The translations under genes were made by a program, and so were the position numbers. A DNA stretch of 64,000 nucleotides from a bacterium (GTDB lineage: Bacteria; Armatimonadota; Zipacnadia; Zipacnadales; Zipacnadaceae): NCBI GenBank assembly GCA_030603495.1, contig JAUVXR010000004.1, positions 62,001 through 126,000 of the forward strand, given 5' to 3'. Positions 1-64,000 of the stretch are shown here, one piece after another. The notes beneath the pieces were generated by a model. It had not been told where the DNA came from and did not search any database. It saw only the letters and a list, made by a program, of their open reading frames with translations. Position 1 is the first letter of the stretch; each line of letters starts with the position of its first letter.

Positions 1-567
1 GACCGCGCCATAATCTTCAATCTGGAGCGCATGGCCGACACAAGGCGCCGGACGGAGAGAAAACTGGATGCTGACTTCAGCCGGCAACGACCCGCTATCC
101 TGGGCGCATGCTTCGACGCCCTCTCCCACGCGATCAAGAAGCACCCAACGATTCATCTGCCCGAGCTGCCTAGAATGGCCGACTTCGCCACCTGGGGCGT
201 GTGCATTGCCGAGGGGCTGGGCTATACCCAGCACGACTTCCTGAGCCTCTACCGCGGGCATATCTCGGATCTAAACACCTTGGCCATCGAAGGCCAGCCT
301 TTCATCCAGGCCGTCATTGAACTGGTGAATAGTAGCACGAACGGGTGGCGGGGAACTGCCAGCCAACTGCTGCAGGAGGCCACCAGGGCGGCAGAGCGAG
401 AAGGCATTGACACCAGGAGTAAGGCTTGGCCGAGGGGCGCACGGTGGGCATCCACTCGGCTTGACGAGGGAAAAGCCAATTTGCAGCAAACGGGAATCGA
501 GATCGACCGCGTCACCGAACAAGGACGACGGCTGATCATCTTGAGGAAGGTGCAGCGAGGGGTGTAG
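1..567 (+). CDS. Phage/ICE-type DNA primase-helicase, C-terminal part (5' truncated by window edge)
   Basis: The frame is open from base 1 (first residues DRAIIFNLERMADTRRRTER) to a TAG at 565-567, so about 188 residues of a longer protein are visible. The segment RPAILGACFDALSHAI followed by LPRMADFATWG and an AEGLGYTQHDF stretch matches the C-terminal region of primase/ATPase proteins carried by integrative elements and prophages, where this part follows the ATPase core. The ATPase motifs lie outside the window and cannot be checked. A GTASQLLQEA segment near residue 120 fits the small winged-helix-like C-terminal domain of such proteins. The ATG at 31 is probably internal, because the similarity starts before it. 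It would act in replication or excision of the element ending near 5592. Family assignment is by recall of the motif pattern, moderate confidence. Confidence 0.6.
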   Translation, partial: DRAIIFNLERMADTRRRTERKLDADFSRQRPAILGACFDALSHAIKKHPTIHLPELPRMADFATWGVCIAEGLGYTQHDFLSLYRGHISDLNTLAIEGQPFIQAVIELVNSSTNGWRGTASQLLQEATRAAEREGIDTRSKAWPRGARWASTRLDEGKANLQQTGIEIDRVTEQGRRLIILRKVQRGV

Positions 568-1083
568 CTACGGGTGTCGCTATCGCACTAAAGGGCGGTG
601 TGACGAAGCCTTTTCCTACAAGCCTTCATCAGGTCACCGGAGTGAGGGTGCAGCTAAGGCAGCTAATTTCGCTACCTCTCTTATATAAGGCCTTGGGAAA
701 AAGAGGAGTCATAAGAGGATACGGGGCCGGTAGTGAGAGACACGCATTTTAGCTGCACTAGCGACATAGCCGCATCGTCGATCGTCGCAAGATGCTCTGA
801 TCCTCTGCAATGGGGGCAACGTCGTGTCACAAAAAACTGCTGAAATCCCAGATAACGCAGGTCAACGTCGGAGGGCAGCAGGTGAACGTGGTGAACATAG
901 AGGGTGCGTCCGCAGAGAACGAACCGGCCAAGCAGACGCCCGGGGAAACAACTGACCAAATAATCTGACATTGCTCCGACATCGAGGTTCAATCCGTGCC
1001 CGATCTTATAGCCAAAATAAGCTCCGCTCTGGTGAAGAAACACACAATGGAGGAAGTAGTACCTGCGGGCTTCCCTATCCTTC
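568..1083. other. Gene-poor stretch inside the element
   Basis: No convincing gene. An open frame on the minus strand (681-1106, 141 codons) contains one C-x2-C (RRCPHC), but it has a weak ribosome site and no recognisable fold, so I do not call it. The region looks less GC-rich than the chromosomal genes to the right. Short AGCTA/GCTAT motifs recur between 565 and 680. The inverted repeat TACCAC/GTGGTA lies at 1114-1131, just inside the next gene candidate; it could be an operator for the HTH protein, which is only a guess. Confidence 0.4.
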
Positions 1084-1296
1084 GTGCTATTCAATTTGTT
1101 GTCCATTACGGCCTACCACGCACTAGTGGTAAAAAATGTACGGGTCAACAGGTCAACTCTCTATCGCTGGCAGAAAGAGGGCAAGCTGAAGGTCTACAAG
1201 CTAGGCAGGCAGCGGAGATATCGGCAGGGCGACTTGGATGCCTTGGTTGAGCCAGGCCCGGGTGTGAGCCTTATCCCCGGAGGAGGAGAAGAATAG
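1084..1296 (+). CDS. Excisionase-like helix-turn-helix protein (small, N-terminus uncertain)
   Basis: Seventy residues at most. The core RVNRSTLYRWQKEGKLKVYK, then LGRQRRYRQGDLDALV, is the typical pattern of the excisionase/MerR-like DNA-binding family: a recognition helix with R-S-T, then a wing that begins with G-R-Q and an acidic helix. The usual first helix (LTVxEVAxLL) is replaced by a poorly matching stretch, so the N-terminus is either diverged or damaged. A GTG at 1126 would give a still shorter product. The ribosome site is weak for either start. In an element with a serine recombinase, such a protein would be the recombination directionality factor or a small regulator. It precedes the TcmP pair by about 140 bases. 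Confidence 0.45.
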   Translation: MLFNLLSITAYHALVVKNVRVNRSTLYRWQKEGKLKVYKLGRQRRYRQGDLDALVEPGPGVSLIPGGGEE

Positions 1297-1434
1297 CCGT
1301 CGACTTCTTGGGACAACTTGTGGCGCAGTGGTACGAATACTGTGCTCATTGCGTTCTGTCAAATCTGAACGTAGATTTCACGCTTGTCTGAGACCATGGC
1401 AGGCGAACGTATATGGTATAGGAGGCATTAGGGA

Positions 1435-2547
1435 ATGTCAGCGGATGTTTTCTTCAGCCAACCTACAGAACAATCACAAGTTAAGACCGCGATTGTCGAG
1501 AAGTATTTTGAGGCCTGGGCGAGAGTCATGATCAGCCAGGCAAATGACAGGATAGCATACGTAGATTTGTTTGCCGGTCCTGGCTACTATGACAACGGTA
1601 CCCCGTCCACGCCCATTCTGATATTGAGGAAGGCTATCGAAGACGAAGATCTGCGCGAACGACTCGTTGCCGTATTCAACGACAAAGACAGTGATGTGTG
1701 CGATGCGCTGGAAAACGCGATACAACAGTTGCCCGGCATTGAGCAACTTAAGTGTCCCCCGCGGGTGAGAGTTTCTGAGATTGATGACGCAATCGTGGAG
1801 TTTCTCTCGCAAACACCGCTTGTTCCGACGCTTTTCTTCATGGATCCTTTTGGGTACAAGGGGCTGTCACATGTGTTATTTAGCTCAGCATTGAAGGATT
1901 GGGGATCCGAGTGCATCATCTTCTTCAACCTGAATCGAATCCGCATGACTTTGCACAACGAACTGTTCCAAGAGCACATGGACGACCTCTTCGGAGAGGA
2001 GCGTTCTCAGGCTTTGGGCCAGCGGCTCCCGTCTTTGACCATTCAAGCACGAGAGTTGGCTATAGTGGAGGAAATGTGTGCGGCACTAGAGGACGCGGGA
2101 GCTGCTTATGTGCTCCCGTTCCGCTTCAAGGACGAGAGAGGCACGCGCACCAGTCATTACTTGATCCACGCTTCGAAGAACGAACTTGGGTACGAGATTA
2201 TGAAGGAAATAATGGCGGGAGAAAGCTCTCAAACTGACCAAGGCGTGCCATCATTCGAATACAGCCCTGCGGACCGCCGATTCCCACGACTCTTTGAACT
2301 GACCCGCCCCCTGGATGATCTAGAAGACATGCTGCTCGACGAGTTTGCCGAAAGCACTCTCACCATGCTGGAAGTGTACAGAGAACATCACGTCAACAAG
2401 CCTTACATCAAGCGAAACTACAAGCACGTTCTGTACAGGATGGAAACCAATGGGAAGCTATCCTGCAACCCTCCGCACACCGATCGGCGAAACGACACTT
2501 TTGCAGACCATGTCAAAGTGACATTTCCAAATAGGAGGCAAGGCTGA
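1435..2547 (+). CDS. tcmP: Three-Cys-motif partner protein TcmP (Rossmann methyltransferase-like)
   Basis: A 370-residue protein. [13 protein letters not shown] (about residues 40-52) is a class I SAM-methyltransferase motif I, and [11 protein letters not shown] (about 135-144) sits where the DPPY-like catalytic motif is expected. This architecture, and the fact that a DUF5131 three-Cys protein follows one base after the stop, identify the TcmP family, which is named for that pairing. The ATG at 1435 follows AGGAGG at 1420-1425. The substrate is not known to me; nucleic-acid modification is a reasonable inference from the DPFG motif. The C-terminal 100 residues look like a winged-helix tail. 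It lies inside an element ended by a serine recombinase, so it travels as cargo. Confidence is high for the family and low for the function. Confidence 0.75.
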
Positions 2548-2548
2548 T

Positions 2549-3274
2549 ATGGCGGCGCACTCAAAAATAGAGTGGACTGAATCAACCTGGAACCCAGTTA
2601 CAGGCTGTAGCAAGGTGAGTTCAGGCTGTGCTAATTGCTATGCCGAACGCATGGCCCGGAGGCTGCAGGCCATGGGCCAACGCAACTATAGGAATGGCTT
2701 TGAGGTCACGCTCCACGAGCATGCCTTGGAACTGCCGCTGCAGTGGAAAAGACCACAGGTCGTTTTTGTCAACTCCATGAGTGACCTCTTCCACGAACAA
2801 GTTCCGCTCGACTTTGTCAAGCGCGTTTTTGCGGTCATGCGCAAAGCCGATTGGCACGTGTTTCAAGTGCTGACGAAACGGTCACTGCGGCTGGCCGAAT
2901 GTACTTCTGAACTGGAGTGGCCAAGAAATGTTTGGGCAGGCGTGAGCGTGGAAGACCAAGATTGCACGTATCGCATTGACCACCTGAGGCAGACGGACGC
3001 ACTGGTCAAATTCCTCTCTTTTGAGCCACTTATCGGTCCGATTACGGATGTTAACCTGACCTCCATAGACTGGGTGATAGTCGGAGGTGAATCCGGGCCT
3101 GGCGCTAGACCCATGAATGAGCAGTGGGTGCTTGACATTCGACATCGGTGTTCCGCAGCCGGGGTTCCGTTCTTCTTCAAGCAATGGGGCGGGACCAACA
3201 AGAAGCAAGCCGGCCGCACGCTGGAAGGACGTACCTGGGACGAAATGCCGATGGCGTCCGCAATTCAGCAGTAG
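2549..3274 (+). CDS. DUF5131 / phage Gp37-Gp68 family protein with a three-cysteine cluster motif
   Basis: A 241-residue protein. The N-terminus [14 protein letters not shown] is the family signature, followed by Cys20, Cys27 and Cys30 in [20 protein letters not shown]. The C-x6-C-x2-C spacing is like a radical SAM cluster loop but longer than the classical C-x3-C-x2-[35 protein letters not shown] and [14 protein letters not shown] are further hallmarks, and the ending FFFKQWGG is typical. The product is probably an iron-sulfur enzyme of a radical SAM-like barrel fold, acting with TcmP. Start and preceding stop are one base apart, and AGGAGG lies in the end of tcmP, so the two are translationally coupled. 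Family confidence is high; its chemistry is unknown to me. Confidence 0.85.
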
Positions 3275-3445
3275 AATGCCCTGTTGGGTATACCGCTTAT
3301 GCATAGCCCAGCGGCGCCCACGCGCGGGGGGCAAGCTTCGCAAGCCGAAATCGCATTGGCATGAAGCACGGTGGCAGACTCTACGCAAGAATGCTGGAGA
3401 CGTTGATGCTCTGATTATGCTGTAGGTTGGCACAGGAGAATAGCA

Positions 3446-3985
3446 GTGGAGACAACAGAAAAGATCGTTGAGGCTTACGTCCGCTACGTGAATGGGTGGG
3501 CCACCATACCTAACATCAAGTGCCCCGGCCAGTATGAGATCGACCTGTTGGCGGTGGACCTTAGGACAGGGACACGTTACCACATTGAGGTCGGTGTAAG
3601 CGTCTCTGGCGCTTTCAGCAAACTGACCGGCAAGCCCTTCGACGAGGAGTGGTTGAAGCAGCGAGTCAAGCAATCTAGCCAACGACGCACAGTAGGATAC
3701 TTCACGGAGAGGAAGTTCTCCGCTCAGCCGGTCATCGATACCTTGGGGGAGTATGGCTACAAGAACGGTAACTACACACGCGTAATCGTAAGCTGGGGAT
3801 GGACGAATGAGGCAGGGCAACAGGCGAACGACTTCGGCATTCTGCTCTGGGATTTCCGCGACATCATTCGTGACATTGCTGATACCATCGCCAGTACCAC
3901 CAGGTACTTCACAGATGATACCGTGCGGACGCTCCAGTTGTATGCCCGTGCCGCGAAGAAGCCACCGTCGGCCGGCCAGGGATAG
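3446..3985 (+). CDS. Hypothetical protein, possible PD-(D/E)XK nuclease fold
   Basis: A 179-residue protein with a GTG start at 3446 behind ACAGGAG. I do not recognise a named family. The pattern QYEIDLLAVD (residues 29-38) followed about ten residues later by YHIEVGVSV (45-53) resembles the core of restriction-endonuclease-like folds: an acidic residue, a beta turn and a second acidic residue on the next strand. The usual lysine of ExK is replaced by Gly (IEVG), so activity is doubtful. Helices predicted before the motif (TEKIVEAYVRYV) also fit. It lies 171 bases after the DUF5131 gene, between it and the recombinase, and may form a three-gene cargo with the TcmP pair. The nuclease idea is an inference. 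Confidence 0.45.
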   Translation: METTEKIVEAYVRYVNGWATIPNIKCPGQYEIDLLAVDLRTGTRYHIEVGVSVSGAFSKLTGKPFDEEWLKQRVKQSSQRRTVGYFTERKFSAQPVIDTLGEYGYKNGNYTRVIVSWGWTNEAGQQANDFGILLWDFRDIIRDIADTIASTTRYFTDDTVRTLQLYARAAKKPPSAGQG

Positions 3986-4071
3986 ATCCACGAGCCTAAG
4001 GCAACACTCAACAGAGTACCGCATGCCCCGCGTTGGGGAAAAGAGCGTTGGATGAATGAGGTGTTCAGGCT

Positions 4072-5307
4072 ATGACCAATATGACAACTGAGGGAGCACG
4101 CCACGCGGTCGTATATGCCCGCGTCTCCTCGAGACAGCAGGAAGAAGAGGGCTTTTCGATACCGGCCCAGTTGAAGCTGCTCAGGGATTATGCCAGTCAA
4201 TCAGGGCTGGCAGTAAAGCAGGAGTTCGTGGACGTCGAGACCGCCAAGATGACGGGAAGACCGGGCTTTGCGGAGATGGTAGAGTTCCTGACGGACCACG
4301 CCGACCGCTGCAGGATCATTCTGGTGGAGAAGACCGACCGTCTTTACCGTAACCTCCGTGACTATGTCACGTTGGATGAGCTTGACTTGGAGATCCGCTT
4401 CGTCAAGGAGAACTTCGTTCTGTCCGCCGACTCCCGCTCGACGGAAAAGTTCATGCACGGCATCAAGGTCCTGATGGCAAAGAACTATATCGACAATCTC
4501 TCCGAGGAAACGAGCAAGGGCATGCGGGAGAAAGCCGAGCAGGGAACTTGGCCTTCCCGGGCCCCTCTGGGATACCTTAATGTGGATACAAAGGGCAAGC
4601 GACACATTGTCCTGGACCCTGAGATCGCGCCGCTGATTTGCCGACTATTCGAGCTGTATGCGACTGGTGACTACTCGTTGCTGGAAGTGACCCGCCAGAT
4701 CAATGAGGAAGGCCTATGTCATCAGAGAAGCGGGCGTCCAGTTATTAGGAGCGCTATCCATAAGAGCCTTCGCAACCCTATATACTACGGCGACTTCGTT
4801 TGGGACGGGAAACACTACTCGGGAACTCACGACCCCATAGTCTCCAAAGAACTGTGGGACAAGGTTCAGCAGGTTCTACACACCAGGGGTAACCGCCGGA
4901 CTCGACACCAGAAGCACTGGTGGGCTTTCCAGGGGCTTGTGTCGTGTGCGCACTGTGGCTGCGCACTGGTCGCCGAGGAAAAGAAGGGCAAGTACGTCTA
5001 CTATCACTGCACCGGGAATAGGGGGAAGTGTGGTGAACCCTGGGTGCGTGAAGAGGAACTCTCGCGGCAGTTTGGGGAGGTTCTAAGAGACCTACACTTT
5101 GAGCCCGAGATACTGGAATGGGTGCGGGATACCCTCCGCGCCAGCCACGCCGACGAAAAGGAATTCCACGACAAGGTGGTTGCTGATCTGCAGAAGCAAT
5201 ATCAGAAACTACAGGACCGGATTGACGCGATGTACGTTGACAAGCTCGACGGAAGTATCTCGGGTGCCTACTTCGAGGAGAAGAGCGCCGAGTGGCGTAA
5301 AGAATAA
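4072..5307 (+). CDS. Large serine recombinase, truncated by an in-frame TAA
   Basis: The resolvase domain begins AVVYARVSSRQQEEEGFSIP; Ser19 is the expected nucleophile. The arginine-rich EKTDRLYRNLRD helix follows, then the recombinase domain (APLGYLN, then LFELYATGDYSLLEVTRQIN) and a zinc ribbon (CAHCGCAL, then YYHCTGNRGKCG). The coiled coil (LQKQYQKLQDRIDAMYVDKL) runs to a TAA at 5305-5307, giving 411 residues. The family normally continues here with an A/Q-rich helix and a last beta domain, and that continuation is present in the same frame after the stop (next entry). The catalytic domain is intact, but this protein lacks its end, which usually matters for synapsis. The start ATG follows GAGGTG. 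This is the element's integrase. Confidence 0.85.
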   Translation: MTNMTTEGARHAVVYARVSSRQQEEEGFSIPAQLKLLRDYASQSGLAVKQEFVDVETAKMTGRPGFAEMVEFLTDHADRCRIILVEKTDRLYRNLRDYVTLDELDLEIRFVKENFVLSADSRSTEKFMHGIKVLMAKNYIDNLSEETSKGMREKAEQGTWPSRAPLGYLNVDTKGKRHIVLDPEIAPLICRLFELYATGDYSLLEVTRQINEEGLCHQRSGRPVIRSAIHKSLRNPIYYGDFVWDGKHYSGTHDPIVSKELWDKVQQVLHTRGNRRTRHQKHWWAFQGLVSCAHCGCALVAEEKKGKYVYYHCTGNRGKCGEPWVREEELSRQFGEVLRDLHFEPEILEWVRDTLRASHADEKEFHDKVVADLQKQYQKLQDRIDAMYVDKLDGSISGAYFEEKSAEWRKE

Positions 5308-5592
5308 GCAGACACACGGCGGAAGATCGAACTCCACGAACAGGCGAATCAGAGCTACATCGAAGAGGGCCTTCAACTACTCGAACTGGCCGACAAGTCC
5401 TACGACCTGTACACCGCCCAATGCCCAGAGGAGCAGCGTAGACTGCTTAATTGCGTGGTTTCACATGCTACCTGGGGTAACGGCTCCTTGTCCCCGGTCT
5501 ACCGGCCTCCGTTTGACCTTATCGCCCACTCGAACCACGAGTATGCCTGTAACCACAAGGGCTCTGACGATTTTGAAGCCCAAAAAGACATT
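5308..5592 (+). pseudogene. In-frame C-terminal remainder of the serine recombinase after the stop codon
   Basis: Directly after the TAA the same frame stays open for about 156 codons and reads as the family's ending: ADTRRKIELHEQANQSYIEE, then LLELADKSYDLYTAQCPEEQ and RRLLNCVVSHATWGNGSLSP, then VYRPPFDLIA. The expected residue at the stop is most likely Gln (KEQ-ADTRR), so one CAA-to-TAA change explains it. Beyond about 5590 the frame reads the complementary strand of the tRNA gene (PHGESNPGFRTENPASLATR), a well-known meaningless translation, so the true end must be before that point or was altered by integration. Whether the protein is dead, made as two parts, or read through cannot be told from DNA. 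Confidence 0.75.
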
Positions 5593-5668
5593 TGGTACCC
5601 CCACGGGGAGTCGAACCCCGGCTTCCGGACTGAGAATCCGGCGTCCTTGGCCACTAGACTATGGGGGC
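5593..5668 (-). tRNA. tRNA-Glu (anticodon CTC), CCA encoded
   Basis: Read on the minus strand from 5668: acceptor GCCCCCA pairs with TGGGGGT (one G-T at the first pair), followed by discriminator A and an encoded CCA ending at 5593. The anticodon arm is CCGGA-TTCTCAG-TCCGG, with CTC at positions 34-36, reading GAG. The T arm is CGGGG-TTCGACT-CCCCG. All arms fold without mismatches. The gene abuts the 3' end of the recombinase frame, so its 3' half is the probable attachment site of the element to the left. A consensus promoter lies upstream at 5683-5711. Confidence 0.93.
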
Positions 5669-5682
5669 ACCCTTGGCTCGTA

Positions 5683-5711
5683 AGTATAGACATGGCAGCC
5701 CGTCGTGTCAA
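5683..5711 (-). promoter_or_regulatory. Sigma-70 promoter of the tRNA-Glu gene
   Basis: On the minus strand: TTGACA (5706-5711), 17-base spacer, TATACT (5683-5688). The expected start is about 7-8 bases upstream of the mature tRNA 5' end. Confidence 0.8.
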
Positions 5712-5975
5712 GATCGCCACCACCTGGGCGGCTCTCCAATGTTACCGGCTCGGGGCAGAGGACAAAGCCCACTGAGAGCGTATTGCGCTGAATTCGTAGA
5801 CCGAGTTCGCCCAAAAGGCGTTTCTGGTGCAACGAGATTGCATTTGCTATGTGCCGCGGTATGTCTACTCGCTTAGTGCCTGGGAGGTTTGCTGTCTATG
5901 CCCGCCGGTGCACATCGCCGAAAGGGCTCCCTTGCCCGGCTGCTGACTTCGCCCCTTGGCCCCTCGTCCTGAGTG
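5712..5975. other. Intergenic region without recognisable gene
   Basis: Open frames here are short, low in ribosome sites and overlap the tRNA promoter. I see no RNA gene or clear terminator. Confidence 0.5.
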
Positions 5976-6509
5976 CTAAGACACTGACTGCAATGCCACT
6001 ATGAAGTACATCCCATAGTGGCCCGAGTCCTTGGTGAACTCGTGCCAGACGAGCCTGTCGTAATGGTAGGGGACGTATCCGTTCTTGGTGACGGTGACGT
6101 CCACTATCCAGTACGAGACGCTGCGCACGAGGATAGTGCTGAAATCTTCCCAGTATCCATTGAAGTTCCAGGTAAAGCTCCCGTCTGGGTCACCACCAAT
6201 GAAGTATATCGTCTTTTGCTCTGCGGTCGAATCCGCGAAGAACTGATAGACCTGCTCATCGTAGTCCAGCACGTCCTCGTGCACTTCGATCGTGACCATG
6301 GCCTCGAGGGGGTTACCATCCCCGTCAGTAACGGCAACGGCCAAAGTCAGATCAACGTCCACCGGCGGGCTCGGTGGCGGGTTGTAATCTAATCCGGACG
6401 AACACCCGCTCGAGCACAACATCACCCCGGTTGCTAGGCTGCTCAGAACCAACGCAAGCCAGATCGTCTTTGTTACTGCGCACCGAGCTTTCTGACTCTT
6501 GCTGCACAT
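5976..6509 (-). CDS. Hypothetical lipoprotein
   Basis: About 177 residues when started at the ATG at 6509, which has GAGGGTGAG just upstream; a longer frame reaches 6629 but adds a non-signal N-terminus. The start region MCSKSQKARCAVTKTIWLAL continues into a hydrophobic segment and ends with LCSSGCSSG, a lipobox-like site. After a Pro-rich linker (NPPPSPPVDVD) comes a beta-rich domain (LTLAVAVTDGDGNPLEAMVT) that looks like a carboxypeptidase-regulatory or Ig-like fold, ending in WHEFTKDSGHYGMYFIV. No catalytic motif was seen. It is transcribed toward the tRNA, in the same direction as the flagellar-type operon, but is separated from it by about 360 bases and a terminator. Function unknown; probably anchored at the cell surface or periplasm. 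Confidence 0.6.
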   Translation of the reverse strand: MCSKSQKARCAVTKTIWLALVLSSLATGVMLCSSGCSSGLDYNPPPSPPVDVDLTLAVAVTDGDGNPLEAMVTIEVHEDVLDYDEQVYQFFADSTAEQKTIYFIGGDPDGSFTWNFNGYWEDFSTILVRSVSYWIVDVTVTKNGYVPYHYDRLVWHEFTKDSGHYGMYFIVALQSVS

Positions 6510-6807
6510 GTGCTCACCCTCATCGGACTCATCAGTTATCGCTCTCCGTACTTGGGAACTTCTCTGGTTGACGCGTTGATTCCTCTGTATGACCTGGGCC
6601 ATCCTAGTTGCTAGCGCCAGCTCCTGCAACTACTGCTCCAGGGCCACTCTGCTGCTGGAGATCGGTGTTCTTCTTCGCGCGCTGCACCTCCCGCAACGGG
6701 AATACCTGGTCCAGTTACCCCGTGGCGTACGTATGGCACAGCACGCGAGGGCTGGGCTTGGATCGGTGGGCGCAAAGCCGCGGCAGGCTACTTGGCTGAG
6801 AATGCAA

Positions 6808-6834
6808 AGGGCTCAGGCCAAGCGCCCGAGCCCT
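6808..6834 (-). terminator. Probable terminator of the fli-type operon
   Basis: AGGGCTC (6808-6814) and GAGCCCT (6828-6834) can form a hairpin 38 bases past the fliMN stop. On the minus strand it is followed by TTTGCATT, so the T tract is weak. The rest of 6510-6871 holds no convincing gene. Confidence 0.5.
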
Positions 6835-6871
6835 GCAATGCGGGGGAAGTCGACCCCGTGCCCGTCAGCGG

Positions 6872-8062
6872 CTAAGCTGGCTCGGAGGCGGCCAGTTGGA
6901 GGATACGTACGCCAAGCTGGTCCTCGACTGCCACGATTTCGCCGAAGGCTACTACCTTATCACCCGCTAGGACCTCCACCCTTTCGTCCAGGCTCTTGTC
7001 CAGCACCACCACCGAGCCGACCCGCAATTCGAGCAATTCGGCCAGTGGCACCGCGACCTCGCCCAGCCTGAGCTGGATGTTGACTGGAATCGCGGACAGC
7101 GACTCTAATCCTGCTCCATCTTCCCCGCAAAGCCGGCTTATCAGCTCCCGCGCAGAACCGTGTGCCTCTAGCTGTTGATCTCGGGTAGTGTCTTCGCTCA
7201 TCGGCGTTTCGGTCTCCTTGAAGATTTCTGTCCGGAGCAGGCGTACGCCAAGCTGCCCGCCCCGTGCGCCAGCGCGTCCGGTGGCCACAACGCAGTCATC
7301 CGCCTGTAAGTGGACCACCATCTCCTCGCCGCGGGGCAGGGGGATAACGTCACCTGGTTCCATTGTGGCGACTTCGACCAAGCTCAGTGATACGCCCGGC
7401 AGGATCGCCGCCAGCTTAACCGGTGCCTGCTGCAATTCCCCCAGGCCAAGCGCCGGTTGCCCCGCGTCCCGGTCGCTCGCTACTCGCACCCGCCAAGCCT
7501 CCGTCGGCGCAGTCATCACAACATTACCTTCTGCTGAACCTATCACGAGTCGGAAAAGTAGGGTAAAGCCCTCTCGGCCCTGGCCCAATTTCCCAGGTGG
7601 CAGCGAGGCCAATAGTTGATGTTCGGCCCGCTTGCGGAACAGCATGCGTACCAGGTTGTCGGCCAGCGCTACGAGGTACAGTCGCAGGACGGCGAGGTCC
7701 ACCTCAGTTAGGGTCTCGCTCGGTGGGGCCAGCTTAGTCGGATATCCCAACAAAGCCACCACGCAGCGAGCGGCCAGTGGCTGGCCCAGCGTTATCACCA
7801 ACCGACCAGCCTCGCCCAACTCGGTCACGAGCGCCGGCCCGCCGACCAGCGGCAACCCCGCCATATCAGACCGCTGCCACACCAACTCAGGCACATCCAC
7901 GCTAGCGCCAGCGCCCAGGTAACTGCGGCTAATGCGACCCAGTGCCTCAGCTAGCGCCGGCAACTCAGCGTGCAGTGCCTCGCGTTCGGCGCTGCTCAGT
8001 TGCCAGACGGGCGGCCACTGCGTGGCTCGGGATGTGGTCTCAGGTGGTAATAGCATCGTCAC
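6872..8062 (-). CDS. FliM-FliN (SctQ-like) C-ring protein with two SpoA domains
   Basis: A 396-residue protein. Residues 30-200 are a weak FliM/CheC-like middle domain. Residues 213-277 (VKLAAILPGVSLSLVEVATM, then PGDVIPL) are a first SpoA domain, and 322-391 (IPVNIQLRLGEVAVPLAELL, then VGSVVVLDKSLDE) a second of FliN type. This is the layout of injectisome SctQ proteins rather than of separate FliM and FliN. The EIDALL CheY-binding motif that starts normal FliM is absent. An internal ATG at 7201 (MSEDTTRDQQ), 12 bases after AAGGAG, could start a separate FliN-sized product of 109 residues, as known for SctQ proteins. It overlaps the end of fliJ by 23 bases and is the last gene of the operon. 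The role would be a cytoplasmic sorting platform or switch ring. Confidence 0.75.
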   Translation of the reverse strand: MTMLLPPETTSRATQWPPVWQLSSAEREALHAELPALAEALGRISRSYLGAGASVDVPELVWQRSDMAGLPLVGGPALVTELGEAGRLVITLGQPLAARCVVALLGYPTKLAPPSETLTEVDLAVLRLYLVALADNLVRMLFRKRAEHQLLASLPPGKLGQGREGFTLLFRLVIGSAEGNVVMTAPTEAWRVRVASDRDAGQPALGLGELQQAPVKLAAILPGVSLSLVEVATMEPGDVIPLPRGEEMVVHLQADDCVVATGRAGARGGQLGVRLLRTEIFKETETPMSEDTTRDQQLEAHGSARELISRLCGEDGAGLESLSAIPVNIQLRLGEVAVPLAELLELRVGSVVVLDKSLDERVEVLAGDKVVAFGEIVAVEDQLGVRILQLAASEPA

Positions 8063-8501
8063 ACACAGTACGGCTAATCAGTTTTGCGCGTACCAGCTCG
8101 TCAATGTGCTTATCCGCGGCTCGGCGGGTTGCCCGCCGGCTTTCCTCGTCCCGGCGAGCTAAGGCCGTCTCCGTGGCTCGGCGCATCTGCGCTGCGCCGA
8201 CTAGTTCTGCCCGCCTGCCGTGCATACGTTCAGCCAGCCCGTGGCGCAGTTGCTCCGTCTTCTCAATATGCCAGCGCAAGGCCTGCGCCGTGCGCTGCCG
8301 GTGCTGGTGCCACTGGATGGTCGCGATCGCGCTGGTGCTCACGCTCTGCCGGAGGACCCGCTCTTGCTGATCCAATGCAGCCAGCCTATTCTCAGCCGCT
8401 GCCATCGCCCGCTGGCATATCGCCACTCGGCGCCCACACAACTGCTCATGCTTGAGCCGGTGAGCAAGCACCCTGCACAACCGGCTGCTGCCGCCTTCCA
8501 T
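8040..8501 (-). CDS. fliJ: FliJ-like export chaperone/stalk protein
   Basis: A 153-residue, almost wholly helical protein, rich in Arg, Ala, Glu and Gln. Two long coiled-coil segments (about residues 10-60 and 85-140) match the FliJ/SctO hairpin that inserts into the FliI hexamer. The ending RRATETALARRDEESRRATR is the typical basic second helix of FliJ. Sequence identity in this family is always low, so the call rests on length, heptads and position: it lies 21 bases after fliI and overlaps the next gene. The ATG at 8501 is preceded by AGGAAGGAAGAG. Several short plus-strand frames over it are shadows. Confidence 0.65.
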   Translation of the reverse strand: MEGGSSRLCRVLAHRLKHEQLCGRRVAICQRAMAAAENRLAALDQQERVLRQSVSTSAIATIQWHQHRQRTAQALRWHIEKTEQLRHGLAERMHGRRAELVGAAQMRRATETALARRDEESRRATRRAADKHIDELVRAKLISRTVCDDAITT

Positions 8502-8522
8502 CTCTTCCTTCCTACAAGTGCG

Positions 8523-9860
8523 CTAACTACTCATCAGCTTGCGGAGCCACTCTCTGGTCTGGTCAACGTCGGCCGACTCATTGGGGCCCTGCTGGAGAAA
8601 TCGGTTCATCTCAGCCCGCAGCGCCACCGCCCGATCCACCTGCGGGTCACTGCCCCGGCTGTATGCGCCCACGTTTATCAAGTCCCGGGCCTCGTTGTAG
8701 GCGGCCAGCAGCGACTTGAACTCCGCTGCGGCCTGAACGTGGTCACGGCTCGCCACATCGTTCATCAGTCGCGACACCGATCCCGTCACATCAATAGCCG
8801 GATAGTGGCCGGATTCAGCTAGCTGCCGGGACAGCACAATGCGCCCGTCGAGTATCGCGCTGACAGCGTCAGCCACTGGGTCGTGGAGGTCATCACGCTC
8901 GACCAGCACAGTATAGAGCGCGGTTATAGTGCCTTCGCCGGTAGCGCCGGCCCGCTCCAATAGGGACGGGAGCATCGTGTACAGCGACGGAGGGTAGCCT
9001 CCCGTGGTCGGCATCTCCCCAGCCGCCAGGCCCACCTCACGCTGGGCCTGGGCCAGCCGGGTCAGGGAATCCATGAGCAACAGGACATTGGCCCCGCTGT
9101 CCCGGAAATACTCGGCGATCGCAGTCGCCGCCATGCCCGTCTGGAGCCGAAGCAAGGGCGGCTGGTCGGAGGTAGTCACTACCACCACGGAGTTGCTCAG
9201 ACCCTCGCCGAGGTCCCTCTGGAGGAAGTCGAGCACCTCGCGACCGCGTTCGCCGACCAGGGCGATGACGTTCACATCCGCCGTAGTATGCTGGGCAATC
9301 ATCCCCAGCAGCACGCTCTTGCCGACTCCTGCCCCCGAGAAGATGCCCAGGCGCTGTCCTTGGCAGCAGGTCAGCAGACCATCAATGGCCCGCACGCCCG
9401 TCCACAGTGGCGCGGCGACGCGGCGGCGCTTCAGCGGAAGGGGCGGGGCGGCTTGCACGGGGCGGTAAGTCTGCACGGAGACCGGGCCTTTTTCGTCCAG
9501 GGGACGACCAAAGCAATCTACTACCCGGCCCAGCAGCTGCGGCCCGACGCCGATCTGGAGAGGTTGGCCGGTGGCGAGAACCTGACAGCCGGGCTCCACG
9601 CCCTGGAGCGGACCAAGGGTGAGTAGGACAGTGTGCTTATCGCGGAAGGCGACCACCTGCGCATGGATAGAGCCACTGCTGCCGCTGGGCTGCAGGATGC
9701 ATAGCTCCCCGATCTGCGCCGGTGGGCCTTGGGCGACGATGGTTAGGCCGGATACCTCTACCACCCGGCCCATGCGCTGGAAGCGCCCGGCTACCTTCGT
9801 CCGCTCGACGAGGTCGTCCAACTGCCGCACATACTCAGCGATGACGGATTGAGTCGTCAC
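8523..9860 (-). CDS. fliI: Type III export ATPase FliI
   Basis: A 445-residue F1-like ATPase, normal length for FliI. Walker A is SGAGVGKS (residues 175-182). The GERGREVLDF motif and the Walker B segment NVLLLMDSLTRLAQAQREVG follow. PTTGGYPPSLYTMLPSLLER and YPAIDVTGSVSRLM are family hallmarks that separate FliI/SctN from F-type beta subunits. The N-terminal beta barrel domain (residues 25-100) is present. It would energise unfolding of substrates at a type III export gate. It follows fliH by 22 bases. All catalytic motifs look intact, so the enzyme is probably active even though no gate genes (flhA, flhB, fliPQR) are near. Confidence 0.93.
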   Translation of the reverse strand: MTTQSVIAEYVRQLDDLVERTKVAGRFQRMGRVVEVSGLTIVAQGPPAQIGELCILQPSGSSGSIHAQVVAFRDKHTVLLTLGPLQGVEPGCQVLATGQPLQIGVGPQLLGRVVDCFGRPLDEKGPVSVQTYRPVQAAPPLPLKRRRVAAPLWTGVRAIDGLLTCCQGQRLGIFSGAGVGKSVLLGMIAQHTTADVNVIALVGERGREVLDFLQRDLGEGLSNSVVVVTTSDQPPLLRLQTGMAATAIAEYFRDSGANVLLLMDSLTRLAQAQREVGLAAGEMPTTGGYPPSLYTMLPSLLERAGATGEGTITALYTVLVERDDLHDPVADAVSAILDGRIVLSRQLAESGHYPAIDVTGSVSRLMNDVASRDHVQAAAEFKSLLAAYNEARDLINVGAYSRGSDPQVDRAVALRAEMNRFLQQGPNESADVDQTREWLRKLMSS

Positions 9861-9882
9861 CTCTGCCCCCCTGACAGCGCAG

Positions 9883-10496
9883 CTACTGTTCGATAGATGT
9901 CAGCAGCGTTGTTTGAATGCGGCCGAACTGGGTGGGGATATTAGCGTCAAGGATCCCGTGGTCGCTTTCCACCACACACCCACCCCGCTCCACCCCCCGG
10001 TCGGCTATCACCCGCAGATGGGAAAATCGCCCCAGAACTGTGTCATCGGTCGCCAGAGCTTGTTCTACCAGCGGTCTGTCATCAGGATGAACCCGCACCT
10101 GTAGCTCGCCCTCGCAGGCCACCTCATCCAGAGCAGCCTTGACAGTACGCTCCACGACCCGCCGGTCCTGGCGTATCTCGGCAGCCACAATGCGGCGGGC
10201 AATGCTGATCGCCAGGCGAACGACGTGTGGGCGCAACTCGTCAAGCAGCCGCTCTCTGTCGCGGGCGAGCTGAGTGGTTAAGTCATGCAGCAAGTGGCGG
10301 ATACGCGCCATCCGTTGAAGTTCAGTATCCGGCTGATCCGGCCCGCCGGAACTCGGCCTGAGCCCCGCCCCTTCCCGCACCAGTGTGGCCCCCCCCCCTG
10401 CGCAAAGCTGCTTTCCAGCCGTACAGGCCGTACCCACAGTCCGGCGTGGGTAATATCTGTCTTCTTGACCAGGTGGTTCGCCATATTAATCACCAT
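9883..10496 (-). CDS. fliH: FliH-like ATPase regulator, split by a frameshift at a G10 run
   Basis: The N-terminus lies in one frame (from the ATG at 10496 or 10484: MANHLVKKTDITHAGLWVRP, then VRLESSFAQGGG) and the rest in another (ATLVREGAG, then LARDRERLLDELRPHVVRLA, then ISIARRIVAAEIRQDRRVVE). The frames meet at ten C on the plus strand (10389-10398); an eleventh would join them into about 204 residues. The second part has the FliH/SctL pattern: a helical stalk, then LQVRVHPDDRPLVEQAL and a C-terminal V1-E-like domain. The first start overlaps the stop of the fliF-like gene (ATGGTGATTAA), which supports the N-terminal frame. A GTG at 10437 can start a shorter protein in the second frame. 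Assembly error, real mutation or slippage are all possible. Confidence 0.7.
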
Positions 10497-11520
10497 CCGA
10501 GCCAGTATTGAATACGGCTGCGGTCGGTTCAGGGCACGGGTTGTTTTCGCTCGCCGTGCGCTTCAGCTGCAAGGCATCTGCTAATGAGCGCAACGTCTCA
10601 TCACGAGCTGGGTGGGTCGCTGTCGGCAGTGAGCTCGCGTCGATATCTAGCACGCTGCGGCCCTGTCGTGTGATCTCTTCGTCCGGCATGTTTTGCAGGG
10701 CCACTGCCACCACTTCGGGGCGTTCTCCGCCCACCAACGCTGTAACCTCGTCCGGCGACAGCTCTGCCAGGAAATGAAGCGGATTTGGCCGCTCGACCGA
10801 AGCCGAGCTTATCTCAGTTGGAGGCGCTTCGACTTGGCGCTCGTACTGCGTTCGCCACCGCAGCACTAGGTATGCCGCCATGGCCAGCACAACACAGACG
10901 GCGGTCAGTCCCAGCGCGGCTTTCCACGGATCAGATAATATTGCGGCGGTCGGGGCCGCACCCGCGGAGACGAGGGCAGGCTCCAATAGTCTTGCTGCCG
11001 CCGGGGTCGGCTGACCTTGAGAAAACAGCAGGGCGCCACTGCTGTCAGTGATGAGCAGGTCCGTCCGCTGCAGCCCCTGGACAGTGTGGAGCACCAAGGC
11101 AGTCAGACTGTCGAGCCAGCTGTCAGGGCGTGGGCTGGTGGCCTCAAGATGCAAGGAGAGCGCCAGGCGAGGCGAATCAGCAGACTTAGCTTCCAGCAAA
11201 GGGGTTGCAAAGATGGCGTCGGCGGAAGCAACGTAGTCATAGCCGGCCAGCATACTTTCCAGACGCTGGGCAATTTCGGCCTGCTCGCGCCGTCGGGTGC
11301 CCGGTAGAGGCAGAGAGAGGATGCTCGTGGCAGAAGCACGCGCAGCAGGTAGATCACTGCCGTCCGGGACGGCAGACCACTGCGCAGCGGGCACAGAATA
11401 TGCCTGATAGGTCGCCGCACCCAGTGCGGCGACTACCGCTGCCAGCACGGTAAGAGATAGAACTCTGGCCGCCGCTCTAAGCGACTGCCACCACTGAAGA
11501 ATCTCGCGAAGCGCCTCCAT
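10486..11520 (-). CDS. Reduced FliF MS-ring-like protein with a FliG-like tail
   Basis: A 344-residue protein; FliF is usually 500-570. One membrane helix lies at about residues 18-40 and a second at 201-222. Between them, EIAQRLESMLAGYDYVASAD and LTALVLHTVQGLQRTDLLIT, then DSSGALLFSQGQ, match the third ring-building domain of FliF; the first two domains are missing. After the second helix, residues 247-282 (NPLHFLAELSPDEVTALVGG, then ERPEVVAVALQNMPDEE) match the middle domain of FliG. So it is a two-helix ring protein carrying a short piece of FliG, without the charged torque helix. It is the first gene of the operon, about 150 bases from a consensus promoter. The assignment of separate parts is by motif and needs a profile search. 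Confidence 0.65.
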   Translation of the reverse strand: MEALREILQWWQSLRAAARVLSLTVLAAVVAALGAATYQAYSVPAAQWSAVPDGSDLPAARASATSILSLPLPGTRRREQAEIAQRLESMLAGYDYVASADAIFATPLLEAKSADSPRLALSLHLEATSPRPDSWLDSLTALVLHTVQGLQRTDLLITDSSGALLFSQGQPTPAAARLLEPALVSAGAAPTAAILSDPWKAALGLTAVCVVLAMAAYLVLRWRTQYERQVEAPPTEISSASVERPNPLHFLAELSPDEVTALVGGERPEVVAVALQNMPDEEITRQGRSVLDIDASSLPTATHPARDETLRSLADALQLKRTASENNPCPEPTAAVFNTGSDGD

Positions 11521-11531
11521 CCCCGTCCCCC

Positions 11532-11547
11532 CATGACTTTAGTCATG
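11532..11547. promoter_or_regulatory. Palindrome in the leader of the fli-type operon
   Basis: CATGACT-TT-AGTCATG is a perfect 7-base inverted repeat with a 2-base centre, 12-27 bases upstream of the first start codon. It occupies the ribosome-binding region and could be an operator or an RNA hairpin covering it. Confidence 0.5.
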
Positions 11548-11670
11548 CGCGAATCTTCAGGGCGCGGGGATGGGCGTTCAGTGACTATTGCCCTTGAATT
11601 GCTATTGAGGTGGTCTGCGAACTCGCTGCGAGTATTAGGCTAGTGATCCTTCTCCCATCCCTCGGCCGTC

Positions 11671-11699
11671 TTTATACCATATGTTCCACAAATTGTCAA
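11671..11699 (-). promoter_or_regulatory. Sigma-70 promoter of the fli-type operon
   Basis: On the minus strand: TTGACA (11694-11699), 17-base spacer, TATAAA (11671-11676). This is a near-perfect housekeeping promoter, not a sigma-28 or sigma-54 site as often used for flagella. The leader would be about 145 bases. Confidence 0.8.
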
Positions 11700-11723
11700 T
11701 ACCTTTTCCAGCGGTTATCAACA

Positions 11724-12005
11724 ATGTCTTCCACATTTGCATCAGGCAGCACTCCGCTGCAACAAGGAGATCCCAGCATTGATGTCGAAAATAAGACCAC
11801 AGCCGAGCAAGAAAAGGAGGCCAACAAGCTGGGTGTACGTGCTCCGCTTATCAAAGCCGGCCTTACTAAGGTTCAGGTGTGCGAGCAAGTCATTGCCGCA
11901 CTGCGCGGGGCCGGATTCACTTATGTCACCGTTGACCTGGGCGCCTATCGCTCTGGGAGTATGGACGAGACGCTGGATAGCCCTGAGGGACCGAACATAT
12001 CTTGA
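11724..12005 (+). pseudogene. Probable LarE C-terminal remnant
   Basis: The end of this 94-codon frame, VCEQVIAALRGAGFTYVTVD followed by LGAYRSGSMDETL, matches the C-terminal end of LarE, the ATP-dependent sacrificial sulfur transferase that makes the nickel-pincer cofactor (family pattern GFRYVxLDLxGYRSGSMNEVL). The 200 preceding LarE residues, with the PP-loop ATP site, are absent. The first 40 codons read as unstructured, polar sequence. No good ribosome site precedes the ATG at 11724. It lies next to, and points away from, the fli-type promoter. A pseudogene fragment is likelier than a new short protein, but the latter is not excluded. Confidence 0.4.
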
Positions 12006-12081
12006 GGCAGCCGTGTCTTACCATGCTGGGGCTGGGAAAAGCGCGCCCTCTCTTGGAAGCTCTTAGAGGAGAAAGCCGAGA

Positions 12082-13809
12082 ATGGCAACAGCCCTGAACA
12101 AGCAAGACTGGCGGCTCGTCGAGGAGCATGCGGCCGATCTTCAGGTGACACTCGAGGCAATCCGCCAGCAACGCTACATCCCGAGGATATGGGCTAAGGA
12201 TGCGAGCCTGTGGCGGCCTGAGCCCGAGCATCAGGCTGAAATCGAGACGCGTCTAGGTTGGCTCTGGCTTCCTGAGCGCTGCTTGGCACAGGTAGACCAC
12301 CTCAGTAGCTTCGCAAATCAGGTCCGGCGAGCCGGCTTCGAGCACGTGGTATTGCTCGGAATGGGGGGGAGCAGCCTCGCAGCGTGGGTCTTCGAACGGG
12401 TGTTCGGCGTCACCCCCGGCTATCCCAGCTTGTCGGTGCTGGACAGCACTGTCCCCCAGGAGGTTCTCGCCAGCACAGGCGGTGCCGATCCCGCCCGCAC
12501 CTTGTTTATTGCCGCCAGCAAGTCCGGGACAACTACCGAGGTGCTCTCCTTCTTCGAGTACTTCTACGACCAAATCAAACAGATTAGAGGAGACGCGGCG
12601 GGCGAGAACTTCGTGGCCATCACCGACCCGGGCACTCCCCTCGCCCAGACAGCCCACGAACGAGGCCTACGCGCTACCTTCGAGAACTGGCCCGACGTAG
12701 GCGGGCGTTACTCCGGTCTGTCTTACTTCGGCATGCTACCCGCGGCGCTGATGGGCCTGCCGGTGCGGGAAATCCTGGCCAGCGCCCAAGCAATGGCCGA
12801 AGCGTGCGGCCCGGCGGTGCAGCCGCAGCAGAATCCCGCCGCCTGCTTGGGAGCCCTCCTTGGCTGCTGCCAATCCCGGGGCCGGGACAAGGTCACATTC
12901 CTGACCTCACCGATCCTGGCCAGCTTCGGCGATTGGGCTGAGCAGTTACTGGCCGAAAGTACCGGCAAAGCAGGTACCGGGCTGATTCCGGTAGTGGGCG
13001 AGCCTCTGGGCGAAGTCGGCGCGTATAGCGATGACCGCCTCTTCGTCCATCTGCACCTATCCGGCGACGATCGCCTCAGCAGCTTCGCCGCTGCGCTCGC
13101 TGCCGCCGCGCATCCGGTCATAGAGATTGAAGTAGCCGATGTGAATTCGCTGGGACAGGAGATATTCCGTTGGGAATTTGCCGTGGCGGTGATCGGCGCA
13201 CTGATGGGCATTAACCCCTTCGATCAGCCGAACGTTCAGGAAAGCAAGGATAAGACTCGCGAAATGCTGGCCTACTACAGTCGCGACGGGAGTCTAACAG
13301 ATAGCGGCCCGGACCTGCTGGAAGACCGCTTAGCCGTGTATGGCGCCCCCGAGGCCGAGTCCACTGGCGGAGCGATAGCAGCATTGTTTGCCCAGGTCCA
13401 ACCCCACGACTATGTGGCATTGATGGCGTACCTGCCGTATAGCTCACGCACCGACGACGCCCTGGCAACGATACGGTCCGACATCCGTGACCGACTGAGG
13501 GTTGCTACCACCACCGGCTACGGCCCGCGGTTCCTGCACTCCACCGGCCAGCTTCACAAAGGTGGCCCCAACACCGCGGTACTATTGCAGCTTACTGCAC
13601 GCGACAGCGCAGCGCTGCCAATTCCTGCACACGATTACGACTTCGCCACGTTGAAGGATGCCCAGGCCTCTGGCGATTTCGAGGTCTTGCGCCAACGTCA
13701 GCGCAGAATCATGCGCCTTGATCTGGGCACTGACATTGACTACGGGATGGCGAAGCTGGCGGAACTGATCAGCGAGGCACTGCGGCAGATATCCGCTGGG
13801 GTTGGCTGA
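12082..13809 (+). CDS. pgi: Glucose-6-phosphate isomerase (SIS type related to transaldolase-fused forms)
   Basis: A 575-residue protein. HVVLLGMGGSSLAAWVFERV (about 93-112) and the SIS segment LFIAASKSGTTTEVLSFFEY (about 140-159) bind the sugar phosphate; the WPDVGGRYSGLSYFGMLPA segment is the PGI signature, and INPFDQPNVQESKDKTREML is the second one. The version with an internal GLIPVVGEP segment is that usually fused to transaldolase (tal-pgi). Here no transaldolase domain precedes it. It converts glucose 6-phosphate and fructose 6-phosphate in glycolysis or gluconeogenesis. AGGAG precedes the ATG. The next gene on the right points toward it, so it ends a transcription unit. Confidence is good. 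Confidence 0.88.
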   Translation: MATALNKQDWRLVEEHAADLQVTLEAIRQQRYIPRIWAKDASLWRPEPEHQAEIETRLGWLWLPERCLAQVDHLSSFANQVRRAGFEHVVLLGMGGSSLAAWVFERVFGVTPGYPSLSVLDSTVPQEVLASTGGADPARTLFIAASKSGTTTEVLSFFEYFYDQIKQIRGDAAGENFVAITDPGTPLAQTAHERGLRATFENWPDVGGRYSGLSYFGMLPAALMGLPVREILASAQAMAEACGPAVQPQQNPAACLGALLGCCQSRGRDKVTFLTSPILASFGDWAEQLLAESTGKAGTGLIPVVGEPLGEVGAYSDDRLFVHLHLSGDDRLSSFAAALAAAAHPVIEIEVADVNSLGQEIFRWEFAVAVIGALMGINPFDQPNVQESKDKTREMLAYYSRDGSLTDSGPDLLEDRLAVYGAPEAESTGGAIAALFAQVQPHDYVALMAYLPYSSRTDDALATIRSDIRDRLRVATTTGYGPRFLHSTGQLHKGGPNTAVLLQLTARDSAALPIPAHDYDFATLKDAQASGDFEVLRQRQRRIMRLDLGTDIDYGMAKLAELISEALRQISAGVG

Positions 13810-14028
13810 GAGACCAGCCGAAGCCAGATGGCCCCGAGCAAGACGTCGAGACCAGTGAAGCCGCCCTGTCATATCTCGATACAGACATGCGAACTGGGTT
13901 TTCGCTACTGGGGCAGACCGGATGAGCTAAGGGCCGCGGCGGACGACAAAGCTGCACGGACTACTGGACCGGTAGCCAACGAAGACAGCCGGGCGCACAG
14001 TACACATCGTAGAGGGCCGCTGGACGAG

Positions 14029-15426
14029 CTAGCGGCGGCACTGCCAGACGATGTCGGCGTCGTCACAACTCAATTTCTGTGGGGAGTCAGTAGGCGGCAC
14101 ACTGCCGTCGTCTTCTCGGTACCGGCCGATGCTGCAGAGCCTGAAGCCTCCGCCCGTGCGCTGGTAGATGAAGTCCTTGCCGCTGAAGGGGTCCTGGGGC
14201 AGCTCCCAGTCCAGCGCCTGCTGAAGCTGGTCCAAGGTCTCTGGATAGGCCCCGTGTTCGTACCTGTATGCCTTCAGCGCCAGTACCACGCGGCACAGAC
14301 CGATGTTGGCTGTGGCCATCGCGCGCTTGTGCACTACCCTTGCAAAGACCGGAATGAGGATCTTTGCCAAGACTCCCTGATAGAACGGCAACGCCCTCAA
14401 TTCCTTGTTCGCTGATTCAATCTCCCCAACTGCCCTGGCATAAGGTAAACGCTGGGCTTCAACCACCCGAGACATGTAGTCAATGTAAGTCAGTTCGTCA
14501 AGCTTCCACAGCGGCCAAGCAAGTCGACTGCGATATGTCTGTACAATTGGCAACTCAACGCTACCATATGTACCGCGGCGAATCGCTTCAGTGGTTTCAA
14601 TCCCCAAAGCCCGTTCGCCTATCATGCCATCCGTGAATGCCTTGCGCAGATCAATTCGGGACAGATACTCCTGGAAGTCATTAGCTACGCCCGGCTCCAG
14701 TTGCTGCCCAGAGATGATCCGCTCTAGCGCGTCAAGAGTTATCGCCTGAATCGCGATGGCGACGAGCTGAGCAATGAGCGTCGGCTCAGAGGCAGCGTGC
14801 TCAGATATGCGTAGGGCGACCCGGCACCAGTCGAGCGCTTCGTCGAGGTGGCCGGCCTCGGCTGATACCAAGGCCTGGATTCTGAGCATCTGTGCTGCAC
14901 TGCGGAGGCCTGCGAAATGCGGAAAGAGCGCCCCGGCTCCACCTTCCCAGTTGACAGGAAAGATGCAGTGCGGTCGCTGCGAGGCGCGGCGGATGATCTG
15001 CAGGTCGCGCTTCACTGCCGGACGGCTAAGAATCCTGCGGACCTGCCGCCGCTCCGCGCGGCCTGTCTTGATGTAGGTCGTTATGAAGTGGTGTTCCTCC
15101 TCTGTTATCCCGCCAATATACCGGCGCTCCGGCACAAGTCCGGGAGAGGAGAACTCACCGAATACCTTCTGATAGAGCACTGCGGCGTTCTGGCTAGCAG
15201 GTACTGGTTTTGGTGCCGCTTCCGCCAGTGTCAGCGGCAGGCCCTGCGCCTTGAGCTCGGCCAGCTTGGCCTCCAGTTCCAGGCCCCACTTGATGTTGAA
15301 ATAGGTCCAGGGGATGGCCACCAGCACGAACAGCACCAGCAGCCCGAAGCCTACTCGCGGAGCAACCCGCACACACCAGCGGCCTACTCGTCTGACGGTG
15401 GGAAAGCGTTCCTCATTCATTGTCAT
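14029..15426 (-). CDS. Hypothetical membrane protein with pilin-like C-terminal motif
   Basis: A 465-residue protein with one N-terminal membrane helix (about residues 24-45: VGFGLLVLFVLVAIPWTYFN) and a large, mostly helical extracytoplasmic part. The end (VLALKAYRYEHGAYPETLDQ, then LPQDPFSGKDFIYQRTGGGF) has the pattern seen in secretin-pathway pseudopilins and in a group of Planctomycetes and Armatimonadota proteins that follow sigma factors. I know no function for it. It is the last gene of a three-gene unit with an ECF sigma factor and a small membrane protein, 6 bases after that one. It may be the envelope output or sensor of this sigma circuit. It ends 219 bases from pgi (convergent); that interval holds nothing recognisable. 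Confidence 0.6.
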   Translation of the reverse strand: MTMNEERFPTVRRVGRWCVRVAPRVGFGLLVLFVLVAIPWTYFNIKWGLELEAKLAELKAQGLPLTLAEAAPKPVPASQNAAVLYQKVFGEFSSPGLVPERRYIGGITEEEHHFITTYIKTGRAERRQVRRILSRPAVKRDLQIIRRASQRPHCIFPVNWEGGAGALFPHFAGLRSAAQMLRIQALVSAEAGHLDEALDWCRVALRISEHAASEPTLIAQLVAIAIQAITLDALERIISGQQLEPGVANDFQEYLSRIDLRKAFTDGMIGERALGIETTEAIRRGTYGSVELPIVQTYRSRLAWPLWKLDELTYIDYMSRVVEAQRLPYARAVGEIESANKELRALPFYQGVLAKILIPVFARVVHKRAMATANIGLCRVVLALKAYRYEHGAYPETLDQLQQALDWELPQDPFSGKDFIYQRTGGGFRLCSIGRYREDDGSVPPTDSPQKLSCDDADIVWQCRR

Positions 15427-15432
15427 TCCTCC

Positions 15433-15759
15433 TCACGAATTTCCGTTCTCGCCCAGAATTTCGGACATCAGTTGTTCCATCTCTTCGAGGCTGTCTGCAT
15501 AAGCCGCGCCGGGCATGGGGCGGGCGATGGCGGGGCGGCCGGTGATTTGCGTTATGGGTCGTTCGTGGAGATGATCAAAGACTACGTTGACCAGAATCAG
15601 CAGGCCCGCGGCGGCGGCAAGCGCCCACCGCAGTACCTGCCTGCGGCGCTGAGCGCGTGCTCTGCGCACGGCGCGGTGCAGAAGCCGCTGCTTCACCTCC
15701 GGGTCGGGCATCGCCAGGGGTACCTGGCGCAACTGATTCTCGAACTTTTCATTAGTCAT
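15433..15759 (-). CDS. Small membrane protein, probable anti-sigma factor
   Basis: A 108-residue protein. The first 40 residues are charged (NQLRQVPLAMPDPEVKQRLL, then HRAVRRARAQRRRQ), then a single membrane helix (about 43-60, VLRWALAAAAGLLILVNVV), then about 45 residues outside, ending MEQLMSEILGENGNS. It starts inside the end of the sigma factor gene (8-base overlap, ATGACTAA), which couples their translation. Size, topology and position are those of anti-sigma factors, but there is no HxxxCxxC zinc motif. Its N-terminus would bind the ECF factor. The role is inferred from context only. Confidence 0.55.
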   Translation of the reverse strand: MTNEKFENQLRQVPLAMPDPEVKQRLLHRAVRRARAQRRRQVLRWALAAAAGLLILVNVVFDHLHERPITQITGRPAIARPMPGAAYADSLEEMEQLMSEILGENGNS

Positions 15760-16300
15760 CGTTGCTCTCTCCTAATAGCTCCCGCAGCTTCTCCAGCCCG
15801 TAGCGGTAGCGGCTGGCGGCGGTATTGGGCGAAATGTCCAGAACCTCCCCGATCTGGGCGAAGGTTAGCTCGTGCCAGACCTTCAGGACGACGACTTCCG
15901 CCTGCTCGGCGGGCAGTTGGGATAGCGCGTCGTGGACGGCGAGCGCATCGAGCGTGCGCTCGAGGGGGCTTTCGGCAACCGCGGCCAGAGTGGCCGGATT
16001 GTTGGTATTGTCCCCACGCCGACGCTGGACCCGCGCGGCCTTGTTGCGCGCTATCTTCAGCAGATAGGCCTGCAGGTTCCTGATGCCGGTGACGCGGCGC
16101 CCCCGCTCGATGAGTGCCAGAAAGACCTCGACCAGGATGTCTTCGGCCTGCTCCTTCTCGCCCACCCGCGCCAGCAGCAGATGGTAGACGGGCGCGCGGT
16201 AAGCGTCGTAGATCACCGCCAGCGCCTGCATGTCGCCTGCGGCCAGGGCTTGGAGCAGCTCATAGTCGTCAGGTTGTTTCAGAGCATGAATGGCATTCAC
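15752..16300 (-). CDS. ECF-type RNA polymerase sigma factor
   Basis: About 183 residues from a GTG at 16300. Region 2 is seen as LLQALAAGDMQALAVIYDAY, then LLLARVGEKEQAEDILVEVF and NLQAYLLKIARNKAA. Region 4 is ALSQLPAEQAEVVVLKVWHE, then LTFAQIGEVLDISPNTAASR and YRYGLEKLRELL. The linker has RRRGDNTNN. The longer frame up to 16432 would begin upstream of the promoter at 16333-16361, so the GTG is preferred. It heads an operon with the anti-sigma-like and pilin-motif membrane proteins; it may control that operon itself. The -35 (TAGACA) is not the AAC-type motif typical of ECF autoregulation. Confidence 0.85.
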   Translation of the reverse strand: MNAIHALKQPDDYELLQALAAGDMQALAVIYDAYRAPVYHLLLARVGEKEQAEDILVEVFLALIERGRRVTGIRNLQAYLLKIARNKAARVQRRRGDNTNNPATLAAVAESPLERTLDALAVHDALSQLPAEQAEVVVLKVWHELTFAQIGEVLDISPNTAASRYRYGLEKLRELLGESNDD

Positions 16301-16332
16301 GGTGCACCGCACAATTGCGCTGTCACTAGGTA

Positions 16333-16361
16333 AGTGTAGTTTAGCCCGGCGGATTTGTCTA
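16333..16361 (-). promoter_or_regulatory. Promoter of the ECF sigma operon
   Basis: On the minus strand: TAGACA (16356-16361), 17-base spacer, TACACT (16333-16338), ending about 33 bases before the GTG at 16300. Confidence 0.6.
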
Positions 16362-16740
16362 ATGACGGGGCCGCACCACGGGCATATGACTCCGAATCCG
16401 AGGCGCTGCTCCAGGCCATCAAGGTCGGTCACGGCCTGCGCGCGCAGGCTATCGCTGATGGGGACACCGTTGTGGGCAACGAGCTAATCGCGCTCAACGC
16501 CGGCATGGTCAGGTACTGGCAGTATCCCAGCAGCGCGCCCTGCTGCGCTTCTGGGTCGGACGCAAGTGTGTGGATATGGCTGTCGGGCGCTTTGCGCTGC
16601 CGTAGACTCGCTAACCGCCTGAGATATTCTGCCTCAAAAAAAAGCCGTGAGATGGTGCCAGAAGAAGGAGGAGGCAACCCTTTTGGCGAAGAATAGAATA
16701 ATCATGGCGTGAAAACTGTGAAGGGAAGGAGCTCATTAGT
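16362..16740. other. Intergenic stretch with no convincing gene
   Basis: A plus-strand frame (16355-16696) is open but overlaps the sigma promoter, has no ribosome site and resembles nothing I know. Its end contains AGGAGGAGG at about 16667. The last 30 bases carry AAGGGAAGGAG, the ribosome site of the next gene. Confidence 0.45.
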
Positions 16741-17046
16741 ATGGCTGACGCAGTTCTGATGGTGACCACCAAGGGCTATGGCAAGGTCGTATCGCCTACC
16801 GAGTTCAAGCAGCAGAAGCGCGGAGGGAAGGGAATCATTGGCTTCAAGGTAACCGAGGACAGTGGTCCGGTCGCTGCCACCGCGCATGTTGTACTCGGCG
16901 AGGGAGAGCGAGTACTCGTTACGACTGCTAGGGGCCGGGCGATAATGACCCCGGTGGACGACATCTCCGTACGCAGCCGGACCGCGGGCGGTGTGAAGAT
17001 AATTGATGTGGCCGACGGCGACGGTGTAATCTCGGTCATCATCTAG
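16741..17046 (+). CDS. Stand-alone gyrase A C-terminal-type two-blade protein
   Basis: A 101-residue protein. It matches two blades of the GyrA/ParC C-terminal beta-pinwheel: VLMVTTKGYGKVVSPTEFKQ, then QKRGGKGIIGFK (residues 25-36, a GyrA-box-like QKRGGKG), and RVLVTTARGRAIMTPVDDIS, then RTAGGVKIIDVADGDGVIS. Full GyrA has six such blades after an 500-residue breakage-reunion domain; none of that is upstream here. AAGGGAAGGAG precedes the ATG at 1741x (16741), so it is made as an independent small protein rather than being a random fragment. It could bind and wrap DNA or modulate gyrase. Small GyrA-CTD proteins exist in some lineages, but I cannot name a function. The GyrA box here is QKRGGKG instead of QRRGGKG. 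Confidence 0.8.
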   Translation: MADAVLMVTTKGYGKVVSPTEFKQQKRGGKGIIGFKVTEDSGPVAATAHVVLGEGERVLVTTARGRAIMTPVDDISVRSRTAGGVKIIDVADGDGVISVII

Positions 17047-17264
17047 GCGCATCATTCTGCTGACTCCCCACTCCCGCAGGTGTGCGCTGGATTCCCCCGC
17101 GCGGCCGCCTCGTCGCCGGGGGAGGCCCTTATTGTATCAATCGGTCGCAGTCGCCTTCGGGCGGCTGCGGCCCCTCGTTGTGTTGACGGGTTTGCTGGGG
17201 TAGCTGGGGCTTGTGGCTGTGGGCAAGTTGGCGTCACTGGGGGTGCGTCGGCTTGTGGGCTACC
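17047..17264. other. Intergenic region with a weak hairpin
   Basis: GCCTC and GAGGC near 17107-17125 could form a hairpin before CCTTATTGTAT, a weak terminator for the gyrase-CTD gene. The rest is G/T-rich on the plus strand with no gene. Confidence 0.35.
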
Positions 17265-17293
17265 TTGCAGTATTGCCCGAACTAGGATATAGT
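17265..17293 (+). promoter_or_regulatory. Promoter of the homocitrate synthase gene
   Basis: TTGCAG (17265-17270), 17-base spacer, TATAGT (17288-17293). The leader to the ATG at 17432 is about 130 bases; I see no clear riboswitch or attenuator in it. Confidence 0.65.
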
Positions 17294-17431
17294 ATTACTC
17301 GTCGAACAGGTCTTGGCTACTAACGCCGCGAGCTGGGTGCCAGTTGAGGCCGACAGCGTTGCGGCGTCATATTAGTGGTGTGGCCGTTGGCTAATGATGC
17401 TGCAGATTGGCTGCGTTTTAGGAGGAGTATC

Positions 17432-18676
17432 ATGCCCAATATATACTTTGTTGACGTGACTAACCGTGATGGGGAACAGACCGCTCGCATCAGTCTGGCC
17501 AAGCTCCAAAAGACGGTAATCAACTGGCTGCTCGACGAGATGGGCGTTTACCAGTCGGAGATGGGCTTTCCCCTCAATCCGCACGAGTGGGACTATATAA
17601 ACGCCAACATTGAGCTGACTGAGGAGGTCAACTCCAACGGGCCGCTAATCACGAGCATGCAGCTGAGCGGCTGGTCCCGGGCTGTGGCTGGTGATGTACG
17701 TCAGGCGCAGACGCACACCAATCTGAAGCACTTCAACCTGTCCATTTCCACCTCCGAGCAGATGCTCGAGTGGAAATTCCAGGGGAAGTTTTCCCGCGAG
17801 GACATCATCAAAATGATGGTCGAGTCGGTAGTCGCCGCCAAAGAAGGCGGTGGGGGCAGCATCGGGGTTAATGCCGAAGACGCCTCCCGCACTGACATTG
17901 ACTTCCTCATCGAGTTCGCCCAGGCGGGTAAAGAGGCCGGGGCTAACCGCTTCCGCTACTGCGATACGCTCGGCTACGAAGATCCCACCCGCATCGCCGA
18001 ACGCATCGGCCTGCTGGCCCGGGAGACAGAAATGGCTCAGGAATTGCACTGTCATAACGACCTGGGTCTGGCTGTGGCTAACTCGATAGCCGGGGCACTG
18101 GCTGCCTGTGAAGCGGGTGTTGATGCTCTTATCAACACCACGGTCAATGGTGTCGGGGAGCGGGCGGGGAATGCTGACCTGCTTTCCTGTATCCTGGCGC
18201 TGAAGTACTCGGCCCAGTGGGGCACCAATCCGTACCTGGATGAGGCGATTGACCTGAGCAAGGCCTGGCAACTGGCTAAGTATGTCAGCCAGGCCTTCGG
18301 TGTGCCCTTGCCCATAAACCAAGTTGGAGTCGGGGCCAATGCCTTTGCCCACGAGTCGGGGATTCATGCCGACGGCGCGCTGAAAGATCGCCAGAACTAT
18401 GAGCTGTACGACTTCGAGGACCTGGGCCGCGGCGAAAAAGAAGAGGTATCCACTGGGCGAGTGATTACCACCGGCGCTCACGGGGGCACCTCTGGCTTGG
18501 AATATGTCTACAATCAGTTGGGCTTGGCCTTGCGCGACGAGGAGCACGCGCGCGAGGTTCTCAAGCTCGTCCAGTATGCCAATCTTCATACGCAGGCCCC
18601 CCTGACCGAAGAGGAGCTATGGCTGATCTACCACTATCCTGAACAGGTCGAAAAGCTCCTGGCGGTGACACCCTAA
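17432..18676 (+). CDS. Homocitrate synthase / isopropylmalate synthase family (DRE-TIM) enzyme
   Basis: About 414 residues from the ATG at 17432, which follows AGGAGGAG; a longer frame upstream lacks a start site. MPNIYFVDVTNRDGEQTARI carries the metal- and substrate-binding NRDGEQ motif. ELHCHNDLGLAVANSIAGAL is the HxH metal site, and NTTVNGVGERAGNADL is the synthase signature (GxGERxGN). FAHESGIHADGALKDRQNYE completes the family pattern. These match the group annotated as homocitrate synthase in clostridia and deltaproteobacteria. It condenses acetyl-CoA with a 2-oxo acid. No lysine, leucine or nif genes are next to it, so homocitrate versus other product is not settled here. Confidence 0.85.
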   Translation: MPNIYFVDVTNRDGEQTARISLAKLQKTVINWLLDEMGVYQSEMGFPLNPHEWDYINANIELTEEVNSNGPLITSMQLSGWSRAVAGDVRQAQTHTNLKHFNLSISTSEQMLEWKFQGKFSREDIIKMMVESVVAAKEGGGGSIGVNAEDASRTDIDFLIEFAQAGKEAGANRFRYCDTLGYEDPTRIAERIGLLARETEMAQELHCHNDLGLAVANSIAGALAACEAGVDALINTTVNGVGERAGNADLLSCILALKYSAQWGTNPYLDEAIDLSKAWQLAKYVSQAFGVPLPINQVGVGANAFAHESGIHADGALKDRQNYELYDFEDLGRGEKEEVSTGRVITTGAHGGTSGLEYVYNQLGLALRDEEHAREVLKLVQYANLHTQAPLTEEELWLIYHYPEQVEKLLAVTP

Positions 18677-18685
18677 CGTTCGGTA

Positions 18686-18706
18686 CGACGGGCGTCTCGC
18701 CCGTCG
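18686..18706. repeat. Perfect 9-bp inverted repeat between two genes
   Basis: CGACGGGCG-TCT-CGCCCGTCG lies in the 88-base gap between the synthase and peptidase genes. It has no T tract, so it is more like a REP-type element or mRNA-stabilising hairpin than a terminator. Confidence 0.6.
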
Positions 18707-18764
18707 CCAGCCGCCGACAGGTGCTACCGCCTGGCGTGCGAATGTAGGGCGGAGAGGTGGAACG

Positions 18765-19829
18765 ATGCGCAAAGAGTCGCTGGCGTTTCTAGAATCCCTG
18801 ATGACGACACCCTCGCCGTCGGGCTTCGAGCAGCCGGTCCAGCGCCTCGTCCGCGAGACGGTAAGCGAGTGGGCCGACGAGGTGCGCACCGATGTGCACG
18901 GCAACGTCATCGCTGTCAAGAATCCCGGTGCTGAGCCCCGCGTGATGCTGGCGGGCCACTGCGACCAGATTGGGTTTATGGTCCAGCATATCACTGATGA
19001 AGGCTATGTGCATTTCAGTGCCATTGGCGGTGTTGACACGGCGCTGGTGCCGGGCTCGCGCGTCCACATCTGGACAAAAGATGGCCCGGTGCTGGGCGTA
19101 GTCGGGCGTAAGGCCATCCACTTGATGAAGCCCGAAGAGCGTAAGAAGGGCGAAGTCGAGCTCAACAAGCTGTGGATTGACATCGGCGCCAAGAGCAAGA
19201 AAGAGGCGCTCAAGCGCGTCCAAATCGGCGATCCCATCACCTTCGACCTGCGCATGGACCGCCTCTCGGGCGACCTGGTCACTGCTCCGGCCTTCGACGA
19301 CAAGTCCGGAGCGTTTGTAGTGATGGAGGTACTGCGCCGACTGCGCCGCCGCAAGATAGACTGTTCCCTACACAGCGTCTCGACGGTCCAGGAGGAAGTG
19401 GGACTGCGGGGCGCGACTACCAGCGCTTACGGCATCAATCCGTTGGTGGGGATTGCGGTGGACGTAACTCATGCCAGCGACTATCCGGGCGCGGACAAGT
19501 CGCTTACTGGCGAAGTGAAGCTCGGCGAGGGCCCGACTATAGCTAGGGGTGCCAATATCAATCCGGTCGTCTTCGACCTGCTGGTGCAAACTGCTGATGA
19601 TAAGAAGATCCCCTACCAGTTGGAGGCGGCGCCCCGGGCGACCGGGACCGATGCCAACGTCATGCAAATATCGCGGGCCGGTGTGGCCGCTGGTCTGGTG
19701 AGTATTCCCAACCGCTATATGCACACCCAGGTGGAGGTAGTTTCGCTGCGCGACCTGGAGAACGCGGCCAAGCTGCTAGCGGAGACGGTGGTGCGCATTG
19801 ACGAGAAGATGGACTTCACCCCGAAGTAG
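18765..19829 (+). CDS. M42 family metallopeptidase (FrvX/endoglucanase-like aminopeptidase)
   Basis: A 354-residue protein, normal for M42. The two-metal site is visible in order: MLAGHCDQIGFMV (His), APAFDDKSGAFVV (bridging Asp), VSTVQEEVGLRGA (the Glu-Glu pair), VDVTHASDYPG (Asp) and RYMHTQVEVV (His). The catalytic-dimer insertion domain lies at about residues 70-170. Such enzymes form dodecameric tetrahedral aminopeptidases that clear short peptides in the cytoplasm. GAGAGGTGG precedes the ATG. It lies between homocitrate synthase and glmS, all on the same strand, with gaps of 88 and 102 bases. Peptide specificity cannot be read from the sequence. Confidence 0.9.
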   Translation: MRKESLAFLESLMTTPSPSGFEQPVQRLVRETVSEWADEVRTDVHGNVIAVKNPGAEPRVMLAGHCDQIGFMVQHITDEGYVHFSAIGGVDTALVPGSRVHIWTKDGPVLGVVGRKAIHLMKPEERKKGEVELNKLWIDIGAKSKKEALKRVQIGDPITFDLRMDRLSGDLVTAPAFDDKSGAFVVMEVLRRLRRRKIDCSLHSVSTVQEEVGLRGATTSAYGINPLVGIAVDVTHASDYPGADKSLTGEVKLGEGPTIARGANINPVVFDLLVQTADDKKIPYQLEAAPRATGTDANVMQISRAGVAAGLVSIPNRYMHTQVEVVSLRDLENAAKLLAETVVRIDEKMDFTPK

Positions 19830-19931
19830 GCGACGCAGGACTACTGGCGGCTGCGCTGCAAAGACGAACTCCATCCCGGCTGCTTGCACCAGTCGGGATG
19901 CTTGCTATTCTGATATCTGAGGAGACAGATA

Positions 19932-21761
19932 ATGTGTGGCATTGTAGGTTACATCGGGCCGCGCTGTGCGGCTGATATCTGTTTGGCGGGTCTGAAGCGG
20001 CTGGAATACCGGGGCTATGATTCCGCCGGCATTGCTGTAATAGACAACGGCAAGCTTGACACTCGTAAGGTAGTCGGCAAGCTGGTCAACTTGGACGAAG
20101 CTCTCCAGGCTGAGCCGCTGGTCGGCGCACCGGGCATCGGCCATACCCGCTGGGCTACCCACGGCAAGCCCTCGGTGACAAACTCCCACCCCCATCTAAG
20201 CACCAACGGGCGCATCGCCGTGGTGCACAACGGTATCATCGAGAACTACGGCGAGCTGCGTGAGCAACTCATCGCCGAGGGTTGCAGCTTCGTCTCGCAG
20301 ACCGACACCGAAGTTATGCCTCACCTGGTCGAGAAATACTACGAGGGGGACCTGCGTGAGGCGGTGCGCCGGGCGGTGCTGGATTTGCGGGGAGCCTTTG
20401 CCTTCGGTGTCATCTCCGCCGACAGCCCGGACGAGCTGGTCGCGGTGCGCCGCTTCTCGCCACTGGTAGTCGGCCTGGGCCAGGGTGAGAACTTCATTGC
20501 CTCCGATATGGGGGCGATTCGGCCAGAGACCGACAGAGTCTACATCATTGACGACGATGAGCTGGCCCTGATCACTCGCGATGGTGTGGAGCTGACCGAC
20601 TTGGCGCTCAAACCGCTCCAACGGGAGGTCTTTGTGATTCCGTGGGCGGCGGATGCGGCAGAGAAGGGCGGGCACAAGCACTTTATGCACAAGGAGATCC
20701 ACGAGCAAGCCGACGCCATGCACGCCTGCCTGGCCGGCCGGCTCTCTTCGCCCGACCAGCCTATTGTCCTCGAGGGCCTCCAGATGACCACCCAGGAGAT
20801 CAAGGACCTGCGGAAGGTGGTCTTCACTGCCTGTGGCACAGCCTTTCACGCTGGTATGGTTGGCCGCTTTGCTATGGAGAATCTGGCTCGCGTGCCCTCG
20901 GAGGTGGACTTGGCCGCGGAGCTCCGCGCCCGTGATCCGGTCGTGCTGGACAACACGCTGGCCATCGTCATCTCCCAGAGCGGGGAGACGGCTGACACAC
21001 TGGTGGCGCTACGCGACCTGAAGGCGAAGGGTGCCAAGGTCGTCTCCGTGCTCAACGTGGTAGACAGCTCCATTGCCCGCGAATCCGACGGCGTGGTCTA
21101 TATCCAGGCCGGCCCCGAGATCGGTGTCGCCTCCACGAAAGCCTACACGCTGCAGGTCCTGACGATGGAGCTAATCGCGCTACACTTCGCCGAAGTGCGT
21201 GGGACTGCTGATACCGCGATCATACGATCACTCAAGGAAGCATTGATAGCTGTTCCCCAGCAAGCCCAGGAGCTACTCAGCCGTGAAGGTGACGTCAAAG
21301 CGGTTGCTGAGGCGTATTACCAGATGCCTAATTCGCTTTTCCTGGGCCGTGGGGTAAGCCTGCCCTCGGCGATGGAGGGGGCGCTTAAACTAAAGGAGAT
21401 TTCCTACATCCACGCCGAGGGTTATTCGGCTGGTGAGATGAAACACGGCCCGATTGCCTTGGTGGAGCCGGACCTGTTTACCGTTGCCATCGCCGTTGCT
21501 GGTGAGGTCTACGAAAAGATGATCGGCAATCTCCAGGAGATCAAGGCGCGCTCCGGTCCGGTTATCGGTGTAGCCAACGACGGCGATAGTACCATCGGCG
21601 ACGAGTGCGATCATATGATCTGGGTGCCGTCGTGCCCCGAGTTGGTCTCGCCGATCACGGTGGCAATTCCCCTGCAACTGCTGGCCTACCACATAGCCGA
21701 TATGCGCGGCGAGCATATTGACCAGCCCCGAAACCTGGCCAAGACGGTGACGGTGGAATAG
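19932..21761 (+). CDS. glmS: Glutamine-fructose-6-phosphate aminotransferase (isomerizing)
   Basis: A 609-residue protein, standard length. After Met removal Cys1 is the glutaminase nucleophile (MCGIVGYIG). GHTRWATHGKPS and HNGIIENYGELR complete the N-terminal amidotransferase domain. Two SIS domains follow (VISQSGETADTLVALRDLKA and EGYSAGEMKHGPIALVEP) and the C-terminus ends in LAKTVTVE, the conserved tail that closes the ammonia channel. It makes glucosamine 6-phosphate for peptidoglycan and lipopolysaccharide. Only 102 bases separate it from the previous gene and I see no glmS ribozyme core there. GAGGAGACAG precedes the ATG. Confidence 0.96.
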   Translation: MCGIVGYIGPRCAADICLAGLKRLEYRGYDSAGIAVIDNGKLDTRKVVGKLVNLDEALQAEPLVGAPGIGHTRWATHGKPSVTNSHPHLSTNGRIAVVHNGIIENYGELREQLIAEGCSFVSQTDTEVMPHLVEKYYEGDLREAVRRAVLDLRGAFAFGVISADSPDELVAVRRFSPLVVGLGQGENFIASDMGAIRPETDRVYIIDDDELALITRDGVELTDLALKPLQREVFVIPWAADAAEKGGHKHFMHKEIHEQADAMHACLAGRLSSPDQPIVLEGLQMTTQEIKDLRKVVFTACGTAFHAGMVGRFAMENLARVPSEVDLAAELRARDPVVLDNTLAIVISQSGETADTLVALRDLKAKGAKVVSVLNVVDSSIARESDGVVYIQAGPEIGVASTKAYTLQVLTMELIALHFAEVRGTADTAIIRSLKEALIAVPQQAQELLSREGDVKAVAEAYYQMPNSLFLGRGVSLPSAMEGALKLKEISYIHAEGYSAGEMKHGPIALVEPDLFTVAIAVAGEVYEKMIGNLQEIKARSGPVIGVANDGDSTIGDECDHMIWVPSCPELVSPITVAIPLQLLAYHIADMRGEHIDQPRNLAKTVTVE

Positions 21762-21994
21762 CCACAGCTAAAGTCAAAGCGCTCCGCCCGTAGAGGGTGG
21801 TGACGCCTACGCTGGTTGTGGATAGAAGCCTACTGGGGTAGTCTGCTATTGCCAGTTGCCGGCTGTTCGCTGCTCCACGACGATGTTCCCCTGCATACGC
21901 TCGGATCAAGTCGGACTCCTGTTCAAGTTCGCTGTGACCACTGCCGAAGAACTACCCAGATGGGGGGTATTTGCGTTGAGGAGCAGAGCGCGAA

Positions 21995-22423
21995 ATGCGA
22001 GTCGTGGTCTTTGTGTTCAAGGTATTGGCGCTGACCCTCGGGTTGGTCGCCGTTTTGCACTTTGTCACGGCCGAATATGGGTGCCCCTTGGTCTTTATGG
22101 TGGAGGTAGAGGGGGCGTCAATGGAGCCCACCCTGGAATCAGGCGAGCGGGTGTTATTCATTCGCCGCCCCTGGCAACAGGGGGACGTGGTGGTGGCAGA
22201 TGTCGGTGAAGACAAGCTGGTGGTTAAGCGAGTGGTGCGACGCTGGCATCAGTGGGCTTATCTGGCCGGTGACAATCGGGCCATTTCGCGTGACTACTGG
22301 GTGCAACCCGCCGACATAAGATCGGTGATGTTCTGTCCCGTGCCGTTGCCCAAGGTCATCAAGACCGCTGCAGCGAGCCAACCCTCCGACGCCGCCTGTG
22401 CGCAGGATGGCCGGATGCCTTGA
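21995..22423 (+). CDS. lepB: Signal peptidase I (S26), short form
   Basis: A 142-residue protein. One N-terminal membrane helix (about residues 4-24), then box B VEVEGASMEPTLESGERVLF with the catalytic Ser, then DKLVVKRVV with the general-base Lys, and YLAGDNRAISRD, the box E-like GDN-x3-SRD. It is at the small end for the family, near SipW/archaeal-type length. It would cleave Sec signal peptides at the outer face of the membrane. GAGGAG precedes the ATG. The C-terminal tail (PSDAACAQDGRMP) is short and not conserved. It converges with lptD, with 42 bases between the two stops. Confidence 0.85.
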   Translation: MRVVVFVFKVLALTLGLVAVLHFVTAEYGCPLVFMVEVEGASMEPTLESGERVLFIRRPWQQGDVVVADVGEDKLVVKRVVRRWHQWAYLAGDNRAISRDYWVQPADIRSVMFCPVPLPKVIKTAAASQPSDAACAQDGRMP

Positions 22424-22465
22424 ACCCTATTGTGCAGTCCGTAGTGTCGGGTAGTGCCTGCGCTG

Positions 22466-24019
22466 CTACTGCCCGTGGGCTGGTGCAGCGAGCTCTTGCT
22501 GCGTCTGCTCGTATAGTTCATTGAGCGGATGGGTCTGGCGGTAGGGCGCTGTATCCCCAGTCAAGCCGTTGACGTAGATGGCTATCCCCAGACTGTTGCC
22601 GAACGACCGGTACTTCAGGCCCCACGTCAGCGCGTGCGCCCGGCGTCTGAGTTCGAGATCATAGTCACGCAGGTCGCTCTCGGCCATATCGTAGCTGGCG
22701 TTGGCGCGTAGCGACCAGTTCGGGGAGAGCCACAGCTCACAGGCTGGCTGCAGTTCAGTGAGGATGCCAACCTCGTCGTGGAGAAAGGGCGTACGTCCGC
22801 CGAGGATGTGGTGGGTGAGGCTCAGAGAGCCTCTGAGGGAGCTGCTTATCTGCCCGCCGGCTCCGGCGGTCAGCGCGATATCTTGGTAGTTGTCACCGCT
22901 GCTGTAGAAGGTCTGACGAGCAGCCACCGAGCACCACTTCCCAAGCTTGTCACGGCGTTCGTCGTTGTGCCAGTCGTACCGTAGACTCAGGCTGGTGCTC
23001 TGTTCCCGGACAGTCGGCGCGGGGTCAGGTGAATTGGTCTGCAACTCCTCGACGATGTTGGCCAGGGTAAGCGAGCCGGCCCAGCCCGTATCCTGGTTCG
23101 CGCCGGAGGAGAATCTCGTGTAGCGCAGCTCGGGGCGCCGGTCCAGAACGAGGTGAGCGCCCCGGTCGCTGTACGCATCTTCGGTCTGGGAGACTATACC
23201 GAGGGCCGCCCAGTTGGCGCTGGTGTACGTGTTTGCTGAGTGTAGTCGAATGCCCCGTTTCTGCGTCAGACGGACTGTCACATTGTTCTGCAACCTTGCC
23301 TCCGGGCTGGAGAAGTTGAACTGATAGGGGAGACAGAGCTTATCTCTGCTGGAGTAACCCGGTAAGGGAATCAGCGGAGACATCTTCTGCCCATCTTTGC
23401 CTATCCTGAAGGAGAATTTGGGGATCAGTGGCAGCCGTACCCCGTGGAGCCTAAGGGCGGCGCCCGTAATCTTAAAACGGCGCTGACGGGGATAGCATTC
23501 GATGCGCTTGGCCTCGAGGGTGTATTCTGGGTTGCGTCGGTCAGAGGTGGTTATCCTGCCGTCCAGGACGTAGACGACCTCCTGGGTACTTCTTATCTCC
23601 TCGCCAAAAATATAGCCAAGCAAAGACTGAGGTTGATCGGGAGTCAAGTCAACCGCGGCCTGCGCCTGCTGCAGCCGGAATTCGCCGGTGGTGGTGTTCA
23701 GCGTTAGGTGCTCGCCGACGAGCACGCCCTGTGGGGTGCCGATGGTTACTCCCCGGCTGGCTTCCATCTGCCCGGATAGTGAGCCGCCTACTCGTCCGGC
23801 ATTGATGATAGCAGCGCGGTCGGGCTGGCCCTCGAGTGTGATGCGGACTTGTACTCCTTCATCCGCCTCCAGCATCTGCTGGTCCCAGCGATATTGAATG
23901 TGGCCGTCCGGGGCGTATATCTCTACCCTCAGCCGGGGTGCAGAAGGGATGCCGTCACCGGCCAATACGCCGCAGGCCGCGAGGGTCAGGACTATGAGAA
24001 CTGTTACCGTTGGGCGCAT
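22466..24019 (-). CDS. LptD/OstA-like outer-membrane protein
   Basis: About 517 residues from the ATG at 24019. A signal peptide (MRPTVTVLIVLTLAACGVLA) is followed by an OstA-like beta-jellyroll (QMEASRGVTIGTPQGVLVGE, then HLTLNTTTGEFRL) and a region like the LptD N-domain (TSDRRNPEYTLEAKRIECYP). The rest (residues 200-500) is beta-strand-rich with alternating aromatic residues (SLSLRYDWHNDERRDKLGKW), as expected for an outer-membrane barrel. It is shorter than proteobacterial LptD (about 780). It would insert lipopolysaccharide or a similar lipid into the outer membrane; other Lpt genes are not in view. The conserved cysteine pairs are not evident. Good confidence for a diderm trait. Confidence 0.75.
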   Translation of the reverse strand: MRPTVTVLIVLTLAACGVLAGDGIPSAPRLRVEIYAPDGHIQYRWDQQMLEADEGVQVRITLEGQPDRAAIINAGRVGGSLSGQMEASRGVTIGTPQGVLVGEHLTLNTTTGEFRLQQAQAAVDLTPDQPQSLLGYIFGEEIRSTQEVVYVLDGRITTSDRRNPEYTLEAKRIECYPRQRRFKITGAALRLHGVRLPLIPKFSFRIGKDGQKMSPLIPLPGYSSRDKLCLPYQFNFSSPEARLQNNVTVRLTQKRGIRLHSANTYTSANWAALGIVSQTEDAYSDRGAHLVLDRRPELRYTRFSSGANQDTGWAGSLTLANIVEELQTNSPDPAPTVREQSTSLSLRYDWHNDERRDKLGKWCSVAARQTFYSSGDNYQDIALTAGAGGQISSSLRGSLSLTHHILGGRTPFLHDEVGILTELQPACELWLSPNWSLRANASYDMAESDLRDYDLELRRRAHALTWGLKYRSFGNSLGIAIYVNGLTGDTAPYRQTHPLNELYEQTQQELAAPAHGQ

Positions 24020-24077
24020 CAAGTCGCTCGCCGCTGGTAGAGATTAGGAAGTAGGAACGAAAACAACCTGGTGTTGA

Positions 24078-24107
24078 TTATAGCACGGGGCAGTGGGTGT
24101 TGACAAC
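24078..24107 (-). promoter_or_regulatory. Promoter of the lptD-like gene (extended -10)
   Basis: On the minus strand: TTGTCA (24102-24107), 18-base spacer, TATAAT (24078-24083) preceded by TGC, giving an extended -10. Confidence 0.7.
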
Positions 24108-24230
24108 GAGTGCGACTACTGGTGGTCTGGGCTGAGAAGGGGGTTTCCGCCTGCACCAGCCCTTTAGAGGAGCTGTCGAGGCCACAACAGGATCCTAATT
24201 CAGGCGAACCAGCGAGACGGCCAGCCGCGC

Positions 24231-24476
24231 TCAGCCGATCCGGTACTCGGTTACTACGTCTTTCACTCCCGGCATCGTTTCGATCGCCTCAATTACCCGT
24301 TGCATTTGCTGTTCAATCTTCACCCCGCGACTGAGTATCCCACGGATTTCGCGGACCACGCCATCAATGTAAATGACTTCGTTTATGCAGCGTACCCGGA
24401 GCAGCGTCGCGTCCACGGGGTGCTTGGAAATCTCGCGCTCGACCAACCGGCGTGTTCTCTTGTCTTCGATGGGCAT
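24231..24476 (-). CDS. Small BON-domain-like protein
   Basis: An 81-residue protein. LVEREISKHPVDATLLRVRC, then INEVIYIDGVVREIRG and VIEAIETMPGVKDVVTEYRI fit the BON fold: helix, strand with a G-x-V core, and a second helix before V-x-x-V. There is no signal peptide, so it would be cytoplasmic or part of a larger assembly. GAAAGGAG precedes the ATG and a TATAAT promoter lies 44 bases further up. BON domains bind lipids or partner proteins. It stands alone between lptD and a phosphoesterase gene. Confidence 0.6.
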   Translation of the reverse strand: MPIEDKRTRRLVEREISKHPVDATLLRVRCINEVIYIDGVVREIRGILSRGVKIEQQMQRVIEAIETMPGVKDVVTEYRIG

Positions 24477-24519
24477 ATGCTACTCCTTTCCGTCATCACC
24501 ACCGTCAACAACCGCTACT

Positions 24520-24547
24520 ATTATACCCCATCTCTGCTGGAAAGCAA
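24520..24547 (-). promoter_or_regulatory. Promoter of the BON-like gene
   Basis: On the minus strand: TTGCTT (24542-24547), 16-base spacer, TATAAT (24520-24525). Confidence 0.6.
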
Positions 24548-24580
24548 CAATTGGGTCTGGCTGTACTGGCACCACTTGCG

Positions 24581-25315
24581 TCATATCCCCAGACTCAGGC
24601 GCTGAATCATGCCCAGTGGTAGGCCGGCGGCCACCATCTGCTCCTGCGCTGCGGCGATATCGTAATCAATACGCAAAAGCTGGACCTGGCGCGCTTCGGT
24701 GTCGTAGATGGCAAAGGCGGCCTGGTGATTGCCGTCGCGCGGCTGGCCGACTGCCCCGGGATTGATCAGGTACTTGCATTCAGTGTCTACTGAACACGCC
24801 CCGCCGGCCGGATGCGAATGCTGCTCCGGCACTCCTCCGTCATCTTCCTGCACAAACCACTCGGCACAGTGAGTATGGCCGAAGAAGGCCAGTGGCCCAG
24901 ACATTGCCTGCAGGCTGGGCGCCGCATCGGGGGGCGAGATTATGTAGAAGTCAGGATCAGGAATCGAGCCGTGACAGAGAATGACATCGCTCAGCTCGGC
25001 GCTGGGGGCGAGGCCGGCTAGGAAATCCGTGTTGGTCTTACTGAGCTGCTGCCGGGTCCAGATCAGGCAAGCCCGGGCCTCGGGATTGAACCAGTCCTGC
25101 ATATCGGGCTCCAGCACTGCCTGCTCGTGGTTCCCGCGAATGCAGATCGCCCCGATGTCCTGGATTATCTCGCAGCATTCGTTAGGTGATGCCCCGTAAC
25201 CCACGATGTCACCCAGGCACAGGTAGGTATCAATCTCCACCTCGGCGAGTGCGGCGAGCACCTGCTCCAGGGCGGGAAGGTTACCGTGGATATCAGAGAT
25301 TAGGCCGTAGCGCAT
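24581..25315 (-). CDS. YfcE/MJ0936-type metallophosphoesterase
   Basis: About 244 residues from the ATG at 25315, which follows AGGAG; a longer frame upstream is not needed. MRYGLISDIHGNLPALEQVL (metal site 1: DxH), LCLGDIVGYGASPNECCEII (GD), ICIRGNHEQAV (GNH), LCHGS and FFGHTHCAEWF (GHTH) are the five blocks of calcineurin-like phosphoesterases of the protein-phosphatase-like branch, and LINPGAVGQPRDGN is a further family motif. It is soluble and lacks a signal peptide. Substrate (phosphodiester or phosphomonoester) is not determined. It lies upstream of and in the same direction as the BON gene, whose own promoter is between them. Confidence 0.85.
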   Translation of the reverse strand: MRYGLISDIHGNLPALEQVLAALAEVEIDTYLCLGDIVGYGASPNECCEIIQDIGAICIRGNHEQAVLEPDMQDWFNPEARACLIWTRQQLSKTNTDFLAGLAPSAELSDVILCHGSIPDPDFYIISPPDAAPSLQAMSGPLAFFGHTHCAEWFVQEDDGGVPEQHSHPAGGACSVDTECKYLINPGAVGQPRDGNHQAAFAIYDTEARQVQLLRIDYDIAAAQEQMVAAGLPLGMIQRLSLGI

Positions 25316-25487
25316 TCCCCACTCCTGTGGGCTACTCTGTTGCTTTCGTTCTGAACTTGATCGTCTGTGATATATTCGGTGTGCAACTTGAAGACCATTT
25401 CGCCGCTGTCGCAAGCATTCCTGCTAGGGCCCCGGAACCGTTGTGGAAATAACTAGCCGGGCCCACGAAACTTTTTCCGAAGAGGCC

Positions 25488-25516
25488 TTGACATGCCGGT
25501 TGCTTTACTGTATACT
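25488..25516 (+). promoter_or_regulatory. Strong promoter of the PEP-CTERM gene
   Basis: TTGACA (25488-25493), 17-base spacer, TATACT (25511-25516), about 69 bases before the GTG start at 25585. Confidence 0.8.
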
Positions 25517-25584
25517 TTAGCTGTAGGTTTGTCGTTCTCAAACTCAGATAGCAAACGACACCCGGCTTCCGGGGGGAGGTCCTC

Positions 25585-26223
25585 GTGTCCAAAAGAATAT
25601 TGTTGTGTGCTGTCGTACTCATGGTTGTAGCATGCGGCATAGCATTGGCCGACACCACACCCGTATATCCTTCTTCGCCTGCCGACACCACGTGCACGGG
25701 CACGTACAGCCTGGCGAACGACGAGTGGACCTATACTCTGACGCTTGACGAGTGGGCAGTCACGGATTTTTACGTATTCCTCGGCCCCAACGTGGAGAGC
25801 TTTGACTGGCTTGCGGACATAAGCAATGACGGCGGCTGGACAAATCCCACGACACTCGACACGGTCACTGACACCGGGGTGTGGGGTGCCAACGACTGGG
25901 ACGGGCTGAAGTACCTGCACTGGACGGCATCGGGCAGTGACACTACAGTGATCTTTAAGTTCAGCGACGCGCACTATGATCTCGGCGGCGGTCACTATGT
26001 GGACCTGATAAACCACCCCGGCCCTCTGCTGTTCGACCCGATAAGCAATGCCAATGCGTGGTCCACCGGCTGGACGGACTGGGACGGCGTATGGGAGGAT
26101 TACACCTCGTATGCCGGTAGCGACACGGTTGCTAACGCGATTACGCCCGAGCCGACGACGATGGCATTGTTTGGATTGGGCTTGCTGGGCCTGGCCAGGA
26201 GAGTACGCCGGCGAGTAACGTAG
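25585..26223 (+). CDS. Secreted PEP-CTERM protein
   Basis: A 212-residue protein with GTG start behind GGGGGAGG. It has a signal peptide (MSKRILLCAVVLMVVACGIA), a Trp- and Asp-rich beta domain, and the end ITPEPTTMALFGLGLLGLAR followed by RVRRR. That is a PEP-CTERM sorting signal: Pro-Glu-Pro, a transmembrane stretch and an arginine-rich tail, which exosortase removes in exopolysaccharide producers. No exosortase or EPS cluster is in view. The promoter is strong and a textbook terminator follows the stop, so it is a highly expressed single-gene unit. The domain is not one I recognise. Confidence 0.85.
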   Translation: MSKRILLCAVVLMVVACGIALADTTPVYPSSPADTTCTGTYSLANDEWTYTLTLDEWAVTDFYVFLGPNVESFDWLADISNDGGWTNPTTLDTVTDTGVWGANDWDGLKYLHWTASGSDTTVIFKFSDAHYDLGGGHYVDLINHPGPLLFDPISNANAWSTGWTDWDGVWEDYTSYAGSDTVANAITPEPTTMALFGLGLLGLARRVRRRVT

Positions 26224-26252
26224 TCAACTTCTGGGAAAAGGTGGACCACGAT

Positions 26253-26287
26253 GGGGCCGGGAGCCCAACGGCGACCCGGCCCCTTTT
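26253..26287 (+). terminator. Rho-independent terminator after the PEP-CTERM gene
   Basis: GGGGCCGGG (26253-26261) pairs with CCCGGCCCC (26275-26283), followed by TTTT. Confidence 0.9.
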
Positions 26288-26463
26288 GGGCTAGCTGGTG
26301 TGCTTGGCACAGAGTGGGTTGTTGTGGCGATGTGCAAGAATTCCTGGGTGGGGAAGGAGGGGAGAGACAGGCGGGTTCGGTATGCGGTTAAGCTTGACGT
26401 GTAATCCCCGTAGCAAATGGGTAAAAGGAGAATAACAAGAGCGTCAAGAAGGGAGAACATGAG

Positions 26464-27159
26464 ATGATAGCTCCCCAGAGGCAGTCTAAGGTCGGCTTCA
26501 CTTTGATCGAGCTGCTGGTAGTCATTGCCATCATTGCTATTCTGGCGGCTATCCTGTTCCCGGTTTTCGCCCGGGCCAAAGCCAAAGCCCAGCAGACTCG
26601 CTGCCTAGCGAATATCAAGAACATTGCCATGGCCTTCCAGATCTACGCCACCGACCACGATGAGACGCTGCCCGATGTCCGGTGCGGCACCTACGGCTGG
26701 GATCATTCAGTGCCAAAAAAGGCATTCATGAGCCAGTTGGTCAGCAAGCTGCTCCCTTATACCAAGAGCACCCAGATCTGGTACTGTGACATGGATCCCT
26801 GGGGCTCACAGCCCTCCGCGGACAATCCCGCCGCAGACGGCGTAGTGAGCTACAGCTATTGTGTTCAGTGGAAGACCATATGTGATGATGAGGTAGAAAT
26901 GGACTGGGTCGAGGACCCGGTGGGCCCCGGATACGGGGAATTCGGCGACATCTTCATCGGCCGGCAGGCGAGCAAGCAGTGCCTGATGATTGACAACGGT
27001 TTGCCCGCTATCCCTAGTAACGATCTTAGTCAGTACGAGACCCCGCACGGCGATATGAGCAATGTCGCTTTCTGGGATGGTCATGCCCAGGCATATCCCA
27101 AGGCTCAGTTCGGCAGTATCCATCCCCCGCTGATCCGGCCCAGTGCTACCTGTCCCTAG
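26464..27159 (+). CDS. Type II secretion/pilin-like prepilin with H-x9-DG-type C-terminus
   Basis: A 231-residue protein. GFTLIELLVVIAIIAILAAI begins after a basic leader (MIAPQRQSKV), giving a type IV prepilin cleavage site and the Glu5. The continuation ILFPVFARAKAKAQQTRC and the NIKNIAMAFQIYATDHDETL segment are typical of the large DUF1559-like pseudopilin families of Planctomycetes and Armatimonadota. Near the C-terminus VAFWDGHAQAYPKA is the WDGH signature. GGGAGAACATGAG precedes the ATG. No secretion machine genes are next to it; in these phyla such pilins are scattered. A terminator follows. Probably processed by a prepilin peptidase and placed in the envelope. Confidence 0.9.
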   Translation: MIAPQRQSKVGFTLIELLVVIAIIAILAAILFPVFARAKAKAQQTRCLANIKNIAMAFQIYATDHDETLPDVRCGTYGWDHSVPKKAFMSQLVSKLLPYTKSTQIWYCDMDPWGSQPSADNPAADGVVSYSYCVQWKTICDDEVEMDWVEDPVGPGYGEFGDIFIGRQASKQCLMIDNGLPAIPSNDLSQYETPHGDMSNVAFWDGHAQAYPKAQFGSIHPPLIRPSATCP

Positions 27160-27212
27160 TCCTTGCACCGCGGCCAGCCGCCAAAAACCACAGTCAACTG
27201 ACAGGCAGCCAT

Positions 27213-27245
27213 CAGCCGCCCCTCACTTTGGGGGCGGCTGTTGTA
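27213..27245 (+). terminator. Terminator after the prepilin gene
   Basis: CAGCCGCCCC (27213-27222) pairs with GGGGCGGCTG (27231-27240), then TTGT. The stem is strong, the T tract short. Confidence 0.75.
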
Positions 27246-27340
27246 TGATAAGCGCCACGTATTCCCCCCGATACGCAGGTCAGCGACTCACCTCTGTCGA
27301 ATACTGTTACGGCTGCAATACTCGCGGACGCTTCGCAGGA

Positions 27341-28732
27341 ATGAGTGGAGTGACCACGTCCCCGGACCAGCAGATAGCCACTTACCAGGCGGCCTGCGCC
27401 TACCTCGATTCGTTCATTAACTACGAACGAACCGGCTTCCGCCGAGGTTTCGCTGAGGCGATGCGGTTCAACACCATCGAAGCCTTGCTCGATCTGCTCG
27501 GGCAGCCCCAGGATAGTTGCCCTGCTATCCATATCGCTGGTACGAAGGGGAAGGGTTCAGTGGCGGTGATGATGGAGGCAGCTCTGCGCCGGGCCGGCTA
27601 CACCACCGGCTTATACACTTCTCCCCACCTGGTCACCGTCCGTGAGCGCATCCGCATCAACGGTCAGAAGATAACTCGGGCCCAAATGGTCAACATTACG
27701 GAGATGCTGCGCCAGGCAGTGGTCGAACTCGATTCGCGCAGCGACCTGAGAAGGCCAACGTTCTTTGAGGTCTATACAGCCTTGGGGTTTATGGCCTTTG
27801 CCGATGCGGGTGTGGACGTGGCCATAATCGAGACGGGGTTAGGCGGGCGGCTCGACGCCACCAATATCATCACTCCTCTGGCTTCGGTGATCACCAGCGT
27901 AGACTTTGATCACACAGAGATTTTGGGCAGTGAGCTGACGCAGATTGCCCGGGAGAAAGCTGGCATAATCAAGTCAGACGTCCCGGTGGTTAGCGCTTGC
28001 CAGGCTCGGGAGGTCGGCCACATAATCGCTACTGTTGCCCAACAGCTTGGAGCACCGTTGATAGAGCCGCCCATTGTTGCCGAGTTTGGCCAAGTCCAGC
28101 CGCTGGCCCGGCCGGCTTCGCGTGACGAGCTTGTCCAGCCCCAACAGAGCTTCGCCCTGGCGCTCGATTCCGGCCTGCTGTGGATCGAAACCGGCCTGCT
28201 GGGGCAGCACCAAGCCTACAACTGCGCAGTGGCCTATGGGGCTCTGGCGGCGCTGGCTGACCAGGGCTTTGTGGTGACCGACGAGGATTTTGCCCAGGGC
28301 TTGGCCGGGGTAGAATGGCCCGCACGCCTGCAAGTAGTGGAAGCTTGTCCATGGTTGATCCTGGACTGTGCACACAACCCGGCTTCGCTGCGCGCACTGG
28401 TATCTGTTTTGCCGCGGCATCTGAACTATGACAGGCTCACTGTAGTCTTGGGCATATCCGCCGAGAAAGATGCGGCCCGGATCGTCCGGATTCTGTGCCC
28501 AGCGGCTGACCAGATTGTAGTCACGGCAGCGGACAACCCCCGCGCCCTAAGTGTGGCGGGCCTTCGGGCCGTAGTCGAAAAGCACTGGACCGGTCCTGTG
28601 CAGGTAGCACCCACCGTGCCCGAGGCGGTGGCGTTGGGCCGGCGGATCGCTGGCAGCAGCGACGCGCTCTGTGTAACCGGCTCATTCTTCGTAGTGGGTG
28701 AAGCAATGGAACACCTGGGGCTGGAGCCGTGA
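27341..28732 (+). CDS. folC: Bifunctional folylpolyglutamate/dihydrofolate synthase
   Basis: About 463 residues from the ATG at 27341 (weak GCAGGA site); an in-frame start at 27143 would lie within the preceding terminator. HIAGTKGKGSVAVMMEAALR is the Mur-ligase-like P-loop, TGLYTSPHLVTVRERIRING is the FolC signature, and ETGLGGRLDATNIITPLASV with SVDFDHTEILGSELTQIARE complete the central domain. LDCAHNPASLRALV is the C-terminal domain motif. It adds glutamate to dihydropteroate or folate. It lies alone between the prepilin and a secreted protein gene. Confidence 0.94.
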   Translation: MSGVTTSPDQQIATYQAACAYLDSFINYERTGFRRGFAEAMRFNTIEALLDLLGQPQDSCPAIHIAGTKGKGSVAVMMEAALRRAGYTTGLYTSPHLVTVRERIRINGQKITRAQMVNITEMLRQAVVELDSRSDLRRPTFFEVYTALGFMAFADAGVDVAIIETGLGGRLDATNIITPLASVITSVDFDHTEILGSELTQIAREKAGIIKSDVPVVSACQAREVGHIIATVAQQLGAPLIEPPIVAEFGQVQPLARPASRDELVQPQQSFALALDSGLLWIETGLLGQHQAYNCAVAYGALAALADQGFVVTDEDFAQGLAGVEWPARLQVVEACPWLILDCAHNPASLRALVSVLPRHLNYDRLTVVLGISAEKDAARIVRILCPAADQIVVTAADNPRALSVAGLRAVVEKHWTGPVQVAPTVPEAVALGRRIAGSSDALCVTGSFFVVGEAMEHLGLEP

Positions 28733-28872
28733 CTGCCCCCGCGGGCTGTGCCAAGCCTCTGCGGACGGGTCTTTGGCCCAATTATTGCGAGCAGGAGTGG
28801 TGATGATTGGCGAGGAATCCTATCGTGGACACCTACTTGTCTCGACCTGAAGCGAAGGAGATGGTGGCGACT

Positions 28873-30546
28873 ATGGCGAGCCGAAGCGTGCTGATAGTGG
28901 TGCTGCTGTTTTCGCTGAGTTGGGCCTCGGCCCAGGCGCCGAGTGTCGCTGAGCAGTTCACCGCTCAGGAGCTTTATCAGCAGATTGGCGTGCTGGAAAC
29001 TGCGGGTATCCTCCAGTTAAGTGCCGAGCAGATTGCTGGGTATCTGTCTCTTCTCCGGCAGGTGAATGAGAACCATGAACAGGTGCTGGCCAGCGCCGAC
29101 CAGGCATGGGAGCAATACAGCACAATAATTGAGCAGGCAATCGCTGCCGGAATTGCTGGGCAGCCGGCGCCGATCGAAGTCAGCCAGAGCGTCCTGCTGG
29201 CGACCACTAACTTCGCCCAACAGCGCGACGCGTTTTACCGCTATCTGCAGAGTTCGGCCTCTCAGTTTATGGCCTACCTCACGAGTGAGCAGCGTCAGCT
29301 TATAGAAGATGCCGCAACCCCGCAGAGGCGGGCAGAGATGGCGCGCCAGTTGGAGGGTGCGGCGAGCGTAGCCGAATACATTGTGCGGGTGCTCGATGCT
29401 CAGCGCGAGTTGATGCCGGACGAGTACGAACTGGTCCGCATCCCCCAGGCTGAGCAGACTGCAGCGAAGATCGTCGGCCCACGCTCGCGCGAGTTCGCCA
29501 ATCTCGCCGACCGGGTGCTCGGGCTGACTGATACGGTATTCGGCTGGTCCCAGGAGCAGTACGTCCAGCAGTATCCTGGGCTGGAGCAGCAGGTGTCTGA
29601 ATATCTGCAACTGCCCCCTGCACCCGCGGCAGCGCCACTCACTTACCAGAAGCTGCTCGACTTATTGTCTAGCCCCTTTACGGTGCCACTGCTGCAGCGA
29701 GTCGCTGCTCTACCCACCACCGATCCCCTGCCCTCGGGCACGCGCGTTGTCGACGAGCTGCCCTTACCTCAGGCTATCGCCGGGCTGCGTTTGCTGGAGT
29801 TGCTCAATAGGCTTCAGGTAACCCCGCGCCAACTGGCTGCGCTGGTGCCCGTAGTTCAGCAGATCAAGGTCCTCGCTGAGCCCCTGCGGCATCCTCTCGG
29901 CAGCCAGGGGGAAGGGCTCATCGCTGATATGGTCCAGGCTCGGGACTTGCTGCTGGCCACTGGCCAGCTGTCGCCCGAATGGGCGCAGTTCGAGGCCGCA
30001 GTTGAGGAGGGGCAGCAGGAGGCTAGGTTGCGCATCGCCGTGCAACTGGAGCAGGTAGCCGGCATAATGTCGCCCGCGCAGAACGATTTGATTGACTGGC
30101 GCCCTCCCGCGGACGTCCTGGCGGCTGACATTGACCGGCTAGGGCGAGCGCAGCGTCGGCTCTTGGCGGAGATGCGCCATACGGTCAGTGTGCTGGAGCG
30201 ACTGCGCTTCCGGCAGATGCAGCTCTATCAACGCACGCGCATTGTCGAGCTCAATCAGCTGCTGGAGCGGTACGGTATCAGTGAGCATTCTCCCCGGTAT
30301 CGAGAATACCGCAGTTTCGGCATTGACATCCTTAACCGTATGAGAATGACACAGCGGGAGGATTGGCAGCGGCAGAAGGTCTTGCTGGCACTGGAGTTTC
30401 TGCGCGGCGTCGGGGCTGTCGAAGAACTGGCAGGACGGCCGACGACGGCTAAGCCGGTGACCTGGGAGGATATGTATGCGGCCTTCACCGACCCCCAGGC
30501 CGGACAGATTGTTCAGCAGATGCTGGCGGCTCGTTCCAGCCGTTAG
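28873..30546 (+). CDS. Hypothetical secreted, mostly helical protein
   Basis: About 557 residues. I choose the ATG at 28873; AAGGAG (28855-28860) is 12 bases upstream, and ATG at 28861 or a GTG at 28864 are alternatives. A signal peptide (MASRSVLIVVLLFSLSWASA) ends at an AQA site. The rest is long helices rich in Gln, Leu, Ala and Glu, without cysteines or repeats I can name (for example LQLSAEQIAGYLSLLRQVNE). It resembles no family I know, and a similar style of Gln-rich secreted helical protein with no domain is common in this phylum. No operon partner other than pyrE 56 bases downstream. Confidence 0.5.
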   Translation: MASRSVLIVVLLFSLSWASAQAPSVAEQFTAQELYQQIGVLETAGILQLSAEQIAGYLSLLRQVNENHEQVLASADQAWEQYSTIIEQAIAAGIAGQPAPIEVSQSVLLATTNFAQQRDAFYRYLQSSASQFMAYLTSEQRQLIEDAATPQRRAEMARQLEGAASVAEYIVRVLDAQRELMPDEYELVRIPQAEQTAAKIVGPRSREFANLADRVLGLTDTVFGWSQEQYVQQYPGLEQQVSEYLQLPPAPAAAPLTYQKLLDLLSSPFTVPLLQRVAALPTTDPLPSGTRVVDELPLPQAIAGLRLLELLNRLQVTPRQLAALVPVVQQIKVLAEPLRHPLGSQGEGLIADMVQARDLLLATGQLSPEWAQFEAAVEEGQQEARLRIAVQLEQVAGIMSPAQNDLIDWRPPADVLAADIDRLGRAQRRLLAEMRHTVSVLERLRFRQMQLYQRTRIVELNQLLERYGISEHSPRYREYRSFGIDILNRMRMTQREDWQRQKVLLALEFLRGVGAVEELAGRPTTAKPVTWEDMYAAFTDPQAGQIVQQMLAARSSR

Positions 30547-30602
30547 TAGCAGCGCCAGGCGGCCAGCTATGCCCTCGGCTAGCACGCTACAGGAGGCCAG
30601 GA

Positions 30603-31175
30603 TTGAACTCACAGACTGAAGAGCACAGAGCCAAGCTAGCCCAGCTCATCAAGGCGAGGGCACTTCGCTTCGGGGACTTTACGCTAGCCTCGGGGCAGAA
30701 GAGCGACTACTACATTGATGGCAAACAGATCTCGCTCAGCGGCGAGGGCCTCTACCTACTGGCTGGTCTGATCCTGGACACCTTGGCCCCGGAAGTGGAA
30801 GCGGTGGGAGGGATGGCCATCGGGGCCGACCCCATCGCCGGGGCAGTTGTCGCTCTGGCGGTGGGACGGGGGCGCAAGCTGGATGCATTCATTGTGCGCA
30901 AGGAGCATAAAGAGCGCGGTACCCGCCAGCAGGTCGAGGGCCCGCTGGGCCCCGGCGTGAAGGTTGCGATGCTGGAGGATGTTATCACCACGGGCGGGTC
31001 CACACTACGTGCCATCGAGGCACTGCAGCGCGAGTATGACGCTGAGGTGGTGAGCGTAGTTGCTATGGTTGACCGGCTACAAGGAGCTGGGGAGAACCTC
31101 GCGGCTGCGGGCTACCAGCTCACTGCCCTGTTTGATATCACGGAGCTGGGGGTGAGACCAGACTCCCCCGCGTAG
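30603..31175 (+). CDS. pyrE: Orotate phosphoribosyltransferase
   Basis: A 190-residue protein with a TTG start behind AGGAGG. FTLASGQKSDYYIDGKQISL is the family start, RKEHKERGTRQQVEGPL holds the flexible catalytic loop, and VAMLEDVITTGGSTLRAIEA is the PRPP-binding motif. It joins orotate with PRPP to give OMP in pyrimidine synthesis. It follows the secreted-protein gene by 56 bases and may be read with it. No other pyr genes are in view. Confidence 0.93.
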   Translation: MNSQTEEHRAKLAQLIKARALRFGDFTLASGQKSDYYIDGKQISLSGEGLYLLAGLILDTLAPEVEAVGGMAIGADPIAGAVVALAVGRGRKLDAFIVRKEHKERGTRQQVEGPLGPGVKVAMLEDVITTGGSTLRAIEALQREYDAEVVSVVAMVDRLQGAGENLAAAGYQLTALFDITELGVRPDSPA

Positions 31176-31297
31176 CGCCGCCGCAGACAAGGGCTTGTGG
31201 TGCGCGAATTGCTGTGACCAAGGGCCAAGCCTGCTGCGTGGTGCCCCGCGCTTGAAGGGGGCAATGTCACCCGTCGGAAAGAATGAGAAAATAGCCC

Positions 31298-31326
31298 TTG
31301 ACAAATTGACGATTTTATGATATCTT
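31298..31326 (+). promoter_or_regulatory. Promoter upstream of a membrane protein gene
   Basis: TTGACA (31298-31303), 17-base spacer, TATCTT (31321-31326). Confidence 0.7.
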
Positions 31327-31391
31327 TCGCACGTTTGTGATACTTCTGCCCAATCGTCATATCTTCGCCACACCTTTCGGGGTGATCTAGG

Positions 31392-32030
31392 TTGGCAAGC
31401 CCGACTGAGCCTGAAGCGTACTCACGAGCCAAGGCATCGCCGACTACAGGAGCAGATTTACCTAGCTCTGAGGAGCGCACTGGAACAGTGCACGAGCTGG
31501 TTCGGCCCCGTCATCCCCTGTTACGTTTACTCCCCTATTTGATTGCTTCTCTGCTTATCAACGGCTCCGTCGTGCTCTTGCTGGCTCACCTGACGCCGGA
31601 TTCCGCGCTGCTACTAATAAGGTTCCCGGGCGTGTTGATGGGAATATCGTGGGGTTGGGCCGGTCTGGTGCTATGTGTCTTCGTCGGCATTGTGATGGGC
31701 CTGCCGGTTGTTGCTTTTCAGGGCGCTTACGTTGCCCTAAAGCTATCCCAGATTGCCCAGGGCGCTGACTTCCACGAAACGCTGGGCAACCGCACAGCCG
31801 AGGCGATCCTCATTTTTCCTTGGTTTGTCGCCGCCGCCGTCGGCTACGTGTTCGGCTACTTCTGGGTCTTCCCGCCGCTGGGCGGACCACTGATTGCCGC
31901 CAACATCCTGTGGGTGCGTCTGCTGCTATATCGTCAGCACCTGTGGATCTACGCGTACGAGAAGGCCTACTTGCAGCAACAGCAGGAGATGTCCCATCAG
32001 GTCAATGGCGCCAACCGCTCCTTGGCTTGA
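31392..32030 (+). CDS. Hypothetical multi-pass membrane protein
   Basis: About 212 residues with TTG as the likely start. A charged N-terminal region (MASPTEPEAYSRAKASPTTG) is followed by at least four membrane segments: PYLIASLLINGSVVLLLAHL, WGWAGLVLCVFVGIVMGLPV, LIFPWFVAAAVGYVFGYFWV and a last one near IAANILWVRLLL. The tail is cytoplasmic and Gln-rich (YEKAYLQQQQEMSHQ). No transporter or enzyme motif is seen. It has its own promoter and ends convergent with csaB. Function unknown. Confidence 0.55.
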   Translation: MASPTEPEAYSRAKASPTTGADLPSSEERTGTVHELVRPRHPLLRLLPYLIASLLINGSVVLLLAHLTPDSALLLIRFPGVLMGISWGWAGLVLCVFVGIVMGLPVVAFQGAYVALKLSQIAQGADFHETLGNRTAEAILIFPWFVAAAVGYVFGYFWVFPPLGGPLIAANILWVRLLLYRQHLWIYAYEKAYLQQQQEMSHQVNGANRSLA

Positions 32031-32123
32031 GCGGCGCGCTGGAGCCTCTCACCCGGCAGCTATTCGTGACTACGAATAGCTATTCGCCTCCTTCCCCCCG
32101 ACATCTGCCCGCCAGTAGGCGCG

Positions 32124-33221
32124 TTATCCTCTGCGTCGCAGGGATGCCAATACGTCAGCCAGGATGTCGAAATTGTCAGCCGCAGCCTGGCAGAGGCGTT
32201 GAGCAGCGTCGCGGCGGCGGGAGGCTTGTTGGGTGCGGGTCTCCCAGAGCTTCTGCACTTCGCGCACCAGTCTGTCGCTGGAGAGATCAGGCAGCTGGAT
32301 CATCGGCTGGCGGGCGCGGGCAGCGAAGGCTGCCACTTTCGGATCATAGGCGAGCGCGACGGCGGGGACCTGGGCAGCTGCGGCGAAGATCAGGCCGTGC
32401 AAGCGCATAGAGATGAGCAATTCAAGCCTGGATACTATCCCCAGCATCTCACGGGGCTCGGGCGTTGGGTCGAGTATTGCCACGTGTGTGCCCGTCTCCT
32501 CGGCGAGGCGCCGGGTCAAGCCTGAGTCCTGCTCAGGCTGGAACGGGATTAGGACCACTTGCGCCGCCAGCGACTCGCCCAGGTACTGCACCAGTGTCGC
32601 TGCCGGCGGCACTATCTCGACCCCGGGCCAGCTCCGCACGGCGATCCCGATCAGCGGCTGCGCGCAACTGAGGCCATAGTTAGCCAGCAGCTCCTGGATG
32701 CGTGCGTCTTGGGCAGGCTCGAGCAGCAACGCTGGGTCGGCGGTTACCTCACAGGGCGGCGTGGTTACTCCCAGATTGGCCAGAAGTTGGGCTGATTGCT
32801 CGTCGCGCACGGTTATTGCTGCGGCGTGACGGAAGCACCGGGCTGTCGCCCAGCGGGTCAAGCTATGCCGCAGCGGCCCTAGCCCGTGGGCGAATATCAC
32901 ATAGGGTGTGCCGGCCAGACGCGCCAGGCGCAAGAGCCCCAGGTAGTAGAGCGGCGAGAGTGCACTGGTTGCATCCTGGATCAGTCCGCCTCCGCCGGAG
33001 ACGAGTAGGTCCGCACTGCGTAGCGCGCGCCAGACCGCCGGAAGCGACCAGCGGGGCACCGCCTCAACGCCGTATTGACTCGTGGTTGCCTCTGGCGTGC
33101 GGGACAGGACAGTTAGCTGTACCTCCGGGTGGCGCCGATGCAGCTCGGCAGTCATCGCAGCGAGAATGGCCTCGTCCCCGAGGTTGCCATATCCGTAGTA
33201 TCCCGAGAGCACTAGCCGCAT
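32124..33221 (-). CDS. csaB: Polysaccharide pyruvyl transferase CsaB
   Basis: About 365 residues from the ATG at 33221. MRLVLSGYYGYGNLGDEAIL, then LLVSGGGGLIQDATSALSPL, VIFAHGLGPL and ISMRLHGLIFAAAAQVPAVA are the CsaB hallmarks of the pyruvyltransferase (PS_pyruv_trans) superfamily. In bacteria with S-layers, CsaB adds pyruvate to a secondary cell-wall polymer that anchors SLH-domain proteins. It follows the DUF5693 gene by 8 bases, a pairing common in Firmicutes and relatives. In a diderm cell it may anchor an outer-membrane-bound or periplasmic SLH protein; none is in view. Confidence 0.9.
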   Translation of the reverse strand: MRLVLSGYYGYGNLGDEAILAAMTAELHRRHPEVQLTVLSRTPEATTSQYGVEAVPRWSLPAVWRALRSADLLVSGGGGLIQDATSALSPLYYLGLLRLARLAGTPYVIFAHGLGPLRHSLTRWATARCFRHAAAITVRDEQSAQLLANLGVTTPPCEVTADPALLLEPAQDARIQELLANYGLSCAQPLIGIAVRSWPGVEIVPPAATLVQYLGESLAAQVVLIPFQPEQDSGLTRRLAEETGTHVAILDPTPEPREMLGIVSRLELLISMRLHGLIFAAAAQVPAVALAYDPKVAAFAARARQPMIQLPDLSSDRLVREVQKLWETRTQQASRRRDAAQRLCQAAADNFDILADVLASLRRRG

Positions 33222-33229
33222 AAGAGCCC

Positions 33230-35170
33230 CTACCCAGCGCCGGAAGCTGGCTGGTCTCTGCGCCTCATCCAGCCAAGGTAAATGATGACCCAGAGCACCA
33301 GCCCCCCCAGCACGCCCAGCCACAGCCCGTGGCCGACACGCAGCAGCGACACCTGAAGCGGCGTGTGCAGGTGGCAGAAGGTGTTCAGGATGGAGACCTG
33401 CCCGATGGTGCCGGCCGTCAGCCACAGCCACAGCCTCCGGCGCGTCCCGGCCGCGATCAGGACCAGTGCTACGATCATGGCAGGGTGGCCGAAGAAGATC
33501 TCCTTGCTGCGCGGCCGGACCAGCAGCACTTGGTCCAGTAGGGCCCGAAGTTGCCCCTCCAGTCCTGATACCCCAATGGCCGGCTGGTTGCCGGAGCGGA
33601 GCATCAGTATTGCCAGGATGCCTAGCCCCAAAACAACGGCAATCACGTGCCAGTAGCGAACGACGTGCCCAAGCGCCTCGCGCAGCCCCGCTGCGAGCGC
33701 CGGCAGCTCAGCGCGGGCCTCGCCCAGTTCAGTTCTGACCTCCCAGTAGTTGCGCATTGACCGCGCGGTAAATGCGCCCGCCACAACTACCAGCGGCAGC
33801 AGCTCAGCCAGCTTCACGCCCCGGAACTGTGCTACCTTCATCAGATACGCGTCGGACGTTAGGCAGGCTGCCACCAGTAAGCCACCGGCGGCGGTGAGCA
33901 CGCTGATACGCAGGAAATCGAGCAGCCCAGTCCGGAGGGGGTGGTGTGCAGACTGCTCCTGCTCGCGGAGCCGGACGGTGAGCACTGCCCAGGTGGGGAA
34001 GACCAGTGCCGCGGTCAGAGCTGCCAGTACGCGAAACATGCCAATGCCTGAGAGTCCGGCGGCGGCTGCGATCAGCAACACGGCCCCCGTGGTTACCCAG
34101 AACCACAGTCGGCTAAGGCCGATGACTGACTGAATCAGCCACATCAGTGCGGCACCGATAGCGGCAAACAGCACGGGCAGCGCCCATACTGGCATATCCA
34201 CGGGGTTAAAGGGCTGGGGGCTGCCGATGGTGAAGCCGTCCCGGCGCAGCCGGTTGGTGAGCTGATCGACGTAAATCAGGTTATCTTTGATATAGCCGTG
34301 CTGCGTAAAGAACAGACGCACGTAGCACAGGCGCACCTTCCGCTCGCGCACCGCCAGGCTGAAGCGGTTAATGGCCTTTTCCGGGCGTATCTGCTCCAGT
34401 TCCTGCTCGCTAATGCTGTGCGTGCGGATGAACTTGTAGTCAAGGTGCCGCGCCAGCGCCTGCTCACCAAGCTGTGGGGCCAGTTCAATGAAACCGAAGC
34501 TCAGTCCGGTTTCTCGTAACGCCTTCGCTACGTGGCCCAGCTCGTCGCGGTAACCCATCACTCGGCTTCCGGCGAAGACCACTATGTCCGCGCCAATGTC
34601 GCGGGCGGCATCAATCGCGTAATCAATACTGTCCGCAGTCGTAAACTGGGCGCGGGGTCGGGCGATAATCTTAAGCCCGGCCTGCTGAGCAGTCTCGACG
34701 GCCTCGTCGTAGCCGACGCCGATATCCTGCAGCTCGGGCGTAACCCGAAGCAGGTGGGCGTAGTAGTCGTACATTCTCAGCTTTCTCGCGGGATAGCCCT
34801 GCGCTCTTGTTCGAGGCAGCTTGGCTTCAAGCAGCTTGCGGATGCGCTTCCGCGTGGCTGGTGACATCTGCGTATCCGCGGGGGCGACGCCAGCACTGAT
34901 GTAGAGCAGCCGACCTGTCTCCACCAACTCGCCCAGACTCACCTCGGTAATAGCCACGTGACTGGCGCCGGCGTTCTTCAAGCGCTCAAGAACATCCCGG
35001 GGCGTGAGGCCGGCCAGCGCTGCCACGCGCAGCGCGTCGTTGTAGTCCACGGCCAGTGCCACGGTTGGATTGGCCCGCTCCACCATTATGCGCTGATACC
35101 CGATCCAGCCGGCAGCGCCCAACCCGGCGAGGATTACGATTGCCAGGACTATCTTCTGGAGTCTACGCAT
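33230..35170 (-). CDS. DUF5693 family membrane protein
   Basis: About 646 residues from the ATG at 35170 (AGGGGCACAGCT upstream); an in-frame extension to 35308 is not required. One membrane helix near the start (IVLAIVILAGLGAAGWIGYQ), a large loop with a TIM-barrel-like pattern (RDVLERLKNAGASHVAITEV), then several helices in the last 300 residues (WLIQSVIGLSRLWFWVTTGA, then FRVLAALTAALVFPTWAVLT). This pattern and the csaB partner match DUF5693, a conserved partner of CsaB. It is probably a transporter or polymerase for the pyruvylated polymer, but this is inference. Probable promoter at 35219-35245. Confidence 0.8.
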   Translation of the reverse strand: MRRLQKIVLAIVILAGLGAAGWIGYQRIMVERANPTVALAVDYNDALRVAALAGLTPRDVLERLKNAGASHVAITEVSLGELVETGRLLYISAGVAPADTQMSPATRKRIRKLLEAKLPRTRAQGYPARKLRMYDYYAHLLRVTPELQDIGVGYDEAVETAQQAGLKIIARPRAQFTTADSIDYAIDAARDIGADIVVFAGSRVMGYRDELGHVAKALRETGLSFGFIELAPQLGEQALARHLDYKFIRTHSISEQELEQIRPEKAINRFSLAVRERKVRLCYVRLFFTQHGYIKDNLIYVDQLTNRLRRDGFTIGSPQPFNPVDMPVWALPVLFAAIGAALMWLIQSVIGLSRLWFWVTTGAVLLIAAAAGLSGIGMFRVLAALTAALVFPTWAVLTVRLREQEQSAHHPLRTGLLDFLRISVLTAAGGLLVAACLTSDAYLMKVAQFRGVKLAELLPLVVVAGAFTARSMRNYWEVRTELGEARAELPALAAGLREALGHVVRYWHVIAVVLGLGILAILMLRSGNQPAIGVSGLEGQLRALLDQVLLVRPRSKEIFFGHPAMIVALVLIAAGTRRRLWLWLTAGTIGQVSILNTFCHLHTPLQVSLLRVGHGLWLGVLGGLVLWVIIYLGWMRRRDQPASGAG

Positions 35171-35218
35171 AGCTGTGCCCCTATTGATTAGGTCGGAGCG
35201 GCTTTGGTAATGCTGCTT

Positions 35219-35245
35219 AGTATACTTTGCCATGGAGCGTAGCAA
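35219..35245 (-). promoter_or_regulatory. Possible promoter of DUF5693-csaB
   Basis: On the minus strand: TTGCTA (35240-35245), 15-base spacer, TATACT (35219-35224). The spacing is short. Confidence 0.45.
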
Positions 35246-35285
35246 TTCCTGCATACCGCCTCCGACGGCTTGCCCCGACGGTTTC

Positions 35286-35314
35286 TTGACAGGGCGGTGC
35301 TGGGGCAATATACT
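35286..35314 (+). promoter_or_regulatory. Promoter of the tmk operon
   Basis: TTGACA (35286-35291), 17-base spacer, TATACT (35309-35314), about 50 bases before the tmk ATG. It is divergent from the DUF5693 promoter. Confidence 0.8.
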
Positions 35315-35363
35315 GCCGATAACTGGCGAAACACCGCTGATTCCAGCGAGATAACATTATCTT

Positions 35364-35999
35364 ATGGTGCACGTCAATAGGTCATCTTGCAGGTTTATCG
35401 TCCTCGACGGCGTGGAGGGTTGTGGCAAGAGCAGCCAGGTAGAGCTTCTGGCCCAGCACCTCCGGCAAAGGGGCCGAGAGGTGGTGGTTACCCATGAACC
35501 TGGCGGGACACCGGCTGGTGAGGCGATTCGCGCTCTTCTGCTCGATTCTGACCTAGACATGAGCGGGTTGACGGAGGCCTTTCTGTTCTGCGCTTCGAGG
35601 GCACAGCACTTGCAGGAAGTGATTATGCCCGCGCTGAAGGCGGGCAAGACGGTGGTCTGCGACCGTTTCTCCTCGGCTACCGCTGCCTACCAGGGCTACG
35701 CGGGCGGTGTGGGCCTGGATCGGTTCGAAGAGCTGGACAGGATCACCACCGGGGGGCGTAAGCCGGACATGACTATTGTCCTAGATGTGGACCCAGCGGT
35801 GGGGCGGGAACGCAAACAGTCGGCGGATCGGGCGGCGCCCGACCGTATCGAACGGAAGGCTGATGAGTACCACTTTCGTGTCCGGGAGGGCTTCTTGGAG
35901 TATGCGCGCTACCTGGGACCGCAGGGGGCGATTGTGGACGGCGACGGCTCGGCCGAAGAGGTGCACCAGGCGATTCTGGCGGTTCTGGGCTTAGATTAG
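35364..35999 (+). CDS. tmk: Thymidylate kinase
   Basis: A 211-residue protein. FIVLDGVEGCGKSSQVELLA is the P-loop (GVEGCGKS), VTHEPGGTPAGEAIRALLLD the DRY-like/dTMP loop segment, CDRFSSATAAYQGYAGG the substrate site and VLDVDPAVGRERKQSADRAA the lid region. It phosphorylates dTMP to dTDP. It heads a same-strand run with an epimerase gene (21-base gap) and holB; tmk and holB are often linked because both serve DNA replication. No ribosome site is obvious at the ATG; the leader is short. Confidence 0.94.
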   Translation: MVHVNRSSCRFIVLDGVEGCGKSSQVELLAQHLRQRGREVVVTHEPGGTPAGEAIRALLLDSDLDMSGLTEAFLFCASRAQHLQEVIMPALKAGKTVVCDRFSSATAAYQGYAGGVGLDRFEELDRITTGGRKPDMTIVLDVDPAVGRERKQSADRAAPDRIERKADEYHFRVREGFLEYARYLGPQGAIVDGDGSAEEVHQAILAVLGLD

Positions 36000-36020
36000 A
36001 CAGGAGGGGGCATAACACAG

Positions 36021-36968
36021 ATGAGAGCGCGTGCAGTTGTTGCCGGCGGGGCTGGCTTCATTGGCTACACCTTCGTTTCCCGGCTACTCCGCGAGGGCTT
36101 TGACGTCGTCATCGTGGACAACCTGGCGACGGGGACCCGCCGCAACATCAACGACCTGCTCCAGGAGAACCACTGTGAGTTCGTCGAGCACGACATCTGC
36201 CAGCCGCTGGCGATCAGTGGACCGGTGGACTACTTGGTCAACTTGGCCTGCCCCGCCAGCCCAGTTGATTTCTCGCGCATACCTGTGGAGATAATGCGCA
36301 CCTGCTCGGAGGGTACCTACAACCTGCTGGAGCTGGCCCTGCACAAACGCGCCGGATTTCTGCATGCCTCCACCTCCGAGATCTACGGCGACCCCGAGAT
36401 CCATCCGCAGCACGAGGACTACACCGGCAACGTCAATATTGCCGGTCCGCGTGCTGTCTACGACGAAGGCAAGCGCTATGCGGAAACGCTGATCCACACC
36501 TACCATCGTGAGTTCGATGTGCCGGTGCATATCGCCCGTATCTTCAATACCTACGGCCCCCGCATGCGTCCCGACGATGGGCGGGTTGTCTCGAACTTCT
36601 GCATCCAGGCGCTGAGCGGGGAGCCCCTCACTCTGTATGGTGACGGGCAGCAGACGCGCAGCTTCTGCTACGTGGACGACTTGGTAGAGGGGCTTTTTCG
36701 CGTGATGCTTAGCGAATTCAGCGGTCCGTTTAATATTGGTAATATCGAGGAAATCTCGATGGAGGAACTGGCCGAGAAGGTGATTGAACTGTCGGGCAGC
36801 GCCTCCGAAATTGAGCATCGGCCACTGCTGCATCCTGACGATCCCAAGCGCCGCCGCCCAGCGCTCGACCGCATCAAAGAGACGCTTGGCTACGAACCCA
36901 CGACCGACCTGACTACTGGTCTGACGCGCACGCTTGACTGGTTCCGCCAGGTCGTCGCGGAGCAGTAA
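36021..36968 (+). CDS. UDP-glucuronate decarboxylase-like (UXS) short-chain dehydrogenase
   Basis: A 315-residue protein behind GGAGG. GGAGFIGYTFVSRLLREGFD is the NAD-binding Rossmann motif, LACPASPVDF is the UXS-type substrate loop, and YDEGKRYAETLI carries the YxxxK catalytic pair. ARIFNTYGPRMRPDDGRVVS is typical of decarboxylases and UXS. It would convert UDP-glucuronate to UDP-xylose, for glycan synthesis. It is placed between tmk and holB, 20 bases before the start of holB. The alternative is a related dTDP-glucose dehydratase or epimerase, but the ACPASP loop argues for UXS. Confidence 0.8.
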   Translation: MRARAVVAGGAGFIGYTFVSRLLREGFDVVIVDNLATGTRRNINDLLQENHCEFVEHDICQPLAISGPVDYLVNLACPASPVDFSRIPVEIMRTCSEGTYNLLELALHKRAGFLHASTSEIYGDPEIHPQHEDYTGNVNIAGPRAVYDEGKRYAETLIHTYHREFDVPVHIARIFNTYGPRMRPDDGRVVSNFCIQALSGEPLTLYGDGQQTRSFCYVDDLVEGLFRVMLSEFSGPFNIGNIEEISMEELAEKVIELSGSASEIEHRPLLHPDDPKRRRPALDRIKETLGYEPTTDLTTGLTRTLDWFRQVVAEQ

Positions 36969-36987
36969 CTTCCTCATTGGTCTGCCT

Positions 36988-38223
36988 ATGTCTTTCCAGA
37001 AAATCCTTGGGCATGAAATACCAATAGACATTCTCCAGCGGGCAGTTGCCAGCAACCGCCTGCCTACCGGCTATTTGTTTGTCGGCCCCCCCAACGTCGG
37101 CAAGGCCCTAGCGGCGGTAGAGTTGGCCAAAACCATCAATTGCGAAAGCCGGGCAGCGACTGCTGAGGCAAGTACCGTTGACTGCTGCGATGAGTGCGAG
37201 ACTTGTCGGCGGATTGATCAGGGCACCTATCCATATCTGCGGATTGTCTTCCCGATGCTCAAGAAGCAAGAGGAGCTTCGCAAGAAGCAGCTCAAGAAAC
37301 AGCAGAAGGGCGTTCCAGTTGCTGCAGAGAGCGATAGTGCCGACGAACACGACCAGGTGCTCGAGCAGATCGAACTGGAGGGAGCGGAGATACTGATTGA
37401 TCCGGTGCGCGATATGGTGCGCAATGCCAACGCGAAGGCGCCCGAGGGAGTCTGGAAGCTGTACATGGTGCAGGGAGCAGAAAAACTGCGAGCGGAGGCC
37501 GCCAGTCTCTTGCTCAAGACCCTCGAGGAACCCCCGCCTCGAACCACCTTTATTCTGACGACCAGCCGACCCGCCGATGTCCTGCCCACGATCGTCTCCC
37601 GCTGCCAGGTGATTGACTTCGGCCCGGCATCCAGATCGGCAGCGCTTCCTGCTCTGCGCGAAGGATTCTCTGATATTGCTGGCGAGGAGGTCGAGGCGAT
37701 CGTTGCGGCCAGCGCTGGACGATACGGTTGGGCCCATCAGATGCTCAGCCGCCCGGCGCTGCGGACTAATCGGCAGGCGCTGCTGGAGCTGCTGGCTGGG
37801 CTGCCGGACCGCGAACTGTTCGAAGGTATGAGACTGGGGGAAGAACTTGTCAGCTTGGCGGAGAGTTGGTTTATGGACAGCTACGATCCCGATACACGCG
37901 AAGCCGAGACCGCCCGCGCGCTGCTCAAGTCAAATCGCGATAGGGTACTACGGACTGTAATGGCGCAGTTGCTTGATATGGCGCTGACCTGGTGGCGGGA
38001 CATTGTGCTGCTGGTAAGCGCGCCCGGCAGCACCGAGGTTCTGAATCGCGATCATCGGGCGGAGATAGCAGAGCTGGCTAAGATCTACGAAGCGCAGCAC
38101 TGCCACCGGGCCCTGCGCTGGATTGAAGAAGCCCGTAGTCACTTCCAGGGCAATGCCAACTTGCGCTTGACCGCCGAGCTTGTCATGCTCAAGCTGGTTT
38201 CGTTGTCACCGTCGAAGCCGTAG
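36988..38223 (+). CDS. holB: DNA polymerase III subunit delta'
   Basis: About 411 residues from the ATG at 36988. YLFVGPPNVGKALAAVELAK is a P-loop in the clamp-loader style; the zinc site CCDECETCRRIDQGTYPYLR has four cysteines spaced as in delta' and DnaX. LLLKTLEEPPPRTTFILTTS is the conserved sensor/lid segment, and RCQVIDFGPAS the next. A low-complexity acidic/basic insert (KKQEELRKKQLKKQQKG) sits before the lid. It loads the beta clamp with DnaX and HolA. It is 20 bases after the epimerase stop. Confidence 0.9.
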   Translation: MSFQKILGHEIPIDILQRAVASNRLPTGYLFVGPPNVGKALAAVELAKTINCESRAATAEASTVDCCDECETCRRIDQGTYPYLRIVFPMLKKQEELRKKQLKKQQKGVPVAAESDSADEHDQVLEQIELEGAEILIDPVRDMVRNANAKAPEGVWKLYMVQGAEKLRAEAASLLLKTLEEPPPRTTFILTTSRPADVLPTIVSRCQVIDFGPASRSAALPALREGFSDIAGEEVEAIVAASAGRYGWAHQMLSRPALRTNRQALLELLAGLPDRELFEGMRLGEELVSLAESWFMDSYDPDTREAETARALLKSNRDRVLRTVMAQLLDMALTWWRDIVLLVSAPGSTEVLNRDHRAEIAELAKIYEAQHCHRALRWIEEARSHFQGNANLRLTAELVMLKLVSLSPSKP

Positions 38224-38280
38224 GAAAACAGTCAAGCAGCTCGCCTCAGGTGAGCAGCCGTCACATACGGAGGGTACACT

Positions 38281-39225
38281 GTGAAGATATTGGTTACGGG
38301 CGGAGCCGGATTCATCGGTTCACACGTTGTGGACCGGTACATTGAGCTTGGTCACCAGGTGGCGGTCGTAGATAATCTATCTACGGGTCGGCAGCAGAAC
38401 CTCAATCCCGAGGCAGGCTTATACGAAGTTGATATCACTGATGCCGATGAGCTCGAGGCGGTGTTCCAGGCCGAGCGGCCCGAGATCGTCAACCACCACG
38501 CTGCCCAGATGGACGTGCGCCGTTCGGTTGAGGACCCCTTGTTCGACGCGCAGACCAACATCATCGGCAGCCTGAACGTGATCCAGAGCTCAGTGCGCGC
38601 AGGTGTGGGGAAGGTAATCTATGCCTCCACCGGCGGTGCCATGTACGGGGAACTTCAGTACAGTCCCGCTGATGAGCGCCACCCCGTCAACCCACTTAGT
38701 CCTTACGGCATATCCAAGCATGTCGTCGAGCACTACCTCTACTTGTACAAGCACGTGGAGGGCCTCGACTACGCCGTGATACGCTACGCCAATGTCTACG
38801 GGCCGCGCCAGAATCCCCATGGTGAGGCCGGAGTGGTCGCGATCTTTGGCAAGTTGATGCTTACCGGCCAGCAACCCACAATATTTGGCGACGGGACCGA
38901 CACCCGTGATTATCTCTTTGTTGGAGACGTGGTCGAGGCTAACCAAGCTGTGCTGGAATCCGGCGCGGGTGAGATATTCAATATCAGTACAGGCCAAGCG
39001 ACTTCTGTCCAGCAGGTCTTCGCTGCAGTCGCCCATGCCGTCGGCTATGAAGGTCAACCCACCTATGCGCCGGCCCGCGCGGGTGATCTGCGCCACAACG
39101 TACTCGACAACTCCAAAGCGCAGCGGGCGCTAGGTTGGCTGCCCCGTGTCGAGTTGCCTGAGGGCATTGCCCTGACGATGGAGTACCTCCGCTCCGGCGA
39201 AGTCGGTACCCCGCCACCTGCGTAA
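38281..39225 (+). CDS. NAD-dependent epimerase, UDP-glucose 4-epimerase-like
   Basis: A 314-residue protein with GTG start and a GGAGGG site. KILVTGGAGFIGSHVVDRYI is the Rossmann motif, DNLSTGRQQNL binds the cofactor, YGISKHVVEHYL has the YxxxK pair and RYANVYGPRQNPHGEAGVVA is the GalE-type substrate segment. Such short proteins act as UDP-glucose or UDP-N-acetylglucosamine 4-epimerases. It is the last gene of the tmk-holB run and, with the UXS gene, suggests envelope glycan synthesis. Exact substrate not determined. Confidence 0.82.
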   Translation: MKILVTGGAGFIGSHVVDRYIELGHQVAVVDNLSTGRQQNLNPEAGLYEVDITDADELEAVFQAERPEIVNHHAAQMDVRRSVEDPLFDAQTNIIGSLNVIQSSVRAGVGKVIYASTGGAMYGELQYSPADERHPVNPLSPYGISKHVVEHYLYLYKHVEGLDYAVIRYANVYGPRQNPHGEAGVVAIFGKLMLTGQQPTIFGDGTDTRDYLFVGDVVEANQAVLESGAGEIFNISTGQATSVQQVFAAVAHAVGYEGQPTYAPARAGDLRHNVLDNSKAQRALGWLPRVELPEGIALTMEYLRSGEVGTPPPA

Positions 39226-39301
39226 GGCGCGTCTGGGCGCACTGATGCCCGCCGTTGGCTTACTGCACAATCGTGGGGCAGGCGGCTCCGATACGTTGGG
39301 C

Positions 39302-39329
39302 TTGACATTATTCTTGTGTCTGCTATAAT
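39302..39329 (+). promoter_or_regulatory. Promoter of the SSB-like gene
   Basis: TTGACA (39302-39307), 16-base spacer, TATAAT (39324-39329) with TGC directly upstream (extended -10). Confidence 0.8.
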
Positions 39330-39459
39330 TTAGGAAGTCAGGGGCGATGACATCCTCGTCGCCCCGCATTTTGTGGGCAGTTCTCAATCATCGTACCAGC
39401 TCAATTCCCTGACTGTCGGAGTGGAAGTGCTGGCGAATGAAAGGTAGGAGGTGTGATTT

Positions 39460-39936
39460 GTGGCGGACCTAAATCTTATCGCTCTTTCCGGAGTCGTCAC
39501 GAGGGACGCTGTGCTTAGGGAGAAGGCAGGCGGACAGGTCAAGGCTGAGTTCAGCTTTGAGGTGGAACGGCCTTTCCTCCGCAGCAATGGCGAGGCCGTC
39601 TCGGATCTGTTTCTGGTGGACGTCTGGAACGACCTAGGCGAATGGGCGACCGAGCATATCAAGGAGGGGCAGCAGCTCTTTATCCTCGGCACGCTCAACA
39701 AGGAAAGTTACAGCACGCGCGCGGGACGCGAGCACTTGACCATCGTCAAGGCCAAGTACCTGCGTCTGCTCGATGAACGGCTCCTCGACGGTCGAGTTGA
39801 CGTCGAGCAACTCAAGGCTGATTGGTGGCCTACCAGCCTGCTGCATCAGACTGTAGGGATAGTTGATTCCGCCATAAGCGACGATGTAGTGGTAGCGCAG
39901 GCGGCCCCGGCGGAGTTGTCCGAAGCTAGCAGCTAG
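39460..39936 (+). CDS. Single-stranded-DNA-binding-like OB-fold protein
   Basis: A 158-residue protein with GTG start behind AGGAGG. NLIALSGVVTRDAVLREKAG, then FSFEVERPFLRSNGEAVSDL, then LGEWATEHIKEGQQLFILGT fit the OB-fold of SSB: the start with L-x-G-x-V, the acidic F-x-V-E strand and the W-x-x-L-GEWA pattern. The C-terminus ends AAPAELSEASS, without the acidic DDDIPF tip of true SSB, and the middle part after residue 105 differs. It may be a divergent SSB or PriB-like protein. A strong promoter and a terminator surround it, so it is expressed alone. Confidence 0.65.
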   Translation: MADLNLIALSGVVTRDAVLREKAGGQVKAEFSFEVERPFLRSNGEAVSDLFLVDVWNDLGEWATEHIKEGQQLFILGTLNKESYSTRAGREHLTIVKAKYLRLLDERLLDGRVDVEQLKADWWPTSLLHQTVGIVDSAISDDVVVAQAAPAELSEASS

Positions 39937-39974
39937 TCCCGCAGGAGGACAAAACTTGGTGCACTCGTTAAAGT

Positions 39975-39997
39975 AGCCGCCTGGCTGTCAGGCGGCT
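39975..39997 (+). terminator. Terminator after the SSB-like gene
   Basis: AGCCGCCTG (39975-39983) pairs with CAGGCGGCT (39989-39997) around a 5-base loop; the following GCTTGACTTT has only a short T tract. Confidence 0.65.
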
Positions 39998-40030
39998 GCT
40001 TGACTTTGCCAAGGATAGGGGAGAGATGGC

Positions 40031-40438
40031 ATGGATCACGCGCAGTTGACGCTGACTGATGATCACTGGTGTTTTGCCTGCGGCTCGCAGAACCCCCATG
40101 GTTTGCATCTGGCCGATTTCTGCTTTGAAGGCGACCAGTACATTTGTCACTTCACCCCTGAGCGCCACCATCAGGGCTGGGCGGGAATAACCCACGGTGG
40201 CATCGTCGCCACGCTGCTCGACGAAATCATGACCCGCATGCTCTGGAAACAGGGCATTAACGCCGCAACCGGCGAGATCACCGTCCGCTACTACCAACCG
40301 GTTAAGACCGGCCAGCTATTGACGGTGCGTGGGCACCTCGGCTACAAGCGCGGGAAGCTTATCAAGATGGAGGCGAAGCTGGCGTTGGGCGATGGCACTG
40401 TGGTGGCAGCAGCCCGAGCTAAGTTGGTCCAGGTCTAG
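40031..40438 (+). CDS. PaaI-like hotdog thioesterase
   Basis: A 135-residue protein. HWCFACGSQNPHGLHLADFC is the family start (CFACG-x-x-NPxGL), and GWAGITHGGIVATLLDEIMT holds the catalytic/substrate helix with the HGG motif. This is the hotdog fold of small acyl-CoA thioesterases. It starts at the ATG at 40031 (GGGGAGAGATGGC upstream). It is followed 16 bases later by the RqcH gene. Acyl substrate is unknown. Confidence 0.85.
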   Translation: MDHAQLTLTDDHWCFACGSQNPHGLHLADFCFEGDQYICHFTPERHHQGWAGITHGGIVATLLDEIMTRMLWKQGINAATGEITVRYYQPVKTGQLLTVRGHLGYKRGKLIKMEAKLALGDGTVVAAARAKLVQV

Positions 40439-40454
40439 ATCGCAGGAGAAAGAG

Positions 40455-42206
40455 ATGCTCTTCGACAGCGCTATGCTGGGGCGGATATCTGCGGAGCTCA
40501 ATGTGCAGCTTGTCGGCTGCCGCATCCGGCGGGCTATCGCAACCGCCCCAACCGAAGTCGCGCTGGAGACCACGGCGGTCGGGCCCGCCAGGTGGCTGGT
40601 GCTCTGCGCCGATCCGCAGTTCGGGCGCGTTCACATTTCGGAGCATGCTGCACCCCGCCCCGATATCCACTCTCCCCTTGCCGACGTACTCCGCCGCTAC
40701 TTGCGGGGCGCGCGGTTGGAGGGCGTCGCGCAGGTTGATTTTGACCGCTGCTTGCAGCTAGTGTTTATCAACGCTCAGGGGCTGGGGCCCGGCGAGACCT
40801 GTACACTGGTCGTCGAAGTGATGGGCCGCCGCAGTAATGTCCTGCTGCTGGATGACGAGGGTGTCATCCTCGAATGCCTCAAGCATGTCCCTGCTGGGGT
40901 CAATCGCTACCGCCAGAGCCTGCCCGGCGTCGAGTACGTGGCTCCGCCGAGCTTCGGCAAGGTCAACCCGCTCACGGTTACGAAAACAGAATGGGCTGCG
41001 CAGATTGCCGCGGCTGAGCCGAGCTCGGAATTTGCCACCTGGTTCCGGGAGACCTGCCACGGCGCCAGTGATCTCTTCGTGGCCGAGGTGGCCGCACGAT
41101 CTGGGTTTGCCGCTGATACGCCGGTGAATGCGCTGATTGCAGGTGACGGGGAGCGGCTGTTTGCGGCGATAGCCCAGTTGCGGGAGTTGATTGCCGGTCC
41201 TGGCGAGGCGTACGTATGCCGGGATACCCTCGGCGAGACCGTGTTTGCCTACCCCTTCGTGCCGCAATCTCGCCCTGGCTTGGTCACTACGTCAGCTCGC
41301 AGCCTCAGTGCCGCGCTTGATCGTATTTACTCGGAGCTGAGAGAGCGGGACGATATGCGTGAGCTTCGCCAGCGGCTGCTGGGGGCGGCAGGCAAGCAGC
41401 TTGACCACATACTAGTGCGCCGCCGTAAGCGCCAAGCAGCGCTGGCCGGTGTGGACGATGCTGACCGCTACCGTAAGTGGGGGGAGCTGATCCTCACTCA
41501 TCTGCACCAGATTCCGCCGGGTGCTGAGCAGATTACGGTGACCGACTACTACTCGCCGAGTCAGTCGCAGGTGACCATCCCGCTGGATCCCGACCGCACG
41601 CCCCAGGTAGTTGCCCAGCACTACTTCAAGCGCTACAAGCGGGCTGGACGCCTGCGCCAGCGGCTGCCGCGCCTGATCAGGGTTGACCGGATCCAGCAGG
41701 ACTATCTGGAGGGGCTTATGCACCAGATTCAAAGCACGGTAGAGCTGGCCGACCTGGAAGAGCTGCGCGATGAGATGATCGGGCAGGGCATGCTCAAGCC
41801 GCCGAAACGACCACAGCCTCGTCCGCAGAAGCGGCGCTTGCCCAGCTTCAGCAGCATAGATGGTTATGCGGTGTGGTACGGCAAGACCGGGCGACAGAAC
41901 GACGAACTGCTCCGCGCAGCTAGTCCCGATGACATCTGGCTGCACGTGCAGCAAGGGCCGGGTGGGCATGTCATTATCAAGACGGGTGGCCGACCGGACG
42001 AGGTACCGGAGAGCACCATTGTGGAGGCTGCCGGGCATGCCGCAGCGCTCAGTCGCCAGGCCCAGTCAGCGAAGGTTGAGGTGGACTACACGCAGGTCAA
42101 GCATCTGAGCAAGCCACGGGGCGCTCCGCCGGGGTTTGTCCTGTACCGTAACTTCAAGGCCGTCCGCATCGCTCCTCAGCGTATAGAGACGCCAGAAGTA
42201 ACCTAA
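40455..42206 (+). CDS. rqcH: NFACT protein RqcH (ribosome quality control)
   Basis: A 583-residue protein from the ATG at 40455 (GCAGGAG upstream). FDSAMLGRISAELNVQLVGC starts the NFACT-N domain, and LEGVAQVDFDRCLQLVF holds the conserved Asp-Arg pair used in alanine tailing. A coiled coil (LRQRLPRLIRVDRIQQDYLE, then EELRDEMIGQG) follows. SIDGYAVWYGKTGRQNDELL, then DIWLHVQQGPGGHVIIKTGG make the NFACT-R domain. RqcH adds Ala tails to stalled 50S-bound nascent chains, in place of Rqc2. Its last four bases overlap the convergent MBL gene. Confidence 0.9.
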   Translation: MLFDSAMLGRISAELNVQLVGCRIRRAIATAPTEVALETTAVGPARWLVLCADPQFGRVHISEHAAPRPDIHSPLADVLRRYLRGARLEGVAQVDFDRCLQLVFINAQGLGPGETCTLVVEVMGRRSNVLLLDDEGVILECLKHVPAGVNRYRQSLPGVEYVAPPSFGKVNPLTVTKTEWAAQIAAAEPSSEFATWFRETCHGASDLFVAEVAARSGFAADTPVNALIAGDGERLFAAIAQLRELIAGPGEAYVCRDTLGETVFAYPFVPQSRPGLVTTSARSLSAALDRIYSELRERDDMRELRQRLLGAAGKQLDHILVRRRKRQAALAGVDDADRYRKWGELILTHLHQIPPGAEQITVTDYYSPSQSQVTIPLDPDRTPQVVAQHYFKRYKRAGRLRQRLPRLIRVDRIQQDYLEGLMHQIQSTVELADLEELRDEMIGQGMLKPPKRPQPRPQKRRLPSFSSIDGYAVWYGKTGRQNDELLRAASPDDIWLHVQQGPGGHVIIKTGGRPDEVPESTIVEAAGHAAALSRQAQSAKVEVDYTQVKHLSKPRGAPPGFVLYRNFKAVRIAPQRIETPEVT

Positions 42207-42853
42207 TTGGCGGGTTGCAGGACAATGATGCGTGGCTCCGGACCGAGGTCAGCAGACGAGATGGATATCTCCGGGCCTTCGACCAGTTCGACGCCGTTCT
42301 TCCCCGCCAGAAATTCCTCCACCAGTGCGATAGGAGAACCGGCCTTTGGTGTCTTGTAGTGCATCGGAATCACCGCGACGGGCTGAAGCTGGCCGACCAC
42401 CTCAGTGGCCTGGGCGGCGTCAATGGTGAACGTGCCGCCGACTGGAATCAGCAGCACATCCACATCACCAATCGAGGCGGCCTGCTCAGTGCTGAGTAGG
42501 TGACCCAGGTCACCCAGGTGGCAGACACGGATGCCGTCCACCTCGAAGCAGAAGATGCGGTTGGTGCCGCGCCGGGCGCCCTGCGCATCGTCGTGGTACG
42601 ATTCGGTCACCTCGAAGTCAATGCCCCTGACCTCACCTGACGAGCTGACCACCACCGGATTGCCCGGCACCCCCTGGACATAGTTGTGGTCGGCGTGGTC
42701 GTGGCTGACGGTGACGATATCGGCCTCGTCGGTAATGGGCGAGTATCCGATCTGACCTCCAAACCCCCCCGGCTCGTACGGATCGGTGATTATGCGCACC
42801 CCATCGCTACTTGTGATTAGGAACGTCGCATGTCCCAGGAATTTGATGGTCAT
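42203..42853 (-). CDS. MBL-fold metal-dependent hydrolase
   Basis: About 216 residues from the ATG at 42853 (GGAGAG upstream); a slightly longer start at 42871 exists. TIKFLGHATFLITSSDGVRI begins the fold, and TVSHDHADHNYVQGVPG is the HxHxDH zinc site, with HLGDLGHLL, PVGGTFTIDAAQATEVV and IPMHYKT giving the remaining ligands. This is the UPF0173-like group of small MBL hydrolases with wide phosphoester or lactone activity. It follows mdh on the same strand after 47 bases and shares its operon. Substrate unknown. Confidence 0.85.
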   Translation of the reverse strand: MTIKFLGHATFLITSSDGVRIITDPYEPGGFGGQIGYSPITDEADIVTVSHDHADHNYVQGVPGNPVVVSSSGEVRGIDFEVTESYHDDAQGARRGTNRIFCFEVDGIRVCHLGDLGHLLSTEQAASIGDVDVLLIPVGGTFTIDAAQATEVVGQLQPVAVIPMHYKTPKAGSPIALVEEFLAGKNGVELVEGPEISISSADLGPEPRIIVLQPAN

Positions 42854-42900
42854 ACTGTTATCGCTCTCCATGGTGATTCGGTGAATGATAGTGCCTGTCG

Positions 42901-43833
42901 CTAAGGGTCTTGTATCTGATTCCAGCGGGCGATGGTGCTGCGGACGTGCTCGGCGGACTCGTGCAGAGCTGATAGCTCTTCCTCGGTCAAGTCCAGCTCG
43001 ATGATTTCTTCTACCCCGCCGGCGCCCAGCTTGACGGGGACACCCACGAAGACATCATTCAGCCCGTACTCGCCCTGGAGCAGGACCGAAGCCGGCAGGA
43101 TGCGCTTCTCGTCGCGCACAATGGCACCCACCATCTGCGCAACCGCGGCCGCAGGCGCATAGTAGGCGCCGCCCGTTTTGAGGTGCGAGACGATCTCCGC
43201 GCCGCCGTTGCGGGTCCGCTCAATGATCTCCTCCAGCCGGTCCGGGCTGATCAGTTCAGTCACGGCGACTCCGCCTACGGTAGCGTAGCGGGGCAGAGGT
43301 ACCATCGAATCGCCGTGCCCGCCCAGGACCACGGCCTGAACATCGGCAGGCGAGCAGTTCAGTTCCTGCGCGATGAAGGTACAGAAGCGGGCGGTGTCCA
43401 GCCCACCGGCCATGCCCATCATCCGCTCGCGGGGGACGCCCGAGACCTGGTGGGCGATGTATGTGGTCACATCCAGCGGATTGGTGACCATTATGTAGAT
43501 AGCGTCAGGGATCACTTTCGCCAGTGCGGAGGCAATGTCGGCAACGATCTTGCCGTTCGTAGCCAGCAGGTCGTCACGGGACATCCCGGGCTTACGCGGG
43601 AGACCGGCGGTGACAACCACTACGGCGGAGCCCTCGGCCAGCGCATAATCCTGGCCACCGGTTACTTGCCGGCTGTGGCCGACCAGCGGGGCGGCCTGGG
43701 CCAAATCGAGCGCCTTGCCGGCGGCCAGTCCCTCGGCTATGTCAATCAGGCAGACATCCGCGATACCTGCTTCGGCAATACGCTGGGCACAAGTTGCGCC
43801 GACATTGCCGGCGCCGACTATGGTGACTTTCAT
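42901..43833 (-). CDS. mdh: Malate dehydrogenase (LDH-like type)
   Basis: About 310 residues; ATG at 43833 is chosen because GGAGAGG lies 6-7 bases upstream, while the 43848 start has none. MKVTIVGAGNVGATCAQRIA is the Rossmann motif. TAGLPRKPGMSRDDLLATNG has the Arg in the specificity loop that marks malate rather than lactate enzymes, and VLGGHGDSMVPLPRYATVGG holds the catalytic His. It interconverts malate and oxaloacetate with NAD. It lies in an operon with the MBL gene and divergent from the HELSH membrane protein. Confidence 0.92.
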   Translation of the reverse strand: MKVTIVGAGNVGATCAQRIAEAGIADVCLIDIAEGLAAGKALDLAQAAPLVGHSRQVTGGQDYALAEGSAVVVVTAGLPRKPGMSRDDLLATNGKIVADIASALAKVIPDAIYIMVTNPLDVTTYIAHQVSGVPRERMMGMAGGLDTARFCTFIAQELNCSPADVQAVVLGGHGDSMVPLPRYATVGGVAVTELISPDRLEEIIERTRNGGAEIVSHLKTGGAYYAPAAAVAQMVGAIVRDEKRILPASVLLQGEYGLNDVFVGVPVKLGAGGVEEIIELDLTEEELSALHESAEHVRSTIARWNQIQDP

Positions 43834-43895
43834 AAAGATCCTCTCCAATATTGTCGTTGTCTGTACAGCCTTGAGTAGCTTTGACCGCTAATACC

Positions 43896-43904
43896 TGCTA
43901 TAAT
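43896..43904 (+). promoter_or_regulatory. Extended -10 promoter of the HELSH membrane protein
   Basis: TGC-TATAAT (TATAAT 43899-43904). No good -35 at 17 bases. A start about 7 bases later is at or near the ATG at 43914, so the mRNA may be leaderless. Confidence 0.65.
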
Positions 43905-43913
43905 ACTCCCGGC

Positions 43914-44696
43914 ATGGCTGCTCTATCCCTAGCCAAACAGACAGGCGTCGTGGTTGCGGAAGCCCTTGTGCTTTATATGCTTTCCCGGCTGTTGTTCGCT
44001 TGGGTGCTTCAGTCGGTGGCCAGCCGTAACCCCCGGCTGCGCGGGGGCCGCTTGGTGCAACTACTGCGCCTGCCCGGCAATCTCATTCACGAACTCAGCC
44101 ACGCCGCCGGCTACTTGCTGTTTGGCTACACGGTGCGGCGGGTCATTCTTTGTATATTCGACCCGTGGGGGCGAGGTTCCTGCCAGCCGGGCCGGCCCTG
44201 GTTGCCATTGGCCTTACCGTGGTTGGCAACTGGGGCGGCCGCGATAGCGCCACTACTGGTGGGCAGCCTGGCGCTCCGGGGCACTGCGCAGATGCTCAGC
44301 GTCGAGCTTCAGGTAGCCCCCAGCGCGCAGTCGAGCATCGGCGGTCTGTTGGTAGACAACATCTGGGCGAACGTGCAGGCCTTGGACTTCCATATCTGGC
44401 AGACGTATCTGTTTCTGTACCTGGCCTTCAGTATTGGCTCGGAGCTATCGCCCAGCCGGGCAGACCTGCAGCGCAGCATTCCAGCATTGCTCGGCGTGGG
44501 CGCTGTGCTGATTGCGCTGTTGCTTGGTCTAATGCGTGTGGCGCCGGACGTGCCGGTACACCAGTTTGTCACCACGCATATGCAGACCGCGCTGGCCTCG
44601 CTCCAGGCTCTACTGGACTTCGGTATTTTGACCACAGCGATTGCAGCAGCGGTCACGGTAATCCCTGCACTGCTCATCCGTGCGGTCCGCCGCTGA
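43914..44696 (+). CDS. Membrane protein with HExxH-like HELSH motif, possible metallopeptidase
   Basis: About 260 residues from the ATG at 43914. LPGNLIHELSHAAGYLLFGY (about 54-73) carries HELSH, the HExxH pattern of zinc metallopeptidases of the M50/intramembrane group, within the first third. Later membrane segments are LPLALPWLATGAAAIAPLLV, LFLYLAFSIGSELSPSRADL, LGVGAVLIALLLGLMRVAPD and a last near TAAIAAAVTVIPALL. The third metal ligand is not obvious: SELSPSRADLQ could serve. It stands alone with a possibly leaderless promoter. A site-2-like protease is plausible; other uses of HExxH cannot be excluded. Confidence 0.55.
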   Translation: MAALSLAKQTGVVVAEALVLYMLSRLLFAWVLQSVASRNPRLRGGRLVQLLRLPGNLIHELSHAAGYLLFGYTVRRVILCIFDPWGRGSCQPGRPWLPLALPWLATGAAAIAPLLVGSLALRGTAQMLSVELQVAPSAQSSIGGLLVDNIWANVQALDFHIWQTYLFLYLAFSIGSELSPSRADLQRSIPALLGVGAVLIALLLGLMRVAPDVPVHQFVTTHMQTALASLQALLDFGILTTAIAAAVTVIPALLIRAVRR

Positions 44697-44946
44697 GGCC
44701 AGCCGGATTCGCCTCGTTGCCTCGAGTAGCCCAGCCCAGGCAACTGTGCACAATCGTAACTCCGTGCCACTACGGCTGTCAAGTCACCGCGGTCGGCGAA
44801 GCAGGGAGGTGAGCTCGCCCATTGGGGCGAACTGCCTGGAGTAGTTACTGATTCGTTTGGGCCCAACCTCCGGTGTGGAATCGAAGGTTTTGGTGCTGAA
44901 GGGCACTGAGGCGCTCCGGGGAGTCGGGCTAAGCAGGAGGTTGGCA

Positions 44947-45618
44947 ATGTCAAGGAATTCTGTAGTTGTTGTTCTGGTAGTAGCGGCTGCACTAGTTGCT
45001 CTCGGCGGTGCTTGCACGCCCCGTGAGACACCGGTAGATACAGCGCGAGTTGGTACGACGCCCCGGAAACCACCACCCGTACAGGAGGCTGAGATGCCCG
45101 AGGAGCAGGTTAGCACAATCGAAGAGGCGGCGGGATCTGTCGTCAAGATGAACACCACTAAGGGGAACATCCTCATTGAGCTGTTTGACAAGGAGGTACC
45201 CATTACCGCGGGCAACTTCCTGCTGCTTGTCGAGGACGGTTATTATGACAAGGTCAAGTTCCACCGGGTGGAGCCGGGCTTTGTGATCCAGGGCGGCGAT
45301 CCGACGGGCACCGGCTCCGGTGGGCCCGGCTTTACCATTCCCGATGAGCTGAAGCCCGAACTGAGGCATGATCGCGGTGTGCTATCAATGGCCCACGCGG
45401 GGCCCGGCACCGGCGGCAGCCAGTTCTTCATCTGCCTGAGCCGCGAGACCACCCAGCACCTGGATATGAAGCACGCGGTCTTTGGGCGGGTAATAGAGGG
45501 AATGGAGATCGCGGACCAGATTCGGCGAAACGATCCGATGCTTGAGGTGACGGTAGAACGTGAGTCGCCCCATGCCCTGGCGGCCAGGGAGGCCGCTCGG
45601 CAAGCGCGGGTGCCCTAG
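44947..45618 (+). CDS. Cyclophilin-type peptidyl-prolyl isomerase, lipoprotein
   Basis: About 223 residues from the ATG at 44947, after AGGAGG. It has a signal sequence ending in a lipobox (VALGGAC), a Pro-rich linker and a cyclophilin domain: MNTTKGNILIELFDKEVPIT, FHRVEPGFVIQGGDPTGTGS, SMAHAGPGTGGSQFFICLSR and HAVFGRVIEGMEIADQIRRN. The FHRV, QGGDP and FF-I active-site residues are present. It would assist folding of secreted proteins at the envelope. The 250-base gap before it holds a short hairpin (TCGCCC/GGGCGA near 44815-44828), nothing else. Confidence 0.9.
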   Translation: MSRNSVVVVLVVAAALVALGGACTPRETPVDTARVGTTPRKPPPVQEAEMPEEQVSTIEEAAGSVVKMNTTKGNILIELFDKEVPITAGNFLLLVEDGYYDKVKFHRVEPGFVIQGGDPTGTGSGGPGFTIPDELKPELRHDRGVLSMAHAGPGTGGSQFFICLSRETTQHLDMKHAVFGRVIEGMEIADQIRRNDPMLEVTVERESPHALAAREAARQARVP

Positions 45619-45793
45619 TGATCTATGGCGAAAAGGGGCCAAGGTGACCCGCCGGACCGACGCCGACATGCCCCAGAGCGCGGCCTCATCTCCAGCAGCG
45701 TGCACCGGGAACTAGTCAGCGAGTAGGACGAGTAACGCCTGCCGCTCAAGGCCGAGGTCGGCTGGCGACCAGGCCAGCTCAGTAGCACACAAG

Positions 45794-45830
45794 AAAGCCG
45801 CTGCGCCTAGATCATAGGGGCAGCGGCTTT
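45794..45830. terminator. Bidirectional hairpin terminator between convergent genes
   Basis: AAAGCCGCTGC (45794-45804) and GCAGCGGCTTT (45820-45830) form an 11-base stem with A/T edges on both sides, so it can end transcription of the cyclophilin gene and of the convergent lipoprotein gene. Confidence 0.8.
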
Positions 45831-45863
45831 GTCGTCCTATTTATGGTCTGACGTCTCTGAGTA

Positions 45864-47027
45864 TTAGCCCCAGGTGATTGATTCCGTTGGTCCGTCTGTC
45901 CACTCTATCTGCGCGGTGTGGTCGTAGAGGTTGCCGCTGAAAGTGGCGATGATCGTTCCTTCGGCGTCTTTGATCCAGCCACTGATATCGCCGTTTTGGT
46001 CAACGACGATATTGCCAGTCATCCCGTTGCTCAGATCCAGGTCCTGTGCCATTGTGAACCAGGATAGCTGCTGGCTGGAGTCGAACTCGCCCTGGGCCTG
46101 GCCCTCATGATGTGCCCAGAAGAATTCCTCCCCGGCCAGCGCTCCGAAGTAGTAGTCCAGGTCGGCAGCGAATACCACCGAGTAGTCTGCGCCGATCGTT
46201 CCGGTAATATCGTGAACCCCTTCGAGTTTGTGCTTAGTGATCCATTGGCCCAGTTCGTTTATCGCAAACGAGTCATTCATAGCATACGAGCCCGCGAAGT
46301 CGCTCCAGGTGTCGCCGTCTTTGTACACCGTCGCGGTGATGCGATCATCAAGTATGGCCCGGCCAGCCACCTCCTGGTATTCCCCTGTATCCCAATCACA
46401 GAGCTGGAGCAGGCAGGTGATGTATCCCTGGATGGTGACAACGCCTTGGCCGGAGGTCAAGCCGAGCGTCGCCGAAATGTCAACGTCAACGTCAGTGTCG
46501 TCGCCAGTTCCGGTGATGGTGCCCTGGATGTTATTGAGAACTTGCTGGACGCTGCCAGTCCAGTGAATATCAAAGACCGGATCGGTCCAGTCAATTTCCC
46601 AGGTCTGCGACTGGGCGGGTCCGGTCTCGTCTTCGGACTGGGGAGGTGCCTGGGCCAGGAATTCAGCCAGATCGAAGGCCAGAGTGGTGGGTGTGGCCCG
46701 ATTCTCCTGGGCTGGCGCACTGGCCGCGAATAGGCCCAGACTGTTCAGTACGTAGTTGACCCCGTTGCCGATGGCGTCAATACTGGCATTCGATAGCATC
46801 CAGGGATTCAAGCCCGCCGGCACCTCGGCCACCTCGTAGATGGCCACGGATGCCTGGTCAGCGGCAAAATCGGCCTGCGTGCCTTCATCGGCCACGTCCG
46901 GGGGTGGGGTGTAAGCCGGCCAACTGGCCCCATTGTCCACGGCGGGCCCCCCGCCACCTCCACAGCCGGCCAGCACCAGCGCCAGTATGACTACCACAGC
47001 TATCATGCTATCCCGCCCGTATGCCAT
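45864..47027 (-). CDS. Hypothetical lipoprotein
   Basis: About 387 residues from the ATG at 47027, which follows GGAGG. A signal sequence ends in LVLAGC with a run of six Gly after the lipid Cys. After a Pro-rich linker there is a mostly beta, Asp- and Thr-rich protein with several repeats of I-x-G-T-I type (NNIQGTITGTGDDTDVDVDI, then DITGTIGADYSVVFAADLDY). This is typical of surface lipoproteins of unknown function. No catalytic motif. It is convergent with the cyclophilin gene, with a bidirectional terminator between them. Confidence 0.6.
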   Translation of the reverse strand: MAYGRDSMIAVVVILALVLAGCGGGGGPAVDNGASWPAYTPPPDVADEGTQADFAADQASVAIYEVAEVPAGLNPWMLSNASIDAIGNGVNYVLNSLGLFAASAPAQENRATPTTLAFDLAEFLAQAPPQSEDETGPAQSQTWEIDWTDPVFDIHWTGSVQQVLNNIQGTITGTGDDTDVDVDISATLGLTSGQGVVTIQGYITCLLQLCDWDTGEYQEVAGRAILDDRITATVYKDGDTWSDFAGSYAMNDSFAINELGQWITKHKLEGVHDITGTIGADYSVVFAADLDYYFGALAGEEFFWAHHEGQAQGEFDSSQQLSWFTMAQDLDLSNGMTGNIVVDQNGDISGWIKDAEGTIIATFSGNLYDHTAQIEWTDGPTESITWG

Positions 47028-47275
47028 CGGTGTCGCCTCCAAGAGAATACGTTACACGAGGGTTGCTGTTGTTGGCTGCAATTAGTATACCCAGCTTGTC
47101 CCAACCCTAACGTTAGCAATAGTTCTATCCCCAGTCAAGATCACCCAGCCGCGAAAGCTTGGCTGGGGAGTCGGACCATCCTTGTACAAAGGACTATCGT
47201 TCAGTCGTGCGGAACATCAGTCCGTGAGACAAGCAGCACTTGGCAAAGACTAAGGGCGCACAGGGAGGTTAACAG

Positions 47276-48310
47276 ATGACAGGGGAATTTCGCTTCACTT
47301 TTGGTCCATGGAATATCCACGAGGGGGCTGATCCGTTCGGCCCGCCAGTGCGCAAATCGCTGGCCTTGAGTGAGAAACTGACGATGTACAAGGAATTGGG
47401 CTTTGACGGTGTTCAGTTCCACGACGACGACGCTGTTCCCGAGTTGAATGAGCTCAGCCCGGAGCAGATCATCGTGCGGGCTGGTGAGATGCGTGAAATG
47501 CTGGAGGACCACGGTCTGGTAGCTGAGTTCGTGGCGCCCCGGCTGTGGGAGGACGCGCGCACCATTGACGGTGCCTACACCTCCAACGACCCCGAATGCC
47601 GCCGCTACGCGGTGGAGCGCAGCAAGTGGGCCATTGATATCGCCAATGCGCTCGGGACCGATCTCATCGTCCTGTGGCTGGCGCGGGAGGGTACCTACCT
47701 GCGCGAGGCCAAAGACAGCCGTGTTGCGGTTGAACGCCTGGTCGAGGCGATTGATGCGATGCTGGAATACGATCCGCAGGTGCGCTTTGCCATCGAGCCG
47801 AAGCCCAATGAGCCGATGGACCAGGCCTATATCCCTACCACCGGCCATGCTATCGCGCTCGGCTTTCTGAGCGCGGCTCCCGAGCGCGTCGGCGTCAACA
47901 TCGAAAGCGCCCACGTTGTCCTCGCCGGGTTGGATCCTGCCGACGAGATGGGTTTCGCGCTGGCGCACGGGAAGCTCTGGAGTGTGCACCTCAACGACCA
48001 GAACGGCCTGAAGTTCGACCAGGACCGGTCCTTCGGAGCCGTGGACCTGCGCCGGGCCTTCAACCAGGTGCGCATTCTGGACCGACATGGGTACGGGCGT
48101 GACGGTGAGTGGGTCGGCCTGGACGTCAAGGCCCTGCGCACGCAGAAAGACAACGTGGCTGCTCGGCACCTGAGTAACAGCCGGACCGTCTTCCTCAGGC
48201 TGCTCGAGATTAGCCGCAGTCTCGACGATGGCAAGATCGAGGCGATGATCGCCGAGCGTGACTACGAGGAGTTGGACCTGTACATCATCGAGAGCCTGCT
48301 GGGTCGGTAG
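47276..48310 (+). CDS. xylA: Xylose isomerase-like TIM-barrel protein
   Basis: A 344-residue protein after GGGAGG. RFTFGPWNIHEGADPFGPPV is the family start, GFDGVQFHDDDAVPELNEL the next block, FAIEPKPNEPMDQAYIPTTG a metal site (the EPKPNEP motif), NIESAHVVLAGLDPADEMGF a second, and HLNDQNGLKFDQDRSFGAVD holds further ligands. The overall length is near that of the shorter class of xylose isomerases. Substitution NIESAHVVLAG differs from the NIEANHATLAG pattern, so substrate may be another aldose. A hairpin CCCAGCC/GGCTGGG lies in its leader at 47144-47167. Confidence 0.82.
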   Translation: MTGEFRFTFGPWNIHEGADPFGPPVRKSLALSEKLTMYKELGFDGVQFHDDDAVPELNELSPEQIIVRAGEMREMLEDHGLVAEFVAPRLWEDARTIDGAYTSNDPECRRYAVERSKWAIDIANALGTDLIVLWLAREGTYLREAKDSRVAVERLVEAIDAMLEYDPQVRFAIEPKPNEPMDQAYIPTTGHAIALGFLSAAPERVGVNIESAHVVLAGLDPADEMGFALAHGKLWSVHLNDQNGLKFDQDRSFGAVDLRRAFNQVRILDRHGYGRDGEWVGLDVKALRTQKDNVAARHLSNSRTVFLRLLEISRSLDDGKIEAMIAERDYEELDLYIIESLLGR

Positions 48311-48323
48311 GCTGACTGCTTGG

Positions 48324-50258
48324 CTACTGCAGCTTATCCAGGGCCAGGATACACTCTACTAGTAGACCCGAGGCCCAGCTATGGGGTGCCGCCCAGCAGG
48401 AAGTGTCCGGGTTGGGGCCGATTATCTCCGGCAGTAAGCCCGTGGCCGTCGTGTGATCGAGGCAGAAGTCGAGGTAGTCCAGCGCCTGCTGCCGGTAATG
48501 CGCAGATTTTGGAGTGTTCTCATCACGATAGGCCTGCGCCAGGCGCAGGCAGACCCACGCCGCCCACAGCGTATTCACGCATCCGACGGCACCATCCAGA
48601 TAGCTGTCGCCCTCGTAACGGCGAATGCCTGCGCCGCCGTCGAGGTTTAGGGTGAGTTGCGCCTGGATGGTGGCCAGATTGGACTCGATGATCTGGCGGT
48701 GATCGGGATTGTGCGGAGAGAGCAGGCCAAACGGCTCGACCAGCCCTAGTGTTGAAGAATCCACGACCGGATCGGTCTCGCCAGATGCCCGCTGTCCGCG
48801 TGGGAAGTAGCCATCGCCGTAGGAGGCTAGCGTAGCCTGCTGAATGGCATGGGCCACCTCGTCCCAGCGCGCGGCCAGCTCATCGCACCTGCACAGGCGC
48901 GCGCACTGCGCGGCGGCGCGGAGTGCCCCGTAGATGGCGGCGTTGGTGTAGGCAAAGGCCCCGCAATAGGTCTCCCACAGGTCACAGGCGGGAATGTGCC
49001 AGCCGTCTTGGCCAACACTTGCCGCCAGGGCCTGGCCGGCCTGCTCCAGGGTCTCCCAGTATTGTGCGCACGCCGCTTCGCGGGCATCTGCCGGCAGTGC
49101 CGCGAGGTAAGTGGCCAACACGTACAGCGCCGACGCACTCTGGTCAATCTGGTGGAAATCCTCGCGTAGCGACCAGGAAGCAGCGGTCTGGCCTTGAGAC
49201 CAGTAACGCTGTCCCCACAATCCCGAGGGCAACTGCACCCTGGCCAGCCAACCTGCCAGCCGTGGCAGGTAGCCAGTAAAGCCGGCGTGCTCCAGGGCCA
49301 GAGCGGCGGCGGCTGCATCACGCGGCCAGCAGTAGCCGTAGCCGCCGCAGCGCAGATAATGGGGATCGAATTCCGGTGCGGCGATGAAGCTGTGCTCGCG
49401 GGCGTCCCAGAGCAGCGTCATCGCCAGCAACGCGCGCTGGTAGGCTTCCTGCAGCCGTGGGCTTACGGAAGCCGGCTGGCGTTGGGCTAGCCAGTTCTTG
49501 TCGTGCTCGATAGTCCGAGTCAGCAGTCCAGGGATGCCCTCGGCGCACAGTTGCAGGAACTGCTGCGCCGGGGGCTGCAGGCTTCTGGCCCCCACGATTA
49601 GTATCTCGATCTCAGTTTCCTGGCCGGGGGCAAGGTCCAAATGATAGCCCAGCGCGAAGTCCACCTGACCGATGTCTTCGGGTTGGCCGTCGAGGTGGCC
49701 GTCGTACATATCGCTCTTGGCGCTGGACGGCGCGTGCTGGTCAATTGACTTGCCGCAGCGCCACATTCCCGGGCGAGTGCCCCCGACAGTCACAGCGACA
49801 TCGCGGAAATGCTGGATGACATAGCCTTCGTCGGGGACGTAGCGAACGGCCTGCTTGACCGCAACTTCGCCTAGATTCAGGTCGAAGTAGTGGAGGAAAA
49901 CGCCCTCCAAGCGGCCCCGGCCGGTATTCCTTACGGTGACCGTGCGCACGAGCGCATCACTCTGGGGTGGACAGAAGTCCTGGAAGGTCAGGATGACCGG
50001 TGGTGTGGGCAGCTCGAGTTCGGTGATCACAATGTTTGTCTGAGGCAAGTAGTGCTGCTGGCGGCGGAACTGTGGGCCGAACGTCCACATAAAGACGCCG
50101 TGGCCCGGGGCGCCGAGGTACAGAGCAGGCAGACACTCGTGGATGTTCTGGGCGAAGTCAATACGGGGATAGAAGAAGGTCATTATCTCCCCGGCACCGC
50201 CCAAGGTCGCCAGGACGCGCCCGTTGCCCACCGCTGCCGTTGGTAGATATATTGCCAT
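48324..50258 (-). CDS. Glycoside hydrolase family 15 enzyme
   Basis: A 644-residue protein. The N-terminal 250 residues form the beta-sandwich seen in bacterial glucoamylases and glucodextranases (AVGNGRVLATLGGAGEIMTF). The alpha/alpha barrel follows, with YGYCWPRDAAAAALALEHAG (the WPRDA signature, general-acid side) and LLPEIIGPNPDTSCWAAPHS, then WASG, giving the second carboxylate (LPE). It hydrolyses alpha-glucosidic bonds from the end of glucans. There is no signal peptide, so it acts inside, perhaps on glycogen or trehalose-like sugars. It follows the FAH-fold gene by 39 bases on the same strand. Confidence 0.85.
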   Translation of the reverse strand: MAIYLPTAAVGNGRVLATLGGAGEIMTFFYPRIDFAQNIHECLPALYLGAPGHGVFMWTFGPQFRRQQHYLPQTNIVITELELPTPPVILTFQDFCPPQSDALVRTVTVRNTGRGRLEGVFLHYFDLNLGEVAVKQAVRYVPDEGYVIQHFRDVAVTVGGTRPGMWRCGKSIDQHAPSSAKSDMYDGHLDGQPEDIGQVDFALGYHLDLAPGQETEIEILIVGARSLQPPAQQFLQLCAEGIPGLLTRTIEHDKNWLAQRQPASVSPRLQEAYQRALLAMTLLWDAREHSFIAAPEFDPHYLRCGGYGYCWPRDAAAAALALEHAGFTGYLPRLAGWLARVQLPSGLWGQRYWSQGQTAASWSLREDFHQIDQSASALYVLATYLAALPADAREAACAQYWETLEQAGQALAASVGQDGWHIPACDLWETYCGAFAYTNAAIYGALRAAAQCARLCRCDELAARWDEVAHAIQQATLASYGDGYFPRGQRASGETDPVVDSSTLGLVEPFGLLSPHNPDHRQIIESNLATIQAQLTLNLDGGAGIRRYEGDSYLDGAVGCVNTLWAAWVCLRLAQAYRDENTPKSAHYRQQALDYLDFCLDHTTATGLLPEIIGPNPDTSCWAAPHSWASGLLVECILALDKLQ

Positions 50259-50297
50259 TATTGCCCAATTCCTGGTGTTGTACGGCCGGCTTGGCCC

Positions 50298-51245
50298 TTA
50301 CATCTCGGCCTGCACTGGATTTGTCAGGCTGCCCACCAGGTCCAGTTCTACTCGTACGATATCTCGGTCCTGGAGCCTAATGCCTTGAGGGTGCCCTACT
50401 CCTGCGGGAGTACCAGTCGCGATGACATCGCCGGGCCGCAGTGTGATGATGCTGGAGATATATGCGATCGTTTCAGGCAAGTTGAAGATCATCATTCCGG
50501 TGCTCGCATCCTGCTTCAACTCGTCATTGAGGTAGAGCCGGAGGCACAGATTGTGGATGTCGGGCACATCTTCCATCGGCACCGCACACGGACCCAGCGG
50601 GGCGAAGGTGTCGAACCACTTGCCGTTGAGCCAGTTAAAGAACTTGTCGCGCTCGGACATCCCCTCGCCGGTGCCGCCCCATTCCCGCTCCGAAACGTCG
50701 TTAAAGGCGCTGATGCCCGCTACGTAATCGAGGGCCTCTTCCTGGGGAATGCAGCGCCCACTTTTGCCGATGATGACCGCCATCTCGGCTTCGTAGTCTA
50801 CGAAGCGGGAGTTGCGCGAGAGGAGTATCGGCTGGCCGTCGCCGATCAGGACATCTGGCGAGGGCTTCATAAAGACGTGAGGATTACCCTTGGGCGGCCC
50901 TTCACCCTCCTTCTGGAAGCCGAAGGTGCTTGTCTCCATACCATGCTCGTGATAGTTGACGGCGAGGCAGAAAAGCTTGCCGGGATTGGGCACCGGTGGC
51001 AGGAGCTTCACCGCTGAGCGGGGCAGCAGATGTTCGTCGCCCCCATGCTCAACAGCGCCCTTGGCCCAGTCTATCCACTCAGGTTGGCTGAGTACGGTTA
51101 TCAGGGAGTTGTCCCACCGGGCGGGCAGGCTGGCCGACTGCTGCTCGGCCCGGTCGCTCAGGTCAACAATGCCGTCTTCGGTCAGGGCGCCAATGTGCCA
51201 GTCATTAGCGTCCTGCTGTTGGAAAGTGACAAGTCGCAGTGTCAT
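50298..51245 (-). CDS. Fumarylacetoacetate hydrolase family protein
   Basis: A 315-residue protein. NPGKLFCLAVNYHEHGMETS, then DYEAEMAVIIGKSGRCIPQE, AGISAFNDVSEREWGGTGEG, FNWLNGKWFDTFAPLGPCAV and GDVIATGTPAGVGHPQGIRL are the FAH-fold blocks, with the metal-binding E-x-E and D residues. It acts on 2-oxo acids of the 2-keto-4-pentenoate hydratase or oxaloacetate-decarboxylase kind. With GH15 it forms a two-gene unit. Aromatic or sugar acid breakdown are both possible; the paaK-liv operon at 59874 hints at aromatics, but this is not linked. Confidence 0.88.
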   Translation of the reverse strand: MTLRLVTFQQQDANDWHIGALTEDGIVDLSDRAEQQSASLPARWDNSLITVLSQPEWIDWAKGAVEHGGDEHLLPRSAVKLLPPVPNPGKLFCLAVNYHEHGMETSTFGFQKEGEGPPKGNPHVFMKPSPDVLIGDGQPILLSRNSRFVDYEAEMAVIIGKSGRCIPQEEALDYVAGISAFNDVSEREWGGTGEGMSERDKFFNWLNGKWFDTFAPLGPCAVPMEDVPDIHNLCLRLYLNDELKQDASTGMMIFNLPETIAYISSIITLRPGDVIATGTPAGVGHPQGIRLQDRDIVRVELDLVGSLTNPVQAEM

Positions 51246-51386
51246 AATTGAAGACCTCGCTTGAACTGTGGCTGGGTAATACGGCTGTGCCCTCGCAAGA
51301 TGCTACCACGCTGCCTGTGCTTGTGTCAACGAGACCTGGCGCTGGATGGGGGAGAGGGAAGGCGTGTCGGCCTGGGCCGAAGCCAC

Positions 51387-53258
51387 TCAATATCGTGGAA
51401 CAGAGGGCTCGTGGTTCGTTGGGTTGGTCGCACCAATTTCTAGATAGCGCACCTCGCCCTGCTGAATCTTGGCGCGGGTTTGGTCGCGCCAAGGCTGGAC
51501 GCTCTGGCGGGCCGGCCACAGCGAAATGACCGAGAGGAGGAAAAGCACGGCGAACGTCACGGGCACCAGCACCCGCAAAGTAGCTAGATAGGTTCGGGCT
51601 TTGCCGAGGCGTTGAGCCGGTGCCTGTCGGGCGCGCTTTAGTAGCGTCACCACCAATACCACCACAAGCCAGGCTGCAATTATCAATGAGAGGCCGCAGA
51701 TTGCCGCTGGCAAGTAAATGGGGTAGGCATAGAAGTATGAGTACACATGCAACTCTGGCCACGGGGCCAGCAGTCGTATGCCCACCAGCAGAATGCCTAT
51801 GAGCGGCAGCCCTTGCCACCAGTGCCAGGCAAGGCCGGCACGCGGCTCGCGCCAGTATCGCACCACAACTGAGATTAGTCCTACCAACAGCCACAGAGCC
51901 AGCGGCAGCCCTGTTTGCAGCCACAGAAGCCGGCTGTAGCCGGGCCAGCCGTATAGGAATACACTCGACGAGACCTGGCTATCTATTGCGGCACGGGCTT
52001 GCTTCTTCCACTGGTTGGCCGCCTCGATCTCTTGGCGATAGAACTCACCCAGACCGGAGCGTCCGTGGCTGTGCATATAGGCGGCGAAGTTGTCAACGCG
52101 CGCCTCTTCCATGCGCCTCATGCGCTCGTCCTGCTGGCGCCGGACACCTTCCTCCTTCTTCCGTTGCTGTGCGGATTTGACGGCTTCTCGCTTGCTCCCT
52201 TCGCGAAGGTATCTCTGCATCTCCCTGCCGCGTGGCTCCTTGGAAAATGTGTGCATCGCTCTTAGAGAAGTCTGTATCTCTTCGGTATGGTGGCCTTCGT
52301 CGGCGGTGACTGGAACCTCCTGCATTATTCTCTCGCGTTCCTCTTCCGAAAGGAAGGACGCCGCAGCTATCTTCGTTATGGCAATTGAAACGAGGCCGTC
52401 GATCACGCTATAGGCATCCTTCCGCATGACGTAACCCAACTGCACTGCCGCCTCGCAACACAGAATAGCTTTCTGGTGCTGGGCGCCCTTTCTGAACTGC
52501 TCTCCTAGACCATCAAGATTGTGCGATAAACTCCGCAACTTAGTAGTCGTGTGGATGCCGCTGGAGGATGCTATGCCGAACGCGTGGGTCTCGAGCAGCG
52601 GCGAAGCTGAGCCAGCGGCGCCCAGCAGACGGAGAACGGCAGTGGCTGCGGCCTGGCTGCCGATGTTCCAGCGAGGCTTGCCAATGGCCCGGCGCAAGAC
52701 GGCGAAGGCCTGTTCGTCCTTGTGCTGGACCAGATAGATGTAGGCGAGCAGATGATCGCAGGCGGCATTGTCGGGCTGCAGCCGGCGAGCTTCTTGGAGC
52801 AGGCTCTCGGCTTCGCGGAGATTGGCAATCTGGGTGGCAGTTCGCTGTGGCTCTTCTGCCCTTTCGACACCCGCTTCTTCTACACGGCCCAGCTCGCCGC
52901 TGTTGGCCAACAGGTATATGGCATATCGCAAATACGGGGCTGGGGAGTCGGGGGCCAGCGAGATTGCTCTTTCGTACGCCGGCTGGGGCAACCAGGACTG
53001 GTCCCACGGATATGTGGGGCTCCAATATCGCTGTGGGAAGTCTGAGCTGGCGCCGCACTCGGCGAAAGCCAGCCACATCTCTGGGTCTTGGGGATGGCGG
53101 TTGACCACTTGCTCAACTTCGGCCTTTCTCAGCCATGTCCCGTGTACGCCGATAGGATTGTACCGCAGAAGGTCCAGCGTGCCCCGCAGTTGCGGCACTG
53201 CCAGCAGCAGTATGATCGCGGCTGCCAACAAGATGGCAGTGAGTTTGGTGGTCTTCAT
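51387..53258 (-). CDS. Hypothetical membrane protein with TPR-like N-terminal part
   Basis: About 623 residues from the ATG at 53258, which follows GAGGAGAGGG. A first membrane helix (LTAILLAAAIILLLAVPQLR), then alpha-helical repeats that look like TPR (SAPYLRYAIYLLANSGELGR, LLQEARRLQPDNAACDHLLA), then a charged helical region with an Arg/Glu coiled coil (AQQRKKEEGVRRQQDERMRR), and four to five helices near the C-terminus (RLLWLQTGLPLALWLLVGLI, LPAAICGLSLIIAAWLVVVL). No catalytic motif. It lies upstream of the FAH gene on the same strand, 141 bases away. Function unknown. Confidence 0.5.
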   Translation of the reverse strand: MKTTKLTAILLAAAIILLLAVPQLRGTLDLLRYNPIGVHGTWLRKAEVEQVVNRHPQDPEMWLAFAECGASSDFPQRYWSPTYPWDQSWLPQPAYERAISLAPDSPAPYLRYAIYLLANSGELGRVEEAGVERAEEPQRTATQIANLREAESLLQEARRLQPDNAACDHLLAYIYLVQHKDEQAFAVLRRAIGKPRWNIGSQAAATAVLRLLGAAGSASPLLETHAFGIASSSGIHTTTKLRSLSHNLDGLGEQFRKGAQHQKAILCCEAAVQLGYVMRKDAYSVIDGLVSIAITKIAAASFLSEEERERIMQEVPVTADEGHHTEEIQTSLRAMHTFSKEPRGREMQRYLREGSKREAVKSAQQRKKEEGVRRQQDERMRRMEEARVDNFAAYMHSHGRSGLGEFYRQEIEAANQWKKQARAAIDSQVSSSVFLYGWPGYSRLLWLQTGLPLALWLLVGLISVVVRYWREPRAGLAWHWWQGLPLIGILLVGIRLLAPWPELHVYSYFYAYPIYLPAAICGLSLIIAAWLVVVLVVTLLKRARQAPAQRLGKARTYLATLRVLVPVTFAVLFLLSVISLWPARQSVQPWRDQTRAKIQQGEVRYLEIGATNPTNHEPSVPRY

Positions 53259-53459
53259 TGGTTGCTTGCCCTCTCCTCGCCCTGTCTTGATACGTACCCC
53301 CACAAACTTCGTCCGCTCTTTGCCCAGCAAGCAGCAAACCGTACATTCCACTCTACTTATCCTACATTATTTCACAAATGTTGTCACGCGCCAGTGCCGC
53401 CGGATGGCAAGAGTCAGAAAAACCAGATGTGGAGTAGCAGGCCTCAGTCACTGCCCTGC

Positions 53460-53488
53460 TTTACCGCCGCCCGCAAAGGATATATAAT
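53460..53488 (+). promoter_or_regulatory. Promoter of the radical SAM maturase gene
   Basis: TTTACC (53460-53465), 17-base spacer, TATAAT (53483-53488). The ATG at 53500 is only 11 bases after the -10, so the transcript is nearly leaderless. Confidence 0.6.
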
Positions 53489-53499
53489 GCTTAGCCGCT

Positions 53500-54714
53500 A
53501 TGCCTGCTCAAGATATCGGTGTCCTGGTAAAGCCGGCTGGGCCCGACTGCAACCTGGCATGCACATATTGCTTCTACCGACCGAAGGCGGCCCTCTATCC
53601 TGATACCCCACGGCACCAGATGTCGGATGATGTGCTCGAGGAGTTCGTACGGCAGTATGTGGCGATGAGTGGACCGCAGGTCTCGTTTGCCTGGCAAGGC
53701 GGCGAGCCGACGCTGATGGGCCTGGAGTTCTTCCAGCGGGCCGTCTACTACCAGCAGAAGTTCGGGCGCAGCGGCCAGGTGGTCTCCAACTCGCTGCAGA
53801 CTAACGCGATTCTGCTGGATAACCAGTGGTGCCAGTTTTTGGCCGACTACAAGTTTCTGGTCGGCGTTAGCATTGACGGCCCCGCAGACATTCACGACCG
53901 CTTTCGCAAGTACTCTTCAGGCACTCCCAGCCACGAGCAGGTCATCGCGGCACTGCACCGGCTCCAGGAGCATAATGTAGACCACAACTGCCTGGCGATG
54001 ATTACGCCGGCTAACGTTAGGCGGCCTGAGGAATTATATCATTACTTCACCGACGAGCTAGGCCTGGAGTATCTCCAGTTCATTCCGCTGGTCGAAAAAG
54101 ACCCGGCCACCGGCAAGCTCGCCGACTTCAGCATTGATCCCGATGCCTACGGCGAGTTCCTGTGCCGGGTATTCGACCTGTGGGCGCGCGCCTCCGAGCC
54201 ACAGGTGCACGTGCGGATGTTCGATGATCTGCTCGCGCTCCACGCCGGCGTGGAAGCGCCCTCGTGCCTGCTGCGCGAGCATTGCGGCGCGTACGTGGTG
54301 GTCGAGCATAATGGTGACGTCTACTGCTGCGATTTCTTCGTTGAGCCGGAGTGGAAGCTGGGGAACTTGATGGCGACGCCGCTGACTGACTTGGTGCAGA
54401 GTGAAAAGTTCGCCCAGTTCGCCCGGCGCAAGTCAGAGCTGGGCCGTAAGTGCCAGGGGTGCGAGTGGCTGAAGTTCTGCTGGGGTGGCTGCCCCAAGCA
54501 TCGCTTGGTATATGCCGACGATGTCTCGATGCCCAGCTACTTCTGCGCGGGCTACCGACGAATATTCGAGCACAGCCAGGAGCAGCTTCAACGCCGCGCG
54601 CGGCGCTGGCTGGCCCAGCAGTGCTACCCAACCATCAACTACGACGGTGTCGGCCGCAACGATCCCTGCCCTTGCGGGAGCGGCAAGAAACACAAGAAGT
54701 GCTGTATGCTGTGA
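53500..54714 (+). CDS. Radical SAM anaerobic sulfatase maturase-like protein with SEC-C tail
   Basis: A 404-residue protein. C17-x3-C21-x2-C24 (GPDCNLACTYCFYRP) binds the SAM cluster, and WQGGEPTLMGLEFFQRAVYY is the GGEP SAM motif. The SPASM-type auxiliary cysteines are CGAYVVVEHNGDVYCCDFFV and CQGCEWLKFCWGGCPKHRLV. The last twenty residues GVGRNDPCPCGSGKKHKKCC form a SEC-C zinc motif, which normally binds ribosome or SecB partners and is unusual on this enzyme. The family converts a Cys or Ser of sulfatases to formylglycine. No sulfatase is nearby. Promoter is nearly leaderless. Confidence 0.88.
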   Translation: MPAQDIGVLVKPAGPDCNLACTYCFYRPKAALYPDTPRHQMSDDVLEEFVRQYVAMSGPQVSFAWQGGEPTLMGLEFFQRAVYYQQKFGRSGQVVSNSLQTNAILLDNQWCQFLADYKFLVGVSIDGPADIHDRFRKYSSGTPSHEQVIAALHRLQEHNVDHNCLAMITPANVRRPEELYHYFTDELGLEYLQFIPLVEKDPATGKLADFSIDPDAYGEFLCRVFDLWARASEPQVHVRMFDDLLALHAGVEAPSCLLREHCGAYVVVEHNGDVYCCDFFVEPEWKLGNLMATPLTDLVQSEKFAQFARRKSELGRKCQGCEWLKFCWGGCPKHRLVYADDVSMPSYFCAGYRRIFEHSQEQLQRRARRWLAQQCYPTINYDGVGRNDPCPCGSGKKHKKCCML

Positions 54715-54780
54715 CAGAATTGGCCGTCCTGGTGTATTTCCTGGCAGCAACGGTGGTGGCGGGCGCAACTTGCGCCAGCC

Positions 54781-55812
54781 CTATTCCTCACAGATGGCCA
54801 GCCTGCCGTCCTTGTCGTACTCCCCCTCCTCGAGCCAGACCTCGTACGCCCAGTGCTGCCAGAGTGGATCCGTGGCAATCGCCTCATCGTCAGGATAAGG
54901 CTTGCCAATAAAGCCACCAGAGTGGGATGCCAACTTGCGGAGCATCTCACGGGCCATGGCCTTGATTGTTTGCTCGTCGCCGGTTTGCAGCGTCCTCTGG
55001 ATATCCACTGGACACCAGTAGGTCACTCGGTCGGAGAAGCTGGCCAGAAGATCCAGGCCATTCAGCTCAGGCTGGTCGAATTGGAACACATCCAGGCCCA
55101 GCTCTACCAGCGGGGGGATTATGTCGCGGACGTATCCGCACGAGTGCATCCAGACGGTTAGACCCTTCTCGTGAGCGCGGCTGATCAGCCGCGCGAAGTC
55201 AGGCTTGAAGATATCATGCCACATTGCTGGACTGACCAGCAGCCGGTCTTCGGTGCCCCAGTCCTCGCCGAAGAAGACTCCGTCGGCGCCGATATCAGCG
55301 TATATGTCAATCTGCTGGAGTGCGATGTCGCTGACAATTCGATTCAGTTGCTTGACCTTTTCGGGATACAGCGCGCAGTCGCACAGGTAGTTCTCCAGCA
55401 GCCGCAGCTTACGGGCCACATTGAAGCTGCAGCCCACAATACCGCCCAGTAGGTACTTGTCAGCGTTCTCTTGGCGCACATCAGGAGCATGGTGGTAGCG
55501 CGCCGGATTGGCGATATCCGGTGGTTCATAGGTATCGAGCTGTGACCAATCGGTGATCGCCCCCTCGACGATCTCACCGCGCTTGATCCTACCCTTCAGC
55601 CGCCGCTGTGTGCAACCCCAGCTATCCACCATTATCTCGCCGCCCTTGCCGTCGTCTTCCCAGATCGGTCCGCGGTCGCCGGGAAGCGCTGCGGGGCTGA
55701 TGCCAACGGTGTCTCTGATGCGCGGCTGACCGTTGAAATCGGAGAAGGTCAGCCCGACGCGTTTGGGATTGTCATGTTCAACAACCTTGCGGATGATCTC
55801 ACGGGATGTCAT
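54781..55812 (-). CDS. Uroporphyrinogen decarboxylase-like (URO-D/MtbA fold) protein
   Basis: About 343 residues from the ATG at 55812 (an earlier start at 55863 has no ribosome site). It matches the URO-D superfamily of methyltransferase-like proteins: NPKRVGLTFSDFNGQPRIRD, GADGVFFGEDWGTEDRLLVS, WMHSCGYVRDIIPPLVELGL and FDQPELNGLDLLASFSDRVT. The MHSCGY segment carries the His-x-Cys zinc-like site used by MtaA/MtbA-type corrinoid methyltransferases, but the Arg-rich heme-porphyrin pocket of HemE is not seen. So it is more likely a methyltransferase or sugar-acid enzyme than HemE. It is divergent from infC. Confidence 0.7.
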   Translation of the reverse strand: MTSREIIRKVVEHDNPKRVGLTFSDFNGQPRIRDTVGISPAALPGDRGPIWEDDGKGGEIMVDSWGCTQRRLKGRIKRGEIVEGAITDWSQLDTYEPPDIANPARYHHAPDVRQENADKYLLGGIVGCSFNVARKLRLLENYLCDCALYPEKVKQLNRIVSDIALQQIDIYADIGADGVFFGEDWGTEDRLLVSPAMWHDIFKPDFARLISRAHEKGLTVWMHSCGYVRDIIPPLVELGLDVFQFDQPELNGLDLLASFSDRVTYWCPVDIQRTLQTGDEQTIKAMAREMLRKLASHSGGFIGKPYPDDEAIATDPLWQHWAYEVWLEEGEYDKDGRLAICEE

Positions 55813-55887
55813 TGCCGTCGTTACAACTCCTGTCAGCCGCTGTAGCGGCAGTATGGACAGCATCTATGGCGTCATTCTTGCGTGGGT

Positions 55888-55916
55888 ATGGTATTGCCGC
55901 ACCGCATATTTGTCAA
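55888..55916 (-). promoter_or_regulatory. Promoter of the URO-D-like gene
   Basis: On the minus strand: TTGACA (55911-55916), 17-base spacer, TACCAT (55888-55893). It is divergent from the infC promoter 120 bases to the right. Confidence 0.6.
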
Positions 55917-56035
55917 CATCCCGGCCCTGCGCAGTTTGGCTTGGGTGAAAACGTGGCGAGATAGCTCTTGGGCAGTGATACCAGGTCAACCAGGACAAGT
56001 TGTGGGCAACCGCACAGGTCGGGTCCGTTTGCTGC

Positions 56036-56064
56036 TTGACACGAGCCGCAGTCTCTGTTATTAT
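56036..56064 (+). promoter_or_regulatory. Promoter of infC-rpmI-rplT
   Basis: TTGACA (56036-56041), 17-base spacer, TATTAT (56059-56064), about 60 bases before the infC start. Confidence 0.75.
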
Positions 56065-56129
56065 TTTGAAGCCTGAACGGCGCCTGTGTGGAGTATCCGT
56101 CGGAAACACACCATATTACGCAGGGGTGA

Positions 56130-56654
56130 GTGCCCATAAGCCCGAAAAACTATCGGATCAACGAACGCATCCGCGCCCCCGAGGTGCGAGTGATTGATCC
56201 CGAAGGCAACCAGATCGGTGTGCTAGCCATTGAAGAAGCGCGGGGGGAGGCTGAAAGCCGAGATCTGGATTTGATCGAGTTGGCTCCCGACGGACAGCCA
56301 CCAGTCTGTCGTATAATGGACTACGGCAAGTTCCGCTACGAACAGCAGAAGAAGATCAAGGAAGCCGCCAAGAAGTCGAAGCAGGTCGAACTCAAGACGA
56401 TACGGGTACGGCCCAATACTGACGTACATGATATCAATTTCAAGCTCCAGCGGGCTATCAAGTTTCTGGAGAAGGGCAACAAGGTAAAGTTTAACGTCAT
56501 ATTCCGTGGTCCCGAGCTTCGCCATAAGCACATCGGGCGTCAGCAGCTTCAGAAGTTCATTGACGGGTGCCAGGAATGCGCCGAGATTGATTCGCCGCCG
56601 CATATGGAGGGGAATCAGATGATTATGATCCTGCGTCCCCCCAAGATCGGGTAA
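56130..56654 (+). CDS. infC: Translation initiation factor IF-3
   Basis: A 174-residue protein. NYRINERIRAPEVRVIDPEG is the canonical IF-3 start; MDYGKFRYEQQKKIKEAAKK is the inter-domain helix, and RGPELRHKHIGRQQLQKFID is the C-domain. The GTG at 56130 is the likely start. Non-AUG starts are common for infC because IF-3 regulates its own translation. It binds the 30S subunit and keeps subunits apart. First gene of the infC-rpmI-rplT operon. Confidence 0.95.
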   Translation: MPISPKNYRINERIRAPEVRVIDPEGNQIGVLAIEEARGEAESRDLDLIELAPDGQPPVCRIMDYGKFRYEQQKKIKEAAKKSKQVELKTIRVRPNTDVHDINFKLQRAIKFLEKGNKVKFNVIFRGPELRHKHIGRQQLQKFIDGCQECAEIDSPPHMEGNQMIMILRPPKIG

Positions 56655-56785
56655 GTAGCCAGCCAGCAGCCGGAATGAGGCGGGAACAGCCCGCGCCCAG
56701 GCCCCAGCGGTCTGGGCGCACACTTGGTGGTCGGGCGGAGGCCTGTTCTCCGGGGGCTAGCAGAGTTCGGAGAGAGAAATAGGCA

Positions 56786-56989
56786 ATGGCCAAGAAGAAG
56801 ATGAAAACGAAAAAGGCCGCGAAGAAGCGGTTCAAAGTCACGGGGCGAGGTCGGATAATGCGCCGCCAGACCGGCCAGCGACATCTGCTGTCGAAGAAGT
56901 CCAGCCATCGCAAGCGCCGGCTCAGTGATGAGCAGGAAGTCACCGCTGGCGAGGCCCGCCGCGTCAGGACCCTGATCCCCAAAGAGTAG
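56786..56989 (+). CDS. rpmI: Ribosomal protein L35
   Basis: A 67-residue, Lys/Arg-rich protein with the L35 pattern: KKMKTKKAAKKRFKVTGRGR, then IMRRQTGQRHLLSKKSSHRK. GGAGAGAG precedes the ATG. The 131-base interval after infC is GC-rich and can form hairpins such as CCCAG...CTGGG near 56697-56718, a place where L20 autoregulates in other bacteria; that role here is inference. Confidence 0.95.
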   Translation: MAKKKMKTKKAAKKRFKVTGRGRIMRRQTGQRHLLSKKSSHRKRRLSDEQEVTAGEARRVRTLIPKE

Positions 56990-57045
56990 CGCGGGGCCAA
57001 GTAGGGCAGGGAAGCCATCGGCAAGACATAAGGAGTTAGCGAGAT

Positions 57046-57402
57046 ATGCCTCGGGTCAAGACGGGACCGACGCGCCGGCGTCGGCACAAGAGAATACTGA
57101 AGGCCGCCAAGGGTTATTGGGGCGGGCGTCACCGGCAGATAGGACCTGCCAAGGAGACGCTGATGCGGGCAGGCAACTATGCCTGGCGGCATCGGCGTGC
57201 GAAAAAGCGGGATTTCCGCCGGCTGTGGATTGCGCGCATCAACGCGGCCTGCCGGCAGCGGGGCTTGACTTACAGCGAGTTCGCGGGCGGTCTCCAGAAT
57301 GCGGGCATCGGACTCAACCGCAAGATATTAGCGCACCTCGCCGTCGAGGACGCCGAGGCTTTCGATGTCGTTTTCGAGCAGGCTCAAGCCGCGCTGGAAT
57401 AG
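57046..57402 (+). CDS. rplT: Ribosomal protein L20
   Basis: A 118-residue protein. MPRVKTGPTRRRRHKRILKA is the standard L20 start, GYWGGRHRQIGPAKETLMRA follows, and RLWIARINAACRQRGLTYSE with NRKILAHLAVEDAEAFDVVF are its globular domain. TAAGGAGTTAGCGAG precedes the ATG. L20 starts 23S rRNA assembly and often represses its own operon. The stop TAG overlaps the edge of a relic of the small-membrane-protein family on the other strand. Confidence 0.96.
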   Translation: MPRVKTGPTRRRRHKRILKAAKGYWGGRHRQIGPAKETLMRAGNYAWRHRRAKKRDFRRLWIARINAACRQRGLTYSEFAGGLQNAGIGLNRKILAHLAVEDAEAFDVVFEQAQAALE

Positions 57403-57404
57403 CC

Positions 57405-57459
57405 CCGGCCAGACGGACGGCCTGGGTTTGCGCTCGTCAGTGTCGCTAAGCGTGTTCAC
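57405..57459 (-). pseudogene. Relic of the N-terminus of the 58153/58626 protein family
   Basis: On the minus strand from 57459: NTLSDTDERKPRPSVWPG, which matches MNMLSDTDEGRARPSVWPVY (58599) and MNTPKDTDEGRARPSVWPVY (59153). It then runs into the antisense of the rplT end. The GGAATAGCCCCG bases at the rplT stop are the same as those at the end of the 58626 gene, so recombination between such sites could have cut this copy. Confidence 0.7.
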
Positions 57460-57507
57460 CGAATTCTACCATCCTGTGGGGTTCTGTGCTCAACTGACCT
57501 CGTAAGA

Positions 57508-58086
57508 CTACCCCTTAGATAGGAATACGATAATGTACACGGTACTAACATCGGGAGCGCCGGGAGTGTCGAGACGGACGATGACCTCGCAGTAGTAAGT
57601 AGGGAGGGTATCCACTCTCCACCAGGGCCCGTTCCAACCGATAGCAGCTTCCCCCCAATGCTTCCGGAGTTTCCTAGGAACGGACCGAATGGCAGGACGC
57701 AAACCAATACTTTGTTGGAGCAAATCCCACTTTCCCTTCACGAGCTCCTGCTGTGTAAACTCCTCAATCTCGCTACGCCTTATCTCCACCCTGTAGTAAT
57801 AGTTGATGGTGGTATCCATCCCGAACCCTAGTTTGAAGAATCGGCGACCACCCCACACATATGCATCAACAAGCTGAGTACTCCCCGGGAATTCCAAGCC
57901 AGTGAAGGCCCGGACGTGCACCAGGCCTCCCTCAGGTTCGAAGGCCCGCAGACGATCATAATCCAACAGGCAAAGACCGAGTATCACGCCGCAGACCACG
58001 ACAAGCACAACAACTAGGACTAGCGACGCCAGGCGACCACGCTTTTCCCCGCGAGATATCTGGAGGCGGTCTCTGGATGCGGTCAC
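57508..58086 (-). CDS. Hypothetical membrane-anchored protein
   Basis: A 192-residue protein with GTG start behind AAAGGAGACAACTT. A charged N-terminus (MTASRDRLQISRGEKRGRLA) and one membrane helix (LVLVVVLVVVCGVILGLCLL), then about 145 residues outside with many aromatic residues (GMDTTINYYYRVEIRRSEIE, then YYCEVIVRLDTPGAPDVSTV). No family recognised. It follows the small-membrane-protein genes on the same strand, 66 bases away, and may share their operon. The beta-rich soluble part could bind a ligand, but nothing supports a specific role. Confidence 0.5.
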   Translation of the reverse strand: MTASRDRLQISRGEKRGRLASLVLVVVLVVVCGVILGLCLLDYDRLRAFEPEGGLVHVRAFTGLEFPGSTQLVDAYVWGGRRFFKLGFGMDTTINYYYRVEIRRSEIEEFTQQELVKGKWDLLQQSIGLRPAIRSVPRKLRKHWGEAAIGWNGPWWRVDTLPTYYCEVIVRLDTPGAPDVSTVYIIVFLSKG

Positions 58087-58152
58087 AAGTTGTCTCCTTT
58101 AGCACGCCAACGCGTTTGTGCCTCTCTACGAGCTTCCTGCACACACCAGGGG

Positions 58153-58599
58153 CTATTCATCGCCCTCTGGCTTCGGTGGGAAGAACAACCGTCGGCGCGT
58201 TGCTATTGGCCACACGACCAGGGCTACGACGGCGCACCACGGTAGATAGAGTAGGCCCCGCATCCACGGCCACGGTCTTGACATGGCTCCAACCATGCGA
58301 AGGTATTCTATCATCATCCAAACCCCAAAAGCGGGCACGGTCATAAAGACAACAGTCCATACAACTGCACACCACCATGCCCAGGGACGCAACCGAGCTA
58401 CTCCCCACGCCGTGAGGCCTCCGAAAGCTCCATATGTGGCCCAAACCAGAAACACCCAATCGTAGCCGTTCTCTCTCACAGATGACCATGCTTCAGTCAA
58501 GCAATACAGGCTGAAGAACCCGATTGCTGCCGCCGCCAGATACACCGGCCAGACCGACGGCCTGGCCCGGCCCTCGTCAGTGTCGCTAAGCATGTTCAT
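58153..58599 (-). CDS. Small membrane protein, tandem-duplicated family
   Basis: About 148 residues from the ATG at 58599 (GGAGGG upstream). MNMLSDTDEGRARPSVWPVY is followed by four membrane segments (LAAAAIGFFSLYCLTEAWSS, WVFLVWATYGAFGGLTAWGV, WAWWCAVVWTVVFMTVPAFG and LPWCAVVALVVWPIATRRR) and the tail RRRLFFPPKPEGDE. It is a paralogue of the next gene (58626-59153), 26 bases away: the first 17 residues and the last 12 are nearly identical, and the middles differ. Function unknown. Such paired copies with fixed ends suggest recent duplication and divergence of the middle. Confidence 0.65.
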   Translation of the reverse strand: MNMLSDTDEGRARPSVWPVYLAAAAIGFFSLYCLTEAWSSVRENGYDWVFLVWATYGAFGGLTAWGVARLRPWAWWCAVVWTVVFMTVPAFGVWMMIEYLRMVGAMSRPWPWMRGLLYLPWCAVVALVVWPIATRRRLFFPPKPEGDE

Positions 58600-58625
58600 C
58601 TGTCTCCCTCCTGTGCGATTCGGGG

Positions 58626-59153
58626 CTATTCCGCGCCCGCTGGCTTCGGCGGAAAGAATAGCCGCCGCCGGGTTACCAATACCACTACTATCAACACGGC
58701 TACTACAAGACACGGTGCTGTGATAGCAATGCCGCCAGCACTATCGGGTAAAACTCCATCGGGTAAAACTCCACAGGAGTAGAACCACACGCAGGGCCCT
58801 TCGGCAAACCATTCGGGAAACCAACGCCCAAACCAAACAGGGGCGGATTCATAGGCTATCCACCGTGCGACGAACACGGCTGCACACCACCACGCCCAGC
58901 GCCGCAGCCGAAGCATCCCGATGGCTGTGACGACTCCAAAGAGCCCGTAGGCAGCCGCAGCATAGAGCCAACTCCAGGGGCCGAAGCCCTCGATTCCCCA
59001 GCGGTATTCGGGGGTGGTAGCTTTCAAGACATACACGTCAAGGGCTACTGCCAGGAATACCAGGCCGACGATTAGCACCGCTATAGCCGCCACATACACC
59101 GGCCAGACGGACGGCCTGGCCCGGCCCTCGTCAGTGTCTTTAGGTGTGTTCAT
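58626..59153 (-). CDS. Small membrane protein, paralogue of the 58153 gene
   Basis: A 175-residue protein. MNTPKDTDEGRARPSVWPVY, then segments AAIAVLIVGLVFLAVALDVY, WSWLYAAAAYGLFGVVTAIG, LRRWAWWCAAVFVARWIAYE and APCLVVAVLIVVVLVTRRR; the tail RRRLFFPPKPAGAE is shared with the neighbour. Its middle contains GVLPDGVLPD, encoded by two 15-base copies at 58742-58771. It has a longer loop between the third and fourth helices. Same direction, 26 bases upstream of its paralogue. Function unknown. Confidence 0.65.
   Translation of the reverse strand: MNTPKDTDEGRARPSVWPVYVAAIAVLIVGLVFLAVALDVYVLKATTPEYRWGIEGFGPWSWLYAAAAYGLFGVVTAIGMLRLRRWAWWCAAVFVARWIAYESAPVWFGRWFPEWFAEGPCVWFYSCGVLPDGVLPDSAGGIAITAPCLVVAVLIVVVLVTRRRLFFPPKPAGAE
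58742..58771. repeat. 15-base tandem duplication inside the paralogue
   Basis: TATCGGGTAAAACTC (58742-58756) and CATCGGGTAAAACTC (58757-58771) differ in one base; they encode the repeated GVLPD. Confidence 0.9.
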
Positions 59154-59173
59154 CTGTTCTCACCCCTTTCCAA

Positions 59174-59839
59174 TTACGCGATGAGCAACTTCCGCACGCA
59201 CTCCATACTGACCTCTGCCAGCGAGTCCACTACGAGGTCAGCCGCGGCGAGCTGGGCAGCGTCTACGCTGGAGGTCACCGCGATGCAGGGCATTCCCGCC
59301 GACTTGGCTGACTCGACGCCAGCGGGGGCATCCTCGAAGACCACGCACCGCTCTGGGGGCAGGCTCAGCTTCTCGGCGGTGACCAGGTAGATTTCGGGGT
59401 GGGGCTTCTTGTGGGTGATATCGTCGCCGGTGATGACGACGTCGAACCATTCCAGCTTTACACCCGTGCCCGCAATGACGGGGAACTGCTTGTCCTTGTT
59501 GCCGGAGGTGGCGATGGCCAGCTTCAGTTCGGGGTCGTCGCGCGCCGCAGTGACCAGTGCCATTACGCCCGGAGCCGCCGGCAGAGGTTGGTGCTCCAGT
59601 AGCTTGAAGAAGTTCTCGGCCCGGCGTTGGATCGCCGCCGGGGTGTTAATCTGGACGCCATACTTCTCGGCCACGCCCTCGACATAACGCTCGTCGCCGG
59701 TGCCGACAAAGGGCTGAAAATCCTCCGGCTGGACGCGGGTGTTGTAGAGCTGCTCGAACATCAGGACGCTGGCCTGGGCGTTAAGGACCTCGGTATCGGC
59801 GATGACGCCGTCCACATCGAAGATCAGTGCACTGGTCAC
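59174..59839 (-). CDS. HAD-superfamily phosphatase/phosphoglucomutase-like protein
   Basis: A 221-residue protein with a GTG start. ALIFDVDGVIADTEVLNAQA is motif I (DVDG), LAIATSGNKDKQFPVIAGTG motif II, ITGDDITHKKPHPEIYLVTA motif III (K-KPxP) and CVVFEDAPAGVESAKSAGMP motif IV (the E-D pair). The pattern matches beta-phosphoglucomutase-like HAD enzymes. It closes the liv-paaK operon, 34 bases after paaK. Substrate unknown; it may clear a phosphorylated side product, which is only a guess. Confidence 0.85.
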   Translation of the reverse strand: MTSALIFDVDGVIADTEVLNAQASVLMFEQLYNTRVQPEDFQPFVGTGDERYVEGVAEKYGVQINTPAAIQRRAENFFKLLEHQPLPAAPGVMALVTAARDDPELKLAIATSGNKDKQFPVIAGTGVKLEWFDVVITGDDITHKKPHPEIYLVTAEKLSLPPERCVVFEDAPAGVESAKSAGMPCIAVTSSVDAAQLAAADLVVDSLAEVSMECVRKLLIA

Positions 59840-59873
59840 GGCGTGGCCTCCTCTTAGCGTGGTTGGCTGGCGG

Positions 59874-61184
59874 TCAGGACTCGTGAGGGGTCTCGATTAT
59901 CCGGGTGCGGCCCTGGCTGGTATCCATCGAGCCGGGCTGGACTAGCTTGACTGCCACACTCATCCCCAGCAAGGTCTGGAGCTGTTCTTCGACTTGCTCT
60001 TCCAGGGCTATCAGCCCGCCCACGCTGTCAGGTGCGGAATCCTGGGCGACTGCGACGTGCACTTCCAGCCGGTCGAGAGCGGTGGTCTGGTCGAGCACCA
60101 GTTGGAACTCCTGGCCCAGGCCGGGAATCCGGGCGATGACCTTGGCAACCTGGTCGGGGAAGATATTCGTGCCACGGACAATCAGGCGGTCGTCACTGTG
60201 GCGCACGACGCGGCTCATCCGCGCCAGGGTGCGCCCGCAGGCACACGGTTCGAGGTCGAGCCGGCTGAGGTCGCCGGAGCGGTAGCGCAGCAGCGGCATA
60301 GCTTCCTTGTTGAGGGTGGTGAAGACCAATTCGCCCTCCTCACCGGGGGGCAAGACCTCACCGGTCTCGGGGTTAATGACCTCCACGAGGTAGTGATCCT
60401 CGGAGATGTGCAGTCCGCAGCGACACTCACACTCGTAGGAAACACCCGGGCCGCCAATCTCGGCCAGTCCGTAGACATCGAACGCCTCGATGAGCAGACT
60501 GCTCTCGATCTCCTCACGCACTCGCTCTTCCCAGACCTCTGCGCCGAACAGGCCGATACGCAGCGACAGCGAGTGGGGGTCTACATTCATCTCCTGCGCG
60601 GCGGCGGCGATGCGTAGGGCGTAGTGGGGTGTGCCGATTATGACGGTGGTGCGGTAGTCGCGCATCATCTCGACCTGCCGGCGGCTGTCGGTGTGGGAGA
60701 CGGGGATGACCGAGGCGCCGACGGCCTCGGCCCCGTAGTGAAAGCCGAAACCAGCGGTAAAGACGCCGTAGCCGAAGAAGATCTGGACCACGTCGTCCTT
60801 GGTCACCCCGGCGGCGACCAGGTTGCGGGCGACTAGATTGGTCCAGTGCTGCAGGTCGTTAGCGCTGTAGCCGACGACCGTGGGTCGGCCGGTGGTCCCG
60901 GAGGACTGGTGAATACGGACGACCTCGCGCAACGGCACGGCGAAGAACTCGTAAGGATAGCCGTCGCGCAGGTCCTCCTTCTGGGTGAAGGGGAGCCGCT
61001 GGAGGTCCTGGAGCGACTGGATATCCTCGGGATAGATGCCGAGGTCCTCGAACTGTTTGCCGTAGAAGGAGACATTGCGCGCCGCGCGGTTGACCGTCGC
61101 CTGAAGCCGCTCGATCTGGAGCTGCTCGATCTCCCGACGCGGAATACACTCGAACTTGTCATCCCAGATCGCACCGGTAGCCAT
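59874..61184 (-). CDS. paaK: Phenylacetate-CoA ligase-like AMP-forming enzyme
   Basis: A 436-residue protein of the PaaK size, shorter than most acyl-CoA ligases. FECIPRREIEQLQIERLQAT is the family start, RIHQSSGTTGRPTVVGYSAN the P-loop-like motif, VYGLAEIGGPGVSYECECRC a zinc-like Cys group, and TRSRLRSPERAG-type elements are not in this frame; LLRYRSGDLSRLDLEPCACG and RTLARM are the adenylate-domain end. GAGGAGG precedes the ATG. It would activate phenylacetate or another aryl acid with CoA. It follows livF by 3 bases, so it is co-transcribed with a branched-chain-type ABC importer, which suggests uptake and activation of one class of acid. Confidence 0.88.
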   Translation of the reverse strand: MATGAIWDDKFECIPRREIEQLQIERLQATVNRAARNVSFYGKQFEDLGIYPEDIQSLQDLQRLPFTQKEDLRDGYPYEFFAVPLREVVRIHQSSGTTGRPTVVGYSANDLQHWTNLVARNLVAAGVTKDDVVQIFFGYGVFTAGFGFHYGAEAVGASVIPVSHTDSRRQVEMMRDYRTTVIIGTPHYALRIAAAAQEMNVDPHSLSLRIGLFGAEVWEERVREEIESSLLIEAFDVYGLAEIGGPGVSYECECRCGLHISEDHYLVEVINPETGEVLPPGEEGELVFTTLNKEAMPLLRYRSGDLSRLDLEPCACGRTLARMSRVVRHSDDRLIVRGTNIFPDQVAKVIARIPGLGQEFQLVLDQTTALDRLEVHVAVAQDSAPDSVGGLIALEEQVEEQLQTLLGMSVAVKLVQPGSMDTSQGRTRIIETPHES

Positions 61185-61187
61185 CGG

Positions 61188-61922
61188 CTAAACCTCCTCG
61201 TAATCTTTGCCCAGATAAGCACGCTGGACGTCCCGGTTGGCCAGCAGCTCCTCGGCAGTGCCTTCGAGCACTATCTGGCCGACTTCCAGGACATAGCCCC
61301 GGTCGGCAATCTTGAGGGCAGCCGAGACGTTCTGCTCGACCAGTACTACGCTGGTCCCTCGCCGGCACAGGGCTTGGATTCTGGCGAAGACCTCACTGAC
61401 TGCTTTGGGGGCTAGCCCAGCCGAGGGTTCATCAAGCAGCAGCAGGCGCGGGGCAGACATCAGGGCCCGCCCGACGGCCAGCATCTGCTGCTCCCCGCCA
61501 CTGAGCGTCCCCGCGCGGCGGTCCGCGAACTCTGCCAGAATCGGGAATAGCTCGCACACCCCGTCTATATCCTCTTCAATCCGGCGGCGCGACTCGCGGC
61601 GCATGCGTGAGTAGGCACCCAGCAGCAAGTTGTCGCGCACCGTGAGGTCATCAAAGAGCAGACGACCTTCGGGCACCTGGGTCAGTCCCCTGCGCACTAC
61701 CCGGTCGGGGCGGAGGTGGGAAATGTCTTCGCCGGCGAAGCGCACCTGGCCTGAGCGTGTCGGCAGCAGACCGCAGATGACGTTGAGCGTAGTGCTCTTG
61801 CCGGCACCGTTGGCGCCGAGCAGCGCAGTGATCTCGCCCTCGTTGGCATGCAGGGATATGCCCCGGAGGGCCAGCAGCCCCTCGTAGTCAGCGGTCACCG
61901 ATCTGAGCTCTAGCAGGCTCAC
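61188..61922 (-). CDS. livF: Branched-chain-type ABC transporter ATPase LivF
   Basis: A 244-residue protein with GTG start overlapping the livG stop. ALLGANGAGKSTTLNVICGL is Walker A, LSGGEQQMLAVGRALMSAPR the signature and LLLLDEPSAGLAPKAVSEVF Walker B with the D-loop. It pairs with LivG on the cytoplasmic side. The next gene is paaK. No periplasmic binding protein gene is in the window; it may lie beyond the left end of the operon (outside the window). Confidence 0.93.
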   Translation of the reverse strand: MSLLELRSVTADYEGLLALRGISLHANEGEITALLGANGAGKSTTLNVICGLLPTRSGQVRFAGEDISHLRPDRVVRRGLTQVPEGRLLFDDLTVRDNLLLGAYSRMRRESRRRIEEDIDGVCELFPILAEFADRRAGTLSGGEQQMLAVGRALMSAPRLLLLDEPSAGLAPKAVSEVFARIQALCRRGTSVVLVEQNVSAALKIADRGYVLEVGQIVLEGTAEELLANRDVQRAYLGKDYEEV

Positions 61923-62752
61923 AGCCGCTCCTCCGTTGACTGGACTGGGGGTCCGTTCGCGGCAAACTCCTCACCGAGGTATGCGCTGATGACCTGTGGG
62001 TCCGCCTGTATCTGGGCAGGGGTGCCTTCAGCGATCTTGTGGCCCCGGTCAATGACCATCACCCGCTCAGCCACCTCCATCAGCAGCCGCATATCGTGCT
62101 CGATCAGGACGATAGTAAGCTCCAACTCCTGCTGCATGCGCAGGATGAACTCGCCCAGGGCTTCGGTCTCGCGGGTGTTGAGGCCGGCGGCCGGCTCGTC
62201 GAGGAGAATGATCTGCGGCTCGCCGGCCAGGGCGCGGGCGATCTCCAGCAGCCGCTGCTGGCCGGTGGTTAGGCTGCCGGCTTTGGCCTCTGCCCGCTCG
62301 CTGAGGCCGACCATATCGAGATAGGCGAGAGCCTCCTGACGCAGTTGAGATTCCTCGGCGCGTATCCCCGGCAGACGCAAGACGGAGCCAATCAGGCTAG
62401 CGGAGGCCTGACTGTGCCGGCCGACCAGGACGTTCTCCAGCACAGACATCTCCCGAAATAGACGAATATTCTGGAAGGTTCGGGCCACGCCCAGGTGGGC
62501 AATCTTGTGACATGGCAGCCCCGTGATGGGGCGGCCCCCGAGACCGATTTCGCCCTTCGAGGGCGAGAAGACGCCGCTGATGATGTTGAACAGCGTGGTC
62601 TTACCTGCGCCATTGGGCCCGATGATGCCTAGGATTTCACCGCCGAAGACCTCGCCACTGACCCCGTCGAGCGCGACCAGGCCGCCGAAGAACTTGGAGA
62701 CCTCAGCAAAGCCGAGTACGATCTCATTTTCGGTAACTGCGCAGTCGTGCAT
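61919..62752 (-). CDS. livG: Branched-chain-type ABC transporter ATPase LivG
   Basis: A 277-residue protein. GIIGPNGAGKTTLFNIISGV is Walker A, and LTTGQQRLLEIARALAGEPQ the LivG-type signature, with IILLDEPAAGLNTRETEALG as Walker B. The N-terminal ten residues are extra. It is one base after livM and overlaps livF by 4. Function: energises import of branched-chain amino acids or, in this setting, possibly aromatic acids. Confidence 0.92.
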   Translation of the reverse strand: MHDCAVTENEIVLGFAEVSKFFGGLVALDGVSGEVFGGEILGIIGPNGAGKTTLFNIISGVFSPSKGEIGLGGRPITGLPCHKIAHLGVARTFQNIRLFREMSVLENVLVGRHSQASASLIGSVLRLPGIRAEESQLRQEALAYLDMVGLSERAEAKAGSLTTGQQRLLEIARALAGEPQIILLDEPAAGLNTRETEALGEFILRMQQELELTIVLIEHDMRLLMEVAERVMVIDRGHKIAEGTPAQIQADPQVISAYLGEEFAANGPPVQSTEERL

Positions 62753-62753
62753 A

Positions 62754-63818
62754 TCAAGCCTCTGCCTGGGCTTCTGGCTGGATGGCTGGCCCCCTGGCTC
62801 GTCCTGGTCTCCTCGCAGCGAGCGTGACCAGTCCGCGAGGCAGGAAGACCACTACGGCAACCAGGACCACACCGAACAGGACGATATCCAGGTCGGCGAC
62901 CCAAGGGACCTGTTCGCCGATCTTGCCCAGAGTCTCGGACAGGATATTGAAAAGCGCCGCGCCTGCGACTGGTCCCCAAATGCTGCCAGCGCCGCCGACC
63001 ACAACCATTATGAGCAGATCTACGGAAAAGACAAAACCGAAGGGTCCGGGGCTTACAAAGCGCATAAAGTGAGCGTAGAGACTGCCGGCCACCGAGGCCA
63101 ACACTGCGCTAATCACGAATACCTGTAGCTTGCTGCGGGCGACGTCCACTCCGCATATCGCTGCCGCCAGCTCGCTCTCGTGCAACGCGCGCAAGGCCCG
63201 ACCGCTGCGGGAGTTGACCAGATTGTGCGCCATCAGCAGCGTTACACCCAGCGTGAGCATCACCACAGCGTAGAACTCGGGCTTGGTGTCAAACTGCCAC
63301 GAGCCTATTCCCAGATGGGGTATGTTCCTCACACCACCGAATCCGCCGGTCAGCCCCCGCGCCTGGTTGAAAACGATCTGGACGATCATACCCAGACCGA
63401 GGGTGAACATCGCCAGATAGTGGCCATGTAGGCGCAGCGTCGGCGCTCCCAATATCAAAGCGATTAGGGCGGTGAGCATGATGCCAGCCAGCATCGCCAG
63501 CAAGGGTGGCAAGCCCAGCTTGGTCGTGAGGATCGCCGAGCTATACGCTCCCAGCCCATAGAAGGCAGCGTGGCCCAGCGAGACCTGGCCGGCGTAGCCC
63601 ATAAGCAGGCCCAGACCGACAGCAATGATGGCATGAATGCCGGTGAAGATGCCGATAGTGAGGAGGTAGTTCTTGCCGACGCCGCCCGGAAGCCGGTAGC
63701 CCTCGCCGAGCAGCAACGGCGTCGCGACGACTGCCGCAAGCAGCAGCCAGGCCGTCGCTCTGAGCAGACTGCTCCAGCGGGCGCCTCCTTTGTCGGCTAT
63801 CTGGCGCGCGGCGCTCAT
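62754..63818 (-). CDS. livM: Branched-chain-type ABC transporter permease LivM
   Basis: About 354 residues from the ATG at 63818 (AAGGGAG upstream). Many membrane segments: AVVATPLLLGEGYRLPGGVG, GYAGQVSLGHAAFYGLGAYS (the LivM/LivH signature), LAMLAGIMLTALIALILGAP, GGFGGVRNIPHLG and VVVGGAGSIWGPVAGAALFN. It forms the channel with LivH. Its start overlaps the livH stop (ATGA). Confidence 0.92.
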   Translation of the reverse strand: MSAARQIADKGGARWSSLLRATAWLLLAAVVATPLLLGEGYRLPGGVGKNYLLTIGIFTGIHAIIAVGLGLLMGYAGQVSLGHAAFYGLGAYSSAILTTKLGLPPLLAMLAGIMLTALIALILGAPTLRLHGHYLAMFTLGLGMIVQIVFNQARGLTGGFGGVRNIPHLGIGSWQFDTKPEFYAVVMLTLGVTLLMAHNLVNSRSGRALRALHESELAAAICGVDVARSKLQVFVISAVLASVAGSLYAHFMRFVSPGPFGFVFSVDLLIMVVVGGAGSIWGPVAGAALFNILSETLGKIGEQVPWVADLDIVLFGVVLVAVVVFLPRGLVTLAARRPGRARGPAIQPEAQAEA

Positions 63819-64000
63819 GCTGACTCCCTTTCGCGTCGGCCCAGCAGTCCCTGGGGCCGCAGCCACAGTATCAACAGCGCGACCGCCAGTGCGATAGCCT
63901 TACTGTAGCCGGAATGAATCAGTCCACGGGTGGCAACGTCAACAAAGCCGCCGGCCAGAGCCTCGAGCACCCCCAGCATTATCCCACCGACCACTGCGCC
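63815..64000 (-). CDS. livH: Branched-chain-type ABC transporter permease LivH, C-terminal part (cut by window end)
   Basis: Sixty-one residues and a TGA at 63815-63817 are visible: GAVVGGIMLGVLEALAGGFV, then LRPQGLLGRRERESA. The GGI-x-LG-x-LEALAGG segment is the LivH C-terminal signature. The rest lies beyond base 64000. It is the upstream partner of livM, whose start overlaps its stop. Confidence 0.85.
   Translation of the reverse strand, partial: GAVVGGIMLGVLEALAGGFVDVATRGLIHSGYSKAIALAVALLILWLRPQGLLGRRERESA

Follow-up and report, generated by a model that had tools for sequence, protein, structure and literature searches.

A five-gene operon in Armatimonadota that probably belongs to a separate type III export machine, neither flagellum nor injectisome

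Introduction

Type III machines occur in two main forms, flagella and injectisomes, and in a little-studied form from Myxococcales. The Myxococcales NF-T3SS is described in excerpts of Abby and Rocha (2012; PMC3459982) as a type III core without a secretin, a needle, FliG or flagellum-specific genes, and is read there as a translocation or periplasmic device. Excerpts of the reports on the export-only flagella of Buchnera (PMC8109811) and on the relic flagellar genes of non-flagellated Lysobacter (PMC9927559) describe basal-body and export genes that are retained without a filament. For Armatimonadota, a description of metagenome-assembled genomes treats the type III genes as flagellar (PMC10290634).

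We analyzed a window of 64,000 nucleotides from a bacterium of the class Zipacnadia in this phylum (contig JAUVXR010000004.1). A first-pass annotation had noticed a compact five-gene operon in the window and had offered two readings of it, a shrunken flagellar remnant or a new type III-like machine. The sequence comparisons reported here suggest that the operon is likely to supply the ring, the sorting platform and the ATPase of a type III export machine that is complete in itself and distinct from both flagellum and injectisome. We found no description of such a system in the literature searched.

The operon and its promoter

The operon lies on the minus strand (positions 6872–11520) in the order fliF*-fliH-fliI-fliJ-fliMN, with overlapping or tightly packed genes. 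An exact pattern search found a sigma-70-type promoter, TTGACA-N17-TATAAA, with a TG before the −10 element (11671–11699, minus strand). A matching site exists 135–181 nt upstream of fliF in five other genomes of the genus, and this housekeeping-type promoter is thus kept in six. The generic promoter scanner missed the site because it requires a T at the last −10 position; its own call at 11721 was dropped in favor of the better, conserved site.

Profile searches identify the genes downstream of fliF*, all on the minus strand. The export ATPase gene fliI (8523–9860) is intact and encodes a full-length type III ATPase of 445 aa (TIGR01026, 562 bits, cut-off 380). Its closest equivalog models are FliI clade 2 (565 bits) and SctN (554 bits), and it stays below the equivalog cut-off of each. 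FliH (9883–10484) matches PF02108 with an E-value of 4.7e-24. As assembled, fliH is broken: the main frame covers 9883–10437, the homologous N-terminus begins with an ATG at 10484 in another frame, and the two frames meet at a run of ten G (10389–10398) that is absent in five relatives. The ATPase stalk protein FliJ (8040–8501) falls slightly under the Pfam cut-off and matches TIGR02473 with an E-value of 1.4e-9. The last gene, fliMN (6872–8062, starting with a GTG at 8062 or an ATG at 8056), encodes a CheC-like/FliM middle-domain fold and two SpoA domains (PF01052, E-value of 7e-32 across two stretches), one FliM C-terminal-like (7229–7444) and the other FliN-like (6893–7102). In a Foldseek search, the AlphaFold2 model of this protein, including its first SpoA domain, matches the FliM middle domain and a FliM(SpoA)::FliN fusion (4yxb). 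The fliMN counterpart is two separate genes in other genera and families. The five packed genes under one promoter, and the earlier naming of FliH, FliI, FliJ and a two-SpoA FliM-FliN protein, are therefore confirmed.

Mini-FliF and its FliG-like tail

An ordinary FliF has three ring domains, RBM1–RBM3, in about 520–600 aa, and RBM3 houses the rod base in the flagellum. The fliF* gene (10486–11520, minus strand) encodes a protein of only 344 aa, here called mini-FliF, with the layout TM1, a single RBM2, TM2 and a FliG-like tail; RBM1 and RBM3 are absent. The window's mini-FliF alone gives a weak profile match (YscJ_FliF, E-value of 0.05), while its orthologues match the same profile with E-values of 1e-6 and 2e-9. 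Its AlphaFold2 model matches the FliF RBM2 ring domain (6sd2, TM-score of 0.79 on the target; Foldseek) at residues 76–167 (11020–11295). The cytoplasmic tail at residues 247–290 (10651–10782) resembles the FliG middle domain: PF14841 (FliG_M) matches the mini-FliF orthologue of one genome (G041), and the mini-FliF profile, through its tail alone, finds a FliG-size ORF of 358 aa in another (G278) with an E-value of 8e-12. These matches indicate that the FliG-like tail is real, and the FliF-like protein with such a tail stands as first annotated. The RBM2-only ring domain with this tail is common to every carrier examined. Full-length mini-FliF orthologues are confined to this class among the 291 genomes of the phylum searched. 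No hidden separate FliG was matched by PF14841 in the window's own genome.

The export gate

The first-pass annotation had noted that no FlhA, FlhB or FliPQR gene lies beside the operon. This is correct locally, but the gate genes exist in the same genome: profile searches found fliO-P-Q-R-flhB on contig C21, and flhA on contig C56, adjoining a FliA/WhiG-type sigma gene. The proposal of a new type III-like machine is thus supported, though not as a five-gene one. The full set, spread over three loci here, consists of mini-FliF, FliH, FliI, FliJ, FliM/FliN (fused in this genome), FliO, FliP, FliQ, FliR, an FlhB without its C-domain, a divergent FlhA and the sigma factor. The type III export set (FliP, FliQ, FliR, FlhA, the transmembrane part of FlhB, FliI and FliH) is present and intact, except for the fliH frame at the G run in the assembly.

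FliP on C21 scored 226 bits in one search and 236 bits in another, the latter against a FliP cut-off of 217; it alone passes the flagellar cut-off, and it stays under that of the SctR model (153 bits, cut-off 209). The scores of FlhA, FlhB, FliQ, FliR and the FliF-like protein are far from the normal flagellar range; FlhA reaches 354 bits against a flagellar cut-off of 772. On the injectisome side, the same FlhA reaches 279 bits against the cut-off of 692 for TIGR01399. The matches of the system's FlhB (FlhB2) end at about 225–247 of 335 profile positions in all carriers, and at 239 in the window's genome, where no stand-alone FlhB C-domain was found. One related locus (L054) has flhB overlapping flhA. 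We conclude from these profile matches that the FlhB of the system lacks the self-cleaving cytoplasmic domain in every carrier examined. Since this domain is missing and the searches gave no rod or hook gene, there is probably no early/late substrate switch.

Links have been drawn from flagellar type III core proteins to nanotubes and to a hat-shaped structure in the inner membrane (PMC9380563); that paper contains no matching gene set. The gene set here is near to a core complex with an ATPase and a minimal ring. The system might be an export-gate device, such as a periplasmic exporter or a nanotube- or hat-like core, in which FliPQR-FlhB-FlhA acts without an external structure. We regard this as unlikely: the system retains FliH, FliJ, the ATPase and the SpoA platform, which argues for active substrate delivery, and the nanotube roles of such proteins are disputed.

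Distribution and FlhA phylogeny

In sister families of the class, all system genes, operon and gate alike, form one contiguous cluster (ten loci in families f3, f5, f7 and f8). Flagellin and/or rod genes accompany the system in about 15 genomes, and about 14 carry the system without them. Around half of the carriers also encode a flagellar set apart from the system, which brings an ordinary FlhA and FlhB of its own; one of these carriers is the flagellated sister species G001. The window's genome contains no complete flagellar set with the operon as its ordinary part: flagellin (PF00669) has no match there, nor in about 14 carriers, and rod/hook/HAP proteins (PF00460) have none there or in 11 other genomes, although very divergent mini forms could escape this profile. 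The conserved flanking genes, considered as substrate candidates, were set aside; by eye they are mostly housekeeping-looking (pgi, folC, mazG, SurA-like) and differ between families.

A second flagellum-type system could still serve motility, for example as an alternative basal body sharing rod and filament proteins, and both the FliA/WhiG type of the cluster sigma and the many flagellated carriers are consistent with this. However, some 14 carriers lack any match to flagellin or rod/hook proteins, and therefore the system does not need these proteins; mini-FliF also lacks the domain that houses the rod base. Continued service in motility is thus very unlikely.

In the FlhA tree, the system's FlhA (FlhA2) forms one clade (SH-aLRT 99–100), and the class's flagellar FlhA forms its own, separate clade (support 100). 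Each of them spans the class. FlhA2 is also apart from the SctV of three rhizobial plasmids, the injectisome yardstick of this tree, from which virulence-plasmid SctV was left out. Because FlhB2, FlhA2 and mini-FliF evolve fast, long branches, which the tree analysis itself flags, may account in part for how deep FlhA2 is placed. The flagellar FlhA of another genome of the phylum (G056) is sister to that of Fimbriimonadales SKW193 (support 100). The most conserved FlhA2 motifs are universal to FlhA, and a scan of named genomes gave only ordinary FlhAs among the matches listed.

The dN/dS ratios range from 0.08 to 0.61 across all cluster genes measured, including comparisons between flagellum-less species. 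As judged from sequence, purifying selection acts on the system, also in flagellum-less species. The system has a long history within the class, where it is apparently vertically inherited, and it is not dependent on the flagellum. This bears on the first of the earlier readings, in which these would be the last genes after flagellum loss, decaying or retained by chance. A remnant would fit the missing flagellin, rod/hook and FliG_M matches of the window's genome, its flagellated sister species, the survival of flgM and a chaperone gene (see below) and the broken fliH frame. However, G001 and about 14 other genomes carry the system beside a separate flagellar set that has its own FlhA/FlhB, the two FlhA clades are both class-wide, flagellum-less species show low dN/dS, and the promoter has been conserved. 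The remnant reading is already largely refuted, and we consider it highly improbable.

A possible sigma-28/FlgM circuit

Perfect sigma-28 sites (TAAA-N15-GCCGATAA) occur twice in the genome and not at all in the control. One of them lies 87 nt before flgM, which is on contig C10, and matching sites precede flgM in four relatives. The candidate promoters of the circuit are on contigs C10 and C44. In these four, a small ORF keeps its position between the site and flgM. Only the version of one genome (G005) is rod-N-terminus-like by eye, and no claim is made. A FliT/FlgN-like chaperone gene survives in the window's genome, as does flgM. The related flgM of G001 adjoins flgK-flgL genes, and a similar chaperone gene exists in two genomes without either system. 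Both flgM and the chaperone gene could have stayed behind when a flagellum was lost. The export machine is possibly tied to a retained sigma-28/FlgM circuit.

Proposed mechanism

By analogy with known families, FliPQR and the transmembrane part of FlhB would form the membrane gate, with an FlhA ring below it and FliH-FliI-FliJ delivering substrates. The RBM2 ring of mini-FliF may surround the gate, while its FliG-like tail would hold the FliM/FliN platform. The machine probably exports one small putative substrate class across the inner membrane, and an outer-membrane step would be either absent or performed by another protein. More speculatively, export of FlgM would free the system's sigma factor, and secretion would then activate a small sigma-28 regulon, which might comprise flgM, a mini-FliD-like protein with its FliT/FlgN-type chaperone, a lipoprotein and a YjbH-type outer-membrane barrel.

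We tentatively propose, as a conjecture somewhat short of an even chance, that the system represents a third kind of type III machine, long established in one class of Armatimonadota. It would have a switch-less gate, a one-domain ring with a FliG piece and its own secretion-coupled sigma-28/FlgM circuit, and would export a small class of proteins to the surface or periplasm with no rod, hook, needle or secretin. A separate form that works without the FlhB switch domain and without recognized genes for a rod, hook or needle would reveal what the export core can do on its own and would bear on the origin of injectisomes from flagella via a secreting intermediate. It would also serve as a natural test of whether export itself requires FlhB autocleavage.

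Comparison with known systems

The system shares with the flagellum its gene families, a similar gene order, FliO, a FliP above the flagellar cut-off, a FliA/WhiG-type sigma in the cluster, sigma-28 sites before flgM and the FliM middle-domain fold. It differs from a flagellum in several respects: the genome gives no match to flagellin, rod/hook proteins or FliG, FliF is cut down to RBM2 with the FliG-like tail fused on, the system's FlhB has no cytoplasmic domain and its FlhA belongs to a separate clade.

With the NF-T3SS or injectisome (SctJ, L, N, O, Q, R, S, T, U, V), it shares the export core and a ring domain related to the second domain of SctJ; in this genus only, two SpoA domains are also combined in one protein as in SctQ. 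No needle or secretin was recognized within the clusters inspected. The overlap in core genes, the 83 bits that FliMN scores with the SctQ model (cut-off 101) and the lack of a secretin, a needle and FliG in the Myxococcales NF-T3SS, as described in excerpts of PMC3459982, would suit an injectisome-type system that injects or secretes effectors and whose needle and secretin genes are too divergent or too distant to be seen. Such a system is improbable, however: FlhA2 and SctV stay apart in the tree, FliP exceeds the FliP cut-off and not that of SctR, the system has FliO, the autocleaving domain of SctU is missing from its FlhB, and no SctD was recognized within the clusters.

Compared by description, our system resembles the Myxococcales NF-T3SS, a type III core without a secretin, a needle, FliG or flagellum-specific genes; in our clusters no secretin or needle was recognized. 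The two belong to different phyla, and the excerpts of PMC3459982 mention neither a truncated FlhB nor FliO nor a sigma factor belonging to the system. Finally, Buchnera and Lysobacter, as portrayed in the excerpts cited above, represent reductions of a flagellum, whereas the system described here is a second one beside an intact flagellar set in its relatives.

Operon and ring protein

The five genes described by the first-pass annotation are present on the minus strand of the window: mini-fliF, encoding a reduced FliF (11520-10486), fliH (ending at 9883), fliI (9860-8523), fliJ (8501-8040) and fliMN (8062-6872). Profile searches bore out FliH, FliI, FliJ and the two SpoA domains of FliMN. 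The AlphaFold model of FliMN consists of a FliM/CheC-type domain and two SpoA domains, and its best Foldseek matches are FliM(SpoA)::FliN fusions, C-ring FliM and FliM middle domains. This gene fusion is a feature of the window's genus, g1; genus g3, from the same family, and other groups have two separate genes. The promoter TTGACA-N17-TATAAA was found at 11699-11671 and recurs 5' of fliF in five other genomes of the genus (G001, G003, G004, G005 and G006). Because the five genes are tightly packed, they probably share this one promoter. A ten-G run in fliH (10389-10398), absent from relatives, puts the homologous N-terminus in one frame and the body in the other; it is possibly a phase-variable tract or an assembly error.

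The claimed FliF-like protein with a FliG-like tail was also confirmed. The window protein alone matches the YscJ_FliF profile weakly (E 0.05), and orthologues match it at E 1e-6 and 2e-9. An AlphaFold model built from 16 orthologues, with a mean pLDDT of 74 (72-94 over most of the ring domain), shows a TM1, a single ring domain, a TM2 and a helical tail. Its best Foldseek match is RBM2 of the flagellar MS-ring FliF (for example 6sd2, TM 0.79 on target, 22% identity), ranked above SctJ-type proteins. In the genome search, at a cut-off of 25, the tail of the orthologue in genome G041 matches the FliG profile PF14841 with 24.8 bits alone and 25.5 bits when its neighbours are included; hmmscan gives 22.8 bits. 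The mini-FliF family profile also matches a 358-aa, FliG-size ORF through the tail only (E 8e-12). Among 291 genomes of the phylum, full-length mini-FliF is confined to this class; outside it, the profile matches only the RBM2 part of ordinary FliF, mostly of 520-600 aa.

Elsewhere in the window, a group of ORFs (1435-5307) close to a tRNA-Glu (about 5593-5668) looks like an integrated mobile element. By eye, it comprises a TcmP-like three-Cys partner (1435-2547), a Gp37/DUF5131-like ORF (2549-3274), a further ORF and a large serine recombinase (4072-5307).

Export gene set and its independence from the flagellum

The reported absence of FlhA, FlhB and FliPQR genes holds beside the operon but not for the genome. 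A PF00813 search located FliP on contig C21, within fliO-fliP-fliQ-fliR-flhB followed by two tRNAs, and a PF00771 search located FlhA on C56, adjoining a FliA/WhiG-type sigma gene. In this 2.67 Mb, 93.5% complete genome, we found no match for flagellin, rod/hook proteins or the FliG middle domain. In families f3, f5, f7 and f8 of the class to which the window's genome belongs, the whole set is contiguous in one order (fliF*, fliH, fliI, fliJ, fliM*, fliN*, fliO, fliP, fliQ, fliR, flhB, flhA, sigma), with fliJ assigned mostly by position; the cluster is split in family f1, with three loci in g1. In f3, an opposite-strand lipoprotein-like gene lies between fliP and fliQ, its position kept in six stretches (including L057:14578-15411, L114:11190-12035, L115:9744-10709 and L111:4491-5327).

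The system is independent of the flagellum. The first-pass annotation had offered a shrunken flagellar remnant as one reading, and this we reject: the system coexists with flagellar genes in relatives, FlhA matches split into two classes, and full-length mini-FliF is confined to this class of bacteria. About 15 genomes carry the system together with flagellin and/or rod genes, among them one of the same genus (G001; FlhA2 73% identical), and about 14, the window's own among them, carry it without either; both counts take in fragmentary matches from incomplete genomes. The system's FlhA (FlhA2) is recovered as a single clade, with SH-aLRT support of 99 (95 rows) and of 100 (46 rows, mixture model); it stands apart from the flagellar FlhA of the class (support 100) and from rhizobial SctV in an unrooted tree with long branches. 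The inner order of its sequences (f8, f7, then f3, f5, f1) fits vertical descent. Low dN/dS values (NG86; 0.08-0.61 for every measured gene across six species pairs, among them flagellum-less ones) likewise argue against a remnant.

At the positions of K203 and D208 in Salmonella FlhA, FlhA2 retains one basic and one acidic residue (R195 and E200 in the window's genome). The system's FlhB (FlhB2) is truncated: on the family profile of 335 positions, every match breaks off around 225-247, at the linker ahead of the self-cleaving domain, and flagellar FlhB in the same genomes spans all 335 positions. Stand-alone FlhB C-domains (about 107-112 aa, PF01312 positions 256-335) occur only in G044, G045 and G055, three flagellated members of the phylum for which we found no match to the system.

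Putative sigma-28 circuit

Several features hint that a sigma-28 circuit is retained alongside the system. The perfect pattern TAAA-N(14-16)-GCCGATAA occurs twice in the window's genome (reversed control: 0). One site lies 87 nt 5' of a flgM-like gene (PF04316, E 2e-10) on contig C10; the other, on C44 (stretch L217:3947-7088), precedes a small lipoprotein and a YjbH-type outer-membrane barrel of an exopolysaccharide-linked family, a candidate regulon member. A near-perfect site (L216:2388) precedes a 132-aa protein that resembles FliD ends (FliD_N, E 0.01) and matches, through its second half, ORFs of roughly 760 aa from flagellated relatives; a FliT/FlgN-like chaperone gene follows. This C10 stretch (L216:930-3380) adjoins an rpoN-like gene, in a genome with no flagellin match. 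Four flagellum-less genomes (G002, G003, G005 and G006) keep flgM, the chaperone and the sigma-28 site in a single locus, with dN/dS of 0.1-0.5 (G002b flgM omitted). In flagellum-less species, a short, fast-diverging ORF of 75-110 aa, whose GGGGGG ribosome site is strong, lies between the sigma-28 site and flgM (L248, L249, L250, L251, L252 and L254), possibly a substrate or a decayed gene. A tight link between system and circuit is weakened because G009 and G012, which lack both the system and a flagellar set, have a similar chaperone gene too, and because FlgM-like proteins are common across the phylum.

Comparison with known systems

From its gene content, the system is predicted to work like a flagellar-type export apparatus, its proteins having putative gate, ATPase, ring and platform roles by analogy with their families. 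It does not fall within flagella, being without filament, rod and FliG and having a reduced FliF and FlhB, nor within injectisomes, since FlhA2 is not SctV and the SctU switch domain is missing. The phylum was assigned as Armatimonadota from the FlhA tree, and a paper on Armatimonadota mentions type III genes only within flagella (PMC10290634). The nearest described idea, likened by description rather than sequence, is the non-flagellar type III secretion system of Myxococcales, described as a core that lacks secretin, needle, FliG and flagellum-specific genes (PMC3459982).

Follow-up and report, generated by a model that had tools for sequence, protein, structure and literature searches.

The window, a 64,000-nucleotide stretch of an Armatimonadota genome, encodes a small protein made of two DNA gyrase C-terminal domain (CTD) blades, which stands alone as its own gene and belongs to a genuine gene family. 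The explanation that we favor, ahead of a gyrase modulator and a protein-binding module and with a probability of roughly 40%, is a self-assembling DNA-binding pinwheel: two-blade chains would assemble, most likely in threes, into a six-blade wheel that would bind and bend DNA without gyrase catalysis and act as a minor nucleoid or regulatory protein, in a role comparable to that of Borrelia Gac. The family presents the DNA-wrapping wheel of gyrase separated from the enzyme, as a two-blade unit, and is a natural test of the minimum number of blades for a working pinwheel.

The gene, recognized from its ORF, Pfam matches, orthologs and an AlphaFold2 model, runs on the + strand from an ATG at 16741 to a stop codon that ends at 17046, and its product has 101 residues. 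A ribosome binding site, GGAAGGAG (16724..16731, +), lies 9 nt 5′ of the ATG and is identical in 6 of 6 aligned loci (the window and five close relatives). Pfam family PF03989 (DNA_gyraseA_C) matches the protein with an E-value of 1e-21 and 76.5 bits, against a gathering cut-off of 27, in two stretches: the first blade at 16747..16860 (+; C24:78747-78860) and the second at 16909..17043 (+; C24:78909-79043). The Pfam scan of the protein found no other family above its cut-off, all remaining rows scoring far below theirs; the breakage-reunion domain PF00521 gave no match, so the protein does not qualify as a GyrA subunit, and each chain carries two PF03989 stretches, not six blades. The original prediction of a 101-residue protein with its own ribosome site, two GyrA-like blades and no topoisomerase domain is thus borne out. 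Against the NCBIfam models of GyrA the protein aligns to the last ~95 positions, scoring far below the whole-GyrA cut-offs. Weak matches to PF01336 (0.061), PF24279 (0.12) and an AlbA model (0.062) were set aside.

AlphaFold2 gives a model with a mean pLDDT of 90.8, and the predicted fold is that of pinwheel blades: 98 residues align with GyrA-CTD residues 740-838 (Z 13.7, rmsd 1.9), and Foldseek gives a TMq of up to 0.86 to GyrA-CTD. The model thus resembles blades 5-6 of the GyrA CTD (5ztj, 1zi0), to which a profile match of the sequence has an E-value of 1e-32; unlike the GyrA subunit, the protein is missing the catalytic domain and blades 1-4. Structural matches other than gyrase and ParC had Z values of 3 or less and were set aside.

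The protein is homologous to GyrA blades 5 and 6 and has diverged from them. With six blade HMMs built from 34 GyrAs of the phylum (G041, for which the fetched GyrA was incomplete, was left out), the first blade scores a mean of 40.5 bits with blade 5 versus 24.8 with blade 1, and the second a mean of 37.0 bits with blade 6 versus 34.1 with blade 4. The best HMM for the first blade is blade 5 in 22 of 23 orthologs; for the second, 17 score best with blade 6 and the other 6 with blade 4. In the window protein these are blade 5 for the first blade and blade 6, then blade 4, for the second. A second HMM set, built from 75 GyrAs among the matches listed, gives means of 57.7 (blade 5) versus 32.4 (blade 1) for the first blade and of 55.3 (blade 6) versus 31.9 (blade 4) for the second.

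This assignment changes the meaning of the QKRGGKG box in the original prediction. The string is indeed present, at residues 25-31 (16813..16833, +; it includes R27), and it fits the GyrA-box consensus Q(R/K)RGG(R/K)G, but in the window protein the blade that bears it scores 44.2 bits with blade 5 versus 29.6 with blade 1, and the GyrA-box proper is located on blade 1 (PMC3510516). From the HMM scores and the structural match to residues 740-838, we read QKRGGKG as a blade-5 loop, not as the blade-1 GyrA-box. Blade 5 of the G112 GyrA has the identical string, and blade 5 of other GyrAs has RGGKG. A loop of the second blade, RSRTAGGVK, spans residues 78-86 (16972..16998, +) and includes R80. 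The exact consensus occurs in 5 of 23 aligned orthologs, and one ortholog family has RGGGG or RGGSG instead; this variability counts against the favored pinwheel.

Homology to exactly the last two GyrA blades might also come from a broken-off or decaying gyrA end, a reading that we consider refuted and give almost no weight. PF03989 matches eight times in the host genome (93.5% complete; 2.67 Mb in 62 contigs): twice in the window protein on contig C24 and six times in a single 830-aa frame on contig C5. This GyrA has the topoisomerase domain and carries a box-like loop, QHRGGRG, on blade 1. The check originally proposed, whether the host's full GyrA has all six blades, therefore comes out in favor of a separate gene, and the condition named as refuting it, a gyrA missing just these blades, does not apply. 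The spread of orthologs and purifying selection on them further argue against a remnant: ORFs of similar length occur in 31 of 291 phylum genomes (two, in G004 and G032, are interrupted by contig ends), and pN/pS is 0.13-0.23 (10 pairs among five genomes), which together make this a real family, beyond chance.

The phylum count took in short ORFs that match the window protein at E <= 1e-14. The other 42 matches in the phylum are GyrA-type, 38 of them in frames longer than 800 aa, and we take the four shorter frames (G212, G186, G193 and G224) as cut genes; the G212 frame, of 154 aa and close to the start of its contig, entered the counts as a truncated gyrA. A profile search at E 1e-20 recovers 30 of the 31, losing the contig-end fragment of G032. 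Each genome with the small gene has one copy. The expected conservation in the phylum holds for the class, where searches found short orthologs in 30 of 46 genomes (14 of the 22 with completeness of 90% or more and contamination of 5% or less), and not for the phylum as a whole, the remainder of which has one in 245 genomes. Of the 16 class genomes without the gene, 13 gave GyrA-type matches in a profile search, the exceptions being G002, G020 and G039; these three and G003 are 59-84% complete, and some of the others are nearly complete, from which we conclude that the gene is dispensable. Its absence from so many class genomes weighs against the favored pinwheel. Identity to the window protein is 52-84% across the 22 other alignment rows, 49% for G042 and 52% for G052. 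The last, the sole genome outside the class with the small gene, has a protein whose partner in the tree is the G042 protein (100/93); transfer or contamination is possible, the contamination estimates being 7% for both genomes.

In a tree of 81 rows, 26 small proteins lie on one side of one branch, apart from the class GyrAs, which again speaks against a broken gyrA end, although this single group is weakly supported (bootstrap 85, SH-aLRT 28). With 103 columns, that support, an unsettled bootstrap and L049, a long GyrA row, adjoining the group, the tree does not place the origin of the small protein within GyrA (the G041 GyrA row was left out here as well).

Our preference for three chains derives from a periodicity in GyrA itself. 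When blades were compared with hhalign, the mean score within {1,3,5} and {2,4,6} was 47.8 versus 25.4 between these groups for the 75 GyrAs among the matches listed, and 36.7 versus 20.7 for the phylum GyrAs; in both sets the odd/even grouping came out on top of all 10 possible three-three splits. These comparisons suggest, with ten splits only, that the GyrA wheel looks like three odd-even blade pairs, and by its blade assignments the window protein is one such pair in register. Because the unit would be one pair and the wheel three, chains might well assemble into a six-blade wheel. The pair in register suits, but does not prove, a trimer as the candidate assembly that rebuilds the wheel, and the periodicity indirectly favors the three-times-two idea of the original prediction. 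If such a trimer proved true, it would support the gyrase wheel having grown from a two-blade unit.

Two-blade chains that close into rings have precedents among propellers. The strand order of a pinwheel differs from that of a propeller, and the lectin of Ralstonia solanacearum has two blades per chain. That lectin is a trimeric propeller according to an abstract, and in Pizza2, which likewise has about two blades per chain, three chains trimerise into a propeller (PMC7337062), which supports the favored pinwheel by analogy; unlike the window protein, for which a trimer is a proposal, both belong to different propeller families. Against the favored assembly, two-blade fragments of other propellers also make tetramers or pentamers, and two-blade WD40 chains assemble as tetramers instead (PMC6805158).

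The case for DNA binding is mixed. R27 and R80 align with GyrA R766 and R817, respectively (from the structural match, with the equivalence worked out from the numbering), so that each blade has one arginine at a DNA-contact position. The two are described as DNA-contact arginines of the S. Typhi GyrA-CTD, where changing R766 or R817 to alanine weakened DNA binding (K_D of 221 and 204 nM, respectively, versus 122.5 nM; PMC7210945). R80 is invariant among the 23 aligned orthologs, and 22 of them have R27. Eight positions of the span common to both are basic in 80% or more of 34 GyrAs; of these, 15, 27, 80 and 86 remain basic in the small proteins and 16, 40, 69 and 76 do not, and positions 36 and 78 are newly basic. 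Their mean net charge is +0.4 (-5 to +4, 23 orthologs), versus +3.9 (0 to +11, 34 GyrAs) for GyrA blades 5-6. With four conserved basic positions lost and a net charge near zero, both of which count against the favored pinwheel, the DNA wrapping once suggested for this protein seems doubtful. Contacts that are kept on a reduced basic belt could mean weak DNA binding, binding as an oligomer, or another ligand.

The last of these leads to a different reading, in which the pinwheel face has been re-used to bind a protein partner, as the ParC CTD does with MukB, and DNA binding would matter little. Besides the lost basic positions and the near-neutral charge, it would account for a new fixed set of residues in the small proteins (D73, R78, S79, G83 and D94), and the ParC-CTD/MukB complex 4mn4, identified by its entry title, is among the structural matches. 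The continued conservation of R27, R80 and the glycine-rich loop is harder to reconcile with it, as is the lack of a conserved adjacent partner gene, and we consider this reading improbable. A nucleoid role for the favored pinwheel would in any case be exercised beside HU, which both the host and 42 of the 46 class genomes possess; this tells against the pinwheel to some degree and rules out replacement of HU by the small protein. All that the sequence shows with a bearing on such a role is the strong ribosome site and the isolated position of the gene.

The small gene is flanked upstream by a divergent ECF-type sigma gene (frame 15752-16432, -) and downstream by a homocitrate-synthase-like gene that starts 330-390 bases on, followed by an M42 peptidase gene and a GlmS-type gene. 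The sigma and synthase neighbors are common to G013 and G006; in G001 two other predicted frames separate the sigma gene from the small gene, G005 has the same downstream genes, and in G010 the synthase lies upstream. Of the 31 loci, 6 have the synthase cluster, and other ortholog families have different neighbors. Clustering the neighbors of all 31 loci, several of which end soon at contig ends, revealed no conserved operon partner common across families: apart from the small gene's own cluster, the two widest are largely its antisense shadow frames, and the next-widest cover 6-7 loci, some of them also shadow frames. A consensus scan at the small gene found no same-strand promoter and no terminator. 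In 30 of the 31 genomes GyrA matches on a contig other than that of the small gene, and G005 is without a GyrA match; this separation, together with the lack of a common neighbor, suits a gene acting on its own and thereby the favored pinwheel. Two genes of the window (14029-15759, -) follow the ECF sigma gene. The shorter, of 108 aa, has counterparts close to the small gene in G001, G013 and G006; the longer, of 465 aa, has no Pfam match at 1e-5 and recurs there in G013 and G006.

A third reading links the protein to gyrase in trans: the two-blade unit would dock at the rim of the GyrA wheel or replace the changed blade 5 of GyrA, and so tune wrapping, supercoiling or decatenation by the sole type IIA topoisomerase found. 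It is consistent with the single PF00521 gene per genome in 13 of 13 genomes checked, and with GyrA itself, where the blade-1 box loop connects to blade 6 and closes the ring (PMC3510516), which makes it feasible for the loop of an odd blade to close on an even one. It also draws on a comparison of 52 GyrAs (that of G045, unmatched by the pattern, was left out), in which 29 of the 30 genomes that carry the small gene, versus 11 of the 22 that do not, lack the blade-5 RGG loop. That loss, however, may be a single event inherited by the whole group; most gene-less class genomes (e.g. G009, G012, G014, G015, G016 and G025) also lack the loop; G052, at its 7% contamination estimate, has both the small gene and a GyrA blade 5 that keeps RGGKG; and the separate contigs of GyrA and the small gene are no help to this reading either. 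We consider such a modulator unlikely, if less so than the protein-binding module, and reject a strict coupling of the small gene to loop loss, in view of the G052 exception and the confounding by ancestry; a single branch may have seen both the gene gained and the loop lost. Of 12 GyrAs sampled outside the class, 10 keep the loop; of 40 class GyrAs, those of G043 and G044 do, and the other 38 (L039 of G000 is an example) have replacements such as GRNIHG or GRATQG. That the small protein supplies a CTD to topoisomerase IV was rejected, no second PF00521 gene being found in these 13 (incomplete) assemblies. Were gyrase binding true, an enzyme that is usually described as GyrA2GyrB2 and nothing more would have a further subunit acting in trans, in genomes that yielded no topoisomerase IV (13 of 13 checked).

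In a broader scheme, which is speculative and on balance improbable as a whole, the gyrase wheel would be an ancient triplication of an odd-even pair and the small family that pair set free; three copies would close via the box loop into a six-blade DNA-bending wheel, or the pair would insert into the gyrase wheel, where gyrase is the sole type IIA enzyme found.

The closest known system is Gac of Borrelia burgdorferi, described as a stand-alone GyrA CTD that bends and wraps DNA and represses ospC (PMC10127594), and its DNA bending lends support to the favored pinwheel. Like Gac, the window protein is a gyrase CTD without a topoisomerase domain in a cell that also has full GyrA. Unlike the window protein, Gac is the whole CTD of ~35 kDa, made from an internal promoter inside gyrA; ours has no internal start in gyrA but a separate gene on C24, with gyrA on C5, and it consists of two blade-5/6-type blades of near-neutral charge, so that any Gac-like DNA binding would rest on the contact arginines that are kept. 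Word searches of the literature, with few subscription papers, found Gac and no two-blade stand-alone gyrase-CTD protein. A shorter GyrA paralog of Planctomycetes presumably keeps its topoisomerase domain, unlike the window protein, which is blades only. That paralog has 1-3 DNA_gyraseA_C domains, likewise fewer than six blades (PMC8567305).

A mobile origin was considered and set aside: 35 stretches matched a pattern, with no confirmed viral relative; on plasmids, the five matches come from Paracoccus records at 36% identity, one of them carrying a gyrA annotation; and the phage matches are three weak ones in unannotated records. Outside the phylum, 76 of the 80 loci among the matches listed lie in ORFs of at least 400 aa, three more run off a contig start, and the fourth is L061; in a profile search of the 46 genomes behind the 80 loci listed, the ORFs have at least 738 aa, except those of L061 and L106. 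In L061 (archaeon GW2011_AR19, match at 6001-6285), gyrase blades occupy a 268-aa frame that follows a stop and is internal to its contig, the candidate causes being a split gyrA, a CTD gene in its own right and a sequencing error.
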